From Planctomycetota bacterium (lineage in GTDB: Bacteria; Planctomycetota; Phycisphaerae; UBA1845; UTPLA1), in assembly GCA_015654675.1 (NCBI GenBank), contig JAATGM010000030.1, positions 1-64,000 of the forward strand: 64,000 nucleotides of DNA. Direction: 5' to 3'. The notes beneath the pieces are model-generated. The model was not told where the DNA came from and ran no database searches. It saw only the letters and a list, made by a program, of their open reading frames with translations. Positions 1 to 64,000 of this stretch are shown here, one piece after another; position 1 is the stretch's first letter, and each line of letters begins with the position of its first letter. The position numbers were made by a program, and so were the translations under genes.

Positions 1-565
1 CGTTTGATTGAGTCCAATCAATCACAAATGGATTGATATAGGCATGCTTGTGATCACCGTCGTCTGACCACTCCCAAAGAAAAGCTGATACCGGATCATC
101 GATTTGGGCGAGCTCCATCCAGTATGTGGCCCCGGCATTTAGTGCCAACGGAGATGCTAAAGTAAATGTGTACCGGAATTCCCTCGGGCCGACGCCGACG
201 AGGACAATTTCGCCCGTTGCGATGCGCGAAAAGCTGGTGAAGACTTCTTCACGGAGGATGCTACCGGGGAATCCGTCTCCCGGTCGAGCGCTATAGAAGC
301 GAATTCGCATTGTCTCAACTGCTGGCGGATTATCCAAGTCATAAAATCCCCACGCAGCAATCGCAGACACGGCGGCTGACGTCGGCAACTGAAAGCTATC
401 TGCTCGCTCCTGCCAAATCTGCTGTCCGAACATAGTCACAAATTCAGTATCTGAGTACGCGCCGCCAACCCTTGTAGGTTGCTGGTTTATTAGCACATTC
501 GCTTCGCCCGCTTGCGCGGTCACGCTCCCCATGAGGATCATGCTCGCAAGCGGCAGAATACGCAT
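1..565 (-). CDS. Secreted protein, paralogue of its neighbour (3' end outside window)
   Basis: An open frame runs without a stop from an ATG at 565 to the window edge, so the C-terminus is missing. The first residues (MRILPLASMILMGSVTAQA) look like a signal peptide with an AQA cleavage site. The mature part shares several motifs in the same order with the next gene: 'GGAYSDTEF', 'ETMRIRFYS', 'PGDGFPGSIL', 'ATYWMELAQIDD'. The pair are therefore tandem paralogues of about 240 residues. The neighbour ends in a PEP-CTERM tail, so this one probably does too, but that part cannot be seen. Function unknown; an extracellular beta-rich domain is likely. Confidence 0.75.
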   Translation of the reverse strand, partial: MRILPLASMILMGSVTAQAGEANVLINQQPTRVGGAYSDTEFVTMFGQQIWQERADSFQLPTSAAVSAIAAWGFYDLDNPPAVETMRIRFYSARPGDGFPGSILREEVFTSFSRIATGEIVLVGVGPREFRYTFTLASPLALNAGATYWMELAQIDDPVSAFLWEWSDDGDHKHAYINPFVIDWTQSN

Positions 566-626
566 TCCGCAGTGAATCACGTTTCAGTTCCTCTCTTTCC
601 GCTTGCATCGCGGTCGTGTGAATTTG

Positions 627-1343
627 TTAGCACGATTGGGTTCCCAATACTTCGCGCAACTGCACGCGTCGCCGCGACATCGCCGTTACAACCGCACCGG
701 TTAACGCAAGTCCGCTAGCAGGTTCGGGTGTCCAAAGCTCGTAGGCCAGTTGCGTGCTACTTGCGGAAAGTCGCCAGGGCGTGTCGATCGGAAATTGTTG
801 AGCAAATCCGCCCACCGAGTTTGAACTCTCCCACCTGAATCGGCTGTCGCTGTCGCCTATCTGGGCAATTTCAAGCCAATAATCGGTGCCGGCTTCCGCT
901 AGAAAGCAGTTTTCAAGAGGCAGTCGATAAAGGTACTCTTTTCGAAATGGGCTTAGTGCGACGAATGAGCCTGTCCAGCTTCGGCTTGGATTTACGAACG
1001 CCGTTTCGTAGAGCACCGTCCCGGGAAGACCAGAAACGTCAGACCAAAATCGCAATCGGAGCGTTTCCGTCGCCGGTGGTCCCGGATCCAATAGCACCAA
1101 CTCCCCCCCGAAGAAAGCAAATGCATTTACATTGCAAACGCTCGAACGTGCCGCCAGCCGGAACTGATCAACTGTCAAGGCTCCTCTCAGAATACCCGCA
1201 TCGTCCTGATACTGTGTATCGGATGTGATCCCGAATGCCCGTCCCGGCGCTTGTCGATGGAGCATGATGTCGTTTTGTGTCGCTGCCTGAGCAGCCGAGC
1301 ACAACAGCGTGCAGCACAAAATCATCCGCCGAATCGGCTTCAT
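627..1343 (-). CDS. PEP-CTERM-type exported protein
   Basis: A 238-residue protein. Residues 1-20 form a signal peptide (MKPIRRMILCCTLLCSAAQA). The body contains 'LRLRFWSDVSGLPGTVLYE' and 'AGTDYWLEIAQIGD', as in the paralogue just downstream. The C-terminus has 'PEPASGLALTGAVVTAMSRR', which is a Pro-Glu-Pro motif, a hydrophobic helix and a basic stretch: the PEP-CTERM sorting signal handled by exosortase systems. No exosortase gene lies in this window. Sixty-one bases separate it from the downstream paralogue, so the two may be co-transcribed. Function is unknown; such proteins are typically surface or exopolysaccharide-associated. Confidence 0.8.
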   Translation of the reverse strand: MKPIRRMILCCTLLCSAAQAATQNDIMLHRQAPGRAFGITSDTQYQDDAGILRGALTVDQFRLAARSSVCNVNAFAFFGGELVLLDPGPPATETLRLRFWSDVSGLPGTVLYETAFVNPSRSWTGSFVALSPFRKEYLYRLPLENCFLAEAGTDYWLEIAQIGDSDSRFRWESSNSVGGFAQQFPIDTPWRLSASSTQLAYELWTPEPASGLALTGAVVTAMSRRRVQLREVLGTQSC

Positions 1344-1733
1344 TCCTCAGCTCCCTCGTTCATCATGAACGGACTTCCAGCTTCGGACCCAGCATTAAAC
1401 CGCGAACCGAAGCACCAGCTCACCGCTGCATGGCTAGGGCGCCCAAAGCCCACACGCCAAGGCGCCCCGGCTGACCCGGCGGCATTTGGCCGAATTGAAG
1501 GGGTCTTTGGTCGCGTCAGGGAGTGCGTTTGCGGCTTCCCATCCGGTAAGGCGTAAACAATCCTAGTGGGCACCTCTGAACGAAGGCCAGTGGATTCGCC
1601 CTAGGCCCCGATAATTATTGGAATCGCCCCGCATTCGATATCGAGCCAATATCGGCCGTGACCGCAATCCGCCCCTTCGCATCGAACGCGAAGCGCCATG
1701 TCAAATATGCTCCCGCCCCCCATACCGATCATC
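1344..1733. other. Intergenic region, no gene recognised
   Basis: About 390 bases. Several short open frames cross it, but none has a ribosome binding site or a recognisable sequence. It should hold the promoter of the leftward PEP-CTERM pair and the 3' end of the leftward HEPN-like unit. I saw no clear terminator hairpin. The region is somewhat AT-richer around 1600-1625. Confidence 0.4.
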
Positions 1734-2396
1734 TTACGAGCTGGACTTACCCCAATGGCCGCCCTTTGGATTCGCACGCCGTTGCGGCCTGATCGATCCC
1801 ATCGGTGGCCGCGCCGAAATCGAAAACGAGCGTTTCTCGACGAAGTCGATGCTTGCCTGTAGGCCGGTGATGAACTTTGCGAGCACTTCCCTCAACCGAT
1901 TACATAGGAATTGACCATTCAAGGTAATCTTGCCATCGGCAACCTCGGCTAAAACTAGCGGATTGCGGTTGGACCAATCGAGTTGAATGTAATCCTCGAC
2001 ATCCTCGTCGGCGTTGAGGTTTTCATTCTCGTGCACCATGCTGCAACGGATTTGATAAACGATTTCACCCAATGTGCACTCGACCACTTTCTGAGTGCTT
2101 CCATCTCGCAATTTGAACTTATGTTCGCCGGGCCGAAACGCAGGCACCTCCAACCCGAGGAATTCGATGTAGCGATCCTTGTTCTTGCGATGCGCAATAT
2201 CCTCGCCGCGCAATGAACGTCGCAGTGTTTTCGCGGCGTCGATGGCCTTTAGCAACTCCGGGAGGCACTTATCGACGTCCCTTCCAGTTTGGGCGGCAAC
2301 ATCACTCTCATGGAATGCTTTCTTGATGTTGTCGAACCACCGTCGCTCTTTGGGCGTCATTGCCAAGACTCGGCTCGACTCGATTCCAGCCAACAT
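1734..2396 (-). CDS. HEPN-like protein with RX4H motif
   Basis: A mostly helical protein of about 220 residues. I chose the ATG at 2396, eight bases after the stop of the upstream zinc-ribbon gene, with GGAG upstream; an alternative ATG is at 2360. Residues about 115-123 read 'YQIRCSMVHE', an R-X4-H pattern (R117, H122) at the end of a predicted helix, the arrangement of the catalytic motif of HEPN ribonucleases. An acidic 'NADEDVEDYIQLDW' follows. HEPN proteins are common toxins and antiviral RNases, often paired with a small partner, which here would be the zinc-ribbon protein. Overall similarity to a named family was not established, so the assignment rests on the motif and helix pattern. 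It lies in the accessory region. Confidence 0.5.
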   Translation of the reverse strand: MLAGIESSRVLAMTPKERRWFDNIKKAFHESDVAAQTGRDVDKCLPELLKAIDAAKTLRRSLRGEDIAHRKNKDRYIEFLGLEVPAFRPGEHKFKLRDGSTQKVVECTLGEIVYQIRCSMVHENENLNADEDVEDYIQLDWSNRNPLVLAEVADGKITLNGQFLCNRLREVLAKFITGLQASIDFVEKRSFSISARPPMGSIRPQRRANPKGGHWGKSSS

Positions 2397-2403
2397 AGAT
2401 GAT

Positions 2404-2625
2404 CTAGCGCTCCATCGGCCGCCCCGTGGCGCCGTCAAGAATCTGCCCGTTCGGAGTGACAGCAAACGTGAACGCGGTCGGGAAGGTCGAGGCACCGATT
2501 TTGAATTCGCCCATGCATTCGTCACACGGGAACGTATCGAGCGGAAGCGTGTGCCCGTCGGCGCAGAGCTCGCCGGCGCGTTTGAGGGTACGATTGCACC
2601 GAGGGCAGCGAAACGTCTCTCGCAT
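2404..2625 (-). CDS. Small zinc-ribbon protein upstream of HEPN-like gene
   Basis: A 73-residue protein starting at the ATG at 2625. Two CxxC knuckles are visible, C7-PR-C10 and C34-DE-C37, with C21 and H25 between them, so one or two metal sites are likely. The C-terminal half ('FAVTPNGQILDGATGRPMER') has a beta-rich look. Its stop is eight bases from the start of the HEPN-like gene on the same strand, so the two are very likely co-transcribed and translationally coupled. It could be an antitoxin or RNA-binding partner, or an unrelated zinc protein. No family name recognised. Confidence 0.6.
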   Translation of the reverse strand: MRETFRCPRCNRTLKRAGELCADGHTLPLDTFPCDECMGEFKIGASTFPTAFTFAVTPNGQILDGATGRPMER

Positions 2626-2688
2626 GGGGCGAGAGTCTAGCACATTTGTCGGGCAGCTTCATTGAGCGTTCGGCGCGGAGGATTGTCC

Positions 2689-3003
2689 ATGTTTGAACAG
2701 TTGAAAGCAGCAGCAATCGATTTCGGACGCCTTCTGTTAAGTCAGATTGGCGACGTGGGCAGCGAGCACAGTCCCATCGTTAGACAGTTTGAAACAGACC
2801 GCTACTGGTCCGCATTTTCGCGATTGAAGGCAGCTGCCGTCGTCGCGCAGAATCACGAGCAATTCGCAGGCGTGCAAGACCTCCTCGACGCTCTCTTAAA
2901 AAGCATTCAAGTCCAAGGGGGAGACGACGGTAAAATCAACGTGCAGTTCAGTCCGCAAGCCGCTGCCAATTTCACCGCGGCGCTCGAGGCGCTGCCGAAA
3001 TGA
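2689..3003 (+). CDS. Hypothetical 104-residue helical protein
   Basis: Starts at the ATG at 2689 with a good GGAGG seven bases upstream, divergent from the zinc-ribbon gene. The sequence is soluble and probably all-helical at first ('MFEQLKAAAIDFGRLLLSQI'), ending in 'KINVQFSPQAAANFTAALEALPK'. No signal peptide, membrane segment or metal motif. The stop overlaps the ATG of the next frame (ATGA, 3000-3003), a coupled arrangement with the ASCH remnant. No family recognised. Confidence 0.55.
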   Translation: MFEQLKAAAIDFGRLLLSQIGDVGSEHSPIVRQFETDRYWSAFSRLKAAAVVAQNHEQFAGVQDLLDALLKSIQVQGGDDGKINVQFSPQAAANFTAALEALPK

Positions 3004-3200
3004 AAGCGTTAACCGTCCTCAACCCCTGGCCGTGGCGATTTTTTGCGGCATCAAGCGCATCGAAAATAGGCCTTGGCGGGCGCACTATCCGGGCGAGCCG
3101 CTCATTCATGCCGGCGTCGGGCGGGGCTGGGGGGGGGCGCACTCCTCGGCGACTACTCTGCGAGGGGTTGGAATTCCTCGCGAAGCTCTTGGTCAATTAA
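3000..3200 (+). pseudogene. ASCH-domain gene remnant (frameshifted)
   Basis: The frame opening at 3000 reads 'MKALTVLNPWPW', the hallmark start of ASCH-domain proteins (RNA-binding folds related to PUA). One base appears to be missing near 3035: the continuation 'AIFCGIKRIENRPWRAHYPG' and 'EPLIHAG' is in the next frame. A run of nine G near 3130 seems to shift the frame again. What remains is the first 50-60 residues, then the sequence runs into the 3' end of the opposite-strand SIR2-like gene. Two frame changes and truncation make it a decayed copy, unless the shifts are sequencing errors in homopolymers. Active ASCH proteins include RNA-modifying and nuclease members. Confidence 0.6.
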
Positions 3201-4181
3201 CGGGCGGAACCATTCTCGGAGCGCTTTCCAGCCAGCTGTTTGCGGGAGCGGGCGTTCCTCGTAAGGAATGCAATCCTGATGGGCACCCATCAGCGATTCC
3301 ACTGAGCGACGAGACAGCATCCCGGCGGCCGACGCATAGAACGACGAGTGAAATTGAAAGTGGTCGCGACAAATGAACGGCTTCCACTTGCGCAACAGCT
3401 CGGTGGTGTCTGCGCCGACCCGATGGATGATTTCGACTTCCTCCATGACGCGATCTTCGGGGTCGCCCCATGCCGCCTTAAGCAATGCGACAGCTTCAAC
3501 GTCCGTGGTTGGTGCGCCATAGCCGAAAATCGTCAACACGTAAGCATTCGTCAACGCTCGCTGCGCGTCGCGCCATCCCGCCGCGATTGGTGCGGAGCGC
3601 TGGTAGTTCTTTTCCCGCACGGGGAATAAGAGCCGGGTCGCCTCCACGGACCGGCCGCATTTGCAGCACGGCTTGCCGATAGACCGAAGCGAGGCGGGTT
3701 GATGGTGAGTGCAATACCCTACTGCCACATTTCCATGCAAAAAGATGGCTTGCGGACCACGCGCGTGGATCGCATTGCGATTGAGCGCCGCCCAAAGGAA
3801 AGGATCCCAGTTAAACGTGATCACGACGTCCTTGGGGCGTAGCGAAAGCACGAGACGATCGTAGAGCGTGGGTTCGTCCGGGAGCTCCAGTCGCGAGAAG
3901 TACTCATGGACGGCGGCCTCTAGCTCAGTAACGCAGCGGAAGTGGCGACCGTCCGCGGCCAATTCTGAGTAAAGCGACTCGAAATCAGCGCCGGTGTGAG
4001 CGATGCCGTGACCGGCCAGAATTGGGCCAAGGTCTAGAACCTCAATGAAGTCCCGCATTACCGGTAGCCGCCGACCGCGTTTCTCGCCGGTCGGGAAGGC
4101 GGCGAGGCTTGCGCCAGAACCGAGGATCATGACGTGAGGCCGCGTAGCGTCTGGCGTCGGTGCGGTGCTCTTTGGGGGCAT
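3153..4181 (-). CDS. SIR2-like domain protein
   Basis: I place the start at the ATG at 4181, giving 342 residues; a longer frame upstream is unlikely because it overlaps the divergent gene. Sirtuin-fold motifs appear in order: 'VMILGSGASLA' (nucleotide-binding loop), 'VVITFNWDPFL' (the TxN[YW]D motif), 'IFLHGN' (catalytic His), a small cysteine cluster 'YCTHH...CCKCG' (zinc knuckle) and 'LTIFGYGAP'. SIR2-like proteins of this kind in bacteria are often NAD-depleting effectors of phage defence, though a deacetylase-like role is also possible. It is a stand-alone gene in the accessory region; no Argonaute, HerA or DSR partner is adjacent. The C-terminal part (about 100 residues) is not recognised. 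Confidence 0.75.
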   Translation of the reverse strand: MPPKSTAPTPDATRPHVMILGSGASLAAFPTGEKRGRRLPVMRDFIEVLDLGPILAGHGIAHTGADFESLYSELAADGRHFRCVTELEAAVHEYFSRLELPDEPTLYDRLVLSLRPKDVVITFNWDPFLWAALNRNAIHARGPQAIFLHGNVAVGYCTHHQPASLRSIGKPCCKCGRSVEATRLLFPVREKNYQRSAPIAAGWRDAQRALTNAYVLTIFGYGAPTTDVEAVALLKAAWGDPEDRVMEEVEIIHRVGADTTELLRKWKPFICRDHFQFHSSFYASAAGMLSRRSVESLMGAHQDCIPYEERPLPQTAGWKALREWFRPLIDQELREEFQPLAE

Positions 4182-4317
4182 CGTAGATAGGATATCCCAC
4201 CGAGTTACACGGAGAAACGCTTTCTGTTTGGCGAACCAGCCGGCGAACCCCGACGCTTTCCCAGTGAGCAGCACGCGCCGGGCCTTCCCCCGCGACGTCG
4301 CCTGTCGGAGCATCGCC

Positions 4318-4653
4318 ATGATCGCTACACCGTCAAAAACGGGGGATAACGGCGGGGACATGACCGGCCGATTCTCGTCCGGAAACCGATTTGCGCGAGG
4401 CAATCCGCACGCTCGGCGGACGGCGCGATTGCGGGCTGAGCTACTTCGGTCCGTCGGGCCGGACGACATTCGAGAGATCGTCCGCGCCCTTGTGGAGAAG
4501 GCGAAGTCGGGGGACGTGCAGGCGATCCGAGAGTTGCTGGACCGAGTGCTCGGGAAGCCGGCGGCGACGATTGAAGCGGCCGGCGCGCTGGGGATTCCGC
4601 TCCACCCCATCCGCGTCATTTTCGAAACCGACCGGGGACAGGACCACGTTTGA
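4318..4653 (+). CDS. Small GNPHAR-type protein (DUF5681-like), accessory
   Basis: A 111-residue protein starting at the ATG at 4318 with GGAG eight bases upstream. It opens with a glycine/arginine-rich stretch 'GRFSSGNRFARGNPHARRTA' followed by helices 'REIVRALVEKAKSGDVQAIRELLDRVLGKP'. The same layout is found in the gene at 8629-9207 ('GNPHARQTAEFRRLLLDAAGD', 'MREVLDRVLGRP'), so they are paralogues. The pattern resembles DUF5681-like proteins found in phages and integrated elements, some of which look like small terminase-like or DNA-binding proteins; that link is from memory. It is divergent from the SIR2-like gene. Confidence 0.6.
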   Translation: MIATPSKTGDNGGDMTGRFSSGNRFARGNPHARRTARLRAELLRSVGPDDIREIVRALVEKAKSGDVQAIRELLDRVLGKPAATIEAAGALGIPLHPIRVIFETDRGQDHV

Positions 4654-4749
4654 GCCGGCGCCCGCGCCCCTTCAACAAAAGGCGAAGTATCGAGCCCGGA
4701 ACAGGGCCATAATACATGTTTTGACCAATTAAAACCGACGCAACTTTTT

Positions 4750-4762
4750 ACGAAACTTTCGT
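4750..4762. promoter_or_regulatory. Short palindrome upstream of the partner/ImmA operon
   Basis: ACGAAA-C-TTTCGT is a perfect 6+6 base palindrome with one central base. It sits in an AT-rich patch (4690-4770) about 40 bases before the first gene of the two-gene unit whose second member has a XRE helix-turn-helix. An autoregulatory operator is a reasonable inference. Confidence 0.35.
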
Positions 4763-4802
4763 GTTGAATTCAGCGCGACCATGTGTTCAAATGCCGGTCA
4801 CC

Positions 4803-5438
4803 ATGAAAAACAATGATGACTTTGAATCGGCCCTGTCCCCAATATTCCCCGTGATAGCGGACCTTTACAAGGCCGCCGAGGCGGATGTTCTGGCATCGAT
4901 TCCGCTCCTTGGGCCTCCGCGGCGTGTGGAGCGTGCCGGGCGGATGCACCAGGCGGTCCGAAACCAGCTTCGGGCGTTGTGTGACAGGGAAGAGATTGAA
5001 CCGATCATGGAGCTCATCGAGGAGCCCGATGGCCAGGATCTCGACTATCTGGTGTGGCGAATGGGTATGACCTGTGCGGTCAGGTGGGGGCGATTCAACA
5101 AAGATCGGGTTCGTCGAAACCGGACCCATCGCACGCAAGATTGTCAGAAACAGATGATGATGTTTCCGCTTATGGACGTCGAGATCGCAAACATGCCGCT
5201 CGTGAGCATCATCTACGATGACGAAGGTGATGGTTATGAAGCGGGGATTCCGCTTTGGTGGGTGAAGGGCCTGCGGCTGGTGCGAGAACGCGAGGATTCA
5301 ATTGAGCAAATCTGCGCGATCGCCGAATTTCAGCAGCCGAAACGGAGGGAAAATCGATGGAAGTCGCCGACGACCGTCATCCGGGAGCGCGAGGCTAACG
5401 TCGAACGCTGGGTTCACCAGTTGACCAGAGCAGGCTAG
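4803..5438 (+). CDS. Hypothetical partner of XRE/ImmA protein
   Basis: About 211 residues from the ATG at 4803 (an ATG at 4791 and a GTG at 4761 are in frame; none has a strong ribosome binding site). Soluble, with a helical N-terminal half ('VIADLYKAAEADVLASI', 'MHQAVRNQLRALCDREEI') and a basic segment 'KDRVRRNRTHRTQDC'. The stop lies nine bases before the start of the XRE/ImmA gene, so they form one operon. A gene of this size directly before a XRE-M78 protease suggests a toxin or substrate of the protease, but the sequence matches no family I know. Confidence 0.55.
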   Translation: MKNNDDFESALSPIFPVIADLYKAAEADVLASIPLLGPPRRVERAGRMHQAVRNQLRALCDREEIEPIMELIEEPDGQDLDYLVWRMGMTCAVRWGRFNKDRVRRNRTHRTQDCQKQMMMFPLMDVEIANMPLVSIIYDDEGDGYEAGIPLWWVKGLRLVREREDSIEQICAIAEFQQPKRRENRWKSPTTVIREREANVERWVHQLTRAG

Positions 5439-5447
5439 CGCTGACAC

Positions 5448-6491
5448 ATGGCACTCAATCCGTACATGATCACTCTCGCGCGCGAGGCGAGAGAGTGGAC
5501 CCAATCAGATCTCGCCAAAGCGATAGATGTAACAAAAAGCACCGTCTGTCGCTTCGAGCTGGGCGAGTTACGGGCCGACAACGACATTGAGTCTGTAGCA
5601 ACAGCGACTCGATTTGACCGGGGCTTCTTTGAACAAAACGACTCGATATTCGGGTTGGGCGGCGACTTTCTCTATCGAAAGCGGTCGCACGTTTCGGCTA
5701 AGACTAGAAGGCGCGTCCAGGCCGAATGCAACATCCGCAAGATGCAACTGGAGCGGCTGTTACGCGGGGCGGAAATGCCTGAGGGGCTTCCGCTGCCCTC
5801 ACTTCAACCAGAAGAAGTCGGGTTGCCCGTTGAGCGAATTGCGCGCGAGGTGCGGGAAGCGCTTCGAATCCCGCCAGGACCGATCGGCAACCTGACCGAC
5901 TATCTTGAGAGCGCCGGAATCGTTCTATTCACCGTCAAATTTGGTACGACGCTCATCGACGGAACGAACATCCGTGTGCCGGGCCTGCCGCCGATGATGT
6001 TTCTAAACGACTCGTCGCCGGGCGAGCGGCACCGATTCAATCTGGCGCACGAACTCGGTCATCTTGTCATGCATTTCGGGGCGTCCCGGGGAGACGCTGA
6101 AGACGAAGCCAACGCATTCGCGAGAGAATTCCTTTTGCCGAAGGCGGTGATACGGCAGGACCTGAAGAATTTGGACCTCAAGAGTGCAGCCAGGCTCAAG
6201 CCGGTGTGGGGAGTCTCAATGCAGGCACTGATCACGCAGGCGGCAAAGATCAAAGCGATTAGTGTCGATCGTCAGCGACAGTTGATGATTCAGCTTGGGT
6301 CGGCGGATATGCGAATCGTGGAGCCGTTCCCGTTGGACTTGGAGCGGCCCTCCATCTTCGCGCGACTGGAGGATTTTCATCGAGTGACGCTGGGGCTCTC
6401 CGACGACGCAATGCGGAAGCTGCTTTTCACCGATACCCTCGGACGGATCGATGTGCAGCGGAGCCCGAGGCTCACGTTATGGGGCTCGTGA
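5448..6491 (+). CDS. XRE-family regulator fused to ImmA/IrrE metallopeptidase
   Basis: A 347-residue two-domain protein. Residues about 5-60 form a XRE helix-turn-helix ('QSDLAKAIDVTKSTVCRFELG'). Residues about 145-270 form the M78 (ImmA/IrrE) zinc protease: 'RHRFNLAHELGHLVMHF' has HExxH at 201-205, followed by 'EDEANAFAREFLLP', which supplies the third ligand. Known relatives cleave repressors or antitoxins to switch on mobile elements or stress responses. It is the downstream gene of a tight operon and could repress itself through the palindrome at 4750-4762. The last 80 residues are less conserved. Confidence 0.85.
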   Translation: MALNPYMITLAREAREWTQSDLAKAIDVTKSTVCRFELGELRADNDIESVATATRFDRGFFEQNDSIFGLGGDFLYRKRSHVSAKTRRRVQAECNIRKMQLERLLRGAEMPEGLPLPSLQPEEVGLPVERIAREVREALRIPPGPIGNLTDYLESAGIVLFTVKFGTTLIDGTNIRVPGLPPMMFLNDSSPGERHRFNLAHELGHLVMHFGASRGDAEDEANAFAREFLLPKAVIRQDLKNLDLKSAARLKPVWGVSMQALITQAAKIKAISVDRQRQLMIQLGSADMRIVEPFPLDLERPSIFARLEDFHRVTLGLSDDAMRKLLFTDTLGRIDVQRSPRLTLWGS

Positions 6492-6778
6492 GGCGGGGCA
6501 CTTGCTAGACGTCACTAGCCGATGACGAGATAAGCCCATTCCCTTCGCAGCTATCCGCAGCGAATCAGCGACATCATCGCGCGCAGCGGTTCATTGCCAA
6601 TAATTACGAATCTCCGGCTCTTAGCGTCCTAAATCCGATTTCACGATCACGCGGCGCGCTCGTACCCATCCCCTCGGTAGGCCCGCTTTGTGCATGCCTT
6701 CGCATGTCGCACGATTACGAATGGCGATTTAGCTATTTGCCCGATTGGGCGTGTTGTTCCTGCCCGGAAGAGGCGCAG
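6492..6778. other. Intergenic region between convergent genes
   Basis: About 290 bases between the convergent ends of the ImmA gene and the thioesterase. No open frame with a ribosome binding site and no strong hairpin followed by a T run was seen. Confidence 0.35.
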
Positions 6779-7243
6779 CTAGGCCGTCTCTCCACCGTCT
6801 GCTGCATCGCCTGGTTCGGCGTCTGGGGCGCCTCGCGCGATGAACCACTCGACTACCGCCGACAGCAGGACTGACCCGGCCGTGTCAACCACTTCGACGG
6901 GCACGACGGCTGAAGTCTGCCCGCGCGACTTCAGCTCCGCCGACCACCGCGCGACCTCCTCCGGAGGGATGTTCGCTCGCGCCCATACCCGTCCGGACGC
7001 CGGTCTGCGGAACTTGGACTCCAGCCGGCGGACGACCGGGACGAACCCGGCCGTTCCTACTATGTGTTGCACCAGAAGCGCCCCCGACCCGGCCTCCGCG
7101 ACGGCCAATAGCGCGGCGGCATGGACGGTGCCAAGGTGGTTGGTGTACTGCGGGCCGTCGGGCAGGCCGACGAGGAACCCGCTGTCGGCCGCCGCCGGCT
7201 CCAGCCCGATGAGGCGATTGAACGGTAACTGCGTGACATCCAT
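6779..7243 (-). CDS. Hotdog-fold thioesterase-like protein
   Basis: A 154-residue protein of PaaI/DUF4442 thioesterase type. Supporting motifs are 'NHLGTVHAAALLAVAEAGSG', which resembles the N-x-x-G-x-x-H-A-A/G element of hotdog enzymes, followed by 'VVRRLESKFRRPASGRVWARA' and a terminal beta strand 'VLLSAVVEWFIA'. The likely reaction is hydrolysis of an acyl-CoA thioester; the substrate is unknown. It is a single gene with a metabolic look inside the accessory region, transcribed leftward and divergent from the next pair. Confidence 0.7.
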   Translation of the reverse strand: MDVTQLPFNRLIGLEPAAADSGFLVGLPDGPQYTNHLGTVHAAALLAVAEAGSGALLVQHIVGTAGFVPVVRRLESKFRRPASGRVWARANIPPEEVARWSAELKSRGQTSAVVPVEVVDTAGSVLLSAVVEWFIARGAPDAEPGDAADGGETA

Positions 7244-7446
7244 CCCTGCGCTCCCGATGCCGAACAGTGATTGATCCGCTTCGAAGCAAAGTATTCTAGC
7301 GACATCCTGCTCTGACGATCCCTGGGCGCGCCGCGGTAAATCTGCGGCGGGACTCGGTCGATCTCCAGCGCATGCTCACCCTGTCCATTCGCGGCCGTAT
7401 GCCGGACTGATTACCTTTACCACGCGGTCCACGGAGGGATGGAGCG

Positions 7447-7776
7447 ATGCTCACCGAAGCCGAGATCGACAACATTCGAACGACTTTCGAGCGATACGGC
7501 CGCCGACCTGTGCCCGGGCCGACGGTTTGGGGCGACATCATCGACGGGCCGCTGGCGGGGCTGCGCGTGCGGCTGCGGCCGGCGGAATCGGCGAACCCGA
7601 AGCAGATCTGGGGTTGGGCCGCGCACACATCGAAAGGCGTTCTGATCAGCCACTACATTCAGCGCGGGATTCCGGGGAAGTGGAGGTTTGATGGGTTGTT
7701 CGACTCGGGCGCGAAGACGGCGGGAGCCGTGCGGTCGCTATACGGGCCGCCAGTGATGCGGGATAATTCGCGCTGA
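7447..7776 (+). CDS. Hypothetical 109-residue protein
   Basis: Starts at the ATG at 7447 with GGAGGGATGGAGCG just upstream. The sequence has a short helix and then beta-rich text ('WGDIIDGPLAGLRVRLRPAES', 'GVLISHYIQRGIPGKWRFDG'). No signal peptide or metal motif. Its stop overlaps the start of the next gene by one base (TGATG), so they are coupled. No family recognised. Confidence 0.5.
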   Translation: MLTEAEIDNIRTTFERYGRRPVPGPTVWGDIIDGPLAGLRVRLRPAESANPKQIWGWAAHTSKGVLISHYIQRGIPGKWRFDGLFDSGAKTAGAVRSLYGPPVMRDNSR

Positions 7777-8495
7777 TGAGCGATAACAAACTAACTCCGC
7801 CGAAGCCGACAGCATCCGACACCGCACATGCGATTGGCAAGAGCATCGCCGCAGGCGGCGCGGCAATGCTTGGCGGGCCGATGGCCCCAGCAGTCGGGGC
7901 TGCAATCGAACTCATTAGCTGGATAGTGGGGACGCCACTTGAACGACGCCGCGAGGAATGGTTCGTCGAAATCGGGCAGAGGATTTTGGCCCTTGAAGCG
8001 CGAGGCGAAGTCGACGCGAAGAAACTCGCGTCTGACCCGGTATTCACCGACACATTTGTTCAGGCGACCCGAGTCGCAATTGCAACTTCCGACAGGGAGA
8101 AGATCGAAGCGCTTCACAACGCGGTCACGAACTCGGCCCTTCCCGGGGCGCCGGAAGCCGCAATGCGGCAAATGTTCCTGCGATGGGTGGAAGACTTCAA
8201 CGAATGGCATCTTCGGGTATTGGCTTTCTTCGCAGCGCCATCCAACTCGTTTGAGCAGTCGGGCATCCCGGCGCCATCGGTAATGATCACCAAGACATTC
8301 GGTTCGCTAATCATGGTTCGCTACCCTGATCTGGTAAGGTTTACGCCATTCAGGACTGTCTGGCGCGACATTCAGAACGCCGGTCTAATTCGCGGAGAAT
8401 TTGGCCCGGAAGATGCGATGCCCGAAAACACCAGAGCGTACGGAATCGCATCGAATCTAGGGCTTCAATTCTTGGCGTTCATCTCCGCGAAGTAG
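7776..8495 (+). CDS. Hypothetical protein with Gly-rich hydrophobic N-terminus
   Basis: A 239-residue protein. Residues about 20-55 are a glycine/alanine-rich hydrophobic stretch ('SIAAGGAAMLGGPMAPAVGA', then 'IELISWIVG'), followed by 'TPLERRREEWFVEIGQRILALE' and a helical section with 'EKIEALHNAVTNSALPGAP'. The PLE(K/R)RR-x-EW element after a hydrophobic patch recurs in a widespread uncharacterised family that I have seen near mobile elements and defence genes. The patch may insert into the membrane. Translationally coupled to the 109-residue gene, which could be its control partner. Confidence 0.55.
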   Translation: MSDNKLTPPKPTASDTAHAIGKSIAAGGAAMLGGPMAPAVGAAIELISWIVGTPLERRREEWFVEIGQRILALEARGEVDAKKLASDPVFTDTFVQATRVAIATSDREKIEALHNAVTNSALPGAPEAAMRQMFLRWVEDFNEWHLRVLAFFAAPSNSFEQSGIPAPSVMITKTFGSLIMVRYPDLVRFTPFRTVWRDIQNAGLIRGEFGPEDAMPENTRAYGIASNLGLQFLAFISAK

Positions 8496-8628
8496 CGGGA
8501 GCCGTCAATAGCATTTCACAGTCCAGCCGCCCGTGGTGGCGTGAGGCTTGGAGCGCGTGTTAGAATTTCAGCGTCGAGGCCGTTTGGCGTTGTTTCCACG
8601 CGAGCCGGACGGAGTCGAGGAGCTGTGT

Positions 8629-9207
8629 ATGCCCGATTCTCAAAACGGTGAAAACGAAGGCAGACCGGACCAGGCAGCGGGGCGATATGCGCGCGGCAAC
8701 GGCGGCGGGCCGGACGCCAGTGGTCGACTGCTGGCGCGGGTCGGGGCAATAACCGGCCGACCGTCACCAAACGGGGTTAGCGGCGAGCGGGATGGGCGGG
8801 GGCGGTTCGCGCTGGGGTGCAAGGGCGGGCCGGGGAATCCCCACGCCCGCCAGACGGCGGAGTTTCGCCGACTGCTGCTAGACGCAGCCGGGGACCGCTT
8901 CGAGGCCATCGTCGCGAAGCTGATCGAGCTGGCGGTGGCGGGCGAGCCGTGGGCGATGCGGGAAGTGCTCGACCGGGTGCTCGGCCGACCGACCGCGGCA
9001 GTGGAGTTGACGACGCCGGAGGCGGCCAGCATGCCGATCCGCGTCACATTCGGAACGATGACGCCGGAGCAGCAGGCGCGGCTCGACGAGCTGGCCAAAA
9101 TCGGGCTGGCCAAGCTGGCGCGGGATACGGAGGACGACGTCGAGCCCTCAAGGCCCGGGGGTGAAATGACGCGGGCGACGAGGGCGGATCGATCCCGCCC
9201 GACCTAG
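8629..9207 (+). CDS. GNPHAR-type protein (DUF5681-like), second copy
   Basis: A 192-residue protein starting at the ATG at 8629 with GAGGAG seven bases upstream. It has a long low-complexity Gly/Arg/Asn-rich N-terminus, then 'RFALGCKGGPGNPHARQTAE' and helices ending in 'MREVLDRVLGRPTAAVEL', matching the gene at 4318-4653. It adds a C-terminal segment 'MTPEQQARLDELAKIGLAKL' and a charged tail. A phage or element packaging/DNA-binding role is a guess. The two copies suggest duplication within the accessory region, or two elements merged. Confidence 0.6.
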   Translation: MPDSQNGENEGRPDQAAGRYARGNGGGPDASGRLLARVGAITGRPSPNGVSGERDGRGRFALGCKGGPGNPHARQTAEFRRLLLDAAGDRFEAIVAKLIELAVAGEPWAMREVLDRVLGRPTAAVELTTPEAASMPIRVTFGTMTPEQQARLDELAKIGLAKLARDTEDDVEPSRPGGEMTRATRADRSRPT

Positions 9208-9250
9208 GGCGCCTAGCGATTCGCTGTATCTGCGGCCCCAGGAGGGTTGA

Positions 9251-9424
9251 ATGTGCCGGACAATCGAAGCGAACATCAACGGCGACTTCCTCGGGGCAAT
9301 CGATCGGACGCGGTTCGCCGCCCGTGTTGGTACGTCCGGCGGCTCAAGCCGCGACCGACGGGCGTCTGCCGACGCGGCCCATATCGCCCCCGCCGGCCGC
9401 TTGTCGATGAAGCCCCGCGCGTGA
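9251..9424 (+). CDS. Small ORF with very strong ribosome binding site
   Basis: A 57-codon frame opening MCRTIEANINGDFLGAIDRT and ending '...LSMKPRA', with a perfect AGGAGG (9240-9245) five bases before the ATG. Its TGA (9422-9424) overlaps the GTG start of the zinc-ribbon gene (GTGA), so translation of this frame probably feeds the next. 'TRFAARVGTSGGSSRDRRAS' looks like a flexible DNA-binding-like tail. It is either a small protein in its own right or the coupled leader of the next gene. No family recognised. Confidence 0.5.
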   Translation: MCRTIEANINGDFLGAIDRTRFAARVGTSGGSSRDRRASADAAHIAPAGRLSMKPRA

Positions 9425-9888
9425 CGGCGGAAGAGCTTTGGAGTCGGGCTGATCCGACCCTGCAAACCTACGTTTGGACTGGCGATGCGTGGCGATTACC
9501 GGAAGACGCCGGCAGTTATCCTTCGGAACGTGGGATGCGGCATTACCGAATTGGCGAAGCCGCAATTACCTTGGTCTTCGGCGCTCCCTATCCCATCGTC
9601 GGACGCAACGGGCCGATGCGCCGCGTATTCGCGTGTTGCCCGGAGTGCGGCGGAAATTCGCGGATCCTGTACCTCGTCGAATCTCCGATCCCGCGCTGCC
9701 GGAAATGCTGCGGCTTGGTCTACCGATCGTCGGCGGCGCGCCGATCGCGCTGGAAAGCGCGGATCGACGCCGCGTGCGCGGCAAGTGCACAGGGAAAGAG
9801 GGTGAATTGGGATCGGGTCGCTCCGGCCTGGTTCCGCACCCGCTGGAGCATCGCGCGGCGCCGGATTGCTGAGCGTGAGGAAATGTGA
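9421..9888 (+). CDS. Zinc-ribbon protein of mobile element
   Basis: About 156 residues from the GTG at 9421. The centre carries a CxxCG...CxxC zinc ribbon: 'FACCPECGGNSRILYLVE' followed by 'PRCRKCCGLVYRSSAARRSR'. The C-terminus is very basic ('WFRTRWSIARRRIAEREEM'), which fits DNA or RNA binding. An upstream in-frame TTG would extend it by 58 residues, but that extension overlaps the well-signalled small ORF in another frame, so I prefer the coupled GTG. Proteins with this 'C..C..LVYRS' ribbon occur in phage-like islands; function unknown. Confidence 0.6.
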   Translation: MTAEELWSRADPTLQTYVWTGDAWRLPEDAGSYPSERGMRHYRIGEAAITLVFGAPYPIVGRNGPMRRVFACCPECGGNSRILYLVESPIPRCRKCCGLVYRSSAARRSRWKARIDAACAASAQGKRVNWDRVAPAWFRTRWSIARRRIAEREEM

Positions 9889-10008
9889 CCTCGCCACGCC
9901 CATCTAGCGCGGCGGGTTCGAATTGAGCTGGGGGACGGATGACGGGGCACAGGGTCCGGTCCGCGAATGCAGCTGAATTGGACTCTGACCGTTCGACTTC
10001 TGACTACT

Positions 10009-11331
10009 TCAAGAGGGCGGTTCAGGCCCGATGGAAAAGGCACCTCGGGAATTCATGACTTCGGCAAGCGTATCAGGCGTAATTGTGCCCTCTGACACGC
10101 CGCGCATGAGCACATATGGAGGCACCAGCGGATCGCAGAACCTATATCGATAAGCTCTCGGGTAACCGGTCCTTTGAAGTACACCACGCTTAGTTTCACA
10201 AAAGTCCGCAAGATGCCCATTGAAGGTGGAGATCTCAATCGTTCGCTTCAGAATTGCAGATAGCGGCGCAACCACGGCCACGGGTGTGAAGTATCCGTTC
10301 TGGTCTGATTCGGTGACTGCTGAGATTGCGCACGCTAATAGCACCTGTTTCCAAAGCGCATCCTTATGACTGCTGTATGTTGCATCGTCATACAACTTCG
10401 AAATCATGTGATCCGTGGCCTTCACGGCCTGCTCGAATCCCTTGGTAACGTCCGCCATTCGTACGACGCCGCTTGCCCGGTCACACGCGGCGCGGACCGC
10501 CAGTTGCCCCACAAGATGTGTATAGTGCGGCCGTCCTTGGGACATGAATGCAATTCGCTCGCCTGCGGCCTGCTCGAAAATAATTCCTAACTTCTTTTCC
10601 GCGTTAAAGAGGATCTCTGTCAACTCTTTCAGGAGCATTGGCTTTAAGCGGATTTGGGTAATTGCCCGAGGAATTGACGCGTGATCGCGGACCAGGCCGT
10701 CAACGGTTTCCGCGACGCCAACCAGCATTATCGTTGTCTCAATCGCCCCGTCTGATAGCGCTTTAATTAGGTCGGCGAACTGGCTGGCGTGTTTGCGCGT
10801 CAGGCGGTCGAATTCGTCAATCACGAAAACCGATCCGGGCAGGCCGCTCAGCACACGACGGACGTCTTCAATTGTTAGCTCTCGATCAACGACGCCGTAC
10901 GCCGACCGCAAAGTGATGAGCTCGACGCCAGGCTTCGGCTTGAAGCCCATCGTCGGCATGTCTTGAGTCCAGGAGATTTGGTCGAAAACCTTTTCCCAAA
11001 TAGATGAAAACGTATCCGAGGTGGTGGCATTGCTTCGAACAGTGATACGTGGAGCGGATCGGGGCGGCTTCAGGTCCGCATCGAAGACTTCGAAGATTAT
11101 TGGGATAACGTTGGCCAACGAAGTCTTGCCAACTCCGCGCTCGCCATAGAGCACCACATGAAGTCCAATCTCGTTAACGGCATCGACGAGCTGCTGGATT
11201 TCGTTCCACCGGCCCGCAAATAGCTCTCTACTGCTGATTGGCGTGCGTGGCGTAAAGACTTGACCTGACTGTATCCGGAGCGTGTAGACTTGCGGTTCCG
11301 TCAACGGGACGTCGATTGGGTCGGTTTCCAT
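10009..11331 (-). CDS. AAA+ ATPase, Orc1/Cdc6-like
   Basis: A 440-residue P-loop ATPase. Walker A is 'GERGVGKT' (residues 63-70), Walker B 'VFVIDEFDR' (about 168-176), and a sensor-like 'MLVGVAETV' follows. The C-terminal part, about residues 300-420, looks like a winged-helix or lid region ('LACAISAVTESDQNGYFTPV', 'RGVLQRTGYPRAYRYRF'). The overall plan resembles Orc1/Cdc6-type or STAND-like ATPases used in DNA transactions and in some defence systems. It lies downstream of the HsdR-like gene on the same strand with a 207-base gap, so co-transcription is possible. No effector domain is visible on the protein itself. Confidence 0.75.
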   Translation of the reverse strand: METDPIDVPLTEPQVYTLRIQSGQVFTPRTPISSRELFAGRWNEIQQLVDAVNEIGLHVVLYGERGVGKTSLANVIPIIFEVFDADLKPPRSAPRITVRSNATTSDTFSSIWEKVFDQISWTQDMPTMGFKPKPGVELITLRSAYGVVDRELTIEDVRRVLSGLPGSVFVIDEFDRLTRKHASQFADLIKALSDGAIETTIMLVGVAETVDGLVRDHASIPRAITQIRLKPMLLKELTEILFNAEKKLGIIFEQAAGERIAFMSQGRPHYTHLVGQLAVRAACDRASGVVRMADVTKGFEQAVKATDHMISKLYDDATYSSHKDALWKQVLLACAISAVTESDQNGYFTPVAVVAPLSAILKRTIEISTFNGHLADFCETKRGVLQRTGYPRAYRYRFCDPLVPPYVLMRGVSEGTITPDTLAEVMNSRGAFSIGPEPPS

Positions 11332-11538
11332 AGCCCATTATGTTAGTTCGACCGAACAGTAGCAAGCATAGTATGGGAAGTAACCGCATTACTAGCCGAC
11401 TTCCGCGACACTCGCAGCGGCAGGGGTGCTCCGCCAGAGGGGGTGCCCGGGGGGATCCACGGATCGTAGCGGAGCGCCGGCGACGGGGAGCGACTGCACG
11501 AAAGGCGGCGGTACATCCGCAGCCTTCCCAGCCGGCGG

Positions 11539-13626
11539 CTAGCCGGCGCTCACGAGCGCATCCAGCAACTCTCGGCGGGTCGGCGGTTCGACCCAGCGCG
11601 CGCGGAAGTCAGCGAGCGTCGGGGCTTCCTTCACGAGAGCGGCGGCCATGCCGCGCTTGAAGTCCTCCAGCGGGACCATGCCGAGGCGGCCATCGACCAT
11701 GCAGCCGACGAAGCGGCCGAGATCGTTCACGATGGGGGTGAAACCCTCGACCCAGACGGTGGGCTCGATGGGAGTCGGTGGCTCGGGCGGCGGCTCAGGC
11801 GGTTCCGGGCCGGGGCCGGGCGGCGTTGGAGGCCGGGGTGGTTTGGAGATGAACGCCTCGCCGAGAAGGCGCGTGGCGCCGGTGTAGTCGTAGATCGTGA
11901 AGACCAGTTTGCCGGTCGGCTCATCAATCCGAGTGCCGCGCCCGAGCATCTGGTAGAAGGCGATGGGGCTGGCAACGTATTTGAAGAAGGCGACGTTGCG
12001 GACTGGTTTGACGTCGACGCCGGTGGTTAGCAGCTCGACGGTGGTGGCGACGAAGTGCGTGCGTACCGAGCCGCGAAAGTCGGGAATGAAATCGTTGCCG
12101 CCGACGCTGGCGGTGCATTTGAAGGCATAGGGATCGAAGCGCTCTTCACCCTTGGCGGCGCACCATGCGGCATAAAGGTTGTTCATCTCGCCAGCGACGA
12201 GGTCGGCGTGGCGGTCGGTCGCGCAGAAGATGATGGTTTTCTGGCGCGGGCCGAGCGGCGTGCCGTCGGGGGCGCGGTGAATGAGGTTGGCGAGCATCTG
12301 CTCGAACAGGTCGCGGCACATCGCCTTGACCCGATCGGGGAGCACGATGCCCCGCTCAAAGCTATTGGCGTCGTAACGGTCGGCGATCTGCTGAGCGGTT
12401 AGCGATTGGCCGGTATCGGCGTCGGTGGGGTTGCGCTGAATTATTTCGGCGGCGGTGATGCCTCGGGCATCGAGGTCCACAAGGGCGAGCTTGATATCCA
12501 TCGCGGCGAGGTAGCCGTCCTCCATCGCCTGGCCGATCTCGTACTCATAGACGGGCGGGCCGAAGTAGTCGAGATTGTCGGCGGTTAGTTTGGCGTCGTC
12601 GCGGGCGTCCTTGGTGTCTTCTGAGAGTTTGAGTTGCCGGGGCGTCGCGGTCAGGCCGATTTGTACGGCCTTCGCGTTTATCTTCAAAATCTTGGACCAC
12701 CTCCCCCAGGCCGAGCGGTGGCACTCGTCGATGATGATGTGGGAGAAATGATCCGGCGGGTAAAACTCGGTCAGGAATGATTCGTCGCCATCTTCCTTGT
12801 CGATGCCGAGCGTCTGGTACGTCGCGACGTGGACGGCGGCGTTGCGGGCGTGATTTTTTCCATCCTTTTCGCGATGGGCTGGGCGGGCGGCGTCGCCGAA
12901 GTAGTTTGTCAGTTCGCCGAGAGCTTGAGTGCGCAGCTCGTCGCGGTCGCAGAGGAATAAGGCTCGCTTTAGCTGGCCGGCGTCGTGGATTCGGCGGAGA
13001 AGGTTGGCCGCGATGAAGGTCTTGCCCGCGCCGGTGGCGAGAGACAAGAGGGCGCGGGGTGGCCGGCCTGCCGCCTGATCGCGGGCTGTTTTCTCAAATA
13101 CGGCGCGGATGGCGGCGTCCTGGTAATAACGTCGCGCACCTTCGCCACCCTTGTACGGGCGCAGCAATGGCGCTGCGGCGGGGGCGTCCAGCGAGAAGCC
13201 CATCGCGTCCTCGTACCGTGAACGAAGGTCGGTGGGCGTTGGGAATTGAATCATCGGGCGCGGGAGGGTGGTCAGGCCAGTTGCGCGATCGAACTCCACA
13301 AACAAACTGCCATTAGTTGAGTACACGAACGGGACGTTGAGTCGAGCCGACTTGGCGTATCCCTTCGCCTGATCGAGTCCGTGGCCGGGAGCGCGGTCGC
13401 TTCGCTTGACTTCAATGACGGCGACGGCAACGGGCTGCATTTCGGCGGTGACGACGATGCGGAGCGTGAGGTCGGTGCGGCCCCTGGCGCGGCGGCGGGC
13501 CTTGCCGGCGATGATATCAACCGCGCCCGTGGTTTCTTCTCGCTTAATGTGGTCTTCAGTCCACCCGCGCGCGTAAATCGCTGGATTGACGAGCTTGGCG
13601 TGCGTGTCGGCTTCGGAAAGCGACAT
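11539..13626 (-). CDS. Type I restriction R subunit-like nuclease-helicase, solitary and shortened
   Basis: About 695 residues from the ATG at 13626 (an open frame extends further upstream but is not protein-like). The N-terminal nuclease domain has D52 and 'VIEVKRSD' (E72, K74), a PD-(D/E)xK site. Next come the helicase motifs: 'SLATGAGKTF' (Walker A), 'IIIDECHRS' (DEAD/H box), 'GLTATP' and 'QMLGRGTRID'. A proline-rich linker ('PPRPPTPPGPGPEPPEPPPE') leads to 'TLADFRARWVEPPTRRELLD', the start of the EcoEI-type C-terminal domain, and the frame stops soon after. The usual C-terminal domain, which contacts the methylase, is mostly absent. No hsdM or hsdS is in the window. Confidence 0.85.
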   Translation of the reverse strand: MSLSEADTHAKLVNPAIYARGWTEDHIKREETTGAVDIIAGKARRRARGRTDLTLRIVVTAEMQPVAVAVIEVKRSDRAPGHGLDQAKGYAKSARLNVPFVYSTNGSLFVEFDRATGLTTLPRPMIQFPTPTDLRSRYEDAMGFSLDAPAAAPLLRPYKGGEGARRYYQDAAIRAVFEKTARDQAAGRPPRALLSLATGAGKTFIAANLLRRIHDAGQLKRALFLCDRDELRTQALGELTNYFGDAARPAHREKDGKNHARNAAVHVATYQTLGIDKEDGDESFLTEFYPPDHFSHIIIDECHRSAWGRWSKILKINAKAVQIGLTATPRQLKLSEDTKDARDDAKLTADNLDYFGPPVYEYEIGQAMEDGYLAAMDIKLALVDLDARGITAAEIIQRNPTDADTGQSLTAQQIADRYDANSFERGIVLPDRVKAMCRDLFEQMLANLIHRAPDGTPLGPRQKTIIFCATDRHADLVAGEMNNLYAAWCAAKGEERFDPYAFKCTASVGGNDFIPDFRGSVRTHFVATTVELLTTGVDVKPVRNVAFFKYVASPIAFYQMLGRGTRIDEPTGKLVFTIYDYTGATRLLGEAFISKPPRPPTPPGPGPEPPEPPPEPPTPIEPTVWVEGFTPIVNDLGRFVGCMVDGRLGMVPLEDFKRGMAAALVKEAPTLADFRARWVEPPTRRELLDALVSAG

Positions 13627-13912
13627 CCTTGCGATGGTAGCAAAGATGGACCGTGCGCCCAATGCGCTGGGGTGATCTGAGGCGAAAGAATACGGTTTTC
13701 TCGCCGGAATGGCCATGATTGGCCCCGCGACGCGGCCCTCACACCCGTTATGTTGGAGCGGGGCGAGGCATATTGCTCGGCCTCTGCGAGCTGCTAGCAT
13801 GCAGCATGGGAAGGCCGACCGTACATCGGCCGTAATTCGGACCGGGTAAGCGCGACGGATGCGATTCCCCCGCCGCGCTTCTCGGCCCGGCCCATCGAAA
13901 GGGAATCGCGCC

Positions 13913-15127
13913 ATGCCCGCCGAAGGATCGCCCGCGCTAACCCCTGCGGAATTGAACGAGCTTCTCACTCCGCTCAGCGGGTATCCAGCCACTCGCCGGG
14001 CCGAGTTGATGACAACGCTGGATCGGGCTGTCCTCAGTGCCCTCTCAATCGAAGAGCCAGTCCGATGGTGGGCAGTGCTGTTTCGGAAGCTCAGTCGATT
14101 GGCTCGCGAGACTGATTTACCGTTTTCGCCCAGTGACATCATAAAGTCGCAGCAACGTCTCGTCGCCGACGGCTTTATTCGTGAGCATTACTCCCGGATT
14201 CATGAGGTGAATCCGGCTGACCCCTTTCTCTCGCTTACTACGGCCGGTGTGGAGCGTCTCCGACAGCTCGGCCCATTACCGACGAATACTGCCGGGACCG
14301 TCGGCCCGGAGTATAGGAGCGAAATGTCTCCGGCAGAACTGCGACCGTCACCGAAGTTCTTGGCGGAGATCGCAATCGCCGCGCAAGCCATCGCGAAGAT
14401 CGAGGCAGAGACCTCCATCCCCCCAGGCGGCACGCCGTCTGAAACGCTCAAGATTCAGCGAGTCGTAGGGCTTCCGTTGGCGGTTCACAAGCTGGAACTG
14501 CTGCTGAACCCGAAATCGGAGCCGATTGATTCGCCAGAGGGTTTCACACTCGTAACGTCCGGTTGGCCGCATTCGGTCTCACATGCTGTATGCCTAATCC
14601 ACGAGTGCCATCATAAGATTCTTCGCACCCTCGGAATGGAACGGATCTGCACAGCGCACGATGCGGGCTTCGCGATGCTCACTGGAAACAATGATCCGAA
14701 TTTTGCAGCGCGATTCCGTCAGAAGACCGTGGAGATTGGGATTTCCGGCGAGTTGCCACCGATCGACCCTTCGGCCGTGCAATACCTCTTGCGTGGCGCC
14801 GCGTTGCTTGCGTCAGCAGTCGCAGAGCAGCAGGCGATGCAACCCGCTGGCACGCCACCGAATGGTGACGGTGGTCGTGGCGGCGATGTCAGCAGCACGT
14901 CGCTCCAAGCCTTCACGCCGCTAGAACTTCGTCAAATGCTGGGTGGGGTTAGTAAGGGCACGCTCGCCAAGTACGCGACTCTCGCAGGGGTTCCACGGCG
15001 TGGTCGTGGCCGCGGTCAACGATACACGCCGGGCGAAGCACGCCAAGTTCTGGAATACGTCGCCGCAAAATGTGACGAACAAACGATAAGAACCGCCGCC
15101 CGAACGTCGCTCGAAAAGCTCAAATAA
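13913..15127 (+). CDS. Hypothetical protein with C-terminal MerR-like helix-turn-helix
   Basis: About 404 residues from the ATG at 13913, an upstream start at 13859 also being open. A winged-helix-like N-terminal part ('RLVADGFIREHYSRIHEV', 'LSLTTAGVERLRQLGPL') is followed by a central unknown region and a C-terminal helix-turn-helix: 'LRQMLGGVSKGTLAKYATLA' and 'RYTPGEARQVLEYVAAKCD'. Divergent from the HsdR-like gene. It is the first of a rightward series (HTH, HTH, primase) typical of an integrated element's replication and control module. Role unknown; DNA binding is likely. Confidence 0.6.
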   Translation: MPAEGSPALTPAELNELLTPLSGYPATRRAELMTTLDRAVLSALSIEEPVRWWAVLFRKLSRLARETDLPFSPSDIIKSQQRLVADGFIREHYSRIHEVNPADPFLSLTTAGVERLRQLGPLPTNTAGTVGPEYRSEMSPAELRPSPKFLAEIAIAAQAIAKIEAETSIPPGGTPSETLKIQRVVGLPLAVHKLELLLNPKSEPIDSPEGFTLVTSGWPHSVSHAVCLIHECHHKILRTLGMERICTAHDAGFAMLTGNNDPNFAARFRQKTVEIGISGELPPIDPSAVQYLLRGAALLASAVAEQQAMQPAGTPPNGDGGRGGDVSSTSLQAFTPLELRQMLGGVSKGTLAKYATLAGVPRRGRGRGQRYTPGEARQVLEYVAAKCDEQTIRTAARTSLEKLK

Positions 15128-15218
15128 ACCACCAAACAAAGCGCATTGTCGTAATCAAATCGCACGATGAGGATTCTTGCGCCGCTGCTCCGAGACCTCG
15201 TGCTATAGATGCACAGGT

Positions 15219-15428
15219 ATGCACGACGCGATGACATCAATTCGATTTGACGTGACAGCGTATTACACGGACGCCGCCCTACAGGCGATCGGAATTTCCG
15301 AGCGTGCAATCGCGAGCGCGAGACGGCTGGGTGAACTCCGTTTTGTGCGACGCGGGCGCATGCCGCTTTATCGGGGCGATTGGATCGTCGATTGGTTGGA
15401 CCGCTCTGCGGATCGGAGTGACCGATGA
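15219..15428 (+). CDS. Small helix-turn-helix protein
   Basis: About 69 residues from the ATG at 15219 (15231 also possible). 'YTDAALQAIGISERAIASAR' followed by 'LRFVRRGRMPLYRGDWIVDWL' is the MerR/excisionase pattern: a turn-helix, then 'R.g..~YRg.dl..WL'. Such proteins act as excisionases or primase regulators in mobile elements. Its stop overlaps the next start (ATGA at 15425-15428), so the two are coupled. Confidence 0.65.
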   Translation: MHDAMTSIRFDVTAYYTDAALQAIGISERAIASARRLGELRFVRRGRMPLYRGDWIVDWLDRSADRSDR

Positions 15429-15760
15429 GTTCGGAGCGCCTGCTCGATCGTCGCGCCTTGGGCCAATGGCTCGGCCTCGGTCCGCGGGCAATTTCGCGCC
15501 TCGCCCAGCGAATCCCCCCGACCATTCGACTTCCTAACGGATCACCGAGATGGCGGCCGGAAAGCGTAGAGGCCGCGCTCATGAAACTTTCCCGCAACCG
15601 ACGGAGGCGGTCATTACCGCCGAGAGCTGGTAATGGATGTTTTGTGTCCAGAAATGACGAAACCGACGCGGCAAACGTCGGTTCGTCCAATGAGAACTCA
15701 AGCTATGAAGAGTTTAGCACCGCAGCTTCCGCAGTCAAACTCCTACCGCCGGGGACATGA
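15425..15760 (+). CDS. Helix-turn-helix/excisionase-like protein
   Basis: A 111-residue protein coupled to the previous HTH gene. Residues about 5-55 read 'LLDRRALGQWLGLGPRAISR' and 'PTIRLPNGSPRWRPESVEAA', the layout of AlpA/excisionase-type DNA-binding proteins. The tail is Ser/Asn-rich and overlaps the 5' part of the primase gene in a different frame by more than 100 bases. This long overlap suggests that either the real primase start is downstream or the HTH protein's tail is unimportant. Role: probable excision or replication control. Confidence 0.6.
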   Translation: MSSERLLDRRALGQWLGLGPRAISRLAQRIPPTIRLPNGSPRWRPESVEAALMKLSRNRRRRSLPPRAGNGCFVSRNDETDAANVGSSNENSSYEEFSTAASAVKLLPPGT

Positions 15761-17846
15761 GTACCTGGACGAGAAGCATCGCGCCGAACTTCGCGCGAGC
15801 GGCATAAACGACGCGATGATCGCCGCCACTGGCATCCACTCCGCCGGAGGCGAAGCGGTCCAAAAGATACTTGGGTGGGGCCCGCGATCGCACTCGTGGC
15901 CGCGATCAATGGTCATTCCGTTTCGGGACGCGGTCGGCGCCGACGGCGACTTTGCCCGTGTGAAGCCGGATTTCCCCCGCACGAACGAGAAGGGGAAGGC
16001 AATCAAGTACGAGTCGCCGCGGGGCAAGCCGAACCGCGCGTACTTCCCGCCGGGCTTCGACGTGAACGCAATGACGCTCCTCTTCGTCGAGGGCGAGAAA
16101 AAGGCGATCGCGTCGCAACAGGCGGGTTTCGCGACAATCGGGCTGGTAGGCGTTTATGGGTTCCAGCAGGCCAGAAGGAGAACCGACGCGGGCAAGGCTT
16201 ACGGCAAGCGCGAGCTGATTCCCGACCTCGCCTCAATCAATTGGGCCGGTAGGCGTGTCGTTATCGTTTACGACTCAGACGTCGCCACAAACCAAGGCGT
16301 CAAGCTGGCCGCTGCAAAGTTGGCCGAAATCCTGACCGAACGCGGCGCCAAGGTGTTCGCCGCCACGCTTTCGGCTGCACCGGATGGCGCGAAGGTCGGC
16401 GTTGACGACTTCCTTTTCGCGCGCGGAGATCGCGGGCCAGAGGAGTTGCAGCGACTGCTTGACGCGGCTGTGCCGGCTGAGGTGCCCGAGCTTGGCGTCA
16501 TGGACTTCGCCCGTCTGTTTATCGATGAACAATGCACCGCCGACAACGAAATCGCGTTGCGATATTGGCGCGAAGAGTTCTACCGATGGAACGGCACTCG
16601 CTACGTCGTCATCCCAGACAAAGAGCTTCGAGCGCTAGTACTTCGGTGGCTCGATGCGATATCTCCGTCGGCCCGGCCGAGGATGGCCGAGGAGGTTGTT
16701 GGGTGCCTTCAGTCCTTATGCCTGGTTTCGTTTGCGGTTGAGCAGCCAGTATTTCTCGGCTCCGACCAGAACGTCACTCCCTGCAATGTCGTGTCGTTCA
16801 ACAATGGCCTGCTCGACACAAGCGGAATTGGCGGGCCGCTGTCGCTGACGTCACATACGCCGTTGTGGTTCAGCTCCGTCTCGCTTGATTACCCTTTCGA
16901 CCCGGCTGCGAATTGCCCAAACTGGGAAGCATTCCTCCGATCGATATTCAGTGACGACGACTGCGTCGAGTTGTTACAGCGGTTCTTCGGCCTGCTGCTG
17001 ACGCCGGACACTTCGTTCCAAAAACTGCTTCTGATGCTCGGACCACCACGAGCGGGAAAGGGGGTGATCGTCCGCACGATGCAGCGGGTCTTTGGGCCGG
17101 CGAATTGCTCCAGCCCGACCTTATCGAGCTTGTCGTCGACGTTCGGTTTGTGGCCGTTGGTTGGGAAGTCGATCGCCTTTTTGCCCGATGCGCATCTGGG
17201 CCGCAAGACCGACGCGACGGCTGTGCTGGAAACGATCAAATCGATAACGGGGGAAGACCCGCAAAACGTCAACCGGAAGAATATGTCATTTCTACAGAAC
17301 GTGCGGATCGGCGTGCGCTTCGTCGTCTGTGCGAACGAACTCTTCCACTTCAGCGATGCGAGCGGCGCCCTTACGCCGCGGCTGCTCGTTCTCCCCTTTG
17401 ATCAGAGCTTCGTCGGTCGGGAAGACCGAACGATTGAAGACCGTTTGAAGCCCGAGTCGCCCGGGATCCTGAATTGGTCGCTCGTCGGCCTGAAGAAGTT
17501 GCGCGATGCAGGCGGGTTCATAACACCAGCCGCATCGACGGCCATACTCGGCAATTACAGCCGCCTGAGTTGTCCTGTGGGGGCGTTCATCGACGACGCA
17601 TGCGAGCTTGGGCCGGACCTTCGGGTTTGGACCGACGACATCTGGCATGCCTGGCGAGCGTGGGCAAAACAAAACGGTCGGGAAGCTGGATCGAAAGAGA
17701 CCTTCGGCGAACGGCTACGGGTGTCGACGCCCAGCGTCACCCGACACAGAGCCGGCAAGGACGAGTGCCGCCGCTACTTCTACCAAGGGGTGGCGCTGAC
17801 GCCGGCCGGAGCCGAATTGGCCGCCTTGGGGGCGAAATGCGAGTGA
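15633..17846 (+). CDS. Phage/plasmid primase-helicase (P4/D5 family) with TOPRIM-like domain
   Basis: Up to 737 residues; in-frame ATGs at 15654, 15690 and 15705 are alternative starts. The N-terminal half is a DUF3854/TOPRIM-type primase domain, with 'TLLFVEGEKKAIASQQAGF' and 'VVIVYDSDVATN' as the Glu and Asp-x-Asp metal sites. The C-terminal half is a superfamily 3-like helicase: 'LLMLGPPRAGKGVIVRTMQR' (Walker A), 'SIAFLPDAHLG' (Walker B) and 'VVCANELFHFSDASGALTPR'. This architecture starts replication of satellite phages and integrative elements. It is the core replication gene of the element, followed by an inverted-repeat region that may be its origin. Confidence 0.85.
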   Translation: MDVLCPEMTKPTRQTSVRPMRTQAMKSLAPQLPQSNSYRRGHEYLDEKHRAELRASGINDAMIAATGIHSAGGEAVQKILGWGPRSHSWPRSMVIPFRDAVGADGDFARVKPDFPRTNEKGKAIKYESPRGKPNRAYFPPGFDVNAMTLLFVEGEKKAIASQQAGFATIGLVGVYGFQQARRRTDAGKAYGKRELIPDLASINWAGRRVVIVYDSDVATNQGVKLAAAKLAEILTERGAKVFAATLSAAPDGAKVGVDDFLFARGDRGPEELQRLLDAAVPAEVPELGVMDFARLFIDEQCTADNEIALRYWREEFYRWNGTRYVVIPDKELRALVLRWLDAISPSARPRMAEEVVGCLQSLCLVSFAVEQPVFLGSDQNVTPCNVVSFNNGLLDTSGIGGPLSLTSHTPLWFSSVSLDYPFDPAANCPNWEAFLRSIFSDDDCVELLQRFFGLLLTPDTSFQKLLLMLGPPRAGKGVIVRTMQRVFGPANCSSPTLSSLSSTFGLWPLVGKSIAFLPDAHLGRKTDATAVLETIKSITGEDPQNVNRKNMSFLQNVRIGVRFVVCANELFHFSDASGALTPRLLVLPFDQSFVGREDRTIEDRLKPESPGILNWSLVGLKKLRDAGGFITPAASTAILGNYSRLSCPVGAFIDDACELGPDLRVWTDDIWHAWRAWAKQNGREAGSKETFGERLRVSTPSVTRHRAGKDECRRYFYQGVALTPAGAELAALGAKCE

Positions 17847-17854
17847 AAGGCGAG

Positions 17855-17978
17855 TTAGTCCCCAGCAGTCCCTAGGGATTTCCGAGAGCACGCGTATGAG
17901 GATTTGCAAGTTGATTGGTGGAGAGAGTGAAAAAGGGGAAGGTGCGCTACGGAATCCCTGGGGACCGCTAGGGACTAA
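17855..17978. repeat. Imperfect inverted repeat after the primase gene (possible origin)
   Basis: The arm at 17855-17883 (TTAGTCCCCAGCAGTCCCTA...) is nearly the reverse complement of the arm at 17951-17978 (...GGGACCGCTAGGGACTAA): about 25 of 29 positions agree. Sixty-seven bases of purine-rich sequence lie between them. Each arm contains an inner near-palindrome of the TCCCTAGGGA type. It sits in the only sizeable gap of the element's replication module, just after the primase. An origin or a replication-protein binding site is the favoured reading; a long-range hairpin for transcription control is the alternative. Confidence 0.6.
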
Positions 17979-17990
17979 ACGGGGGCGGCG

Positions 17991-18335
17991 ATGGTAGTAC
18001 GGGCCATCGATTTCGACTGGTCGCGATGGTCGACACCCGCCAAGGTCATGCCGCTGCCGACCGTTGAGGCGCCCACTCCTCGACCTCCGCCGCCATCGCA
18101 ACCGACCTCGCCACCGTCAACTACCCCGTCAGCTAACCAGGCCTCCGACTTCGGCGGACCCGCCGGCTGGACCGCCACCGGCTGGGTCGATCGCTTACGG
18201 CAGCTCGCGGACTCGGCCGCCACGATAAACAGCGCCATCCGCGACGCCGCCGCTCGGGCCGACCACGCCAGCAGAATCGACGCCCACCGGGGCGAGGCGG
18301 ACAGAATCGAGGCCGCTTTCAGGACAACGATATGA
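17991..18335 (+). CDS. Hypothetical proline-rich protein of the element
   Basis: A 114-residue protein with a Pro/Thr/Ser-rich first half ('TPRPPPPSQPTSPPSTTPSA') and a helical second half ('RLRQLADSAATINSAIRDAA'). Its stop overlaps the next start (ATGA, 18332-18335). The position between primase and integrase is typical for poorly conserved element genes. Function unknown. Confidence 0.5.
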   Translation: MVVRAIDFDWSRWSTPAKVMPLPTVEAPTPRPPPPSQPTSPPSTTPSANQASDFGGPAGWTATGWVDRLRQLADSAATINSAIRDAAARADHASRIDAHRGEADRIEAAFRTTI

Positions 18336-18514
18336 CGACACCATCCGCCTCGGAACCCGGCGACTTCGAAAAGTTGGCTGCGATGATCCGCGCCAGCTCG
18401 CCGCACGTACACCAGCGGGGGGCGCAAGTAGAGCTGGCGAAGCGCGAGCGATTGCCAAAAAAAAGTCTTATGTCTACAACATTGACAATTATCAATCCAT
18501 GTTGTAGCATCTAG
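18332..18514 (+). CDS. Hypothetical 60-residue protein
   Basis: A short frame coupled (ATGA) to the proline-rich gene. The first 45 residues ('MTTPSASEPGDFEKLAAMIR' and 'HQRGAQVELAKRERLPKKS') look protein-like. The last 15 codons run through the palindromic operator/promoter of the next gene. It may be a real small gene whose end overlaps a control site. No family recognised. Confidence 0.4.
   Translation: MTTPSASEPGDFEKLAAMIRASSPHVHQRGAQVELAKRERLPKKSLMSTTLTIINPCCSI
18474..18511 (+). promoter_or_regulatory. Promoter with overlapping palindromic operator before the HTH-integrase unit
   Basis: CTACAACAT (18474-18482) and ATGTTGTAG (18499-18507) are perfect 9-base inverted arms, with a smaller TTGA...TCAA pair inside. 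A TTGACA (18483-18488) and a TAGCAT (18506-18511), 17 bases apart, form a plausible sigma-70 promoter lying within the palindrome. Transcription would start near 18518, just before the HTH gene. The layout suggests that the HTH protein, or another dimeric repressor, controls the HTH-integrase operon. Confidence 0.55.
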
Positions 18515-18532
18515 CCGATGAAGGAAACGAAC

Positions 18533-18730
18533 ATGCTTGCGGAGACACTCCGAAAATCGATTAAGGCCGATGGCCGTTCACTTTTGGCGATCGCGAATGC
18601 CGCCGGCGTCGCGTATCAATCGCTGCACCCGTTTTACAACAGGCAGCGTGACGACATTACCCTTGGCACGGCCGCCAGGCTCTGTGCCGCCCTGGGCCTC
18701 GAACTTCGGCCTGGAAAGAAGGGGCGTTGA
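18533..18730 (+). CDS. XRE-like helix-turn-helix protein next to integrase
   Basis: About 65 residues. I prefer the ATG at 18533 because AAGGA lies seven bases upstream; the ATG at 18518 coincides with the expected transcription start. The sequence 'LLAIANAAGVAYQSLHPFYN' followed by 'TLGTAARLCAALGLEL' is a Cro/XRE-like helix-turn-helix. Three bases separate its stop from the integrase start, so the two form one operon. It likely acts as the element's repressor or excision control protein, binding the palindrome upstream. Confidence 0.7.
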   Translation: MLAETLRKSIKADGRSLLAIANAAGVAYQSLHPFYNRQRDDITLGTAARLCAALGLELRPGKKGR

Positions 18731-18733
18731 ATC

Positions 18734-20220
<1,487 letters not shown>

Positions 20221-20330
20221 GAACTCGGCCCTGAATCTTAGCACGAAGCCGGCCTGCCGCAAGGCCTGTGACTTGACAGGGCCGCGGCCGCCGCCAAACA
20301 TACGCGGTTCGCGGCAAGAGCCGCACAGCC

Positions 20331-20404
20331 GGGCGGTTAGCTCAGTTGGTTAGAGCGCGTGGTCGACATCCACGAGGTCACTGGTTCGAGTCCAGTACCG
20401 CCCA
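20331..20404 (+). tRNA. tRNA-Val (GAC)
   Basis: A complete cloverleaf: acceptor GGGCGGT/ACCGCCC, D-arm GCTC AGTTGGTTA GAGC, anticodon stem CGTGG/CCACG with loop TCGACAT (anticodon GAC), and T-arm with loop TTCGAGT. Discriminator A; CCA not encoded. It lies 110 bases from the tRNA-Lys gene, on the other strand. Confidence 0.95.
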
Positions 20405-20772
20405 TTTTCCTCTTTTGCATACGGTTGCCAGCGGTAGTCCGCGTCCGCGTTCTTTTCGTCCTAAGGGCGCCTCCGGTTGGCCGTGTCGGCGTGACACACA
20501 CCATTTCAGATGAAGCCCCGGATCCGCTGGTTGAGCGCGCGTCTTGAAGTAACGGCTGCTCCTGGGCCGCTGACCTGATCCCCCCGCACTCGACCTGAAA
20601 GCATACGGGGCCAGCGCAATTGCCCGCTTCGCATACGGCTGAAGGCGGCGATTCCAACGCCCTCAAAATCAGCCTTGTCTATGCCGCCCGCTCAGTTGGG
20701 TGAAGGGCGCAGCGCGGCCGGAATAAGCGCCCTGGGAATCGGCAAATACGAGGAATTTTTGGAGGCAATCCG
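20405..20772 (+). other. Intergenic region before doxX-like gene
   Basis: About 370 bases. The frames crossing it are tRNA read-through or unsupported. It ends with TTTTTGGAGG seven bases before the DoxX start. It presumably contains the promoter of the formate dehydrogenase unit; no clear -35/-10 pair or riboswitch was recognised. Confidence 0.35.
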
Positions 20773-21288
20773 ATGTCGACTGACCTGGGAATCCTGTTCC
20801 TGCGTGTCCTGTTCGGGGCCGTCCTTGCCGCTCACGGGTCGCAGAAATTGTTCGGGATGTTTGGCGGCTATGGTCTGAAGGGTACGGGCGCATTCTTTGA
20901 ATCGCTGGGCTTCAAGCCCGGCGCGTTTTTTGCTGCGATGGCGGGCGGCAGCGAACTCATGTGCGGACTGCTGCTGGTGCTGGGGCTATTCACGCCCGCG
21001 GCGGCGGCGATCGTGCTGGCGACCATGGTTGTCGCCATGGCCAGCGTCCACCTCAAGAACGGATTCTTCGCGGTGAATAACGGAATTGAGCTGCCCTTCC
21101 TGGTGGCGGCCGCGGCGCTGGGAGTCGCTTTCACCGGCGGCGGGGCTTACTCGCTCGACGCCCGGCTTGGTCTGAGGATCTTCGCACAACCATACGTGGT
21201 GGGCGGCTGTTTGGCTCTGGCACTCGTCGGCGCTGGCATGAACCTGGCGCTGCGGCGGGCTGATCAACCGAAGATGGCGCGGGCATAA
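20773..21288 (+). CDS. DoxX family membrane protein
   Basis: A 171-residue inner-membrane protein with a strong GGAGG seven bases before its ATG. Four hydrophobic segments are visible. The start 'LGILFLRVLFGAVLAAHGSQ' and 'KLFGMFGGYGLKGTGAFFES' are characteristic of the DoxX family, as is 'GLLLVLGLFTPAAAAIVLAT'. Family members are quinone- or thiol-linked membrane proteins, and some assist terminal oxidases. It precedes the DUF7009 and formate dehydrogenase genes on the same strand, so a link to that respiratory unit is possible. Confidence 0.85.
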   Translation: MSTDLGILFLRVLFGAVLAAHGSQKLFGMFGGYGLKGTGAFFESLGFKPGAFFAAMAGGSELMCGLLLVLGLFTPAAAAIVLATMVVAMASVHLKNGFFAVNNGIELPFLVAAAALGVAFTGGGAYSLDARLGLRIFAQPYVVGGCLALALVGAGMNLALRRADQPKMARA

Positions 21289-21359
21289 CGCATAGGGCTT
21301 TCGGCACATTTCCGGAGTGTTTGGAGCAAGGAATCGGGCCGGACTTAGTGAGGTGGTTC

Positions 21360-21776
21360 ATGAAACTCCGAATCCGTGGAAATTCAATTCGGTTGCGACT
21401 CCGCCAATCTGAAGTGCGACGTCTTGCCGTCGAAGGAGCGATTGAAGAAACGACGAACTTCGGTCCTTCTGCCGAACAACGCCTCGAATATGCGATTCGC
21501 GTTGCGCCGGACGGCCGGGACGTGGACGCCACCCTTGTATGGGGGCGCTTGCTCGTTCGGATTCCCCACATGGTTCTGCATGAGTGGGCCAGCACAGAAC
21601 AGGTCGGCATCGAGGCGGTTCAACGCTTTCGCGGCGCTGAAGAGTTAAGAATCCTCGTCGAAAAAGACTTTGAATGCATCGAAGCCCCTGCTGGAGAATC
21701 ACAGGAAGACGCCTTTCCCCGTCCGCTCGGAGAGATCACCTGCCCGCCGGCCGGATCGCTTGCGAGGTCGAAATGA
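21360..21776 (+). CDS. DUF7009-type small protein
   Basis: A 138-residue protein from the ATG at 21360. 'MKLRIRGNSIRLRLRQSEVR' with 'GAIEETTNFGP', 'EQVGIEAVQRFRGAEELRIL' and 'VEKDFECIEAPAGESQEDAF' matches the pattern I know for the DUF7009 family, usually found beside formate dehydrogenase genes. Its stop overlaps the formate dehydrogenase start (ATGA, 21773-21776), indicating coupled expression. The biochemical role is not known; an assembly or regulatory function is possible. Confidence 0.7.
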   Translation: MKLRIRGNSIRLRLRQSEVRRLAVEGAIEETTNFGPSAEQRLEYAIRVAPDGRDVDATLVWGRLLVRIPHMVLHEWASTEQVGIEAVQRFRGAEELRILVEKDFECIEAPAGESQEDAFPRPLGEITCPPAGSLARSK

Positions 21777-24730
21777 TCACGATTTCACTGAACGGATCGG
21801 CACAGCAGGTCCGCGCCGGCGAACGCCTGATTGATGCGATCAATCGTGCAGGCATTCAACTGCCGCAGGTCTGCTATCACCCTCAGTTAGGCCCCGTGCA
21901 GACATGCGACACTTGCATGGTCGAGGCAAACGGCAAGCTCGTGCGGGCATGTGCTGCCGTAGTCTCAGCCGGAATGATCGTCACGACGAACTCAGCCGGC
22001 GCAGACGCCGCGCAGCGCGAGGCATTCGACCGGCTGCTCGGCAATCACATGCTGTATTGCACCGTTTGCGACAACAACAACGGCAATTGTGTCACCCACA
22101 ATACGACCAAAATGCTGCAAGTGCAGCATCAGAAGATCCCATTCAAGCCCAAGCCATTCGAGGTCGACCATACGAACCCGTTCTATCGCTATGACCCGAG
22201 CCAGTGCCTGCTTTGCGGGCGGTGCGTCGAGGCCTGTCAGGATGTGGAGGTGAATGAGACGCTTTCCATCAACTGGGAAGACGAACATCCGCGCGTTCTC
22301 TGGGACGGCGGGGCTGCGATTGGGGAATCGAGTTGCGTCTCGTGCGGCCACTGCGTCACCGTCTGCCCATGCAACGCTCTCATGGAAAAATCGATGCTGG
22401 GTCATGCCGGATTCCTGAGCGATCTGCCCAAGAGTGCGCTCGATGGGATGATCGACGTCATCAAATCGATCGAACCCGAGATGGGTTATGGCGCCATTCT
22501 CAAGGTGTCAGAAGCCGAATCCGCGATGCGCGAGTCACGGGTTCGCCGCACCAAGACCGTCTGTACGTATTGCGGAGTGGGTTGCAGCTTTGATGTGTGG
22601 ACGAAGGATCGACATATCCTGAAAGTCGAGCCCGAGCATGGCCCGGCCAACGGCATTTCCACCTGCATCAAGGGAAAGTTCGGCTGGGACTTCATCAACA
22701 GCGCCGATCGGCTAACTAAGCCATTGATCCGCGAGGGAAACAAGTTTCGCGAGGCCACGTGGGACGAGGCGCTGCGGCTGATCGCGACGCGCCTGTCGGG
22801 AATCAAGGCAGCGCATGGCCCTGACGCGATCGCGCTGATCTCTTCTTCGAAATGCACGAATGAAGAAAACTACCTGATGCAGAAGCTGGCCCGCGCCGTC
22901 ATTGGGACCTACAACATCGACAACTGCTCCCGGTATTGCCAGGCACCCGCGACCGTCGGGCTGTTTCGCACTGTGGGGTATGGCGGAGATGCCGGCTCGA
23001 TCCGCGACATCGAATCAGCCGGTCTCGTGCTCATCATTGGCAGCAACACGTCCGAAAGCCATCCGGTGATTGCCACGCGCGTGAAAAGCGCGCACAAGCT
23101 GCGCGGCCAGAAGCTGATCGTCGCGGACATTCGTGAGCACGAAATGGCGCGGCGTGCGGACGTCTTCTTCAGTCCTCGTCCCGGGACTGATCTGGTTTGG
23201 CTTTCGGCGATCAGCCACTACATCCTTGAAAAAGGACTGGCAAAGACTGAGTTCATCGAGCGGTGGGTGAATGGGCTTGAAGAATATCGCAGGAGTCTGG
23301 AATCCTTCACGCTTGAGTACGCGGAAGCACTCACCGGCGTCCCTGCCACCACGCTGGCGGCCGTTGCCCGGATGATCGTCGAAGCCGGCGGCGTATGCGC
23401 GCTTTGGGCCATGGGCGTGACGCAGCACACCATGGGCTCGGATACGTCAACGGCGATCTCCAACCTGCTTCTGATTACGGGCAACTACATGCGACCCGGG
23501 GCCGGCGCGTATCCGCTACGCGGCCACAACAACGTACAAGGCGCGGGAGACAATGGCGCTGCGCCCAATAACCTCCCGGGCTATCAATCCGTGGATGACC
23601 CGGACGTGCGACAGCGATTCGAGAGCATGTGGAAGATCAAGCTTCCGACCACCAAAGGGCTGGACAATTCCGAGATGGTTGAAGCCATCGGGAAGGGAAA
23701 GCTCAAGGCGATGTACCTCTGCGGCGAGGATATGAGTCTCGTCGATTCCAACGCGAACTTCGTGGCGGAGGCATTCTCGAAGCTGGAGCTCTTCATCGTT
23801 CAGGACATTTTCTTCAGCCACACCTGCCAGTTCGCGGACGTCGTCCTGCCCGCCTCTCCAAGTCTGGAGAAGGAAGGGACTTTCACAAGCACCGAAAGAC
23901 GCATTCAGCGGCTGTATCAGGTGCTCGAACCGCTGGCCGACTCAAGGCCGGATTGGATCATCATTCAAGATGTCGCGAATCACCTCGGAGCCAATTGGAA
24001 GTACACACACCCTTCGCAAATCACGGATGAAATAGCTGCACTGACGCCACTATTTGCCGGCGTCTCATATCAACGGCTGGAAGGATATGCGACGCTGCAA
24101 TGGCCGGTCGCCGTGGATGGAACCGATGAGCCGCTGCTCTACACCAAGAGATTCGCGTTTCCCGATGGGAAGGCGCGGCTGTTTCCCGTGGGGTGGACCG
24201 AGCCCGCAGAACAACCCGACGCCGAATTCGATCTCCATCTGAACAACGGCGGTCTGCTTGAGCATTTTCATGCGGGCAATATGACGGCGCGCGTGGCCGG
24301 CATTCTCGAAAAAACACCGGATACCTGGGTCGAGGTGTCGCCGGAGCTGGCGAAGGAGCGCGGAATTCAGAGTGGCACGCAGGTTCAGCTACAGTCGCGT
24401 TATGGACAGGTGCGGGTCCGTGCCCTGGTCACCGACCGCGTGCACGGAAAGCAACTCTACATGCCGATGAATTCCACGGAGTCGCCGGTCAATCGACTGA
24501 CCAGCAGTGTCAGAGATCCGGCGACTCACACGCCCGCTTACAAAGAGTGCGCGGTGCGCATGATTGTGTTGTCCGAGGTGGGACCAAGCCCCCTGCCGCG
24601 GATCAATTCGCGGTTCGGACGCCCCACACCACAGAAGGGCGTCCAGATTCAACGGAAATGGAACCGCCCGGACTATTCGATTCCCGGCAGTCAACTGATT
24701 CAGATCGGAATCCAACTGAAGCGCGAGTGA
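21773..24730 (+). CDS. fdhA: Formate dehydrogenase alpha subunit, YrhE/FdhA type
   Basis: 985 residues from the ATG at 21773. Order of domains: a plant-type [2Fe-2S] ferredoxin (C34, C45, C48, C60); additional cysteine clusters 'CTVCDNNNGNC', 'CLLCGRCVEACQ', 'CVSCGHCVTVCPC'; then the molybdopterin domain starting with 'CTYCGVGCSFDVW'. The likely catalytic Cys is in 'NCSRYCQAPATVGL', followed by Gln where many formate dehydrogenases have His. The same 'CQAP' occurs in the Bacillus YrhE-type enzymes as I recall them. No selenocysteine codon is used. It oxidises formate to CO2, with the electron acceptor uncertain. The downstream DUF1641 gene is the usual companion; fdhD is not in the window. 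Confidence 0.9.
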   Translation: MITISLNGSAQQVRAGERLIDAINRAGIQLPQVCYHPQLGPVQTCDTCMVEANGKLVRACAAVVSAGMIVTTNSAGADAAQREAFDRLLGNHMLYCTVCDNNNGNCVTHNTTKMLQVQHQKIPFKPKPFEVDHTNPFYRYDPSQCLLCGRCVEACQDVEVNETLSINWEDEHPRVLWDGGAAIGESSCVSCGHCVTVCPCNALMEKSMLGHAGFLSDLPKSALDGMIDVIKSIEPEMGYGAILKVSEAESAMRESRVRRTKTVCTYCGVGCSFDVWTKDRHILKVEPEHGPANGISTCIKGKFGWDFINSADRLTKPLIREGNKFREATWDEALRLIATRLSGIKAAHGPDAIALISSSKCTNEENYLMQKLARAVIGTYNIDNCSRYCQAPATVGLFRTVGYGGDAGSIRDIESAGLVLIIGSNTSESHPVIATRVKSAHKLRGQKLIVADIREHEMARRADVFFSPRPGTDLVWLSAISHYILEKGLAKTEFIERWVNGLEEYRRSLESFTLEYAEALTGVPATTLAAVARMIVEAGGVCALWAMGVTQHTMGSDTSTAISNLLLITGNYMRPGAGAYPLRGHNNVQGAGDNGAAPNNLPGYQSVDDPDVRQRFESMWKIKLPTTKGLDNSEMVEAIGKGKLKAMYLCGEDMSLVDSNANFVAEAFSKLELFIVQDIFFSHTCQFADVVLPASPSLEKEGTFTSTERRIQRLYQVLEPLADSRPDWIIIQDVANHLGANWKYTHPSQITDEIAALTPLFAGVSYQRLEGYATLQWPVAVDGTDEPLLYTKRFAFPDGKARLFPVGWTEPAEQPDAEFDLHLNNGGLLEHFHAGNMTARVAGILEKTPDTWVEVSPELAKERGIQSGTQVQLQSRYGQVRVRALVTDRVHGKQLYMPMNSTESPVNRLTSSVRDPATHTPAYKECAVRMIVLSEVGPSPLPRINSRFGRPTPQKGVQIQRKWNRPDYSIPGSQLIQIGIQLKRE

Positions 24731-24736
24731 AAGCCG

Positions 24737-25237
24737 ATGTCCAGTCCAATCACGTTCAACGCACCCATTCGCGATACACGCGCCGAATTGCAATCCCGGC
24801 TGATTGATGCGCCGGCCCAGCACGCAGAGGCACTATTGGCGGGCTACGAAGTCCTCCAGGGTCTGCATGATGCCGGAGTGCTCGAAATCATGCGCGGCGC
24901 ACTCGGATCACGGGACCGGGTCCTGAACATCGCCGTCCGTGCGGCCGAGGGACCGGATTCGATTCGCGCTATTCGCAATCTCCTGATCCTGAGCAGCATG
25001 GTCAGCGAAATCGAACCGGAGTCCCTGAAGTCGTTCGCCCAGGTTCTGCCGCAGGCCCTGCAATTGATGGTTCACAGACCTGAGCGGCCGGGGCTTTGGA
25101 GGTTGCTCAAAGATTTCTTCTGGAACCGGGATTTTCGGCATGGCCTGGCCGCGGTGAATACGATGCTCGAAGTCCTGGGCAAAAGCTTATCCGGCGCGAA
25201 TAGAGCGGACGAGAATTCCGCCGCGTCAAAGGGATAG
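24737..25237 (+). CDS. DUF1641 domain protein (formate dehydrogenase partner)
   Basis: A 166-residue mainly helical protein, six bases after the formate dehydrogenase stop. 'LLAGYEVLQGLHDAGVLEIM' and 'RGALGSRDRVLNIAV' are typical of the DUF1641/YrhD family that accompanies YrhE-type formate dehydrogenase. The role is unknown; an accessory or scaffold subunit is likely. It converges on cydB, with 26 bases between the stops. Confidence 0.8.
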   Translation: MSSPITFNAPIRDTRAELQSRLIDAPAQHAEALLAGYEVLQGLHDAGVLEIMRGALGSRDRVLNIAVRAAEGPDSIRAIRNLLILSSMVSEIEPESLKSFAQVLPQALQLMVHRPERPGLWRLLKDFFWNRDFRHGLAAVNTMLEVLGKSLSGANRADENSAASKG

Positions 25238-25263
25238 GTCGCACGGGCTTTCAGCTCGCATCG

Positions 25264-26316
25264 TCAATGCCCGCTGCCCGCCGGACCGGCTTCGACCTTG
25301 CCACGGAATGAATGGTAAACGAAGGCGAAGTACGCTCCAGCCAGGGCGATCCCGATCGTCCACCAAACGAGGCCGACGCGCAGGGCGTGGTTTTCCGAGG
25401 CGGCGTTGGTTGCCGTCAGACTATGGGTTGGATCCAGCGAAGATCGCAGCCAAACTGGATAATTGCATGTCATCGTGGCGGCCATGAGGCCCAGAAGAAA
25501 CGCACACGATGAGAGGAAGGCGGCGCGTTCGAGGCCCCGCTTCAAGAATCGGAAGACGCCCCACAACCCTCCGAGCATCAGGAGGATGAAGCCGATCGAC
25601 CACGGACGCGCCGAGAAGTTATTGAAATTCGTCGGCTGAATCCATGCCGTGGCCAGTGTGACCAGCACCCACAGCGGGACCACGGCCAGCCACGCCGTCC
25701 GAGCCCATGCTCGACTGCGAGCTTGCACCGGACCATTCGTCTTCCAGTTGAGGTAGAGCGCTCCGTGGCCGGCGAGGACGCAGAGCGTAAAAATCCCCGA
25801 CAGGAGCGTGTACCAATCGAAAATGCCCGGGCGCGGACCGGGCCGGAAATTTGTAAACAGGGGAATGGAAAAGAATCCGGTGGCGTCGAGGGGGACGCCG
25901 CGCACCACATTTCCGAGCGACGCCCCGAGTACGACGGCTAGCAGCCCTGAAGAGAGCGAGAACGTCGTGTCCCAGAACTCCCGCCACAGCGGGTTCTCCT
26001 GATGCGAGCGATTTACAATGGCGATCCCGCGCAGGATCAACAGCCAGAGCACGAGCATCAGGGCCAGATAGAAGCCACTGAACGCGGCGGAATAGACCCT
26101 GGGAAACGCCATGAACAGCACGCCGCCAGCGGCCACCAGCCACACCTCGTTGCCGTCCCAGACGGGTCCGATCGCGGCCAGCACGGTGCGACGCTCGTCA
26201 TCGGTCTTTGCCACCAATCGGTGAAGTATGCCGGCGCCGAAGTCGAATCCGTCCAGGACCACATAGACCGCCAGCATGGCCGACACGAGGATGAACCAAA
26301 TCATTTCCATTGGCAT
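25264..26316 (-). CDS. cydB: Cytochrome bd oxidase subunit II
   Basis: A 350-residue polytopic membrane protein. The N-terminus contains 'VYVVLDGFDFGAGILH' and 'IGPVWDGNEVWLVAAGGVLF', which are signatures of CydB, and about eight hydrophobic segments are present. It forms the quinol oxidase dimer with CydA, encoded just upstream (six bases between genes). No short CydX-like frame was found downstream. Together they reduce O2 with quinol electrons, usually at low oxygen. Confidence 0.93.
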   Translation of the reverse strand: MPMEMIWFILVSAMLAVYVVLDGFDFGAGILHRLVAKTDDERRTVLAAIGPVWDGNEVWLVAAGGVLFMAFPRVYSAAFSGFYLALMLVLWLLILRGIAIVNRSHQENPLWREFWDTTFSLSSGLLAVVLGASLGNVVRGVPLDATGFFSIPLFTNFRPGPRPGIFDWYTLLSGIFTLCVLAGHGALYLNWKTNGPVQARSRAWARTAWLAVVPLWVLVTLATAWIQPTNFNNFSARPWSIGFILLMLGGLWGVFRFLKRGLERAAFLSSCAFLLGLMAATMTCNYPVWLRSSLDPTHSLTATNAASENHALRVGLVWWTIGIALAGAYFAFVYHSFRGKVEAGPAGSGH

Positions 26317-26322
26317 CTCCTT

Positions 26323-27648
26323 CTATGCTGGCGCGGGGCCACGCGCAATCTCCCGCATGACCTGGACGAGGAAGACAATGCCCAATGCCAGGTAGAGGCC
26401 TGCAAACCCCAATGTAGTGAAGACCACATCTCCAGTGTTAACCTGACGAGACCCTGAGTCGGCCGTGCGAAGCAGACCGTGGATCATCCACGGTTGCCGA
26501 CCTAGTTCCGTCGTCCACCAGCCGGCGGTCGTGGCGATATACGGGAACGGCACGCTGAGCATCAACGCCCAGAGCACGCTTCGCGCCTTCAGAAGTTTGC
26601 CGCGCCAGAGGAGGAAAGCCGCGGCGGCCATTACGAGCGTGAGAATCGTCCCCAGCCCGACCATGATGTGGTAGGAGTAATAAAGCAATTCCACATTGCG
26701 GGGCCATTCGCTCTCGGGAAAGTCGTTCAGGCCCTTAACGGTGCTTCCGAAGCTTCCGTAGCACAGGAAACTCAGCACACCTGGAACGACGATCGGGTTC
26801 TCGAGTTTGCGAGTCTTCATGTTCGGCTGGCCGATGATTGCCAGCTCTGCGTCCGGGCCGCCGCGAAAGAGGCCCTCCATGGCCGCGAGTGTCACGGGCT
26901 TATATTGTGCAACCATCTTTCCCTGGCGGTCACCAGTCGGGAAGGCAACGACGAGACAGGCCAGGAGGCCGGTGACCACGCCCACCTTCAGACAAATCCG
27001 AGCGTGTTCGGCATACTTGCCCATGAGCGACCAGTAAGCGCCCACGGCCGCTACAACGAAGGACGCGGTAATGACGGAGGCCGTCATGTTGTGCGCGTAT
27101 TGCCAGATCGCCCACGGATTGAAGACGAATTCCCAGAAATCCTTCAGATGCAATGCGCCGTCCGGGCCGAGCACGTAGCCGACGGGGTGCTGCATGAACG
27201 CATTGGTCGTGATGATGAAATAGCCCGAGAGCCAGGCGCCCAGGAATAGTGCCAGGGCCACCGCCAGATGCCCCCGCTTTCCCAGCCGTTTCTCGCCAAA
27301 GAGAAACAGACCCAGAAACGCGGATTCGAGAATAAACGCAAACACTCCCTCCATCGCCAAGGTCTGACCGATGACCTCGCCCGCAAAGTTGGAGAACCGG
27401 GCCCAGTTCGTGCCGAACTGAAACTCCATCGGGATGCCCGTCACGACGCCCATGGCGAAATTGAGGCCGAAGATCCGCGCCCAGAAGCGGGCTACTTCGT
27501 TAGAGCGTTCGTCCCCGCTGCGCATCGCCATGATCTTGAAGATCACGATGAGCAACGCCAACCCCATGCTCAGCTGCGGAAACAGATAGTGGTAGGTGAT
27601 CGTGAACGCGAACTGGATGCGGTGCCACAATAGTCCGGTGTCGGTCAT
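26323..27648 (-). CDS. cydA: Cytochrome bd oxidase subunit I
   Basis: A 441-residue membrane protein. 'FAFTITYHYLFPQLSMGLA' carries the haem b595 ligand His near residue 20. 'GNFAMGV'-type sequence appears as 'FGLNFAMGVVTGIPMEFQFG'. The quinol-binding segment includes 'KPVTLAAMEGLF', and 'ELGRQPWMIHGLLRT' is the conserved GRQPW motif. The Q-loop is of the short type judging by overall length. The gene order STAS-cydA-cydB on one strand suggests one operon. Confidence 0.93.
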   Translation of the reverse strand: MTDTGLLWHRIQFAFTITYHYLFPQLSMGLALLIVIFKIMAMRSGDERSNEVARFWARIFGLNFAMGVVTGIPMEFQFGTNWARFSNFAGEVIGQTLAMEGVFAFILESAFLGLFLFGEKRLGKRGHLAVALALFLGAWLSGYFIITTNAFMQHPVGYVLGPDGALHLKDFWEFVFNPWAIWQYAHNMTASVITASFVVAAVGAYWSLMGKYAEHARICLKVGVVTGLLACLVVAFPTGDRQGKMVAQYKPVTLAAMEGLFRGGPDAELAIIGQPNMKTRKLENPIVVPGVLSFLCYGSFGSTVKGLNDFPESEWPRNVELLYYSYHIMVGLGTILTLVMAAAAFLLWRGKLLKARSVLWALMLSVPFPYIATTAGWWTTELGRQPWMIHGLLRTADSGSRQVNTGDVVFTTLGFAGLYLALGIVFLVQVMREIARGPAPA

Positions 27649-27724
27649 CGAAAACGCTCCGCCGGCAGCGCCCCGGGCGTGGGGCGAGATCGTTGGTCCC
27701 TGCGTGAAGGCTCGCTGCTTTCAA

Positions 27725-28144
27725 TCAGCGCGGCGGCGCTGGAGCCGCGAGTTCCGCGATAGCCCGGTCCTCTGAGGGAAAGACCTGAAAGAGCGAGTTG
27801 AGCCGGGTGATTTCCAGCTCCGCGCTCAGTTGAGCGGATGGGTTGATGATGCCGACTCGCGCATGGGCGGCCATTCGTCTTCGAAGCGCCTGGACGAGGT
27901 ACGCGACCGTCACGGAGTCACATTCCGTCGCGTCCTTGAAGTCGAAGAGCAAGGGTCGTGTAAATGCGTCCCCGCTCCGCGCCGTCATCTTGTCCATCGC
28001 CGCTTCTTGCGCTCCGATTTCCTTGCCTACCGGTCCCTGCAGACGGATCACGCGCACCCCGCGGATGTCCTGAACCTCCCGGATGAAATGGGGTATGGCG
28101 TCGGGCGCGGGTGTCGCGAGCCCCAGAATAGAGTGCAGGTCCAT
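27725..28144 (-). CDS. STAS-domain (anti-sigma antagonist-like) protein
   Basis: About 139 residues from the ATG at 28144. 'DIRGVRVIRLQGPVGKEIGA', 'LLFDFKDATECDSVTVAYLV' and 'ARVGIINPSAQLSAELEITR' follow the beta-alpha order of STAS domains. The Asp-Ser-Val triplet ('CDSVTV') sits where the phosphorylated Ser of anti-anti-sigma factors lies. It is 76 bases upstream of cydA on the same strand and may be co-transcribed. Its kinase partner is not in view; a SpoIIE-type phosphatase gene is at 55-56.5 kb. Confidence 0.7.
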   Translation of the reverse strand: MDLHSILGLATPAPDAIPHFIREVQDIRGVRVIRLQGPVGKEIGAQEAAMDKMTARSGDAFTRPLLFDFKDATECDSVTVAYLVQALRRRMAAHARVGIINPSAQLSAELEITRLNSLFQVFPSEDRAIAELAAPAPPR

Positions 28145-28383
28145 ACAATCCTCTATGTTGAATCGCGAGTGTGGTATGCTGCGGGTCCATCGGCCAATCC
28201 GCATTGTACCCTAACGAACGCGGCGGTATGGGTCGGTACGCGGACGCGAATCCTCATTTCAGGCGTTTTCTGGCTTAGTAGCAGGCCAACTGTCCGCGCT
28301 CCACGCTTAGGATTGCAGTGAGGGTGATTTTGTTTCGCTGAACACCCCATATCACGACACCACCGAGTTGAAAGGAGATACAA

Positions 28384-29205
28384 ATGCCGACGATCACGAC
28401 CAAAGACGGAACAGAGATTTACTTTAAGGACTGGGGCACGGGACAGCCCATCGTCTTCAGCCACGGCTGGCCGCTGACCGCCGATGCGTGGGACGACCAG
28501 ATGCTCTTCTTGGGTGATCGCGGTTTCAGGGTCATTGCGCATGATCGACGCGGCCACGGTCGATCCAGCCAGCCGTGGAACGGCAATGAAATGGACACTT
28601 ACGCCGACGACCTCGCGGCGCTGACCGAAGCGCTGGACCTGAAGAGCGCAGTCCACATCGGCCACTCAACCGGCGGCGGCGAAGTCGCGCGATATATCGG
28701 GCGGCATGGAACGAAGCGCGTCGCCAAGTCCGTCCTGATCGGCGCGGTACCGCCGCTGATGCTGAAGACCGCAGCCAATCCCGGCGGGCTGCCCCTCGAC
28801 GTTTTCGACGGACTCCGCGCTCAGTTCCTGGCCGATCGTTCACAGTTTTTCAAAGACTTGAGCTCGCCGTTTTACGGCGCTAACCGCACCGGGGCGAAAG
28901 TGTCGCAGGGCCTGCGCGACTCTTTCTGGTTTCAGGGAATGCAGGGCAGCATGAAGGGGCTGTATGAGTGCATCAAGGCATTCTCCGAGACCGACTTCAC
29001 CGAAGATCTGAAAAAGATCAATGTCCCGACGCTGATTCTCCATGGCGACGATGATCAGATCGTGCCGATCGGCGCGTCGGCCATGCTGTCGTCGAAGCTG
29101 GTCAAGGGCGCGCAGCTCAAGCTCATTAAGGGTGCGCCACACGGCATGTGTTCGACCCGCAAGGACGACATCAACGCCGCGCTGTTGGAGTTTCTGAAGG
29201 CCTAG
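28384..29205 (+). CDS. Alpha/beta hydrolase (cofactor-free haloperoxidase/esterase type)
   Basis: A 273-residue alpha/beta hydrolase starting at the ATG at 28384 with AAAGGAG upstream. Its motifs are '[20 protein letters not shown]', the oxyanion region '[19 protein letters not shown]', the nucleophile 'IGHSTGGGE', the acid '[10 protein letters not shown]' and the final His '[10 protein letters not shown]'. This set is typical of the non-haem chloroperoxidase/arylesterase group. The likely activity is ester or perhydrolase chemistry; the substrate is unknown. Preceded by 180 bases of intergenic sequence shared with the divergent STAS gene. Confidence 0.9.
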
Positions 29206-29275
29206 GCGGGCGGATCTCGAAACGCGCCTTCACCGGCGCCTTTCGGTGACTCGATCTGGAGAATGGAGATTGATC

Positions 29276-29758
29276 ATGAGCACGTTGACCGCAAAATCGC
29301 CCATCCTCGCCCCACCGTTTTCACTTGAGACGGCCATACGGAAAGTGCGATCGGCCGAAGACGGCTGGAACTCGCGCGATCCGGAACGGGTGTCGCTGGC
29401 CTATACCGAGGACTCCGTCTGGCGAAACCGCAGCGAGTTCATCGTCGGGCGGGACGCGATTCGAAAGTTCCTGGCCGGTAAGTGGGATCGCGAACTTGAA
29501 TACCGGCTGGTCAAGGCGCTGTGGGCATTCAGCGAGAACCGGATCGCCGTGCGCTTCCAGTACGAATGGCACAACAGCGACGGCGCCTGGTTCCGCAGCT
29601 ACGGCAACGAACAGTGGGAGTTCGATGAACGCGGATTGATGCGGCGCCGCGAAGCCAGCATCAACGACGTTTCGATTCTTGCGGCCGATCGCAAGTTCTT
29701 CTGGCCGGCGCCCGGTCCTCGACCGGCGGACCACCCCGGCATTCCCGAGGCCGAGTGA
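29276..29758 (+). CDS. SnoaL-like/NTF2-fold protein (DUF1348 type)
   Basis: 160 residues from the ATG at 29276, with GGAGA upstream. '[20 protein letters not shown]', '[20 protein letters not shown]', '[20 protein letters not shown]' and '[13 protein letters not shown]' form the DUF1348 signature, a small alpha/beta cone-shaped fold of the NTF2 superfamily. Enzymatic function is not established; some members are annotated as cyclases or stress proteins. It follows the hydrolase with a 70-base gap. Confidence 0.85.
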
Positions 29759-29832
29759 TTTCGTCTCGCCGCGCTCTATGATGCCGGCCGCTGAGCCCTT
29801 TTCTCGCGTGCAACCATGGTCTGGAGCAGACG

Positions 29833-31017
29833 ATGAGCGACATTCGACGAAGAGACTTCATCGCGGGCGCCGCATCGCTTGCTGCCGCAGCAGCGGTGAC
29901 CCTCGGCTCGCCAAGAGAGGTCGGCGCCGGCGACGCGAGCTTCATGAACAACGTTCCGGATCCGATCCTGTCGGGTGACGATCTGCCGACGTTCAAGTTC
30001 GCCCTTGAGAAGTCGGAAGGCCGCGTCAGCGGCTTGAGCTTTGCGAAGGAAGCCACCGTCAGGCAACTGCCGATCTCCAAAGGAATCGCGGGCGTCGCCA
30101 TGGGGCTCGCGCCGGGAGTCATGCGCGAGCTTCATTGGCATGCAACGGCGGCCGAGTGGGCGTTCGTGCAGGATGGGCGAGTCCGGACGACCGTGACCGG
30201 CCCCGGCGGTTACGAGGAGACCAACGATTTCGAGCCGGGCGACGTGTGGTATTTCCCGCGCGGGCACGCGCACGTTCTCGAGTGCCTGGGCGACCAGCCG
30301 TGCCACTTCATCCTGATGTTCGACAACGGCTATTTCTCTGAGTTCGGTACGTTCAGCATCACCGATTGGATCGGACATGTTCCCAAGCCGCTCCTGGCGA
30401 AGAACTTCGGCCTGCCGGAGTCAACCTTTGACGGGTTTCCCAAGAAAGAAGTATACTTCGCGAAAGGTGCACTGCCTCCGGCCAAGCCCGCGACGCCCGG
30501 CCAGGGCTGGAAACTGCCGCCGCTGACTCACAAGTATCGATTGCTCGCCAATCCGCCGCGCGTCAACAACAAAGGCGGCCGCCTCTGGCTCGTTGATTCC
30601 ACCTTGTTCCCAATCTCCACGACATTCACCGGGGCGGTTCTCGAGTTGGATCGGGGCGCCATGCGCGAACTGCATTGGCATCCGACGGCGGACGAGTGGC
30701 AGTATGTCTTGCAGGGGCAGGCCAGCGTGACGCTATTCGGTTCCGGCGGCCGCTATCGGGCCGAAAAACTCGAGCAAGGCGACGTCGGCTACATTCCGCA
30801 GGGCTACGGGCACTCGATCGAGAACGTCGGTTCCGGCACATGCCGCGTCCTCATCGGATTCAATTCCGGCATTTACGAAGAAATCGACCTTTCGGAATGG
30901 ATCGCCTCGAACCCGCCCGACGTATTGGCGACCAACTTCGGTCAGCCGGCAGCAGTGTTCGAAAAGTTTCCGCGCAAGGATGTATTCATCGCCCCCAACG
31001 ACGGTCCTTCAAAGTAA
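29833..31017 (+). CDS. Bicupin of the oxalate decarboxylase family, Tat-exported
   Basis: 394 residues. The N-terminus 'MSDIRRRDFIAGAASLAAAA' is a twin-arginine signal. Two cupin domains carry Mn-binding motifs: 'ELHWHATAAEWAFVQDG' with 'FPRGHAHVLE', and 'ELHWHPTADEWQYVLQG' with 'IPQGYGHSIE'. The active-site lid region reads 'FSEFGTFSITDWIGHVPK', where oxalate decarboxylases have a SENST motif, so the Glu is kept but the following Asn and Ser are replaced. The substrate is therefore likely oxalate or another acid, with decarboxylase or oxidase activity uncertain. Outer-envelope or periplasmic location is expected. Confidence 0.85.
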   Translation: MSDIRRRDFIAGAASLAAAAAVTLGSPREVGAGDASFMNNVPDPILSGDDLPTFKFALEKSEGRVSGLSFAKEATVRQLPISKGIAGVAMGLAPGVMRELHWHATAAEWAFVQDGRVRTTVTGPGGYEETNDFEPGDVWYFPRGHAHVLECLGDQPCHFILMFDNGYFSEFGTFSITDWIGHVPKPLLAKNFGLPESTFDGFPKKEVYFAKGALPPAKPATPGQGWKLPPLTHKYRLLANPPRVNNKGGRLWLVDSTLFPISTTFTGAVLELDRGAMRELHWHPTADEWQYVLQGQASVTLFGSGGRYRAEKLEQGDVGYIPQGYGHSIENVGSGTCRVLIGFNSGIYEEIDLSEWIASNPPDVLATNFGQPAAVFEKFPRKDVFIAPNDGPSK

Positions 31018-31187
31018 GGGCGTTCGCCGCCGGCAAGGTGCCACTTCATAAAAAGGGGCGGCGTATCCGGGCATTTGGGGGGGCCTGGCGCGATTCTTGT
31101 GCAGTCGAGGCCGTTAAAGGTGCGGCCCGACGCATTTCTTCTGGAAATCTGCAATTTCTCGCCATCCAGCGGACATTAGAAGTTAGC

Positions 31188-31892
31188 GTGTCGGAGGACA
31201 CATCTAGCGCGGTTGGTTCCAATCATATCCCCGCTCCCGCCGAACAGGCGCTGCGGGCCGACTTCGCCGCGCGCTTCAAGGGTTCCTTTCGGGCGTCATG
31301 GCTGATCGCGGCAGGCATACTGGGCGGAACGGCCATGGCCGACGACGTCGTTCAGGAAGCGGCCATCATCGCTCTCTCAAAATTCGCTCAGTTTCGGGCT
31401 GACTCGGACTTCAATGCATGGATTGCGCAGATCGTTCGCCATGTTGCGCATAACGTCTTTCGCAAAGAGCGCCGCCGCCGCACGCTGCCGCTGAACGACC
31501 AACTGAAGGATGAACGCGGCGGCGCGAGCGATCAAGTTCAATCGATCAACGGTCCGCACGCGGATGCCAATGGTGACCGTTTGGCGCTCGCCGCGCGCGG
31601 CATGCTTCCCGAGCAGCAACAGAGCTTCGACGACCAGGTCTTAAGCGCGCTGCGGCGGGTTGACACCACGGCGCGGGCGTGCCTGCTGCTGCGAACCGTC
31701 GAATGCCTTGAGTACGCTGAGATATCGCGGCTGCTGGGAATCCCAGAGGGCACGGCCATGAGCCATGTCCACCGAACGCGGGAGTTTCTGCGATTGAATC
31801 TCGTGACAGACGTGCGGAACGTCGCCGTACGCCCCGTCTCCGGTCAGATCGAAAGGCGAGCGAAAACGAATGAGCCAAGAACCATCCCATGA
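31188..31892 (+). CDS. ECF-type RNA polymerase sigma factor
   Basis: About 234 residues from a GTG at 31188; upstream frame extension runs over the bicupin gene and is not credible. Region 2 includes 'MADDVVQEAAIIALSKFAQF' and 'FNAWIAQIVRHVAHNVFRKE'. Region 4 is 'RACLLLRTVECLEYAEISRL' and 'EGTAMSHVHRTREFLRLNLV'. The stop overlaps the next gene by 23 bases. The pairing with a downstream membrane protein is the usual sigma/anti-sigma arrangement. It could control the TIGR03118 gene or the oxalate-related gene, but no promoter motif is proven. Confidence 0.8.
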   Translation: MSEDTSSAVGSNHIPAPAEQALRADFAARFKGSFRASWLIAAGILGGTAMADDVVQEAAIIALSKFAQFRADSDFNAWIAQIVRHVAHNVFRKERRRRTLPLNDQLKDERGGASDQVQSINGPHADANGDRLALAARGMLPEQQQSFDDQVLSALRRVDTTARACLLLRTVECLEYAEISRLLGIPEGTAMSHVHRTREFLRLNLVTDVRNVAVRPVSGQIERRAKTNEPRTIP

Positions 31893-32676
31893 TCGAGGCC
31901 GCAAGGTCGATCACGGCGTCAACGGCCAGGGCGAGCCGCCGCATTTGACGCGCGCGACGACCAACCGCAACGGCGCTGGAATCGCACCGGATTGCCAGGG
32001 GCCGATCGATGACGCCATCAGACGGCAGTTCGAGCCGCCGACCGGCGATGCCGTACTGGCGCGCGTTCTCGCCGCCGCGTCGGCCGCCGACTCGGGCGGA
32101 ACGTCGCTTCGCATCGCACCGCTAAGGCGCCGCGCCCTGCCGTGGGCAATTGCCGCGGCCGTCGGACTCGTCGTCATGGCCGGCTCCTGGCGGCTCGTCC
32201 GGCCCGCCATTTCCCCGCCTGACAGGGGTAGCGTGCCGTCATCGATTCTCAGCGGGACGCTGGAGCAAGTGTACGGACAGGCGGTCGCCTCGGGCTTCAG
32301 GCCGGCGTGGAAATGTAAGACGGATAAACAGTTCGCCATGACGACCTATTCGCGTTTCGGCACGGGCTTGTTGCTGGCGGAACATGAACCGGCGCTCCAG
32401 CCGATGGGCTGGTCGTATTGCGACAGCATCAGCCGGCATACCGCCATGCTGCTTCTCTCCGTGAACGGTCGAAATGTGATTGTGTATATCGATCGCGCCG
32501 AGCACGATCCGGGACAAAAGCTTCCGAGCGACCCGCGGTTGAAGTTGTTCAGGAAGGAGATCGGCCCGCTGGTTCTCTATGAGCTTTCGCCGCTCGACCG
32601 TGCGAATGTGCTCGATCTTTTCTATCGGAAGGAGATTCCGAAGGATTGGTTGAGCGGTTGGACTTACGAAAACTGA
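31870..32676 (+). CDS. Membrane protein, putative anti-sigma factor
   Basis: 268 residues overlapping the sigma factor end. A soluble N-terminal part of about 90 residues contains 'IDDAIRRQFEPPTGDAVLAR', followed by one membrane helix ('ALPWAIAAAVGLVVMAGSW') and an extracytoplasmic domain with two Cys ('WKCKTDKQFAMTT', 'MGWSYCDSISRH'). One-membrane-pass topology with a cytoplasmic N-terminal part is typical of anti-sigma factors. No HxxxCxxC zinc motif is visible. Its role as anti-sigma is inferred from gene order. Confidence 0.6.
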   Translation: MSQEPSHDRGRKVDHGVNGQGEPPHLTRATTNRNGAGIAPDCQGPIDDAIRRQFEPPTGDAVLARVLAAASAADSGGTSLRIAPLRRRALPWAIAAAVGLVVMAGSWRLVRPAISPPDRGSVPSSILSGTLEQVYGQAVASGFRPAWKCKTDKQFAMTTYSRFGTGLLLAEHEPALQPMGWSYCDSISRHTAMLLLSVNGRNVIVYIDRAEHDPGQKLPSDPRLKLFRKEIGPLVLYELSPLDRANVLDLFYRKEIPKDWLSGWTYEN

Positions 32677-32705
32677 CTCGCCGATGTGATTCCAACAATA
32701 AAAAA

Positions 32706-32730
32706 CGGGCGCCCCACTGATGGGCGCCCG
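32706..32730 (-). terminator. Intrinsic terminator of the TIGR03118 gene
   Basis: CGGGCGCCC and GGGCGCCCG form a 9-base stem with a 7-base loop. Reading leftward, the stem is followed by a T run (TTTTTTATT), the mark of an intrinsic terminator. It is just downstream of the leftward gene at 32766-33938. Confidence 0.8.
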
Positions 32731-32765
32731 CCACACCAAGCCCCTCCTGGCGTGAGGGAGGCAAA

Positions 32766-33938
32766 TCAAGCACGGCGTCGTCGAGAGGCGAACACGCCTC
32801 CCCAAGCAGACGCGATCAATGCCACGGTCATCGGCTCGGGAACGTCGATCCGCCCGTAGAGACCGTGGTCTTCCTTATCCGGGCCCGCCGCAAAGAACAG
32901 CGTGTTGGTCGGCTGGTCATTCAGGCCGTTGCCGAATTCCAGGCCCCATAGCCCATCGACTTCAAGTTCACTCCCGCTGGCATCAGACAGAGCTCCCAGC
33001 AGCGCGCCGGTCAGTGGATTGAATGCGTTAATGCGGCCGTCGCCAAAGTTCCCCACCAACAGCGCGTTGCTGAATGCGCCAAAGTTGGAAGGCGCGATGG
33101 TCATGCCCCAGGGCGAATTGAGCGGGCCCTGGCTGATCAGGCGGTGGTCCAGCGATCCATCCAGATTGAATATGTTGACGAAACCATTGCCGGCGCCCGG
33201 CATGTCATCGACACCGCCCGGACCGAGCAGCGCATAACTCACGTAGATCTTGTTGTTGAATGTGCGCACATTGAATGGATTGAAGCCGGCCGGCAGGGTG
33301 GGGTCCTGGAACGCGGATGAAAGTGCCGCGTTGAATGCGTAATTGCTATTGAACGCGTCGATCCGGCCGTTGTGAAAATCGGTCGCCAGAAGATGCGTAT
33401 CAGACGTGGACGCGAGGCCCTTGTAGACCGCTCCGCCTTTCGAGCGATCGGCGACTTTGAAGCTGGAGGTCGATGGAGAGGGAGGCGAGCCAACGCCCGG
33501 ATTCCACGCGGCCAGAATGCCATCCTCGGTCGCCCAGATAAACCGCGCCGGACCCGATTGCGCCCCCTGGCTGACCACGTAGTCGCTGCCGCCGTTGAAG
33601 ACGATGCCCGTTGGGCTGCCGCCCGTAGCGGTGGACGGCCCCGGGACGTCGACGACCAGACTCTGTGGATTTCCATCGCCGTCGTAGAGCGTGGATTTAC
33701 TGCCGTGGTTTGACGAGACCCACACAAAGCCATTCGGATTGAAGACCACGCCCCACGCGTTGATGAGATTCGGGTCGGTGTGCGCGGCGGCTCCGGGCTG
33801 ATCGGACACGAGATTTGTCCGCACGTACTGCGCGTGCGATTCCACTGCGAGCGGCCCCGTCAGAACGATCAGGCCCAGGGTAACGGCCGGCCGAAACGGT
33901 CGCATTCGGCGCGTCGCGAAAACTGAATTCCATTGCAT
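32766..33938 (-). CDS. TIGR03118 family PEP-CTERM protein
   Basis: About 390 residues from the ATG at 33938, with AAGGAG six bases upstream. The signal peptide ends near 'PLAVESHAQ'. The body has the TIGR03118 pattern ('DPNLINAWGVVFNPNGFVWV', 'ADRSKGGAVYKGLASTSDTH', 'GNFGDGRINAFNPLTGALLG'), which suggests a repeat-containing beta propeller. The tail 'VPEPMTVALIASAWGGVFAS' plus RRRRA is a PEP-CTERM signal. It is exported and likely surface-anchored; function unknown. It has its own terminator (32706-32730). Confidence 0.85.
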   Translation of the reverse strand: MQWNSVFATRRMRPFRPAVTLGLIVLTGPLAVESHAQYVRTNLVSDQPGAAAHTDPNLINAWGVVFNPNGFVWVSSNHGSKSTLYDGDGNPQSLVVDVPGPSTATGGSPTGIVFNGGSDYVVSQGAQSGPARFIWATEDGILAAWNPGVGSPPSPSTSSFKVADRSKGGAVYKGLASTSDTHLLATDFHNGRIDAFNSNYAFNAALSSAFQDPTLPAGFNPFNVRTFNNKIYVSYALLGPGGVDDMPGAGNGFVNIFNLDGSLDHRLISQGPLNSPWGMTIAPSNFGAFSNALLVGNFGDGRINAFNPLTGALLGALSDASGSELEVDGLWGLEFGNGLNDQPTNTLFFAAGPDKEDHGLYGRIDVPEPMTVALIASAWGGVFASRRRRA

Positions 33939-34175
33939 CACATTCTCCTTATTTTGGTCAGGAGAATCCCCCGAATCTTGAAACGAACCCGGCTTGGCCC
34001 CTGCTGGTCGTCACAAATCGCGCAGCATACGTCTGCCGCGCTCGGCGGAATGTCTCCTTTCGTACAATGTCGCACGCGGGGGAGCGCCATTGCACGAACG
34101 CGCAATGAATTAGGAGGATTGCATTACCCGTTTTGGGGAAGATCAGGTCCGGCGGGTCATCGCACCGTGCATCCG

Positions 34176-34664
34176 CTAGCGTTTGCCGGAACGAATGGTG
34201 GTTGGGACTTCGATACCGAGTGCAGTGGCGAGCGAGATTTGGTGGTCCTGCTCTTGAATGAGTATCTCGCGGATATGCTCGGCCATCGCGTACTCACCCA
34301 CGGCTTCGCACTGCGTGATGCGTTCGCGATAATTTCGAATGGTCTCGGTCTCATTCTCAAGATCGAATCGCAGCATGTCCTTTGCGTTTTTCGAGGTGCG
34401 AACGTGCTTGGGGGCGACCACCGGCATTCCGCCCAGATAATCGATCTGCTTTGACAGGATGAGGGCGTGCTGAAGCTCTTCGCCGGCGTGGACCGCCAGC
34501 TCGGCGGCGATATTCATGTATTCGGCGCCCTTGAGCACCTGCGAATAGACGACGTAGGCGATGATCGCCTGGTATTCGCGGGCGAGATCTTCGTTCAAGA
34601 GGTCGATGAGCTGGGCCCGAGTGATCGACTTCGCGCCATTGGCCTTGGAGGTCGCACGCGCCAT
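34176..34664 (-). CDS. Ferritin-like diiron protein
   Basis: 162 residues. Helices carry 'DLAREYQAIIAYVVYSQVLK' and 'AELAVHAGEELQHALILSKQ', the ExxH pattern of ferritin-like proteins, and 'EQDHQISLATALG' near the end gives another E..H. The family resembles bacterioferritin/Dps-like proteins; an iron-storage or oxidative-stress role is likely. It stands alone, with an intergenic gap to the neighbouring leftward gene. Confidence 0.8.
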   Translation of the reverse strand: MARATSKANGAKSITRAQLIDLLNEDLAREYQAIIAYVVYSQVLKGAEYMNIAAELAVHAGEELQHALILSKQIDYLGGMPVVAPKHVRTSKNAKDMLRFDLENETETIRNYRERITQCEAVGEYAMAEHIREILIQEQDHQISLATALGIEVPTTIRSGKR

Positions 34665-34720
34665 GATTACATCTCCTGAATTGCCGCCGGTGGAAATTGG
34701 TCGGCGAGCATCGCGCTATC

Positions 34721-35179
34721 TTAGCCAGCTTTCAAAATCCGGTCGAACGAAGCGAAACGATTAGTCGGCGCGCTTCGCGATCGCGCCGCTCGTTCGATTG
34801 GAGCGAATCCCGCCCGGGACGTTGCGCAGCCCAGGTCTGTTATCTCGTATCGAGCGTTGAGTGGGGGCTGATGCTCGCGGCCAGAAACAGTTTGTTTCGA
34901 TAGCGAAGCAGACGGAATGTCATTATCGCTGGGCGACGGCAAGAGTGCGCCGATCAACGTTGCAATACCGAGCAGCGAATAGGCCGAGCGAGCAAGACCC
35001 AATCCGAGTAACACTGTCAGAATGTTGTGTCCCGTCAGTCCTTGGAGACCCAGAATGATGCCGCCGAGCACAGTGAGGCATTTTCCGATCAAACTCCATC
35101 GTCCGGCGGGCAGCCAACTGAGATGGCCGCGCGGGAATTCGTTTCTTGCTCGGCCATTTTGTTGCGTTGTTATCGACAC
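34721..35179 (-). CDS. DUF378-like small membrane protein
   Basis: 152 residues. A two-helix hydrophobic core 'VLGGIILGLQGLTGHNILTV' and 'GLARSAYSLLGIATLIGALL' resembles the short DUF378/YuzA family ('..GGLNWGL...ARiiYiLVGlaal.g'). The N- and C-terminal tails are Arg/Ser-rich and unlike the family. The gene may be longer than the true product. Membrane-located; function unknown. Confidence 0.55.
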   Translation of the reverse strand: MSITTQQNGRARNEFPRGHLSWLPAGRWSLIGKCLTVLGGIILGLQGLTGHNILTVLLGLGLARSAYSLLGIATLIGALLPSPSDNDIPSASLSKQTVSGREHQPPLNARYEITDLGCATSRAGFAPIERAARSRSAPTNRFASFDRILKAG

Positions 35180-35306
35180 CGGGTTGCCCTCAAAGGTTGT
35201 GGAAGTATCTGAGGGCGGCGGTGACGTCCGGCTGAAATGTATCTAAAGCAGGTTTCATCGTGTCGTCTGAGAAGCCCATCGTTGGCCCGGCGCGTGCGAT
35301 GGAGCG

Positions 35307-36830
35307 TTACTTCTTCTTGACGCGTTTAAGCGGCGTTTCCGCCGGGCCGGCGATGACTTTTCCGGTGCAGCCAAATCGCGACCCGTGGCAGGGACAATCC
35401 CAGCTCGTCTCCGCCTCGTTCCACTGGACGACGCAACCGAGGTGCGTGCATTCCGGCTGTAGAAGCGTCGTGCGACCGCGGGCGTCGCGATACGCGGCGA
35501 CACGCGCGCCATTGAGTTTCAGGATCTTGCCCTGGTTGCGCCGAAGGCTTCGAAGCGATTTGCCCTCGCCGGCCGCCATGCGGTCCTTCAGCATGTAATA
35601 GGGATATTCGAGGTTTTCGCTGAGGTAGTTCCAGACGCCGCCGTGAACCTGCTTTCGCTGTGGAGCAAATAGCTTGCTCCAACGATTCCGGCGTCCCACG
35701 ATCGCATCGCGGATCAGCATGGCCGCCAGCGTGCCGAAGGTAATGCCGTTGCCCGAATACCCAGTGGCGACGAATTGGCGGGCAGTCGTTTCGCCGATGA
35801 GCGGCAACCCGTCGTGGCTTTCGATGACCTGCCCGGACCAGCGTCGATCGACCATTGCGTCAGGCAGGACCTGGCGGAGTTTTTTCTCCAGGGCGCCGAA
35901 TCGCTGAATGGTGTCTTTCGCCTGACCGGTCTTGTGATCGAGCCCGCCGAAGACGGCGTACTGTCCCTTACCCTCGGCGTCGACTCGCAGGTAGTAATAG
36001 GGACTGCTGGTGTCCCAGAACAGGGCTTCCGGCGCTCGGCCATTCTTTATCCTGGCGCCGATGGCGTAGCTGGTGTACGGCGCCAGCTTGGTCTGAAGCG
36101 CGGCGGCAGCGGGCACGCTGCTGATGCCCGTGAGCGGCACATCCGTTGCGATGACGACGGCCCCGCATGTGATGACTCTTCCATTCGCGTGGACGCGTAT
36201 TGCCCCCTGCTTACCGGCGGCTTCGAACTTTTTTGCTTCGGTTCGCTCAAAGATGTGACTCCCGCGGCCCGGAATGCGCGTTGCGATTCCAGCGAGGTAC
36301 TTCAGCGGATGAAACCGGGCCTGATTCTTGAAACGAATGGCGGGCCGTCGGACGATGGGCGCCTCCGCCATGAATTCCGCCGCGAAGCCCAGTTCGATTG
36401 CCAGCTCGGCGTCGCGCTGGAGTTCTCGCCGCTCGTCCTTTTCGCCATCCAAACTCGCATGCAGAAAACCCGGGATCCGCTTAAAGTCGCAGGCGATCTT
36501 CTCGTTGCGAACGATCCGCTCGATTTGATCAATAGCAGTCACGCCGGCGTTCCAGACGGCCCGTGCGCGATCGCGCCCGAATGATTTGACGAGTTGATGA
36601 ATGCGCAAGTCCGTCACGTAAGTAAGGTGGGCGGTCGTGCTGCCTGTATCGACTTGCGCGAGACGATCTCGTTCAATGACGGCGACCGTTCGGCCGGCCT
36701 TCTTCAACAGATAAGCGACGCTGATACCCGTCATTCCGCCGCCGACTACCAGCACATCGACTTCGAGCGATCGGTTCATCGGCGTGAATCGCGGCAGTCG
36801 AATCTTTTTCCAATGCGAGACGGTCGGCAT
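35307..36830 (-). CDS. FAD-dependent oxidoreductase with C-terminal Rieske domain
   Basis: About 507 residues from the ATG at 36830 (36878 also open). The N-terminus has the dinucleotide-binding fold '[20 protein letters not shown]' and '[20 protein letters not shown]' (DAO-type). The C-terminal 80 residues are a Rieske domain: '[20 protein letters not shown]' with CPCHGSRF giving the CxH and CxxH ligands of a [2Fe-2S] cluster. This fusion is known in bacteria for amine/amino-acid-type oxidoreductases, but the substrate is not known. Fe-S assembly genes are not adjacent. Confidence 0.88.
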
Positions 36831-37140
36831 AAGCGATGGCCTTTGTGGCAAGCGGGCGCCGGCGGCGCTCTCCGGCATTCTAGGAAACGCGAGAGCGGCT
36901 CTGGGAAGTCGCTTTGAGAACTATCGAGGCATGGCCGCGGCCCGCGCAACCGCATGTCATGAATGGCGAGTTCGGCGAATTTGGCGATTTGAAACGCGGC
37001 ACGTCAAAGTTCGCTGGCAGCACTGGAAATCGCTTTTCTGCCTTCCCGTTGGACGCATGCCTTTCACGATTGATCAATCGCCGCCGCTTGGGGGCGAGTT
37101 CGACGCCTATACCCTATTGGAGGACCGAAGTGGTGACACA

Positions 37141-37728
37141 ATGACACTGGCTGAATTGCTGACGCTCGCGGCCGCGACGCTGAACTCGGTGCCGCATCAT
37201 CCGGCGGTCACGCCCGAACTCTGTGCTTCGATCTGCTGGATCGAGTCGCGCGGCACGGCGAGCGCGCGGGGTGATGGCGGCAAGGCGCGCGGCCTGGCGC
37301 AATTCCACGACGCGACATGGAAACGATTCCGGCCGCAGTTCCCGAGTGCGTGCGCTGTTCATCGCCGCGAAACAGGTCACTTCAAACACGCCGACTGTCC
37401 GCGTTGCGCCATGAGCGCACTGGTCGCCGAACTCTGTTACGCCGCCGGTCGCGCTCCCAAAGAGCAAACGGACGACGCCGGATTCGTGCGCAGATTTCTC
37501 TGCCGGTTTCACAACGCGGGTCGATTCGACGACGAAAACACGGCGTATGTTCGCAATGTCGAGGCGTTAATGCGCGAGCTGTCCAAACGCCGCACGACCA
37601 CCACTCAGCCCGCGACAAGCGAAGCGTCGCATCTTGAGCCGCAGCGGCGAAGCAAGCGCGGGAAGGCGCCCCTGAAGCAAACAGTTACAAGGTCGAAGCC
37701 CGCTGAAGCGATCGGCCGGCGAGACTAA
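37141..37728 (+). CDS. Lytic transglycosylase-like protein
   Basis: 195 residues from the ATG at 37141. 'TPELCASICWIESRGTASAR' and 'GGKARGLAQFHDATWKRFRP' form the SLT-type pattern: catalytic Glu (E35), then G-x-x-G-L-x-Q-F/I. The likely role is cleavage of peptidoglycan glycan strands. No signal peptide is seen from this start. Longer upstream starts exist but have no supporting sequence. The C-terminus is basic and low complexity. Confidence 0.65.
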   Translation: MTLAELLTLAAATLNSVPHHPAVTPELCASICWIESRGTASARGDGGKARGLAQFHDATWKRFRPQFPSACAVHRRETGHFKHADCPRCAMSALVAELCYAAGRAPKEQTDDAGFVRRFLCRFHNAGRFDDENTAYVRNVEALMRELSKRRTTTTQPATSEASHLEPQRRSKRGKAPLKQTVTRSKPAEAIGRRD

Positions 37729-37862
37729 TGCGGGATTGTCCGCATTCGCGTGCCGGCTGATCCCCTCCCACGCCACGGAACCTTAATACTCCGGAATCAG
37801 TGAACGATTTGTCACCGGCGCGTGCTTTTGTCGTGACACGCCCCGAGCTATGCTCGGCCCGT

Positions 37863-37899
37863 TGGCTTAATGGTTACGGGCTCGAGCCCCGTCGAGCCA
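37863..37899 (+). other. tRNA-like fragment (acceptor/T-arm minihelix)
   Basis: A T-arm with stem ACGGG/CCCGT and a seven-base loop CTCGAGC is followed by CGAGCCA, which pairs with TGGCTTA (five Watson-Crick pairs, one G-T and one mismatch). The D-arm is reduced to a few bases and the anticodon arm is missing. It looks like a decayed tRNA, perhaps an old element attachment site, or a processed small RNA. Antisense translation of such regions gives 'GLEPVT' text, also seen here and at the tRNA-Val gene. Confidence 0.4.
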
Positions 37900-37982
37900 G
37901 ATTGTCTTTCAACCATTTTTCCCTTGCGACCCCTTGACCAACGCGGCTTGCGAATTGCGGTCGGCCGGCCTGAGTGGGTGAC

Positions 37983-39656
37983 ATGAAGTCCGGCGTCGGC
38001 GCGATCGCCCTGCTTTTTCTGGTGGTGTATATCCTGCCTCTGGGTTGGCGGCCGCTGCTCGCACCAGACGAGGCCCGCTACTGCGAAATTCCACGCGAGA
38101 TGATCAAGTCCGGCGACTGGATCGTGCCGCGGCTCAATGGCCTGCGCTATTTCGAAAAGCCGGTCCTGGGCTACTGGGCAATCGCCGTATCCATGCTGGC
38201 CTTCGGCGAAAGCGCGTTCGCGGCGCGACTGCCCTCGGCGCTCGCGACTGGGCTGACAGCCCTGCTGATCGGACTGATCGTGCGACGGTCGCGGGCCGGA
38301 CCGTCCACAAGTGTGCTGGCGCCGGCCGTGTTTCTGACAAGTGCGCTGGTCTTCGCGATCGGCGGCTGCAACATTCTCGACAGTATGTTTGTTGCGATGC
38401 TGACAGGATCGCTGGCGGCACTGTTTGCTTATACAACCGAGCGATCGAACTCGAGACGGCGATTGTTTCTGGCGGCTGCAGGCGTGTGCTGCGGTCTGGC
38501 CTTCCTGGTAAAGGGGTTTGTCGCGTTTGTTCTTGCAGGATGCGTCATCGTTCCATTCGCGCTGTGGGAGCGGCGCTGCCTCGAGCTGTTGAAGCAGGCG
38601 TGGATCCCGATCCTCGCAGCCAGCGTGGTCTGCATGCCGTGGAGCATTGCCATCGCGTTGCGCGAGCCGGATTTCTGGCGGCACGTCATTCTTGTGCAGC
38701 ATCTGGATCGCTTCGCCGGGTCGATGGACGAGCAACGCAGCAATCCATTCTGGTACCTTCCACTGATTCTTCTGCTCGGGACCTATCCGTGGAACATGTT
38801 CCTGCTGTCGGTGAGTGAGGGCCTCAGGTTGCGCCGCGCGCCGCGCCCGCTCGAGCGATTCGCCATTTGTTGGATCGTATTCCCGCTGCTGTTTTTCTCG
38901 GTATCGCGCGGCAAGCTGGGCACGTACTTATTGCCGTGTTTCCCGCCGATTGCGATCCTGACGACGATCGGACTGCTCGATTACTTCAAGGATGGGCGAA
39001 GCCGGGCGTTCAATGCCGGAATCCTGTGCGTGGCAACGGTTCCGGTAGTTTGCATCCTCCTGATTCTCATCCGCCCGTTCGCGCGGCTGTTCAGCGCCGA
39101 CGTATACGGCGACGCGGAGTCGTTCCCGCGCGCAATGGGTCTAGCGGCCTCGATCGCGTTTCTGGCCATGCTGGTGCTGGCGTTTCGATCGCGGCCACCG
39201 CTCCGCAAGGCGGCCCTCGTCTGTGGGGGAACGGCGGTTGCGCTGGCCCTTGCGCCGCTGGCTTTTCCACTGGAGCAATACCAGGAGGCCATGCCTGAGC
39301 GATTTCTCCGAAAACACGCCGACCTGATCGATGGCTCGACCACCATCGTTTCAGACCGGGCGCTGGTACACGCCGTCTGCTGGGTCTTTCGCCGCGAAGA
39401 TGTTCTGATGCTCGACCGTCGCGCGGGAGAGCTTGAATATGGTCTTGGATTCGCAGGTCCGGACCGCATCGTCGGAATCGAGCGGTTCGTAGATCTGGCC
39501 GGCAGCGAGAATCGTCGCGGGCGCGTGATCGTGATACTGCCGGCGGCCATTCACAACACCATGCTTGGGTTTCTGAAGCTGGTCAAACTATCGCGGCCGA
39601 TCCCCGTGCCGAAGCACGAATATACAGAGGGCGGATTGTGGATCGGGGAGTTTTGA
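37983..39656 (+). CDS. ArnT-like membrane glycosyltransferase
   Basis: 557 residues from the ATG at 37983 (GTG at 37974 in frame). The first loop 'WRPLLAPDEARYCEIPREMI' and 'DWIVPRLNGLRYFEKPVLGY' contains the DE of GT-C (PMT/ArnT-type) enzymes, and about 10-12 membrane segments follow. It probably transfers a sugar from a polyprenyl-phosphate donor onto lipid A or another acceptor in the envelope. Other envelope genes follow (VanZ-like, sugar transferase). Confidence 0.88.
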   Translation: MKSGVGAIALLFLVVYILPLGWRPLLAPDEARYCEIPREMIKSGDWIVPRLNGLRYFEKPVLGYWAIAVSMLAFGESAFAARLPSALATGLTALLIGLIVRRSRAGPSTSVLAPAVFLTSALVFAIGGCNILDSMFVAMLTGSLAALFAYTTERSNSRRRLFLAAAGVCCGLAFLVKGFVAFVLAGCVIVPFALWERRCLELLKQAWIPILAASVVCMPWSIAIALREPDFWRHVILVQHLDRFAGSMDEQRSNPFWYLPLILLLGTYPWNMFLLSVSEGLRLRRAPRPLERFAICWIVFPLLFFSVSRGKLGTYLLPCFPPIAILTTIGLLDYFKDGRSRAFNAGILCVATVPVVCILLILIRPFARLFSADVYGDAESFPRAMGLAASIAFLAMLVLAFRSRPPLRKAALVCGGTAVALALAPLAFPLEQYQEAMPERFLRKHADLIDGSTTIVSDRALVHAVCWVFRREDVLMLDRRAGELEYGLGFAGPDRIVGIERFVDLAGSENRRGRVIVILPAAIHNTMLGFLKLVKLSRPIPVPKHEYTEGGLWIGEF

Positions 39657-39665
39657 TTCGGCGGA

Positions 39666-40907
39666 TTAACCGCGGGCGGGCACGCTGACGGCAGATTCGA
39701 TGGTGGGCTCGGCCGCGGCCGGCCGATGCTCGGTCAAAACGGCGATCAATCGATCAATCTGCTCGCGCGTGTGATTGGCGTTCATCATGAATCGCAGCCG
39801 CGATTGTCCGCGGGCCACGGCCGGAAAGACGATCGGGTCGACGTGGAAGCCATGCGTCGCGAGCGTCTGCGAATATTCCTGGCAGGCCGTCTCGTCGCCG
39901 ACCCAGAGCGGCAGGATGGGGGTCTCGCGAGCCAGCAGGCGATAGCCGAGCTTGTCCATCGCGCGAACGAAATACCGCTGGTTCTCCCACAGCCGGGCGC
40001 GGCGCTCGGGTTCGTCTTGAACGATGTCCATTGCTTCCATAACGGCCAGGGCCTGGTCTGGCGGCAGCGTGGACGTGAACGAATACGCGCTGCACCCGAA
40101 TCGCAGTAAGTCGACGATGTGGTGCTCGGACGCGACGAATCCACCGATCGCGCCGTAGGCCTTGCTCAGCGTCCCCATGCAGATCAGCCGTGGGCTGTCG
40201 ACGTCGAAGTGTTCCATCGTGCCGCCGCCGTTGGGGCCGAGCACGCCGGTGCCGTGCGCGTCGTCGATGTAAACCAGCGCATCGTGGCGGTCGGCGACTT
40301 CGAGGATTTGCGGCAAGGGCACGATGTCGCCGTCCTGACTGAAGACGCCGTCCGACGCAATGATCTTGACGCTGGCTCGGCTCGCTTTGAGGCAATCCTC
40401 GAGATGATTCATGTCGCAGTGGCGATAGGCGGCCTTTTCGACGCCGGCGATGCGAATGCCCTCGCGAATCGACATGTGGTTGCATTCGTCGGTGAAGTAG
40501 GCGTACGAGAGATGCGTCTGCGGCCGGAAACCGTAGAAGCGGGCGATCAGCGTCAGGCGCGGCAGCGCCGACAAGACGCCGAGATTCGTCAGAAAGCCGG
40601 TGATGAACAGGATGGCGGCCGGCCGGCCTTTGAGACGCGCGAGGCGGGATTCGAGCTCGTGGTAGATGTCGAGGTCGCCGCCCAGCAGGCGCGATTCGCA
40701 GTTGCCGACGCCGTAGCGCTCAAGGCCGCGCCGCGCGGCGGCGATCATCCGCGGACTCGTCGCGAGTCCCAAATAGTTGTTCGAGCTGAAGGAGACCATC
40801 GGCCGGCCTTCGCACTCGAAGTTCGGATCGGGAAGCTTCGAGACCGGCGAAACGCTGTGCGGCGCCGCCTCCCGCAGCCAGGAGTGAATCTGCTTAAACT
40901 CGTCCAC
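39666..40907 (-). CDS. Alpha-oxoamine synthase (BioF/KBL/SPT-like), PLP enzyme
   Basis: 413 residues. 'VSFSSNNYLGLATSPRMIAA', 'FTDECNHMSIREGIRIAGVE', 'YIDDAHGTGVLGPNGGG' and the PLP lysine in 'MGTLSKAYGAIGGFVASEHH' are typical of alpha-oxoamine synthases, which condense an amino acid with an acyl-CoA. Substrate selectivity cannot be told: BioF, KBL and serine palmitoyltransferase share these motifs. The Rieske gene lies just upstream on the same strand. No other biotin genes are in the window, so a lipid-related role is plausible. Confidence 0.88.
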   Translation of the reverse strand: MDEFKQIHSWLREAAPHSVSPVSKLPDPNFECEGRPMVSFSSNNYLGLATSPRMIAAARRGLERYGVGNCESRLLGGDLDIYHELESRLARLKGRPAAILFITGFLTNLGVLSALPRLTLIARFYGFRPQTHLSYAYFTDECNHMSIREGIRIAGVEKAAYRHCDMNHLEDCLKASRASVKIIASDGVFSQDGDIVPLPQILEVADRHDALVYIDDAHGTGVLGPNGGGTMEHFDVDSPRLICMGTLSKAYGAIGGFVASEHHIVDLLRFGCSAYSFTSTLPPDQALAVMEAMDIVQDEPERRARLWENQRYFVRAMDKLGYRLLARETPILPLWVGDETACQEYSQTLATHGFHVDPIVFPAVARGQSRLRFMMNANHTREQIDRLIAVLTEHRPAAAEPTIESAVSVPARG

Positions 40908-40989
40908 TAGTGAACCCCGTCAGGAATTGCAGAGAGACATCGTCGCCGGAGATCATAATGCCCCGGCTCACCGGAATCGACGTGCGGCG

Positions 40990-41346
40990 TTATTCCGCCA
41001 TATCCGTCACATTGTGGCGTCCTTCCCCCGACTCGGGAAGCAATGCTTCGATAAACCCGTCTCGTTCGCGACTTTCAAACCGCGTCAACCGGGCTGAATC
41101 TGACAGCGTACAGACGCCGCTCACCAGGTCGAACTCCCAGTGATGCCAGGGACATGTGACACACGTCCCATTGACGGCTCCGGCCGCCAGATTCCCGCCG
41201 GCGTGCGGACAGCTATTGCGAATGACCACGACTTGCGGGGGATGCTCAAGCCGGAAGACCGCCAGCTCGTGCCCGGCCGCCTCGACAAACCGCCCCCGGC
41301 CGACAACACACTCGTTGGCGGCAATCAGGCGAACCCAATTTGGCAT
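40990..41346 (-). CDS. Rieske [2Fe-2S] ferredoxin-like protein
   Basis: 118 residues. 'NSCPHAGGNLAAGAVNGTCV' and 'TCPWHHWEFDLVSG' provide the CxH and CxxH ligands of a Rieske cluster. It is a small soluble ferredoxin of the NirD/dioxygenase-ferredoxin type. It precedes the alpha-oxoamine synthase gene by 82 bases on the same strand, and the two may share a pathway such as sphingolipid-like or fatty amine chemistry (inference). The partner reductase is not adjacent. Confidence 0.85.
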   Translation of the reverse strand: MPNWVRLIAANECVVGRGRFVEAAGHELAVFRLEHPPQVVVIRNSCPHAGGNLAAGAVNGTCVTCPWHHWEFDLVSGVCTLSDSARLTRFESRERDGFIEALLPESGEGRHNVTDMAE

Positions 41347-41385
41347 GGATGAATCGCGGCGAATCGGGTGCGATGAATGAACTGG

Positions 41386-41598
41386 TTACGGCATCGGAAT
41401 TCGTGAGCCGCGCCACGGACGATTCGTCTGGGTCAGGAGCATGATGTCGTCATTCCACATGCGGGCGTTGGCGTTCATCTCCTGCTGGACGCGGAAGTTA
41501 TTCTCCGAGGCGGTGGTGCCGACGCCGGCACAGCCGGTTGCCAACATAACCAGGCCGGCAAGAATTGCGGCCGCCACGAGTCCCTTGGTGCGTTGCAT
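41386..41598 (-). CDS. Small lipoprotein
   Basis: 70 residues. The N-terminus 'GLVAAAILAGLVMLATGC' is a lipoprotein signal with a lipobox ending in Cys at about residue 23. The mature part is short and soluble ('TASENNFRVQQEMNANARMW', 'LTQTNRPWRGSRIPMP'). No known family. It is in the leftward series of envelope genes. Confidence 0.65.
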   Translation of the reverse strand: MQRTKGLVAAAILAGLVMLATGCAGVGTTASENNFRVQQEMNANARMWNDDIMLLTQTNRPWRGSRIPMP

Positions 41599-41674
41599 CG
41601 GTTCAGCCCTCTCGAATGAGTCTCATTAACTATCGGCCAGAAGCCCCGCCGCCCCCGCAATTCACAGCGATAGA

Positions 41675-42160
41675 CTATGGTTTTCGGGCTTCATTTTCAA
41701 CCCCATGGTGCCCGGCGGAATCTGCTTCCCGCAGCATGCCCAGCCATTCGCCATATTGATAGGGGATCTGGAACTCCGCCCCGATGCGTTTCAACTCGGC
41801 CAATCCCTGTTCGTAGACGTCGGGCTGCCATGCCTTTGCCGCCGGGTCGCAGAAAAAGACCCGGCAGCCGAGCGGGCGATGCTCGCGGGCGGTGCACTGA
41901 CCGGCCACCTGGTAGGGGCACGCATCCTCGGATTCGACTGGTCGCAGGCCGGCCGGCTGCTGTCCCGCGCGGAAATACATCAGCTCGGGCTGTGTGACAT
42001 AGAGCTTGTGGCCGAATTGCCCGAACTTGCAGCACGCCCCGCGATTGATGCACACCGGTCGATGCGCGGCGATGGCCGCATCGGTCGCTGCGTAGAAGGC
42101 GCGCATGCGGGCGTTGAAAGCGGTTTCGTCGGCCGGGTTCACCGCTCGGCCTCTTCCCAT
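41675..42160 (-). CDS. YkgJ-family cysteine-cluster protein
   Basis: 161 residues. Cysteine groups 'VCINRGACCKFGQFGHKLYV', 'CPYQVAGQCTAREHRPLGCR' and 'FFCDPAAKAWQ' match the YkgJ (Fe-S or zinc cluster) family. Role unknown; members are often linked to metal handling. Its start overlaps the end of the previous, homologous gene by 22 bases, so the pair is coupled. Confidence 0.8.
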   Translation of the reverse strand: MGRGRAVNPADETAFNARMRAFYAATDAAIAAHRPVCINRGACCKFGQFGHKLYVTQPELMYFRAGQQPAGLRPVESEDACPYQVAGQCTAREHRPLGCRVFFCDPAAKAWQPDVYEQGLAELKRIGAEFQIPYQYGEWLGMLREADSAGHHGVENEARKP

Positions 42161-42585
42161 GTTTCAGCGAGGCGGGCGCGCTCGATCTGCACGTAGTTGT
42201 GTTTGCGCCCGTGATCGATCCCGGGGCAGGTTCGCGCGGCCTGCTTCCACGTAGCGGGAGAATCAAGATTGCTGTCCCAGAATGGCCATGTCCGGCACTG
42301 CAGTGGCCGAACCGGATAGACGCTGCAGATGCGTTTGCCGTCGATCTGTTTAAGAAAGACGCAGTCGCCGTTCTTGTGTTCGGTCAACGAGAGTTTCGAG
42401 CCGACGCGTCGCAATTCGGTGGGGGGAAGCGCTCCGTCCTTGCGGCCGAGAAAGGTAGCGATCTTCGAGACTTCGTCGGGCGTCAGAAAGACGTATCCCG
42501 GCGGCCCGGTACAGCAGTTGCCGCACTGGGTGCAGGTGAAGCTCAGGCCCTTGGCGTACCAGTCCCCTTCGGTCTCTTTCGACAC
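42139..42585 (-). CDS. YkgJ-family cysteine-cluster protein, second copy
   Basis: 148 residues. 'FTCTQCGNCCTGPPGYVFLT', 'CVFLKQIDGKRICSVYPVRP' and 'LQCRTWPFWDSN' give the same cysteine layout as the next gene, though the two proteins are diverged. It is the first of the tandem pair. The cysteines suggest a bound metal cluster; function unknown. Confidence 0.8.
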   Translation of the reverse strand: MSKETEGDWYAKGLSFTCTQCGNCCTGPPGYVFLTPDEVSKIATFLGRKDGALPPTELRRVGSKLSLTEHKNGDCVFLKQIDGKRICSVYPVRPLQCRTWPFWDSNLDSPATWKQAARTCPGIDHGRKHNYVQIERARLAETWEEAER

Positions 42586-42613
42586 GCGTTCATCGTAGTC
42601 GCGCGAATGTCGT

Positions 42614-44155
42614 TTAGCGAGCCGGCGCCGCCTGCGGCGATGAGCGTGGGGCGACGATCGCGGCGCGCTTGTCGAAGCCCGGGCCCGACATCAGCTCGCT
42701 GGTCAGTCGATCTTCGACCACGCGAATGCGGCAGAATCGCCAGTAGTCGGCAACCCAGCGGGCGCCCGCCGCCCCGATCAGCACGCCGCAGAAGGCCAGG
42801 AAGACCGGCGTGACGTCGCAGTGTCGGGCCGCGATAAAAAGGTGGGCCGCTTCGAGGGTGGCGGCCATCGCGGCGCATAGCGTTGCGTATCGCGCGATCC
42901 AGCCGCGCCACGTGTGGCCGCGAAGCCGCAGGGCTGCGGACGCCAGTCCGCCCAGTGCGACGTATGGCAGCAATTTGCTGCTCAGATCCAACAGTGAATC
43001 GTTCGGCCGCGAGGCCAGTGAAGACGCAAACGGGATCAGCCGAACGGCATGCGCCTTTGATCTCACGGCGTGGCCGCGAATATCCGGCTGCAGCGGCGCG
43101 AGTCCGCGAAGCACAATGGCCGCGCAAATGAGGTACGCGGCGGCGATCAGCAATCCGCGCGGCAGGCGTAGTGAGTCTCCGCCGGGCTTCCAGCATCCGA
43201 TGGCCGCTCCGATGGCTCCGCCGGCCAAACCGCTGGCGATGTGCGCGGTATCAAGTCCGCGCGACGGCTCAAAGATGCGCAGCACGGCCACCAAGCCGGA
43301 GAGGATGAGCGTGGCCGAAATCGCGTAGATTGCGGAGTCGAGCCGTCCGAATCCGCGCGTCCGACGAATCGCCCGGGCTGTCATCGCGGCGAAGATCGCA
43401 TACATGGCTGCGTCGGCCGATCGTTCCAGTGAATAATCCCAGCGGGCGCGAACGATTTCGGCGTCCGACAATTGCGGGCGTCGCGCCAGGCGCTTCGCCT
43501 GGGCGAGGGACTTCCACTCGTGCAGCGGGCTCAAGCTGGCGGCGCGCAACCCGCGCCCGATGTCGCGCGCGTCCATGAGCAAGTCGTATGGGCGCAATTG
43601 GATGACGATGATGAGACACGCAACCACCTTGGCGGCCGCCGACCACGGCTGCGAGCGGATTTCCCAGCGCATCTGATCGCGTCTGGCCCGCACGATTGGC
43701 CGCAGCAAGCCCCCACCGATAGCTCCCAGCATTGCTCCGAGCGTATTACTTGCCACGTCGACCACCGAGGTGGTCCGTGCCGGCAACATCGATTGCACGC
43801 CCTCGCAAAACAGACTGATCGACAGGCCGGCCCCGATGGCCATCGCCAGTCCGCCCGCCGCGCTCCAGCCCGTGCGGCGGCTTGCAAGATAGGCCAGCGC
43901 GCCCAATGGCCCATAGAGCGCGATGTTCGCAATGACGTCGCCCTTCGACAGCGGCGCGTGCCAAAATCGAACCCAGGCGGGCGCAAGCAGCGGCGCGGAT
44001 GCCGGGCGCGAGAAATCCAGCGGAAGGACCGAGACGCCAATCAGCGTCAGGGTCGCGGCGACAAACGCCAGCTCGGCCGCATGCGCATGCAGCCAGTTGA
44101 TGATCGGTTCAGATGAAATCCGTCGTCCGGCATCGCCGTCCGCGTGAACGTCCAT
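42614..44155 (-). CDS. VanZ-like multi-pass membrane protein
   Basis: 513 residues with about 10 hydrophobic segments. Residues about 60-130 match the VanZ domain: 'EGVQSMLPARTTSVVDVASN' followed by 'TLGAMLGAIGG'. The remaining part has further membrane segments and polar loops. VanZ-type domains are found in envelope proteins and, in planctomycetes, beside exopolysaccharide genes. Function unknown. Confidence 0.7.
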   Translation of the reverse strand: MDVHADGDAGRRISSEPIINWLHAHAAELAFVAATLTLIGVSVLPLDFSRPASAPLLAPAWVRFWHAPLSKGDVIANIALYGPLGALAYLASRRTGWSAAGGLAMAIGAGLSISLFCEGVQSMLPARTTSVVDVASNTLGAMLGAIGGGLLRPIVRARRDQMRWEIRSQPWSAAAKVVACLIIVIQLRPYDLLMDARDIGRGLRAASLSPLHEWKSLAQAKRLARRPQLSDAEIVRARWDYSLERSADAAMYAIFAAMTARAIRRTRGFGRLDSAIYAISATLILSGLVAVLRIFEPSRGLDTAHIASGLAGGAIGAAIGCWKPGGDSLRLPRGLLIAAAYLICAAIVLRGLAPLQPDIRGHAVRSKAHAVRLIPFASSLASRPNDSLLDLSSKLLPYVALGGLASAALRLRGHTWRGWIARYATLCAAMAATLEAAHLFIAARHCDVTPVFLAFCGVLIGAAGARWVADYWRFCRIRVVEDRLTSELMSGPGFDKRAAIVAPRSSPQAAPAR

Positions 44156-44183
44156 TGGATGAAGCCCCCGTTCGTGCCCCCGG

Positions 44184-44981
44184 CTACCGTCGTATGTCGG
44201 CCGGCACCATCATGACATCACCAGCCCGGATCGGTCGCATCGGCATGTACGGCCGCTCTCCGTTCCATGGACTCGGCTGCGTTGTCGTCGATCGATCGTC
44301 CTGAGCGGCAAGCTCCCACAGTGCCGATGCCGCCAACTGATGCAGTGCCCGCCCGGCCATGAAGCCCGCAACCAGAATGCGCGGGTCTTCGGACTCGGGC
44401 GTGTCCTTTTTGATCTTGGCCTCAGGATCGCCGGTGGCGCTGCTTTGAAAGACGGCCAGCGGCGTGTGCGATCGATTGTCCCACATGACACCCACTTGCT
44501 CGGAGACGTAGCCCTCGTCGCCCGACTCGGAGTAGATCACCGTCAGGGCATAGCCCAGTCGATCCGACTCTTTGAGCAGGTCGGCGATCGATACGCTCTT
44601 CAGCGGTAGACCGTATTTCCCGAGGATGCCAACCTCTCGCACAAGCGGATCGAGTTCGAGCAGATTGTTCCAACGCGATGCGGCCGGGGCCCGAATGGGT
44701 GCAATTTCGTACGGACGCTCCTGTGTTCCCGCCGCGCTCTTCTTCAGGCGAGTCACCGCGACGCTGCACGGGAATCGGCCATTAGTCCGCTGATTGGACA
44801 GGAGCCGGTAGCCGTCGTTTTCGATCGCGGGGCCGGTCGCGCCGAGTTCCGCTGCCGACAGGCCCGTGTCTTCCGTTTCGGTTGCGATCAGGTCGGTTTG
44901 TTTGGGCGAGGCACAGCCCGCGCCCATCAGGAGAAGTGCTGCCGCGAAGCCAGTCGTCCATTGCATGCCGAGAATTCTCAT
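44184..44981 (-). CDS. Lipoprotein of unknown function
   Basis: 265 residues. The signal 'AAALLLMGAGCASPKQT' ends in a lipobox Cys near residue 23. The mature part includes 'LKSVSIADLLKESDRLGYAL' and 'VIYSESGDEGYVSEQVGVMW', suggestive of a small alpha/beta domain, and ends in 'IRAGDVMMVPADIRR'. It follows the VanZ-like gene's upstream side by 28 bases and is divergent from the sugar transferase. Confidence 0.7.
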   Translation of the reverse strand: MRILGMQWTTGFAAALLLMGAGCASPKQTDLIATETEDTGLSAAELGATGPAIENDGYRLLSNQRTNGRFPCSVAVTRLKKSAAGTQERPYEIAPIRAPAASRWNNLLELDPLVREVGILGKYGLPLKSVSIADLLKESDRLGYALTVIYSESGDEGYVSEQVGVMWDNRSHTPLAVFQSSATGDPEAKIKKDTPESEDPRILVAGFMAGRALHQLAASALWELAAQDDRSTTTQPSPWNGERPYMPMRPIRAGDVMMVPADIRR

Positions 44982-45206
44982 CAGTCGATACCGGACGCTC
45001 GCGACCCGGGCGCACCATCGGCCCGGCAGGTAATCATCGACCCACCACGCCGCCCGGCTGAGCTTGGGACCGCCCGGACGCGGTTGTCCGAATACCTGTG
45101 CAACCCGAGGCGGCCGCTCGCGCAGTTTTCGCCGGTTCGAGCGGTCGATCGGTCTTCCGTGGCGGTCCGATACAGATACTTAGGCGTCCCTGGGTGCTTT
45201 AACACT

Positions 45207-46682
45207 GTGTCGGCGTATCCCTTCTCACACGTTGATGTTGTCGCTGCTCCGCTCACGGCGGCGCGCGCTGCGGTCGATGGTCGGCGTACGCGGGATGATT
45301 GGAAGCCCGGTGTCGGCCGCCTGATCCTTCGGATCCCGAAGTTGGCGTGGATGGCGCTCGACGCGCTGTTGATCGCCGCGGGGGCGCTGCTCGGTCAGCG
45401 GTTGTTCGTGACCTGGCTCCCGGGCGCGACGCTTCTGGGTGATGCGAATCTGCTCGTTGCCACTGCCGTGCTCATGTCGTCCATCGTCCTGGCGGGCATG
45501 ATGTTTGGGCTCTACGAGTCGGCCACGCTTTGGGAGCGATCGCGCATCGCGGCGCGGTCGCTGCTCGCCATTGTCGTGGCGATGTTGACCGCGTGCCTCG
45601 TCCTCAACCTATTAATGTATTCACAGGTCAGCCGGCGCGCCGCGCTCACGGGCACGGCTTTCTACTTATTCACGGCGCCGTTCGTTCGCCTCGCGGCCCA
45701 CCATGCCGTGGTTAGTGTGCGACGTGGACTGTTACTGATTGGATACGACGCGACGATCGGCCGCATCGTTCGGGCCGTGCGGCGCGGCGCCATTCCGGGC
45801 TATCGACTGGTCGGCATCGTGTCCGATCGCGTGGCGTCCTTGCCGGATATCCCGGGTCTCGAACTGATCGGCGCGCCGCAGCATGCTGAGTCGATCTGCC
45901 GCGATCAGGATGTCCGCGAGGTGGTTGTTGCGGCCCAGGCCGATGAGGGCGGTGAATTTGCACGGGCCGCGCTGGCCTGCCTGGGCATGGGCTGCCGGGT
46001 GACCGACGAAACCACTTTTCACGAGAAGGCGTTCGGAGAAGTCCCCACGGAAGCCATCTCAGCCGACTGGTTTCTACGCGCCGACCTGAAGGGGCATCTG
46101 GAGGAACACGCCACCGTCAAGCGTGCGTTCGATTTTGTCGTCGCGATACTCGTGCTGGCGATGTCGCTCCCGCTTTGGCCGGTATTGATGCTGGCCGTCC
46201 TGCTCGAGAGTCGTGGGCCGATTTTCTATTCACAGATTCGCGTGGGGCAGTCGGGCAAGCATTTTCGGATTTACAAATTCCGCACCATGCGCAGCGACGC
46301 CGAGGCGAATGGTTCGGTGTGGGCCTGCCCCAATGATCCGCGCGTGACGCGCATCGGGCGTATCCTGCGGCGGACTCGACTCGACGAGCTGCCGCAGCTC
46401 TGGAACGTGCTGCGCGGCGACATGTCGCTGGTCGGCCCGCGACCGGAGCGGCCCGAGTTCGTCGCCCCGCTCTCCAAGATCATTTCGTTCTACAGCGAAC
46501 GACACCTCGTCAAGCCCGGGCTGACCGGCTGGGCACAGATCAACTTCCGCTACGGCGCGAGCATCGCCGATTCGCGGCGCAAGCTCCAACTGGACCTCTA
46601 TTACGTCAAGAACATGTGCTTCGAGCTGGACCTGGTGATCTGCCTTCGCACCTTCGGCATGGTCCTCACGGGCGCGTGCTGA
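45207..46682 (+). CDS. Polyprenyl-phosphate sugar transferase (WbaP/exopolysaccharide type)
   Basis: About 491 residues from a GTG at 45207; the frame opens earlier but that part overlaps the lipoprotein start. Several N-terminal membrane segments precede a nucleotide-binding-like region ('GLLLIGYDATIGRIVRAVRR'), and the C-terminus is the bacterial sugar transferase domain: 'KRAFDFVVAILVLAMSLPLW', 'FRIYKFRTMRSDAEANGSVW', 'RRTRLDELPQLWNVLRGDMS', 'LVGPRPERPEF' and 'KPGLTGWAQINFRYG'. It links the first sugar phosphate to undecaprenyl phosphate, starting exopolysaccharide synthesis. It ends convergent with the next gene, overlapping by 17 bases. Confidence 0.9.
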   Translation: MSAYPFSHVDVVAAPLTAARAAVDGRRTRDDWKPGVGRLILRIPKLAWMALDALLIAAGALLGQRLFVTWLPGATLLGDANLLVATAVLMSSIVLAGMMFGLYESATLWERSRIAARSLLAIVVAMLTACLVLNLLMYSQVSRRAALTGTAFYLFTAPFVRLAAHHAVVSVRRGLLLIGYDATIGRIVRAVRRGAIPGYRLVGIVSDRVASLPDIPGLELIGAPQHAESICRDQDVREVVVAAQADEGGEFARAALACLGMGCRVTDETTFHEKAFGEVPTEAISADWFLRADLKGHLEEHATVKRAFDFVVAILVLAMSLPLWPVLMLAVLLESRGPIFYSQIRVGQSGKHFRIYKFRTMRSDAEANGSVWACPNDPRVTRIGRILRRTRLDELPQLWNVLRGDMSLVGPRPERPEFVAPLSKIISFYSERHLVKPGLTGWAQINFRYGASIADSRRKLQLDLYYVKNMCFELDLVICLRTFGMVLTGAC

Positions 46683-47664
46683 CGGCTGTGGTGGCTGGCA
46701 AGCCCAGGCGCTTCGCCATCTCAGCCGCAGGCGTCTTTCGCGTCAGAATGATCGGATGCACCGTTTCCCCATCGACTTGAAGCTCGGCGCCGCGCGTTAG
46801 CTCGGAAGCAAGCAGCAGTCCACGCTCGATGATGCGATCGTAGTCGATGCTGACGGCCGCATCGGCCGCCCCATGCGCGACGGCCGCCAGATTCTCAGCG
46901 GAAGGCGTGAAGTACACGATCAGAATTCCCTCGTTCGCCATGCGCGCGTCATCCGGCGCTCCGCGAATGACCCAGTCATCCAGCATGACCCATGCCCCGA
47001 TGCGCGGGTATTTTTTCGCCTCTTCCATGGCGATGCGACGCGCCTCGATTTCCCGGCCGGAGCAATCGATTTCACGAATGATCTCGATTCCCTTGGTGGT
47101 CTCAATGCGGCGGCGAAATCCCCGCGTGCGCATGCGCGCGGCGGTGTCCTGGTCGCCGCCGTGGATGACGCCAATGGTTGCCTGCTCACTGCCCAGGCCT
47201 TGAATGCAGGCATTCGCCAGGGCTTCGCCGATTTCCTCTTCATCCACGCCGCAAAAGGTCGTTCGCCCGGTCGCGCGGGCGTCTCGGCCGAGCAGCACCA
47301 CCGGCCGGCCCGATCGAACAATCCGCTCAATCGGGGCGGCAATGACTTCGGGATCGTTCGCGAGCACGCAAACGGCGAGCCACTCATTCGGGTTGATCGT
47401 TTCGAGAAACGTGCGCTGGCCGTCCGGGCTGCCTTCCGGTGGAACGCGCATTTCGATGCCCTGCCAGCCGCGACTCTTGCGGGCCTCTTCGGCGATACGA
47501 CAGGCGGTGGCCCACATCGGATCGTCGGCCGACCGGCCAACAAACAGAATCTTGCCGCGCGGCTCCTCGCGCTTGGCTTTGGGGCCGCGATCGCACGCGC
47601 CGGCGAGGATGGCCGAAGCAAGCAGAAGCGTGCTGCAGGCGACGAGTTGAATCATGCTACGCAT
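46666..47664 (-). CDS. Periplasmic sugar-binding-like lipoprotein (PBP1/LacI fold)
   Basis: 332 residues. The N-terminus 'MIQLVACSTLLLASAILAGA' with Cys-Asp after it looks like a lipoprotein signal. 'KILFVGRSADDPMWATACRI', 'LLGRDARATGRTTFCGVDEE' and 'VIHGGDQDTAARMRTRGFRR' follow the PBP1/LacI-type binding-protein fold. It would bind a sugar or small solute in the periplasm. No permease or ATPase is adjacent, so it may serve sensing rather than import. Confidence 0.8.
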   Translation of the reverse strand: MRSMIQLVACSTLLLASAILAGACDRGPKAKREEPRGKILFVGRSADDPMWATACRIAEEARKSRGWQGIEMRVPPEGSPDGQRTFLETINPNEWLAVCVLANDPEVIAAPIERIVRSGRPVVLLGRDARATGRTTFCGVDEEEIGEALANACIQGLGSEQATIGVIHGGDQDTAARMRTRGFRRRIETTKGIEIIREIDCSGREIEARRIAMEEAKKYPRIGAWVMLDDWVIRGAPDDARMANEGILIVYFTPSAENLAAVAHGAADAAVSIDYDRIIERGLLLASELTRGAELQVDGETVHPIILTRKTPAAEMAKRLGLPATTAVSTRP

Positions 47665-48046
47665 GGGCCGATGTCTCCCGCCGGCGCCGCCAGGCGCTCA
47701 TCGCGACAAGCCCCGTCAGCGCGCCTACGGCATCCGCGAACCAGTCGCTCAGCTCGCAACTTCGACCAACCAGCGGCTGCGTAATTTCGTCCATCGCACC
47801 GTAGGCGAGCAGGATCGTGAACCAGATGGCCTGGCGCCGCATGGTCGGACGCGACGCGGGCGCCCAGACCGCGATTGCGGCGAGCCCGGCATAGGCCGTC
47901 CCATGCAGCAGCCAATCGGGCACGCCGGAAGCAAGTCGCATGGCGCGCGTGGTAGGCGGCAAGTGTGTCGCGATAAAAATTGCGAGCCAATAAAGGGCCC
48001 AGATGCAAATCCGCCACAACGGCGTCCGCGACTGGGTGGAAGTCAT
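47657..48046 (-). CDS. VanZ family protein
   Basis: 129 residues. About four hydrophobic segments and the VanZ signature 'DEITQPLVGRSCELSDWFAD' with 'AVGALTG'. The start overlaps the end of the ParA gene (ATGA, 48043-48046), so it is coupled to it. Membrane-located; function unknown. Confidence 0.8.
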   Translation of the reverse strand: MTSTQSRTPLWRICIWALYWLAIFIATHLPPTTRAMRLASGVPDWLLHGTAYAGLAAIAVWAPASRPTMRRQAIWFTILLAYGAMDEITQPLVGRSCELSDWFADAVGALTGLVAMSAWRRRRETSAHA

Positions 48047-49206
48047 GAACTGGCGACCGGCTCGGGGACGGAGGGCGACGCCGGTGCGGACGCGGGGGCC
48101 GGTTTGCGCGTTGGCGCCGGCTTGGGCCTCGGTTTCTCAATTGCGGCCGGTGGTACCACTGCGGCTGGGGCGGCCGGGACCGGCTGCGCGACCGGGGTTA
48201 CTGGTGCGGGAGGCCTGGGTTTCGCGACGGCCGGACGCGGTGGGGTGGTCGGGGCTGTTGGCTTCGCAATCGCTGGCGCTACTGAAGGCGTCGGTGCCGG
48301 TACGGCCGGCGGCGCCGAATGCACTACTTTCGGTTTTGTCACGGGCTTGGCCGGCGGCTCGGGTGTTACAACTGATTCGGGCTTCGCCGCGACGGCGGCG
48401 GGCGCGATCGGCTCTGGTTTCACCGGCGGCAGAAGCTCGGCCGCGAGCGCGAGATAGTCCTCGGCGCCGTGGCTTTTCGGGGCATACTGGAAGATGGTCT
48501 TGCCGTAGCTGGGGGACTCGGCAAGTTTCACGTTTCGCCGGATGCGCGTGCTGAAGATTCGCGCATGGCGCCACGGGACGTCCTGATTGCGCGACTCCGT
48601 CAGGAATCGATCGACGTCGTCCACCACTTCGGCGGCAAGCCGCGTGCCCTTTTCATGCATGCTCAGAACCAACCCGAGCACGGTCAGTTCAGGGTTCAGC
48701 CGTTTCGCGACCAGTTGCACCGTCTCGAAGAGCCGGCCGACACCCTGCAATCCAAGAAAGTGCGCCTGAAGCGGGATCAGCACTTCGCGCGCCGTGCACA
48801 GCGCGTTGAGCGTGAGCACGCCGAGCGACGGTGGGCAGTCCATCAACATCCAGTCGTATTTCAGATTTCCGGCCGACAGCGTGTCGCGAAGAATCAGTTC
48901 GCGGGCGATCGTGTTGGCCAGTTCGACCTCGGCGGCGGCGAGATCAATTCGAGTCCCGATGACCGAAATTCTTTTGTCGATCGTGCGGATGCAATCCTTC
49001 AGCTCGGCCGTGCCGGCCAGCAGCTCGTAGGTGCCGGGAGTTCCATCCTTGGGGTCGATTCCGAAATGGGCGGTGAGGTGGGCCTGCGGGTCGAGGTCAA
49101 CGAGAATGCACTTCGCACCCCGCTCGGCCAGGGCCGCGCCGAGGTTCACAGTGGTCGTCGTTTTGCCGACGCCCCCCTTCTGATTTAGTACGGCGATACT
49201 TCGCAT
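48043..49206 (-). CDS. ParA-family ATPase with Pro/Ala-rich tail
   Basis: 387 residues. 'VLNQKGGVGKTTTTVNLGAA' is the deviant Walker A of ParA/MinD ATPases; 'ILVDLDPQAHLTAHFG' and 'DWMLMDCPPSLGVLTLNALC' follow. The ATPase domain ends near residue 265 and a tail of about 120 residues is almost only Pro, Ala, Val, Lys and Thr. No ParB is adjacent, so a chromosome-partition role is uncertain; a role in positioning another cargo is possible. It precedes the VanZ gene in a coupled arrangement. Confidence 0.9.
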   Translation of the reverse strand: MRSIAVLNQKGGVGKTTTTVNLGAALAERGAKCILVDLDPQAHLTAHFGIDPKDGTPGTYELLAGTAELKDCIRTIDKRISVIGTRIDLAAAEVELANTIARELILRDTLSAGNLKYDWMLMDCPPSLGVLTLNALCTAREVLIPLQAHFLGLQGVGRLFETVQLVAKRLNPELTVLGLVLSMHEKGTRLAAEVVDDVDRFLTESRNQDVPWRHARIFSTRIRRNVKLAESPSYGKTIFQYAPKSHGAEDYLALAAELLPPVKPEPIAPAAVAAKPESVVTPEPPAKPVTKPKVVHSAPPAVPAPTPSVAPAIAKPTAPTTPPRPAVAKPRPPAPVTPVAQPVPAAPAAVVPPAAIEKPRPKPAPTRKPAPASAPASPSVPEPVASS

Positions 49207-49321
49207 CGCGGGCGTTGCATCCTGCGGCCCGACGCCGACGGGGTCCGTCCCTGCCGGTCGGCCGCATTATACGCCCTGGCCCCCCGCGACAATACCCATG
49301 ACGAAATGAGGTCGGCGCAAT

Positions 49322-49361
49322 AAAAAATGGAAGGTGCTGCCGTGGCGTGAGCACCTTCCAT
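49322..49361 (-). terminator. Intrinsic terminator of the Lys-rich microprotein gene
   Basis: A 12-base stem (ATGGAAGGTGCT with AGCACCTTCCAT) and an 11-base loop. Reading leftward the stem is followed by TTTTTTA, as expected for an intrinsic terminator. It lies 69 bases after the microprotein stop and before the ParA gene, so the microprotein forms its own transcription unit. Confidence 0.85.
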
Positions 49362-49429
49362 TACAGCTTCGAGTCTCTGACCGTGTGTCGAAGACCCGAC
49401 CCGCGCGACTACGCGCGCGTGATCAAAGC

Positions 49430-49486
49430 TTACCTCTTTTTCTTCTTGGCTGCCTTCTTTTTGGTGGCGCGTTTCTTTTTGGCCAT
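49430..49486 (-). CDS. 18-residue lysine-rich microprotein
   Basis: ATG at 49486, TAA at 49430-49432. The product is MAKKKRATKKKAAKKKKR: ten Lys and two Arg of 18. The ATG is preceded at eight bases by a near-perfect AAAGGAGGTGA, and a promoter (49514-49541) and a terminator (49322-49361) flank the gene, so it is a complete transcription unit of about 180 bases. The composition resembles the repeat unit of histone H1-like or Hc1-type DNA-binding tails, so nucleic-acid binding is likely; this is inference. It is too short for standard gene calling. The divergent Gph gene starts 106 bases away. Confidence 0.75.
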   Translation of the reverse strand: MAKKKRATKKKAAKKKKR

Positions 49487-49513
49487 GAGCGTCACCTCCT
49501 TTCTAAACTACGA

Positions 49514-49541
49514 AGTGTAAGAATCGCATGGGGCTTGTCAA
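49514..49541 (-). promoter_or_regulatory. Sigma-70-like promoter of the Lys-rich microprotein
   Basis: Reading leftward: TTGACA (49541-49536), a 16-base spacer, and TACACT (49519-49514; four of six match TATAAT). The predicted start near 49507 gives a leader of about 20 bases ending in the strong Shine-Dalgarno. Confidence 0.65.
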
Positions 49542-49591
49542 CACAAATCAAGCCCTCTATTGTTTTTTTTCGGCTGCAAGTGGCACGCAAC

Positions 49592-50278
49592 ATGATTCAA
49601 TCCGCGCATCAGACCAACTCTCCGACCGCGCGCGGCGTCATCTTTGACCTCGATGGAACGCTCGCCGACACCTTGCGCGACATCGCGAACGCGCTGAATC
49701 ATGCGCTGCGCGCCGCGCATCGCCCCGACGCGCCCATCGACGCAATTCGCAGCTGGGTCGGTGAAGGATTGCCCACGCTTTGCCGCCGCGCATGGCCTGA
49801 GGCCGACGGAAATCAGATCCAGGAGCTCATCCGGAATGCAAAATCACAGTATGCCGCCCATCCGATGGATCACACCGTGCTATACCCCGGCGTCCGCGAG
49901 CTTTTGACCGCGCTTGCGGCGCGTTCGGTGCCCCTCGCCGTGTTCTCGAACAAGCCGCACGACCTGACCGTCACCACCGTCAGCGGACTTGGCATCGAGT
50001 CGTTCTTCTCGGAGGTCCGGGGCTATCTTTCGGAGGATGAGAAGAAACCCTCGCCTGTCGCCGCGATCAGGATGGCCGACGGCTGGCGCATCCCCGCCGA
50101 TCGAATCGTGTTTGTGGGCGATAGTGCGACCGATCTTGCCACCGCGCTTGCCGGCGGGATGATTTCCGTGTCCGTCACATGGGGGTTTCGGTCACGCGCG
50201 GAGTTGGAGGCGGCCGGCGCGAAGTGCTTTGTCGATCATCCCGCCGAAATCCTTCGGATGTTCGACGGGCCAAATTAG
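49592..50278 (+). CDS. gph: HAD-family phosphatase, phosphoglycolate phosphatase-like
   Basis: 228 residues from the ATG at 49592; an upstream extension of the frame crosses the microprotein gene and is rejected. 'RGVIFDLDGTLADTLRDIAN' is HAD motif I (DxDGT), 'LAVFSNKPHDLTVTTVSGLG' motif II, and 'PADRIVFVGDSATDLATALA' motif IV. The Gph-type cap is present. It most likely dephosphorylates phosphoglycolate or a similar small phosphate ester. Convergent with pyrK, overlapping by four bases. Confidence 0.85.
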   Translation: MIQSAHQTNSPTARGVIFDLDGTLADTLRDIANALNHALRAAHRPDAPIDAIRSWVGEGLPTLCRRAWPEADGNQIQELIRNAKSQYAAHPMDHTVLYPGVRELLTALAARSVPLAVFSNKPHDLTVTTVSGLGIESFFSEVRGYLSEDEKKPSPVAAIRMADGWRIPADRIVFVGDSATDLATALAGGMISVSVTWGFRSRAELEAAGAKCFVDHPAEILRMFDGPN

Positions 50279-51237
50279 GCGTGTGATTCCCACATCACGC
50301 GGGCCGCGTCAAACACGGGCCCATGCGTGCAGCACAGCTCGTAATGCCAGCCCCGTTCGCTTTCGTCTTTCAGTGCCACGACACATGACTGGCAAGTCCC
50401 CATGCCGCACCCCATGACCCGCTCGAGCGCTGCGCGACAGGCGACGCGCCGCGCGGCACAAATCTCCGCCACGCGCCGCATCATTCGCTCGGGGCCGCAA
50501 GTGTAGACCGCCGCATCATTGCCAAGTCGGTCGAGCAGTCCGGTCAACGCGTCGGCCGTTGTCCCCTTCATTCCGATCGTGCCGTCGTCGCTTGTGATAA
50601 TGGTCGGCGCGCTCGACGCGGCGAACTCGGACGCGCACATCGTTTCGCGTCCGCCGCTGTCCGGCTCGGCGGTCATTGTCAGCGGGAGCAGATCGCGCGT
50701 TCTCGCCCCGCAAACGGCTGTCGCGCGGCGGCGTTCGCGCTGCAAGCGATCGGCGAACCAGAGTAGCGGCGGGAACCCCACCCCGCCGGACACCAGGACA
50801 TGCACCATTACGCCTTCCACTGGAATGAATGGTCGCCCCAGCGGCCCCAGAATGTCCGTTTCGTCGCCGGGCTTCATCGATCCGAGGAATCGCGTACCCG
50901 GCCCGATGGTCCTGCCGATGATGTCGATCTCGCAGGTCGCCCCGCGTCGGCGCAGCCCGCCGATGCTGAACGGTCGGCGCAGCACCGTTTCGCGCTGGAA
51001 AAACTCATCGATGGGATTCAGAGGTACGCCCGGCGTCCAGGTCACCATGCGCGGCAGTTGGTTTGATGGAGTGTTCGCGGGAGCGCGGCATTCGATTTGG
51101 ACAAATTGCCCGGGCTCAGCCGGCGGAAAGCCATCGATCGACAGCGTCAGTCGATAGTGCTCGCGACATAGCGGGACATTGCCGGTCGCCCTGGCCCGAA
51201 AGACGCCGCGTTCGGCTGGTTGGGATGCATCAGCCAC
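50275..51237 (-). CDS. pyrK: Dihydroorotate dehydrogenase electron transfer subunit
   Basis: About 320 residues from a GTG at 51237. The N-terminus is a ferredoxin-reductase-like FAD domain ('ETVLRRPFSIGGLRRRGATC'), then the NAD-binding part ('VHVLVSGGVGFPPLLWFADR', 'AAVYTCGPERMMRRVAEICA'), and the C-terminus is the PyrK [2Fe-2S] region: 'CGMGTCQSCVVALKDESERG' followed by 'CCTHGPVFDAARVMW'. It passes electrons from dihydroorotate dehydrogenase B to NAD in pyrimidine synthesis; pyrD is not in the window. A leader with a terminator precedes it. Confidence 0.88.
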   Translation of the reverse strand: MADASQPAERGVFRARATGNVPLCREHYRLTLSIDGFPPAEPGQFVQIECRAPANTPSNQLPRMVTWTPGVPLNPIDEFFQRETVLRRPFSIGGLRRRGATCEIDIIGRTIGPGTRFLGSMKPGDETDILGPLGRPFIPVEGVMVHVLVSGGVGFPPLLWFADRLQRERRRATAVCGARTRDLLPLTMTAEPDSGGRETMCASEFAASSAPTIITSDDGTIGMKGTTADALTGLLDRLGNDAAVYTCGPERMMRRVAEICAARRVACRAALERVMGCGMGTCQSCVVALKDESERGWHYELCCTHGPVFDAARVMWESHA

Positions 51238-51287
51238 GGCGCGATGCTAGGAACGAACTCGCCCGCCCGCAATCGGCCGGTCGGCGC

Positions 51288-51418
51288 AAAAAAATGCCTC
51301 CGGAGCCGAACCTGAGTTCAATTCCGGAGGCACGCCACGGCTGAAGAAACAGCCGATGTTGGAAGCGGTAGTCCGCCTGTTTTCAATTTGCCGGCCAACC
51401 ATCCAAGGGCGATGATCG
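51288..51418 (-). ncRNA. Leader or small RNA upstream of pyrK
   Basis: A promoter (51425-51454) would start a leftward RNA of about 130 bases that ends in an intrinsic terminator (51288-51332). It contains a stable CGGCTG-tttctt-CAGCCG hairpin (about 51336-51353) before the terminator stem. A short frame begins inside it but runs through the terminator. The module lies 47 bases before the pyrK start, so it may be a transcription attenuator of pyrK, or a free small RNA. It has no SRP RNA signature despite the ffh neighbour. Confidence 0.5.
51295..51332 (-). terminator. Intrinsic terminator in the pyrK leader
   Basis: TGCCTCCGGA (51295-51304) and TCCGGAGGCA (51323-51332) form a perfect 10-base stem with an 18-base loop. 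Reading leftward it is followed by seven T (51294-51288). Confidence 0.85.
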
Positions 51419-51424
51419 CGCCGA

Positions 51425-51454
51425 AATATAGCGGTTCATCGACGCGAGTGTCAA
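51425..51454 (-). promoter_or_regulatory. Strong sigma-70-like promoter of the pyrK leader
   Basis: Reading leftward: TTGACA (51454-51449), an 18-base spacer, and TATATT (51430-51425; five of six match TATAAT). It points to pyrK through the leader and terminator. Confidence 0.7.
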
Positions 51455-51460
51455 TGAGAT

Positions 51461-51486
51461 ATTACGGTTTCAGACAAAACCGTAAT
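51461..51486. promoter_or_regulatory. Inverted repeat next to the pyrK leader promoter
   Basis: ATTACGGTTT (51461-51470) and AAACCGTAAT (51477-51486) are perfect 10-base inverted arms with a six-base spacer, ending six bases upstream of the -35 element. It may be an activator site or, less likely, an unused hairpin. Confidence 0.55.
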
Positions 51487-51792
51487 GATGACATAAAACC
51501 ATATAATATAACACGTTACAATCTGCACCCATCTGTGAATTAGGTTTATGTTCGTATTCGTCTCCGATTGTCCGTAACTCCCTCGCCTATGGAATCTTGT
51601 GACGATTGAGCAAGTTGGACGGACGCCGGTAATTGCATCCCAATTTCATGCCCCAACACGCCTTAGGCAGATTCTCACAGCCCGCCGGCCGCTCGCGGGA
51701 GTTCGCCTCGCCTTGCGGCCCGCCGACCCCCCGCATACCCTCTGATTTCCGTGCCAACGACGTTCATTGGCCTGTTTTCCTGCGGATGACCC

Positions 51793-53235
<1,443 letters not shown>

Positions 53236-53248
53236 GCACGCCGCGCCA

Positions 53249-53917
53249 ATGAAGCTGCTCGCCCCGAATCTATTTCAGATCTCCGACCTGCTTCCCAACG
53301 CCATCAACATGTTCCTCATTGAGGACTCGGCCGGTGATGTGCTCATCGATGCAGGCACGCGCTGGGCTCGCCGCAAGCTGCTTCGGTTGCTCGCCGGGCG
53401 TCGGCTATCACTCATCGCCCTGACGCACGTGCACCCCGACCATCAGGGGGCGGCTGCCGCGCTTTGCGAGCAGTTCGCCTGCCCGCTCGCGTGTCATGCC
53501 GCCGATCGACCCGCCATGGAAGGCCGCGAGCCGATGCAGCCGCGCACGCCGTTCATTCGCTTTTCGTCGCGCTGCTTTGCCGGGCCGCCGCACGCCGTGT
53601 CGCGCGAGCTCCGCGAGGGCGACGAAGTCGGCGGCTTCCGCGTCATCGAAAGCCCCGGCCACACGCCCGGCCATCTCATTTTCTTCCGCGAGTCAGACCG
53701 CGTCGCCATCGTCGGTGACGTGCTCAACAACATGAACGTGCTCACGACGATCACCGGCCTGCACCAGCCGCCCGCCATTTTCACCTGGAACCCCGATGAG
53801 AATCGCCGCTCGATCCGCAAGCTGGTCGCCCTGCGGCCCGAACTGGTCTGTTTCGGACACGGCCCACTGCTGCGCGACCCCGAGAAGCTCGCCCGTTTTG
53901 CGAATGGGCTGGCCTAG
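53249..53917 (+). CDS. Metallo-beta-lactamase-fold hydrolase
   Basis: 222 residues, 13 bases after ffh. 'LIALTHVHPDHQGAAAALCE' is the HxHxDH metal motif, followed by 'FRVIESPGHTPGHLIFFRES', 'VAIVGDVLNNMNVLTTITGL' and 'ELVCFGHGPLLRD' for the other ligands. It belongs to the glyoxalase II/MBL superfamily; substrate unknown. It ends overlapping the convergent SRPBCC gene by four bases. Confidence 0.88.
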   Translation: MKLLAPNLFQISDLLPNAINMFLIEDSAGDVLIDAGTRWARRKLLRLLAGRRLSLIALTHVHPDHQGAAAALCEQFACPLACHAADRPAMEGREPMQPRTPFIRFSSRCFAGPPHAVSRELREGDEVGGFRVIESPGHTPGHLIFFRESDRVAIVGDVLNNMNVLTTITGLHQPPAIFTWNPDENRRSIRKLVALRPELVCFGHGPLLRDPEKLARFANGLA

Positions 53918-54360
53918 CCCGCCTCGGCGATCTTTCGCATGTCGTCCATGTCCTGCTCGACGACCTTTTTCATCGGCCCCATCATCATGCCCGAGAGCGG
54001 CGCCATGAGCTTCGCGAAGACGCTGACCGGCCGGAAGTCTAATTCGAACTCCACCCGCGTTCCGCCGCCTGCCGGGCTGAACCGAAACGTCGTCGCAAAC
54101 TCCGCCCCGCACGAGATGCCGCCAACGGTGTAGGACTTTCCCGGCAGATATTCGGTGATCTCCATTTCCTCGGTGGCTTCGCGGCCGAACATGACGCGCG
54201 TCTCGCGAAAGCGCGTACCCTTGCCGATCGGCCCATCGGTCAAGACATCGAGTTTCTTGATGCCGCGGACGCGCCCGGCTGCATTGCGCAAGTCGGTGAA
54301 GGCCTGAAACGTCCGCTCCGGCGTGGCTTGCACTTCAATCGAACTGGTTACTGTCGCCAT
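53914..54360 (-). CDS. SRPBCC (START-like) domain protein
   Basis: 148 residues from the ATG at 54360; the longer upstream frame is not supported. 'VTSSIEVQATPERTFQAFTD', 'LPGKSYTVGGISCGAEFATT' and 'FRFSPAGGGTRVEFELDFRP' fit the SRPBCC/polyketide cyclase-like fold that binds hydrophobic ligands. The last helix is Met-rich ('LMAPLSGMMMGPMKKVVEQD'). Role unknown. Divergent from the zinc-ribbon membrane protein. Confidence 0.8.
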   Translation of the reverse strand: MATVTSSIEVQATPERTFQAFTDLRNAAGRVRGIKKLDVLTDGPIGKGTRFRETRVMFGREATEEMEITEYLPGKSYTVGGISCGAEFATTFRFSPAGGGTRVEFELDFRPVSVFAKLMAPLSGMMMGPMKKVVEQDMDDMRKIAEAG

Positions 54361-54436
54361 GGCGGGCTCCTCGGTGCGTGGTCGTCGCCTCCATGATATC
54401 GCCGCCGCCGCTGATATGATCCGGTCGAGGTCGCCC

Positions 54437-54994
54437 ATGCCCGAAGAAAGCCCAGCCGATCGCAGGCCGCTCGAAGCCCGCCCGCCACCCGACATGCACG
54501 CCACGCCCAGCGACCTGCCCGCCCGCCGCGACGAGGACGTGACCTGGTGGCGGCCGAGTTGGCGCGACGGCGCCCGCTTCGTCGGCTATCGCTGGATCTT
54601 CCTGGCGCCCGCGCTGCTGCTGATCGCGTTTTTCGTCGGAGGCCTGTTCTTCTGGCCGGTTCGCAGCATGCTGCTGGTGCTCGGCATCAAGCTTGCGACG
54701 TTCGTCGGCGCAGTGGCCCTTTCGCTGGCGGCTTATGTCTTTCGTCGCGCGGCCAAGGCCCGCGCCGAGCCGTTCTGCATCCACTGCGGCTACAACCTTT
54801 CCGGCCTGCCCGACAACCACCGCTGCCCCGAGTGCGGCCGGCCGTATTCGTGGCGCACCATCGACGAATACCGCCGAGACCCGCAATGGTTCATCACGCG
54901 CTGGGAAATGCGAAAGCAATTGCCGCCGACCGACCAACCGTTCGAAGCAGGACCTAGGACTACGCGTCGTCGCCGACATGACGGGACCGCGTAG
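54437..54994 (+). CDS. Membrane protein with planctomycete-type zinc ribbon
   Basis: 185 residues from the ATG at 54437. Two membrane segments ('YRWIFLAPALLLIAFFVGGL' and 'LGIKLATFVGAVALSLAAYV') precede 'FCIHCGYNLSGLPDNHRCPE' plus CGRPYSW, a CxxCG...CxxCG ribbon of the type seen widely in Planctomycetota. The C-terminal tail is basic. It is anchored in the inner membrane; function unknown. Confidence 0.8.
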   Translation: MPEESPADRRPLEARPPPDMHATPSDLPARRDEDVTWWRPSWRDGARFVGYRWIFLAPALLLIAFFVGGLFFWPVRSMLLVLGIKLATFVGAVALSLAAYVFRRAAKARAEPFCIHCGYNLSGLPDNHRCPECGRPYSWRTIDEYRRDPQWFITRWEMRKQLPPTDQPFEAGPRTTRRRRHDGTA

Positions 54995-55061
54995 AATCGG
55001 GCTGCACGCATGGGGAATGATGAAACCTACGATAAGGTTGCCGGCTCGTGGTGATTGCGGG

Positions 55062-56510
55062 CTAGCTGGAGGCGAGCGATTGCTTCGACTCAGCCCGGCG
55101 TTCCGTCGCAGGTCCCGGCGCGGTGACGGAGGCGGTGCGTTTCATAACTACCACGGTCAGGTCGTCGGGCTGCGTCGATCCACTGGCGTGCGCAACCACG
55201 TCTTCGTGAAGCGTCTTGATGAACGTCTTGGGTGGTTCGTGGCCATGGGCCCTGACGAACGCCTCCAAGCGCTGGGTCCCGTACTGTTCGCCACTGTCGT
55301 TGGCCCATTCGAAAAACCCGTCCGTGGCGAGAATCAGCGCGTCGCCGGGCTCGAACCTCACACGCCGGGCCGTTTCAAAGGTGATGCTCGGCGCGATCCC
55401 AAGCGGCAGATCATCCGCGGCCCACATGTCGACCTTTCGCGTCGCCGCGTGATAGAAAAGCAGCGGGGCCTGCCCGGCCGAAATGAGCATCATCTCGTGC
55501 ATGTCAGGCCGTAGCACACCGACCGCCGCGGTGACGAACCGGCCGGAAGGGAGGTCCACCTGGAGCAGGTCGTTGACGCGCGAAACCGCCTGTTCGAGCG
55601 CCACGCCGAGATCAACGGTCGCAGCACGCATATAAGCGCGACACACGGCAACAATCAGTGCGGGGCCGATGCCGTGCCCCGTGACGTCGGCCAGGGTGAT
55701 CAGCGTTGCTCCATCCGGGAGTTCCATCCAGTCGAAATAGTCGCCGCCGGTCTGGTCAGCCGGCTGGCTCCAGCCCTCGATCTCGAACCCGGGCGTATTC
55801 GGGATTTTCGTCGGCAGCAGCCCGCGCTGAATCTGGCGCGCGATGTCGAGATCGCGTTCGATCTTGTCGAGTTTTTGCCGGGCCTTCATTCCCTGGTCGA
55901 CGACGCGGGCGACCGCGATCCAGCCGACCACCAGCGCGACGATAATGACGGCCCCGCCGGCGAGTTGAAGCGTAATACGTTTCTTCTCCGTCTCCATGGC
56001 GGAGCGCGCTGATTCGGTCAGCTGCAGCCCGAGCTTGTCCATGCCCTCGCTGTAGATGGCCTTCTGCCGGACATACTCACCGTTGAAGAGACGACTCTTT
56101 GCATCGTCCAGTTTGCCCTGTCGCGCAAGGTCGAGCGCCGCGTGCTCCATCTTCACCAGGGCTTCATTGGCCGCGTCTGTCTGCCGGGTCGTCTCCACGC
56201 CGAGAGAGTTGCCCAGGACTTCGCGGATGGCGGCGTCGAGATCGGGTTCAAGCTTGCGGTAGCGAGCTTCCCAGGCGGTGTCGCCGGTCAGCGCCGCCAT
56301 CCTGGCGGACATGGTCAGTGCTTCGTCGAGGTGAATGATCTGCCCGCGAAGTTCCTGAATACGGAGATTTCGCTGCGCGGTCTCGGAGAACCTGCGATAG
56401 GAATCGTAGGCGCACCACAGAAAGGTGGTCAGTGCGGCGAGCGTGACCAACCAGGCGATCGAGAGCGGCCGGATTGGCGTTCGATTTTTGAGAGCACGGT
56501 CGCTGGCCAT
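55062..56510 (-). CDS. PP2C/SpoIIE-type serine phosphatase with sensor region
   Basis: 482 residues. Two membrane segments (about 18-38 and 185-205) flank a helical periplasmic sensor of about 140 residues, followed by a short linker and the phosphatase: 'LDIARQIQRGLLPTKIPNTP', 'PADQTGGDYFDWMELPDGAT', 'ADVTGHGIGPALIVAVCRAY', 'ILATDGFFEWANDSGEQYGT'. This is the RsbU/SpoIIE class, which dephosphorylates anti-sigma antagonist (STAS) proteins. A STAS gene is in this window at 27725-28144, but the distance makes a direct link only a hypothesis. Confidence 0.88.
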   Translation of the reverse strand: MASDRALKNRTPIRPLSIAWLVTLAALTTFLWCAYDSYRRFSETAQRNLRIQELRGQIIHLDEALTMSARMAALTGDTAWEARYRKLEPDLDAAIREVLGNSLGVETTRQTDAANEALVKMEHAALDLARQGKLDDAKSRLFNGEYVRQKAIYSEGMDKLGLQLTESARSAMETEKKRITLQLAGGAVIIVALVVGWIAVARVVDQGMKARQKLDKIERDLDIARQIQRGLLPTKIPNTPGFEIEGWSQPADQTGGDYFDWMELPDGATLITLADVTGHGIGPALIVAVCRAYMRAATVDLGVALEQAVSRVNDLLQVDLPSGRFVTAAVGVLRPDMHEMMLISAGQAPLLFYHAATRKVDMWAADDLPLGIAPSITFETARRVRFEPGDALILATDGFFEWANDSGEQYGTQRLEAFVRAHGHEPPKTFIKTLHEDVVAHASGSTQPDDLTVVVMKRTASVTAPGPATERRAESKQSLASS

Positions 56511-57165
56511 TGGTACCGGCGCGCTTCCAATCTAGTGAAGCATTCCCGCGTTAGATAGCGGGATATCGTGATATTGCAGGTGTGCGCTGCGATTTTGAGC
56601 GCCGCCGACGCGTCTGGCGCGATCTTGCGACATTGTGTGGCTTGAATTGCTGACACGCAACCAGCGTGCCAACGGAATTCCGTTTCGTCGCAACCACCCC
56701 ATCTGCGGATGCTTGCATACCCCGATTCCCCCTGAGCGTTCGCCCGCTCGAACTAAGCCAACAATTTCGCCGTTAGAATGAGTGTGCCGAGTGTCGGGCG
56801 AACATCGCCCGGCAACGGGGAACCCAACGCGGCCGGGACTGCCATGTGTAGTGGCGAGCCAGGTCGCAGGGGCGTATCCGCCGCAAGGCGGTAGCAGACT
56901 CCACGCTGCGAGCCCGTCAGCTAACCCCGTAGGCATCGCTGGAGCAAGGTCATGAGTGCCGTTCCGTAAGCCCATCGCCCCGGTCACCGCGTTTCCCCAA
57001 TCCGGCCGAGCCGCTACGATCGCGCTCCCGGATTCATCCGATCTCGTTGGCGCCGCGATGATTGCGCAGGCGCCCTGAAGCTCGCGGCCGCGCGTTTCGC
57101 GCGTCGAGCAAGAAACGTCCCCGCTCGCGCGGCGTCCATCGCCGGCGCGGCAAAGGAGTACCAAC
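56511..57165. other. Hairpin-rich intergenic region, unassigned
   Basis: About 655 bases with no convincing gene. Between about 56770 and 56990 there are several strong local hairpins: CGGGCG-aacat-CGCCCG (near 56797-56813) and CCGCC-GCAA-GGCGG (near 56878-56891) with a GNRA-type tetraloop. The text around 'GGGGAACCCAACGCGG' and 'CCCGTCAGCTAACCCCGTAG' recalls parts of group II intron RNAs, but I found neither the 5' GUGYG end nor domain V, nor a reverse transcriptase. It could be a structured RNA or an intron remnant. The SPFH gene follows with AAAGGAG. Confidence 0.35.
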
Positions 57166-59160
57166 ATGTTGGCCTTCACACTCGCATCGCTTTCCGGAAA
57201 CCTGCTGGTGGTGTTCGGCGTCTTCGCCTTCATCATCGCGCTGACCGGCATTCGCTACATCCCGAACGACCGCGTCGGCGTCGTCGAGAAACGCTGGAGC
57301 AGGCGTGGCTCGGTCACGTCCGGACTCATCGCCCGGAATCGCGAGGCCGGCTACCAGCCCGACGTATTGCGCGGCGGCCTGCATTACCTGACGCCGCTGC
57401 AATTTCGCGTTCACAGCGTGCCGCTGGTGACCATCCCGCAGGGCCGCATCGGCTATGTCTTCGCTCGCGACGGCATGCCGCTTCAGCCCACGCAGACCCT
57501 GGCCTCCAACATCAAGGCCGACGGCTTTGAAAACGTGGCCGAATTCTTGTCCAACGGCGGCCAGCGTGGCCCGCAGCGCAAAATCCTCCGCGAGGGCACC
57601 TACGCGCTGAACCTGGCCCAGTTCGTCATCATTACCGCCGACCAGCTCTACTTTCTCCCGCTGGAGGATGATGACCGCGCCGTCATTACGCGAATGGCCA
57701 CGATCATCAACGATCGTAGTGGCTTCGAGCCGCTCGTCATTCAGGGCAGCGAAGATATGCTCGGTGTCGTCACCGTCCATGACGGTCCGTCGCTCGGCGA
57801 CGGCGAGATCATCGCCCCCGTCGTCGGCAATCACCCGGCCGACAGCGACGTCTTCCACAACAACTTCCAGGACCCCGAGCGGTTCCTCTTCGCCGGTGGC
57901 CGGCGCGGCCGTCAGCTTCAGGTGTTGGTGGATGGCACGTATTACCTCAATCGCCTCTTCGTGACGATCGAATTGATTCACAAGTCGGTCGTCGAAGTCG
58001 GTTTCGTCGGCGTGGTGGTATCGTACACGGGCGAGATCGGCGCCGATCTGTCCGGCACCGAATACAAGCACGGCGAGCTCGTCCTCAAGGGCCAGCGCGG
58101 CGTCTGGAACGAGGCCCTGCTGCCCGGCAAATACGCCTTCAACACCTACGCCGGCAAGATCATTCTCGTGCCGACGACCAACTTCATCCTCAAGTGGATT
58201 CGCTCGGAAAGCGGCCAGCACCGTTTCGACGAAAACCTCAGCGAGGTCTCGCTCATTACCAAGGACGCCTTCGAGCCGTCGCTGCCGCTCTCGGTCGTCG
58301 TCCACATCGACTACCGCAAGGCCCCGCTGGTCATCCAGCGCTTTGGCGACGTGAAGCGCCTCGTCGAGCAGACCCTCGACCCGATGGTCTCGGCCTACTT
58401 CAAGAACATTGGCCAGACCCGTACGGTCATCCAGCTTCTGCAAGACCGCGCGATGATCCAGAAGCTCGCCGGCGAGGAGATGCAGGATCGCTTTGCCCAC
58501 TACAACCTCGAGCTCGAAGAAGTCCTCATCGGCACGCCCACCGCGTCGGCGGGCGACAAGCGGATCGAAGACATCCTCACGCAGCTTCGCGTCCGCCAGA
58601 TCGCCGAGGAGCAGGTCGAGACCTACGGTCGCCAGGAAAAGGCCGCCATCAAGGAGCGTGAGCTCCGCGAGGCCGAGTCTCGCGCCCGGCAGCAACAACA
58701 GCTCACCGAGTCCGAGGTGTCGATCGTCGTGCAGTCCAACCAGGGCAAGGCCGAATACCAGCGAGCGCTGCAGCAGGCCTCGCAGATTCGCGCCCTCGCC
58801 GAGGCCGAGGCCGAAAAGGCGGCCCGCATCGGTATTGCCCAGGCCATCGCCATCGAGGAGCAGGTGCGTGCTTACGGCGGTCCGCAGTTCCAGCTCACCC
58901 AGCAGGTGATGAACCGCTTCGCCGAGGCCATCCAGCAGTCGTGCGTCGATGTCGTCCCCAAGGTCGTCATCGGCGGCCACAACGGCGATGGCGCCAACGG
59001 CTCCGGTTCCTCCAGCGTCATGGAGGCCCTGCTGACGATGCTCCTGTCCGATCGGATGGGTGTCGGCCTGACAACGACGACGCCCCGGCCGGCCAATCCG
59101 CAGGCCGACGAGCTGCGCTCGCAGATTCGCCGTTCGATCGCGGCCCCGAAGTCAACGTAA
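57166..59160 (+). CDS. SPFH/flotillin-like membrane protein
   Basis: 664 residues. One N-terminal membrane helix ('GNLLVVFGVFAFIIALTGIR') is followed by a long SPFH-like region ('EAGYQPDVLRGGLHYLTPLQ', 'PLSVVVHIDYRKAPLVIQRF'), and residues about 470-600 are a charged coiled coil ('RQQQQLTESEVSIVVQSNQG', 'ALAEAEAEKAARIGIAQAIA'). The plan matches large bacterial flotillin/prohibitin-like scaffolds that organise membrane domains. The start has a good AAAGGAG. It is followed 13 bases later by a zinc-ribbon gene. Confidence 0.85.
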   Translation: MLAFTLASLSGNLLVVFGVFAFIIALTGIRYIPNDRVGVVEKRWSRRGSVTSGLIARNREAGYQPDVLRGGLHYLTPLQFRVHSVPLVTIPQGRIGYVFARDGMPLQPTQTLASNIKADGFENVAEFLSNGGQRGPQRKILREGTYALNLAQFVIITADQLYFLPLEDDDRAVITRMATIINDRSGFEPLVIQGSEDMLGVVTVHDGPSLGDGEIIAPVVGNHPADSDVFHNNFQDPERFLFAGGRRGRQLQVLVDGTYYLNRLFVTIELIHKSVVEVGFVGVVVSYTGEIGADLSGTEYKHGELVLKGQRGVWNEALLPGKYAFNTYAGKIILVPTTNFILKWIRSESGQHRFDENLSEVSLITKDAFEPSLPLSVVVHIDYRKAPLVIQRFGDVKRLVEQTLDPMVSAYFKNIGQTRTVIQLLQDRAMIQKLAGEEMQDRFAHYNLELEEVLIGTPTASAGDKRIEDILTQLRVRQIAEEQVETYGRQEKAAIKERELREAESRARQQQQLTESEVSIVVQSNQGKAEYQRALQQASQIRALAEAEAEKAARIGIAQAIAIEEQVRAYGGPQFQLTQQVMNRFAEAIQQSCVDVVPKVVIGGHNGDGANGSGSSSVMEALLTMLLSDRMGVGLTTTTPRPANPQADELRSQIRRSIAAPKST

Positions 59161-59173
59161 AGGGCGAGCTGCG

Positions 59174-59530
59174 TTGAATGAGTTGTGCCAACATTGCGGA
59201 GCATCCAACCCGGCCGCAGCCCGCTTTTGCCGGCGCTGCGGCCGGCCTTTTGGCGAGACGCCGATTCGCTCGATCACGCGCGTCACGCCGCTCATGCAGC
59301 AATGGCGGAAGTTGACGACCCAACTGACGCGTAAAGATGTGCGAAAGCTGCTCGGTGAGCCGGCCCGCGTCGAAGTGCCCGGACCAGGCACGGCCGTCAG
59401 CGTCGAGACGTGGAACTATGAGTATCACCCGGACGGCGATGCAAAATTACGCGCGCCCGCACAAGTATGCTTTGCGTCCGACGGCCGGCTGCTCTCATGG
59501 ACCGAGCCGCCCTGGAATCAATTGGCTTGA
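59174..59530 (+). CDS. Zinc-ribbon protein with BamE/OmlA-like domain
   Basis: 118 residues. The N-terminus has a double zinc knuckle: 'CQHCGASNPAAARFCRRCGR'. The rest resembles the small BamE/OmlA-type fold: 'LTRKDVRKLLGEPARVEVPG' and 'SVETWNYEYHPDGDAKLRAP'. It follows the SPFH gene closely and may act with it. It is convergent with citrate synthase (three bases between the ends). No signal peptide, so it is likely cytoplasmic. Confidence 0.75.
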   Translation: MNELCQHCGASNPAAARFCRRCGRPFGETPIRSITRVTPLMQQWRKLTTQLTRKDVRKLLGEPARVEVPGPGTAVSVETWNYEYHPDGDAKLRAPAQVCFASDGRLLSWTEPPWNQLA

Positions 59531-59533
59531 GTG

Positions 59534-60823
59534 TTATGCTCGTCGCTCGGCCGGCACGTAATCGCGGCGCTTGGGGCCGAGATAGATCTGCCGCGGCCGG
59601 GCGATCTTCTGCTCTTTGTCTTCCAGCAGTTCGAGCCACTGTGCCACCCACCCGGCCGTCCGCGGAATCGCAAACAACACGGTGAACATGCTCGGCGGGA
59701 AGCCCATCGCCTGATAAATCAGCCCTGAATAGAAATCGACATTGGGGTAGAGCTTACGGCTGACAAAGTAATCATCCTGCAATGCGATCCGCTCCAGCTC
59801 GAGCGCGATGTCGAGCAACGGGTTGCGCCCGGTCACGTCAAACACCTGCTCGGCCATGCGCTTGATGATGGTGGCGCGCGGGTCGTAATTCTTATAGACG
59901 CGGTGCCCAAATCCCATCAGCAGGTCTTTGCCCGACTTCACCTCTTTGATGAATGCCGGGACATTCTCCTTCGAGCCAATCTGCGCCAGCATTTTGAGAA
60001 CGGCCTCGTTCGCTCCGCCGTGCAGCGGGCCATGCAGCGCCACCGCCGCCGCCGCGACCGCCGAAAACGGATCGACCTGCGAGCTTCCGACGCATCGCAT
60101 CGCGGTTGTGCTGCAATTCTGCTCGTGGTCAGCGTGCAATATGAAGAGCATGTCGAGCGCTTTGGCGAGGATCGGATTCGGCTTGTAGGTGACTTCCGTC
60201 ACCTTCCAGAGCATGTTGAGAAAGTTCTCGGTATAGCTCAACTGGTTGTCGGGCAGGGCGTACGGCATGCCCACGCTGTGCCGATACGACATGGCCGAAA
60301 GCGTCGGCATCTTGGCGATCAGCCGGCAGATCTGAATCTCGCGCGAGCGGCTGTTAAAGATGTCTGCCGCGTCTGGATAGAAAGTCGAAAGAGCCGAAAC
60401 CGTCCCGGCCAGAATCCCCATCGGGTGAGCGTCGTAGCGAAACCCCTCCAGGAACTTTTTGATGTTCTCATGCACCATCGTGTGCATGGTGACATCGGTG
60501 ACCCACGCGTCGAGTTGCTTCTTGTTCGGCAGCTCGCCGTTGATCAGCAGCCACGCAACTTCGAGGAACGTCGAACGCTCGGCAAGCTGCTCGATCGGGT
60601 AGCCGCGATATTCGAGAATGCCCTTGTCGCCGTCGATGTAGGTGATTTTGCTGTTGCAGGCGGCCGTATTGAAAAAGCCGGGATCGTAGGCCAGCAACCC
60701 AAAGTCGTCCGGTCCGGACTTGATCTGGCGGAGGTCCATCGCGCGGATCGCGCCGTTGGACACCGGAAGCTCGTACTGCTTACCAGTGCGGTTGTCGGTG
60801 ATCGTCAGCGACTCTTTCGGCAT
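59534..60823 (-). CDS. gltA: Citrate synthase
   Basis: 429 residues, the size of the GltA type. Key motifs are 'LFILHADHEQNCSTTAMRCV', 'VALHGPLHGGANEAVLKMLA' (catalytic His) and 'LLMGFGHRVYKNYDPRATII'. It condenses acetyl-CoA with oxaloacetate in the TCA cycle. It stands alone and is convergent with the zinc-ribbon gene. Confidence 0.95.
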   Translation of the reverse strand: MPKESLTITDNRTGKQYELPVSNGAIRAMDLRQIKSGPDDFGLLAYDPGFFNTAACNSKITYIDGDKGILEYRGYPIEQLAERSTFLEVAWLLINGELPNKKQLDAWVTDVTMHTMVHENIKKFLEGFRYDAHPMGILAGTVSALSTFYPDAADIFNSRSREIQICRLIAKMPTLSAMSYRHSVGMPYALPDNQLSYTENFLNMLWKVTEVTYKPNPILAKALDMLFILHADHEQNCSTTAMRCVGSSQVDPFSAVAAAAVALHGPLHGGANEAVLKMLAQIGSKENVPAFIKEVKSGKDLLMGFGHRVYKNYDPRATIIKRMAEQVFDVTGRNPLLDIALELERIALQDDYFVSRKLYPNVDFYSGLIYQAMGFPPSMFTVLFAIPRTAGWVAQWLELLEDKEQKIARPRQIYLGPKRRDYVPAERRA

Positions 60824-60900
60824 GGCAAACCCTCTGGAAGCCTAAGAAAGCGGTCGTTTCCGACCACTTTACATGCTAGCAGAAAGTTTTTGCGTTTGCA

Positions 60901-61563
60901 CTATCCGAAGAGATGGACGACCGCTTCCACCACGTCCTGGATGTGCCGACCCATCATCCAGATCGGCATGGCCAGCAGGGCGACCCCCAAAACGAGCAAA
61001 CAGGCCCCTGCCGTGGAGGGCAGCTGCTCGATCCGCATCAGGCGGCGTTGCAGGGCCCGGTCCAGTTCGCCCAGGCGGTCGGCCGATCGGCTGGTCTGCC
61101 AATCGGCATGAATCGTGACATTTCGCAGCAGCGGAATCGACGACAGCGTCAGTTCGCCGCAATCGCCCTGCCACGCGTCTCCCTTCCACCGGCCGACCCA
61201 GCCCAGATCGCGCAGGGCTGCATCGATGGCGGCGCGGCAGCGGCGAGCCGAAATGTTATAGATCACCCAGCCATCTGAACGGCCTGGCAGCATCGAGAAG
61301 AAGCCCCACGCCGCGAGAACGAGCTCCAGCGGCAAGAGCCACCACAGCGAGCGATTCGCCAGGGCCGGCATGGGTGCGATCAGCAACGGCGCCATCACGA
61401 TGGTGAGCGAAACGAAGTCGGATCGGCTGCTGACGAGGCACGGCCGGGAATGACTGTTGACCAGGCCCAGCATGAGAAAATAGACGGCAATGGGCGCGAC
61501 CAGGCCCACGACCAGGAGGGAATCAATGGCGATGCTGCCGCCCATGCGAACTCCGGCGGGCAT
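60901..61563 (-). CDS. Hypothetical membrane protein
   Basis: 220 residues. Hydrophobic segments at the N-terminus ('LLVVGLVAPIAVYFLMLGLV'), in the middle and at the C-terminus ('ACLLVLGVALLAMPIWMMGR') flank a soluble domain ('INISARRCRAAIDAALRDLG'-like text, then 'VTIHADWQTSRSADRLGELD'). No family recognised. It is the most downstream of three leftward genes (acidic, Arg-rich, this one), with a 38-base gap to the Arg-rich gene, so they may form one operon. Confidence 0.65.
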   Translation of the reverse strand: MPAGVRMGGSIAIDSLLVVGLVAPIAVYFLMLGLVNSHSRPCLVSSRSDFVSLTIVMAPLLIAPMPALANRSLWWLLPLELVLAAWGFFSMLPGRSDGWVIYNISARRCRAAIDAALRDLGWVGRWKGDAWQGDCGELTLSSIPLLRNVTIHADWQTSRSADRLGELDRALQRRLMRIEQLPSTAGACLLVLGVALLAMPIWMMGRHIQDVVEAVVHLFG

Positions 61564-61601
61564 TTTGCCGAGTCGCGTCCGGCCGGACCGACGATCCGTC
61601 G

Positions 61602-61946
61602 TCAGCCCTGTGCGGGACGATCCAGGTGCTCGCCCTTCGGCGCGACCTTGCGATACCCAAGGTATTTTATGACCTCAAGCACTTCCGTCCAAGTCGGAAA
61701 CGGGCGATTGTTGATCCGCTTGTATTCGTCGATGGCGAGCACGAAATCGAACTGTTCGCTGCTCATTTCGCCTTCTTCGGCCGATCGGCGGCTATCGCTG
61801 CGGCGGCGGCCGGGGCCGCGTCGCCTTTCAAGGCCGCTACGGCGATCCACACCGGCCCTTCGGTCGATTCGGGTCGCCCTGCGCTCCGGGGTATCGGCCG
61901 TCTCGGGGACGGCAACGGCTGTGGTGGCGGGGGGGGCTTCATCCAT
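61602..61946 (-). CDS. Arg-rich small protein (planctomycete family)
   Basis: 114 residues. The N-terminal half is Arg/Asp-rich ('RIDRRAGVDRRSGLERRRGP'). The C-terminal half 'FVLAIDEYKRINNRPFPTWT' followed by 'EVLEVIKYLGYRKVAP' is a conserved element that I associate with planctomycetes. A nucleic-acid-binding or signalling role is possible; unknown. It is six bases from the poly-Asp gene, so the two form one unit. Confidence 0.65.
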   Translation of the reverse strand: MDEAPPATTAVAVPETADTPERRATRIDRRAGVDRRSGLERRRGPGRRRSDSRRSAEEGEMSSEQFDFVLAIDEYKRINNRPFPTWTEVLEVIKYLGYRKVAPKGEHLDRPAQG

Positions 61947-61951
61947 GCCGA

Positions 61952-62362
61952 TTACTCGAAGTCCTGTTCGTCGTCGAAGTCGTCGTCGTCGTCATCGTCC
62001 CACGACTCGTCTTCTTCAGCTTCGAACTCGTCCTCGTCATCGAAATCGTCGTCATCGTCGTCTTCGTCTTCATCCTCATCGGCATCCAGGCCGTCCTGAA
62101 GCTCGTCATCCGAGCGGGCCGAGAGGATTTCTGACGCGCTTTCCAGCAGCGGCTCGGGCACGAGCAGCGGAATGCCGGCGCGGCGCTTGCTCCGGTCGTC
62201 GTCGTCGCTCTCGCCCAGCGTTGCCGGAATGCCGTTTTCCTTCAGCAGTTCACAACAGCGCTCGGCTTCGTCCAGTGATCCGGCGAACATGGCCGTGACC
62301 ATGGTCTGTTCCGCTTCGGCCGACATGTTTTGACCTTCGTGTTCTTTCATCTCGCGCGGCAT
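61952..62362 (-). CDS. Small protein with poly-Asp/Glu tail
   Basis: About 136 residues from the ATG at 62362. The first 85 residues form a small domain ('MVTAMFAGSLDEAERCCELL' and 'ENGIPATLGESDDDDRSKRR') like the DUF2007 putative signal-transducing fold. The rest is almost pure Asp and Glu ('DEDEDEDDDDDDFDDEDEFE'). Such tails bind cations or basic partners. The next gene is Arg-rich, and a charge-based pairing is an attractive inference. Confidence 0.65.
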   Translation of the reverse strand: MPREMKEHEGQNMSAEAEQTMVTAMFAGSLDEAERCCELLKENGIPATLGESDDDDRSKRRAGIPLLVPEPLLESASEILSARSDDELQDGLDADEDEDEDDDDDDFDDEDEFEAEEDESWDDDDDDDFDDEQDFE

Positions 62363-62686
62363 GGCAGCAACTCCGTGCGGCGGCCTCCTTCGTGGCGGCA
62401 GAGCCGGGGCAAGTTTAAGACGCGACCCTACTCGGTCAAGACCATGATGTCGTCCTTCGACTGAATCACCCGGATTCGGGTGCGAGGGGCTCATCGCGCC
62501 TTTCCTGTCCGATTCTGACGATTCCCTCCGCGAGAAGTCAAGACCCTAATCGATCGTGCTGCCCGGCCATTTTCATGAGCAGAAAGCAACACAAAAACCT
62601 GCGGTCCCAAGGTCTTTTCATGCCGGGATTTCGCAATTGGCACGCGAATGGCTTGTTTCGACGACCGGCCGCGATCCATCCGGCCG
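62363..62686. other. Intergenic region, nothing recognised
   Basis: About 320 bases between the acidic protein start and the TPR gene end. The frames crossing it are short and without ribosome binding sites. It should contain the promoter of the poly-Asp unit. Confidence 0.35.
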
Positions 62687-64000
62687 CTAATGGGGCTTGC
62701 CGGGCGCTCCGGATGGTCCGCCCGCCCGGCGATCGGCGTTGTCCAGGAGCCGCTGGGCCTCGGTGTCGCCGGGACTTAGCCGCAGGACTTCGCGCAGTTC
62801 CTTTGCCGCCTCGGGCGCTCTTCCCGCCTTGAGCAGCGCGTCTCCGAGGTTAAATCTTGCCTCAACCATATTCGGCGCGAGTCGCACCGCCTCGGTCAAT
62901 TCGCGGACCGCTTCATCGAATTGCCGGGCTTCGAGAAGCAGGGTTCCCAACAGATTGTGCCCGTCCGCCACGGGTGGCGCAAGCATCACGATTTGGCGGG
63001 CCTCGCTGATCGCTTCGGGGGTGCGATGCGCAGATGCCAGAGCCATGGCAAACTTGTATCGAGGGCCAGGGTCGCGCGGATTGCAATTGGTCGCGGCCTG
63101 CAACTGGGCCAGCCCCTCGTCGATACGGTTTCGTTTCAACAACGACTCGGCCAGCAGGAAATGCGGCTCGGTGAGATTGGGGGCGAGCTTGAAAACGATT
63201 TCGAGTTGTTTCTGGGCGTCGTCGTTTCGCCCGATCCTCAGCAGCGCACGGCTGAGATTGACGCGGGCGGGAATGTACACATTCTTAATTCGAATTGATT
63301 TCTCGAATTGCGGGATCGCTTCATCGTCGCGACCGAGCGTATAGAGCGCAAGCCCGTAGTTGTTGAAGACTTCAAGAAGCTCGGCGTTGGGGACGCGCAT
63401 CGCCCGTTCGCAGTATTCGATCGCCTCCTGTGGGTGGCCCTCGGCAAGCGCGAGATAGGCCAGATTGTTGTACGACTGCGTATGCTCGGGATTGATGCTG
63501 ATCGCCCGCTCGAGGTGCTGGCGGGCCTCGGCCAACTGCTTCGGATCGTTGCCCGTCGATAGCAGCGCCGCGAGATTATTGTGGGCCATCCAGGCGCCAT
63601 CGTTCTTGTCGAGCGTGTCGCGCCACAGTGTGAAGGGGTCACGATAAATTCCCGCCTGCACATAGGTGAGCGGCCCAAGCACGCCGATCGCTGCGGTGCA
63701 AATCACCGCAAAAACCCGGGCGTCGAGGCAATCGCAAAGAACCGCGGCCAGTGCCGCCAGCGGAGCAATGCAGGCCAGGTACTGAAAGTGGTCGGCCACC
63801 CACGAATATCGCATTGGATAGACGTCGACGAACCCGAGGGCGGGCACCAGCGTGCCCACATACAGGAGCGCCACCATGAGAGGTGCTTTGCCGATGCGTC
63901 GCCGCTGAAGCCAGAGCACCAGCAGCAGTGCCGCGAGCGCCAGCGGGTAGGCGTACTGGCCGATCGACCGCGGATCGAGGACCCACTTGGGATAGATAAA
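62687..64000 (-). CDS. TPR-containing membrane protein (5' end outside window)
   Basis: The frame is open to the right edge, so the N-terminus is missing. The visible part begins with membrane segments and 'VDVYPMRYSWVADHFQYLAC', a signature of membrane proteins of the TMTC/TPR type. About ten tetratricopeptide repeats follow ('EARQHLERAISINPEHTQSY', 'EAIPQFEKSIRIKNVYIPAR', 'DEAVRELTEAVRLAPNMVEA'). It may be a membrane glycosyltransferase-like protein with a repeat tail. The visible length is about 437 residues. Confidence 0.85.
   Translation of the reverse strand, partial: FIYPKWVLDPRSIGQYAYPLALAALLLVLWLQRRRIGKAPLMVALLYVGTLVPALGFVDVYPMRYSWVADHFQYLACIAPLAALAAVLCDCLDARVFAVICTAAIGVLGPLTYVQAGIYRDPFTLWRDTLDKNDGAWMAHNNLAALLSTGNDPKQLAEARQHLERAISINPEHTQSYNNLAYLALAEGHPQEAIEYCERAMRVPNAELLEVFNNYGLALYTLGRDDEAIPQFEKSIRIKNVYIPARVNLSRALLRIGRNDDAQKQLEIVFKLAPNLTEPHFLLAESLLKRNRIDEGLAQLQAATNCNPRDPGPRYKFAMALASAHRTPEAISEARQIVMLAPPVADGHNLLGTLLLEARQFDEAVRELTEAVRLAPNMVEARFNLGDALLKAGRAPEAAKELREVLRLSPGDTEAQRLLDNADRRAGGPSGAPGKPH

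Follow-up and report, generated by a model that had tools for sequence, protein, structure and literature searches.

A conserved lysine-rich microprotein gene of Phycisphaerae and its fixed-loop 3' hairpin: a candidate dual-function RNA

Does an 18-codon, lysine-rich frame surrounded by a full set of expression signals constitute a gene, and does the hairpin at the end of its transcript do more than terminate it? These questions are raised by a short segment of a planctomycete contig, of which a stretch of 64,000 nucleotides (the window) was analysed. A first-pass annotation of the sequence had described a complete transcription unit for a lysine-rich microprotein at this position. All elements of that unit are present, on the minus strand, and the frame and its signals are conserved in relatives. 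The unit and its neighbours are made up as follows.

49541-49536, minus strand: -35 element TTGACA of a sigma-70-type promoter
49519-49514, minus strand: -10 element TACACT, with a 16-nt spacer from the -35 element
49492..49502, minus strand: near-perfect, 11-base Shine-Dalgarno sequence AAAGGAGGTGA
49430..49486, minus strand: 18-codon frame MAKKKRATKKKAAKKKKR plus stop (ATG at 49486, stop at 49432-49430)
49363..49429, minus strand: 3'UTR of about 70 nt from stop codon to terminator; the fold predicts accessory hairpins in it, among them GGUCUUC...
49322..49362, minus strand: conserved hairpin and intrinsic terminator with T run
49362-49350 / 49338-49326, minus strand: terminator stem AATGGAAGGTGCT/AGCACCTTCCATT, 13 pairs in the fold
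49339..49346, minus strand: near-invariant loop GCCACGGC
49327-49322, minus strand: run of six T, 3' of the terminator stem
48043..49206, minus strand: ParA/Soj-like ATPase gene, next downstream (Pfam AAA_31, 1e-52)
49592..50278, plus strand: gph-like HAD phosphatase, divergent neighbour

The promoter TTGACA-16-TACACT (49514..49541, minus strand) is found as first described; it has a consensus score of 10/12, and orthologues in the family are preceded by the same arrangement (TTGACA ... TAGACT/TACACT). The terminator and its T run also stand, but the stem forms 13 pairs in the fold and not the 12 given originally. The window hairpin has a folding energy of -22.2 kcal/mol (z = -6.2), and the fold of the unit's transcript has z = -4.3. 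A hairpin of the GGTCTTC...GAAGACC type occupies the same 3'UTR position in several members of the family. The genome itself contains only one SD-MAKKK frame and only one strong hairpin. On the opposite strand, the longest open frame of gph runs from a GTG at 49334 to 50278 (plus strand) and covers the greater part of the microprotein unit, so a gene call based on the longest frame would hide the small gene; a start at 49592 suits the HAD domain of the gph-like gene.

In a DNA search of 150 relatives, two blocks prove to be conserved, one comprising the Shine-Dalgarno sequence and the start of the frame and the other the hairpin; the sequence separating the two is not conserved. The loci that were read have a family-wide layout of AGAAAGGAGGTGACGCTN-ATG, a frame of 20-78 amino acids (for example MAKRKKKSATKKKATKKKRK) and then the hairpin. 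Frame statistics were compiled from 92 loci at which reading confirmed a true hairpin. In 80 of the 92, the hairpin is preceded by a K-rich frame of 15-140 amino acids, a strongly positive outcome of the search in relatives that the first reading had proposed. The K-rich frames consist of 54% lysine, 21% alanine and 5% arginine, and have 5 acidic residues among 3,862. They start with MAK in 73 of the 80 loci and are preceded by a Shine-Dalgarno sequence in 78; the near-consensus site of the window was correctly recognised, and the full AAAGGAGGTGA is identical in 47 of the 80 orthologous loci. Promoter scores of at least 10/12 were found in 51% of 79 loci compared with 2% in shuffles. The full signal set had been considered unlikely to arise by chance, and chance co-occurrence of promoter, Shine-Dalgarno sequence, frame and terminator is rejected because the unit is conserved class-wide, the same combination recurring throughout Phycisphaerae.

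The three closest pairs of equal length, a small sample, differ at 9, 10 and 26 sites in codon positions 1, 2 and 3 respectively, and single changes in the same pairs are synonymous in 16 cases and nonsynonymous in 5. Judged by such comparisons, the K-rich frame is a coding gene under selection and would be translated into a microprotein of the kind that a dual-function RNA carries. A protein search with the 18-mer gave no match except itself; the peptide is too short and of too low complexity to reveal relatives in this way, so DNA and RNA models were needed. The K-rich proteins tested had no match in Pfam or NCBIfam at the cut-off.

The first-pass description did not include the most unusual feature of the unit: its terminator hairpin is an RNA element found class-wide, with a covarying stem and a loop that stays fixed. 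A covariance model (R1) was built from 21 hairpins, and covariation was seen over these 21 and then over 91 sequences. When R1 is run on the genome of the window, the window hairpin is found with E = 4e-12 and nothing else is comparable; among 248 genomes of the class, 100 have matches at E <= 0.01. Across the 91 hairpins, double changes occur at each of the 14 proposed pairs (153 cells versus 41 in shuffles), and 94.6% of the cells pair compared with 33-51% when the register is slid. The stem sequence is almost wholly replaced between families (GGAAGGTGCT, GAAGGCGTC, AGAAAGCTTC) and the loop GCCACGGC is kept, being exact in 70 of the 80 K-rich loci and in 11 of the 11 loci of family f4, which lack the frame. 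This conservation suggests that the loop is recognised by something, either protein or RNA. A house-style or repeat terminator was ruled out because the genome has only one such hairpin, the single strong R1 match. A known RNA family was also ruled out, since Rfam 15 gave no match at the gathering threshold nor at E <= 1.

The reading that we prefer, with a probability of roughly 0.62, is that the unit is a small, strongly expressed gene that would supply a polycationic peptide and a 3'UTR recognition hairpin from one transcript, as a dual-function RNA. The strong promoter and the near-perfect Shine-Dalgarno sequence would give high peptide synthesis. The product would be a Lys/Ala polycation of 18 amino acids in the window and 15-140 in relatives, predicted from its composition to be disordered, and the same composition suggests that it most likely binds polyanions (DNA, RNA or polyphosphate) and condenses them in the manner of H1 or AlgP. 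The hairpin would double as terminator in most lineages, with compensatory change of the stem under the fixed loop GCCACGGC, and the loop would be a recognition element either for a protein or RNA acting on the transcript or for the transcript acting in trans. The transcript would be abundant, some 190 nt in length, with its 3' end at the T run. A more far-reaching version is put forward tentatively, at somewhat short of even odds: a class-wide dual-function gene in which the mRNA of a polycationic microprotein has at its 3' end a hairpin recognised through its loop. Such a gene would be a bacterial parallel, arisen by convergence, to the histone-mRNA stem-loop or to dual-function sRNAs, and in one family its RNA would persist as a stand-alone noncoding RNA.

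The foremost alternative is an ordinary mRNA, expressed at a high level and encoding a K-rich H1-like peptide, in which the hairpin is just a strong terminator and 3' stabiliser conserved because it works well. We regard this as unlikely, even though a T run follows the hairpin in most loci, the fold is stable and unrelated terminators are found after the K-rich gene in several lineages. Termination does not need a fixed loop, and here the loop stays when the stem changes almost completely; there is also a single such hairpin in the genome of the window, which is not what a house-style terminator would give. Family f4 tells further against it, in that the invariant hairpin (GATGGAAGGT..GCGCCACGGCTAGACCTTCCATC) is present in 11 of the 11 genomes read and the K-rich frame is absent there. 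These sRNA-like f4 loci have a promoter-like region, and the sequence just upstream of the hairpin is not conserved. Four genomes of family f8 (G065, G067, G069 and G071) also argue against a plain terminator, because they carry the loop on a separate non-terminator hairpin (CCGGCTCACGCCACGGCAGTCGG) in the same 3'UTR, and their terminators have lost the GCCACGGC loop; some other f8 genomes have the loop hairpin in two copies. The retention of the hairpin without the frame in f4 and the displacement of the loop from the terminator in f8 suggest that the RNA element is more than a terminator, and since hairpin and loop survive where the peptide is lost, the RNA itself probably has a job.

The f8 loci L024, L025, L026/L058, L212, L213, L225 and L226 have an extra GCCACGGC-loop hairpin in the 3'UTR, apart from the terminator, and in L025 the loop of this extra hairpin varies slightly from GCCACGGC.

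Separation also occurs in the opposite direction. A limited search of the f4 genomes revealed in G038 a K-rich gene without the loop about 69 kb from the hairpin, and G030 (family f5) has a degenerate frame next to the hairpin and, at another place, a clean K-rich gene, again without the loop. The loop is lost and the K-rich gene kept in f23, in parts of f9, f18 and f20, and in one f17 and one f21 genome, so the loop is dispensable for the peptide. From their distribution, the peptide and the RNA module are usually linked, yet separable. Families f4 and f5, where RNA and peptide have come apart in nature, offer ready-made controls.

The neighbouring genes bear on a second alternative, a lysine leader peptide combined with an attenuator of the downstream gene (Soj-like here, lysA in f23), which we consider highly improbable. 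A short frame rich in lysine codons and followed by a terminator would suit such a mechanism, and the next gene downstream often shares the strand of the unit, as does the Soj-like gene in many loci of f1, f12, f13, f15, f17 and others, and lysA in f23. However, which gene lies downstream varies by family, and it is often encoded on the opposite strand (aspS, pantothenate kinase and sensor kinases, the last named by eye), so cis attenuation is ruled out as a general function; a fixed linkage to one downstream gene on the same strand is not what the loci display. Moreover, the frames reach 140 amino acids, the distance from stop to terminator varies across loci from tens to almost 200 nt, and the fold of the unit's transcript offers no evident alternative antiterminator. 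In f23, the gene that comes after the unit, in the same orientation, is lysA (diaminopimelate decarboxylase), assigned by NCBIfam in L046 and by eye in L093, and there may be a lysine link in this family.

The Soj-like gene is also seen by eye behind K-rich genes without the loop, so its linkage appears to be independent of the loop. The Soj-like gene of the window (48043..49206) scores below the cut-offs of the ParA-family models of NCBIfam. The unit had been expected upstream of gph in relatives, and this is true within the family, as gph is a neighbour in nearly all f1 loci; the arrangement is not conserved across the class, where the ParA/Soj-like downstream gene is more widespread.

Two further explanations have next to no probability. 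The f4 version is apparently noncoding, but a noncoding small RNA in which the K-rich frame is incidental A-rich sequence would hardly have a Shine-Dalgarno sequence in 78 and a MAK start in 73 of 80 loci, almost no acidic residues, in-frame length variation from 15 to 140 amino acids and substitutions concentrated in third positions. Poly-lysine runs slow ribosomes and the Shine-Dalgarno match is unusually long, as a ribosome decoy that sequesters or stalls ribosomes and makes the peptide as a by-product would have it, but the composition and the coding constraint persist up to 140 amino acids and many K-rich genes have a Shine-Dalgarno sequence weaker than AAAGGAGGTGA.

Bacterial H1-like proteins rich in lysine are a known kind, as are dual-function RNAs, and the preferred reading of a dual-function transcript can be compared with each. 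Metazoan replication-dependent histone mRNAs encode a basic chromatin-type protein and have a conserved 3' stem-loop. In contrast, the unit described here is bacterial and its hairpin is a co-transcriptional terminator; the likeness is one of analogy only, not homology. We know of no counterpart of the conserved 3' RNA hairpin among Hc2 and other H1-like proteins. The K-rich frames resemble chlamydial Hc2/HctB and bacterial H1-like proteins (Pfam HC2 PF07382; NCBIfam NF038053) in being Lys/Ala/Thr-type low-complexity sequences that vary in length by repeats, a variation that is strong in chlamydial Hc2 (PMC2848022), and they are Lys/Ala-rich polycations with an HC2-like composition. They differ in that versions of 18-26 amino acids without any other domain exist. 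The PF07382 profile gave no match for relatives of 20, 78 and 82 amino acids, and reached 24.8 bits (cut-off 40) with the SWIB-fused protein L028. This protein (from G105) has K-rich repeats and a C-terminal SWIB domain (Pfam 7e-28), with no GCCACGGC hairpin detected, and is a relative of the K-rich proteins in composition.

In Pseudomonas, the even spacing of polyphosphate granules depends on the AlgP tail, which is thought to bind DNA (PMC9239181). The C-terminal tails of AlgP and PhaF, involved in the tethering of polyphosphate and PHA granules (PMC9239181), are disordered Lys/Ala-rich polycations like the peptide predicted here. Unlike the present unit, which encodes a tail-like, mostly Pro-poor peptide alone, AlgP combines KPAA repeats with a folded N-terminal domain. 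A short transcript with a microprotein frame and a conserved RNA element is likewise found in SgrS/SgrT (PMC4021124) and in VcdRP, a dual-function small RNA with a 29-aa protein (PMC8672173). The unit here differs from both in that the loop of a terminator-type hairpin is conserved, the peptide is a polycation and the parts are separable in evolution.

No description of the stand-alone peptide of 15-26 amino acids, of the class-wide loop hairpin or of their coupling was found in the databases and literature searched, which is weak evidence of novelty. A conserved gene with frames of 15-26 amino acids and low complexity is likely to be missed by standard annotation, and the analysis adds a structured RNA element that is absent from Rfam. 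As far as searched, the gene and the RNA element are confined to one class, whose members are known mainly through metagenome assemblies. Should the loop have a partner, the unit would offer an RNA recognition system that is simple, open to direct test and tied to a peptide of chromatin type.

Among named records, nearly all that contain the hairpin pattern are assemblies of Phycisphaerae or of unclassified Planctomycetota, with taxonomy taken from the record titles. A phage origin was rejected, as the hairpin pattern had no match in viral contigs. Weak matches were obtained in other classes of Planctomycetota; the eight that were read proved to be ordinary terminators with neither the GCCACGGC loop nor a K-rich frame, and L104 is a false positive of the same kind. 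One locus, L106 (JANQQE010000024.1), is titled Alphaproteobacteria and probably comes from a mislabelled planctomycete assembly (compare G023:C1 of f8).

Elsewhere in the window, a c-di-AMP (ydaO/yuaA) riboswitch at 56775-56950 (plus strand) scores above the gathering score. The 664-aa ORF downstream of it (57166-59160), without a match in NCBIfam, is SPFH/flotillin-like by eye.
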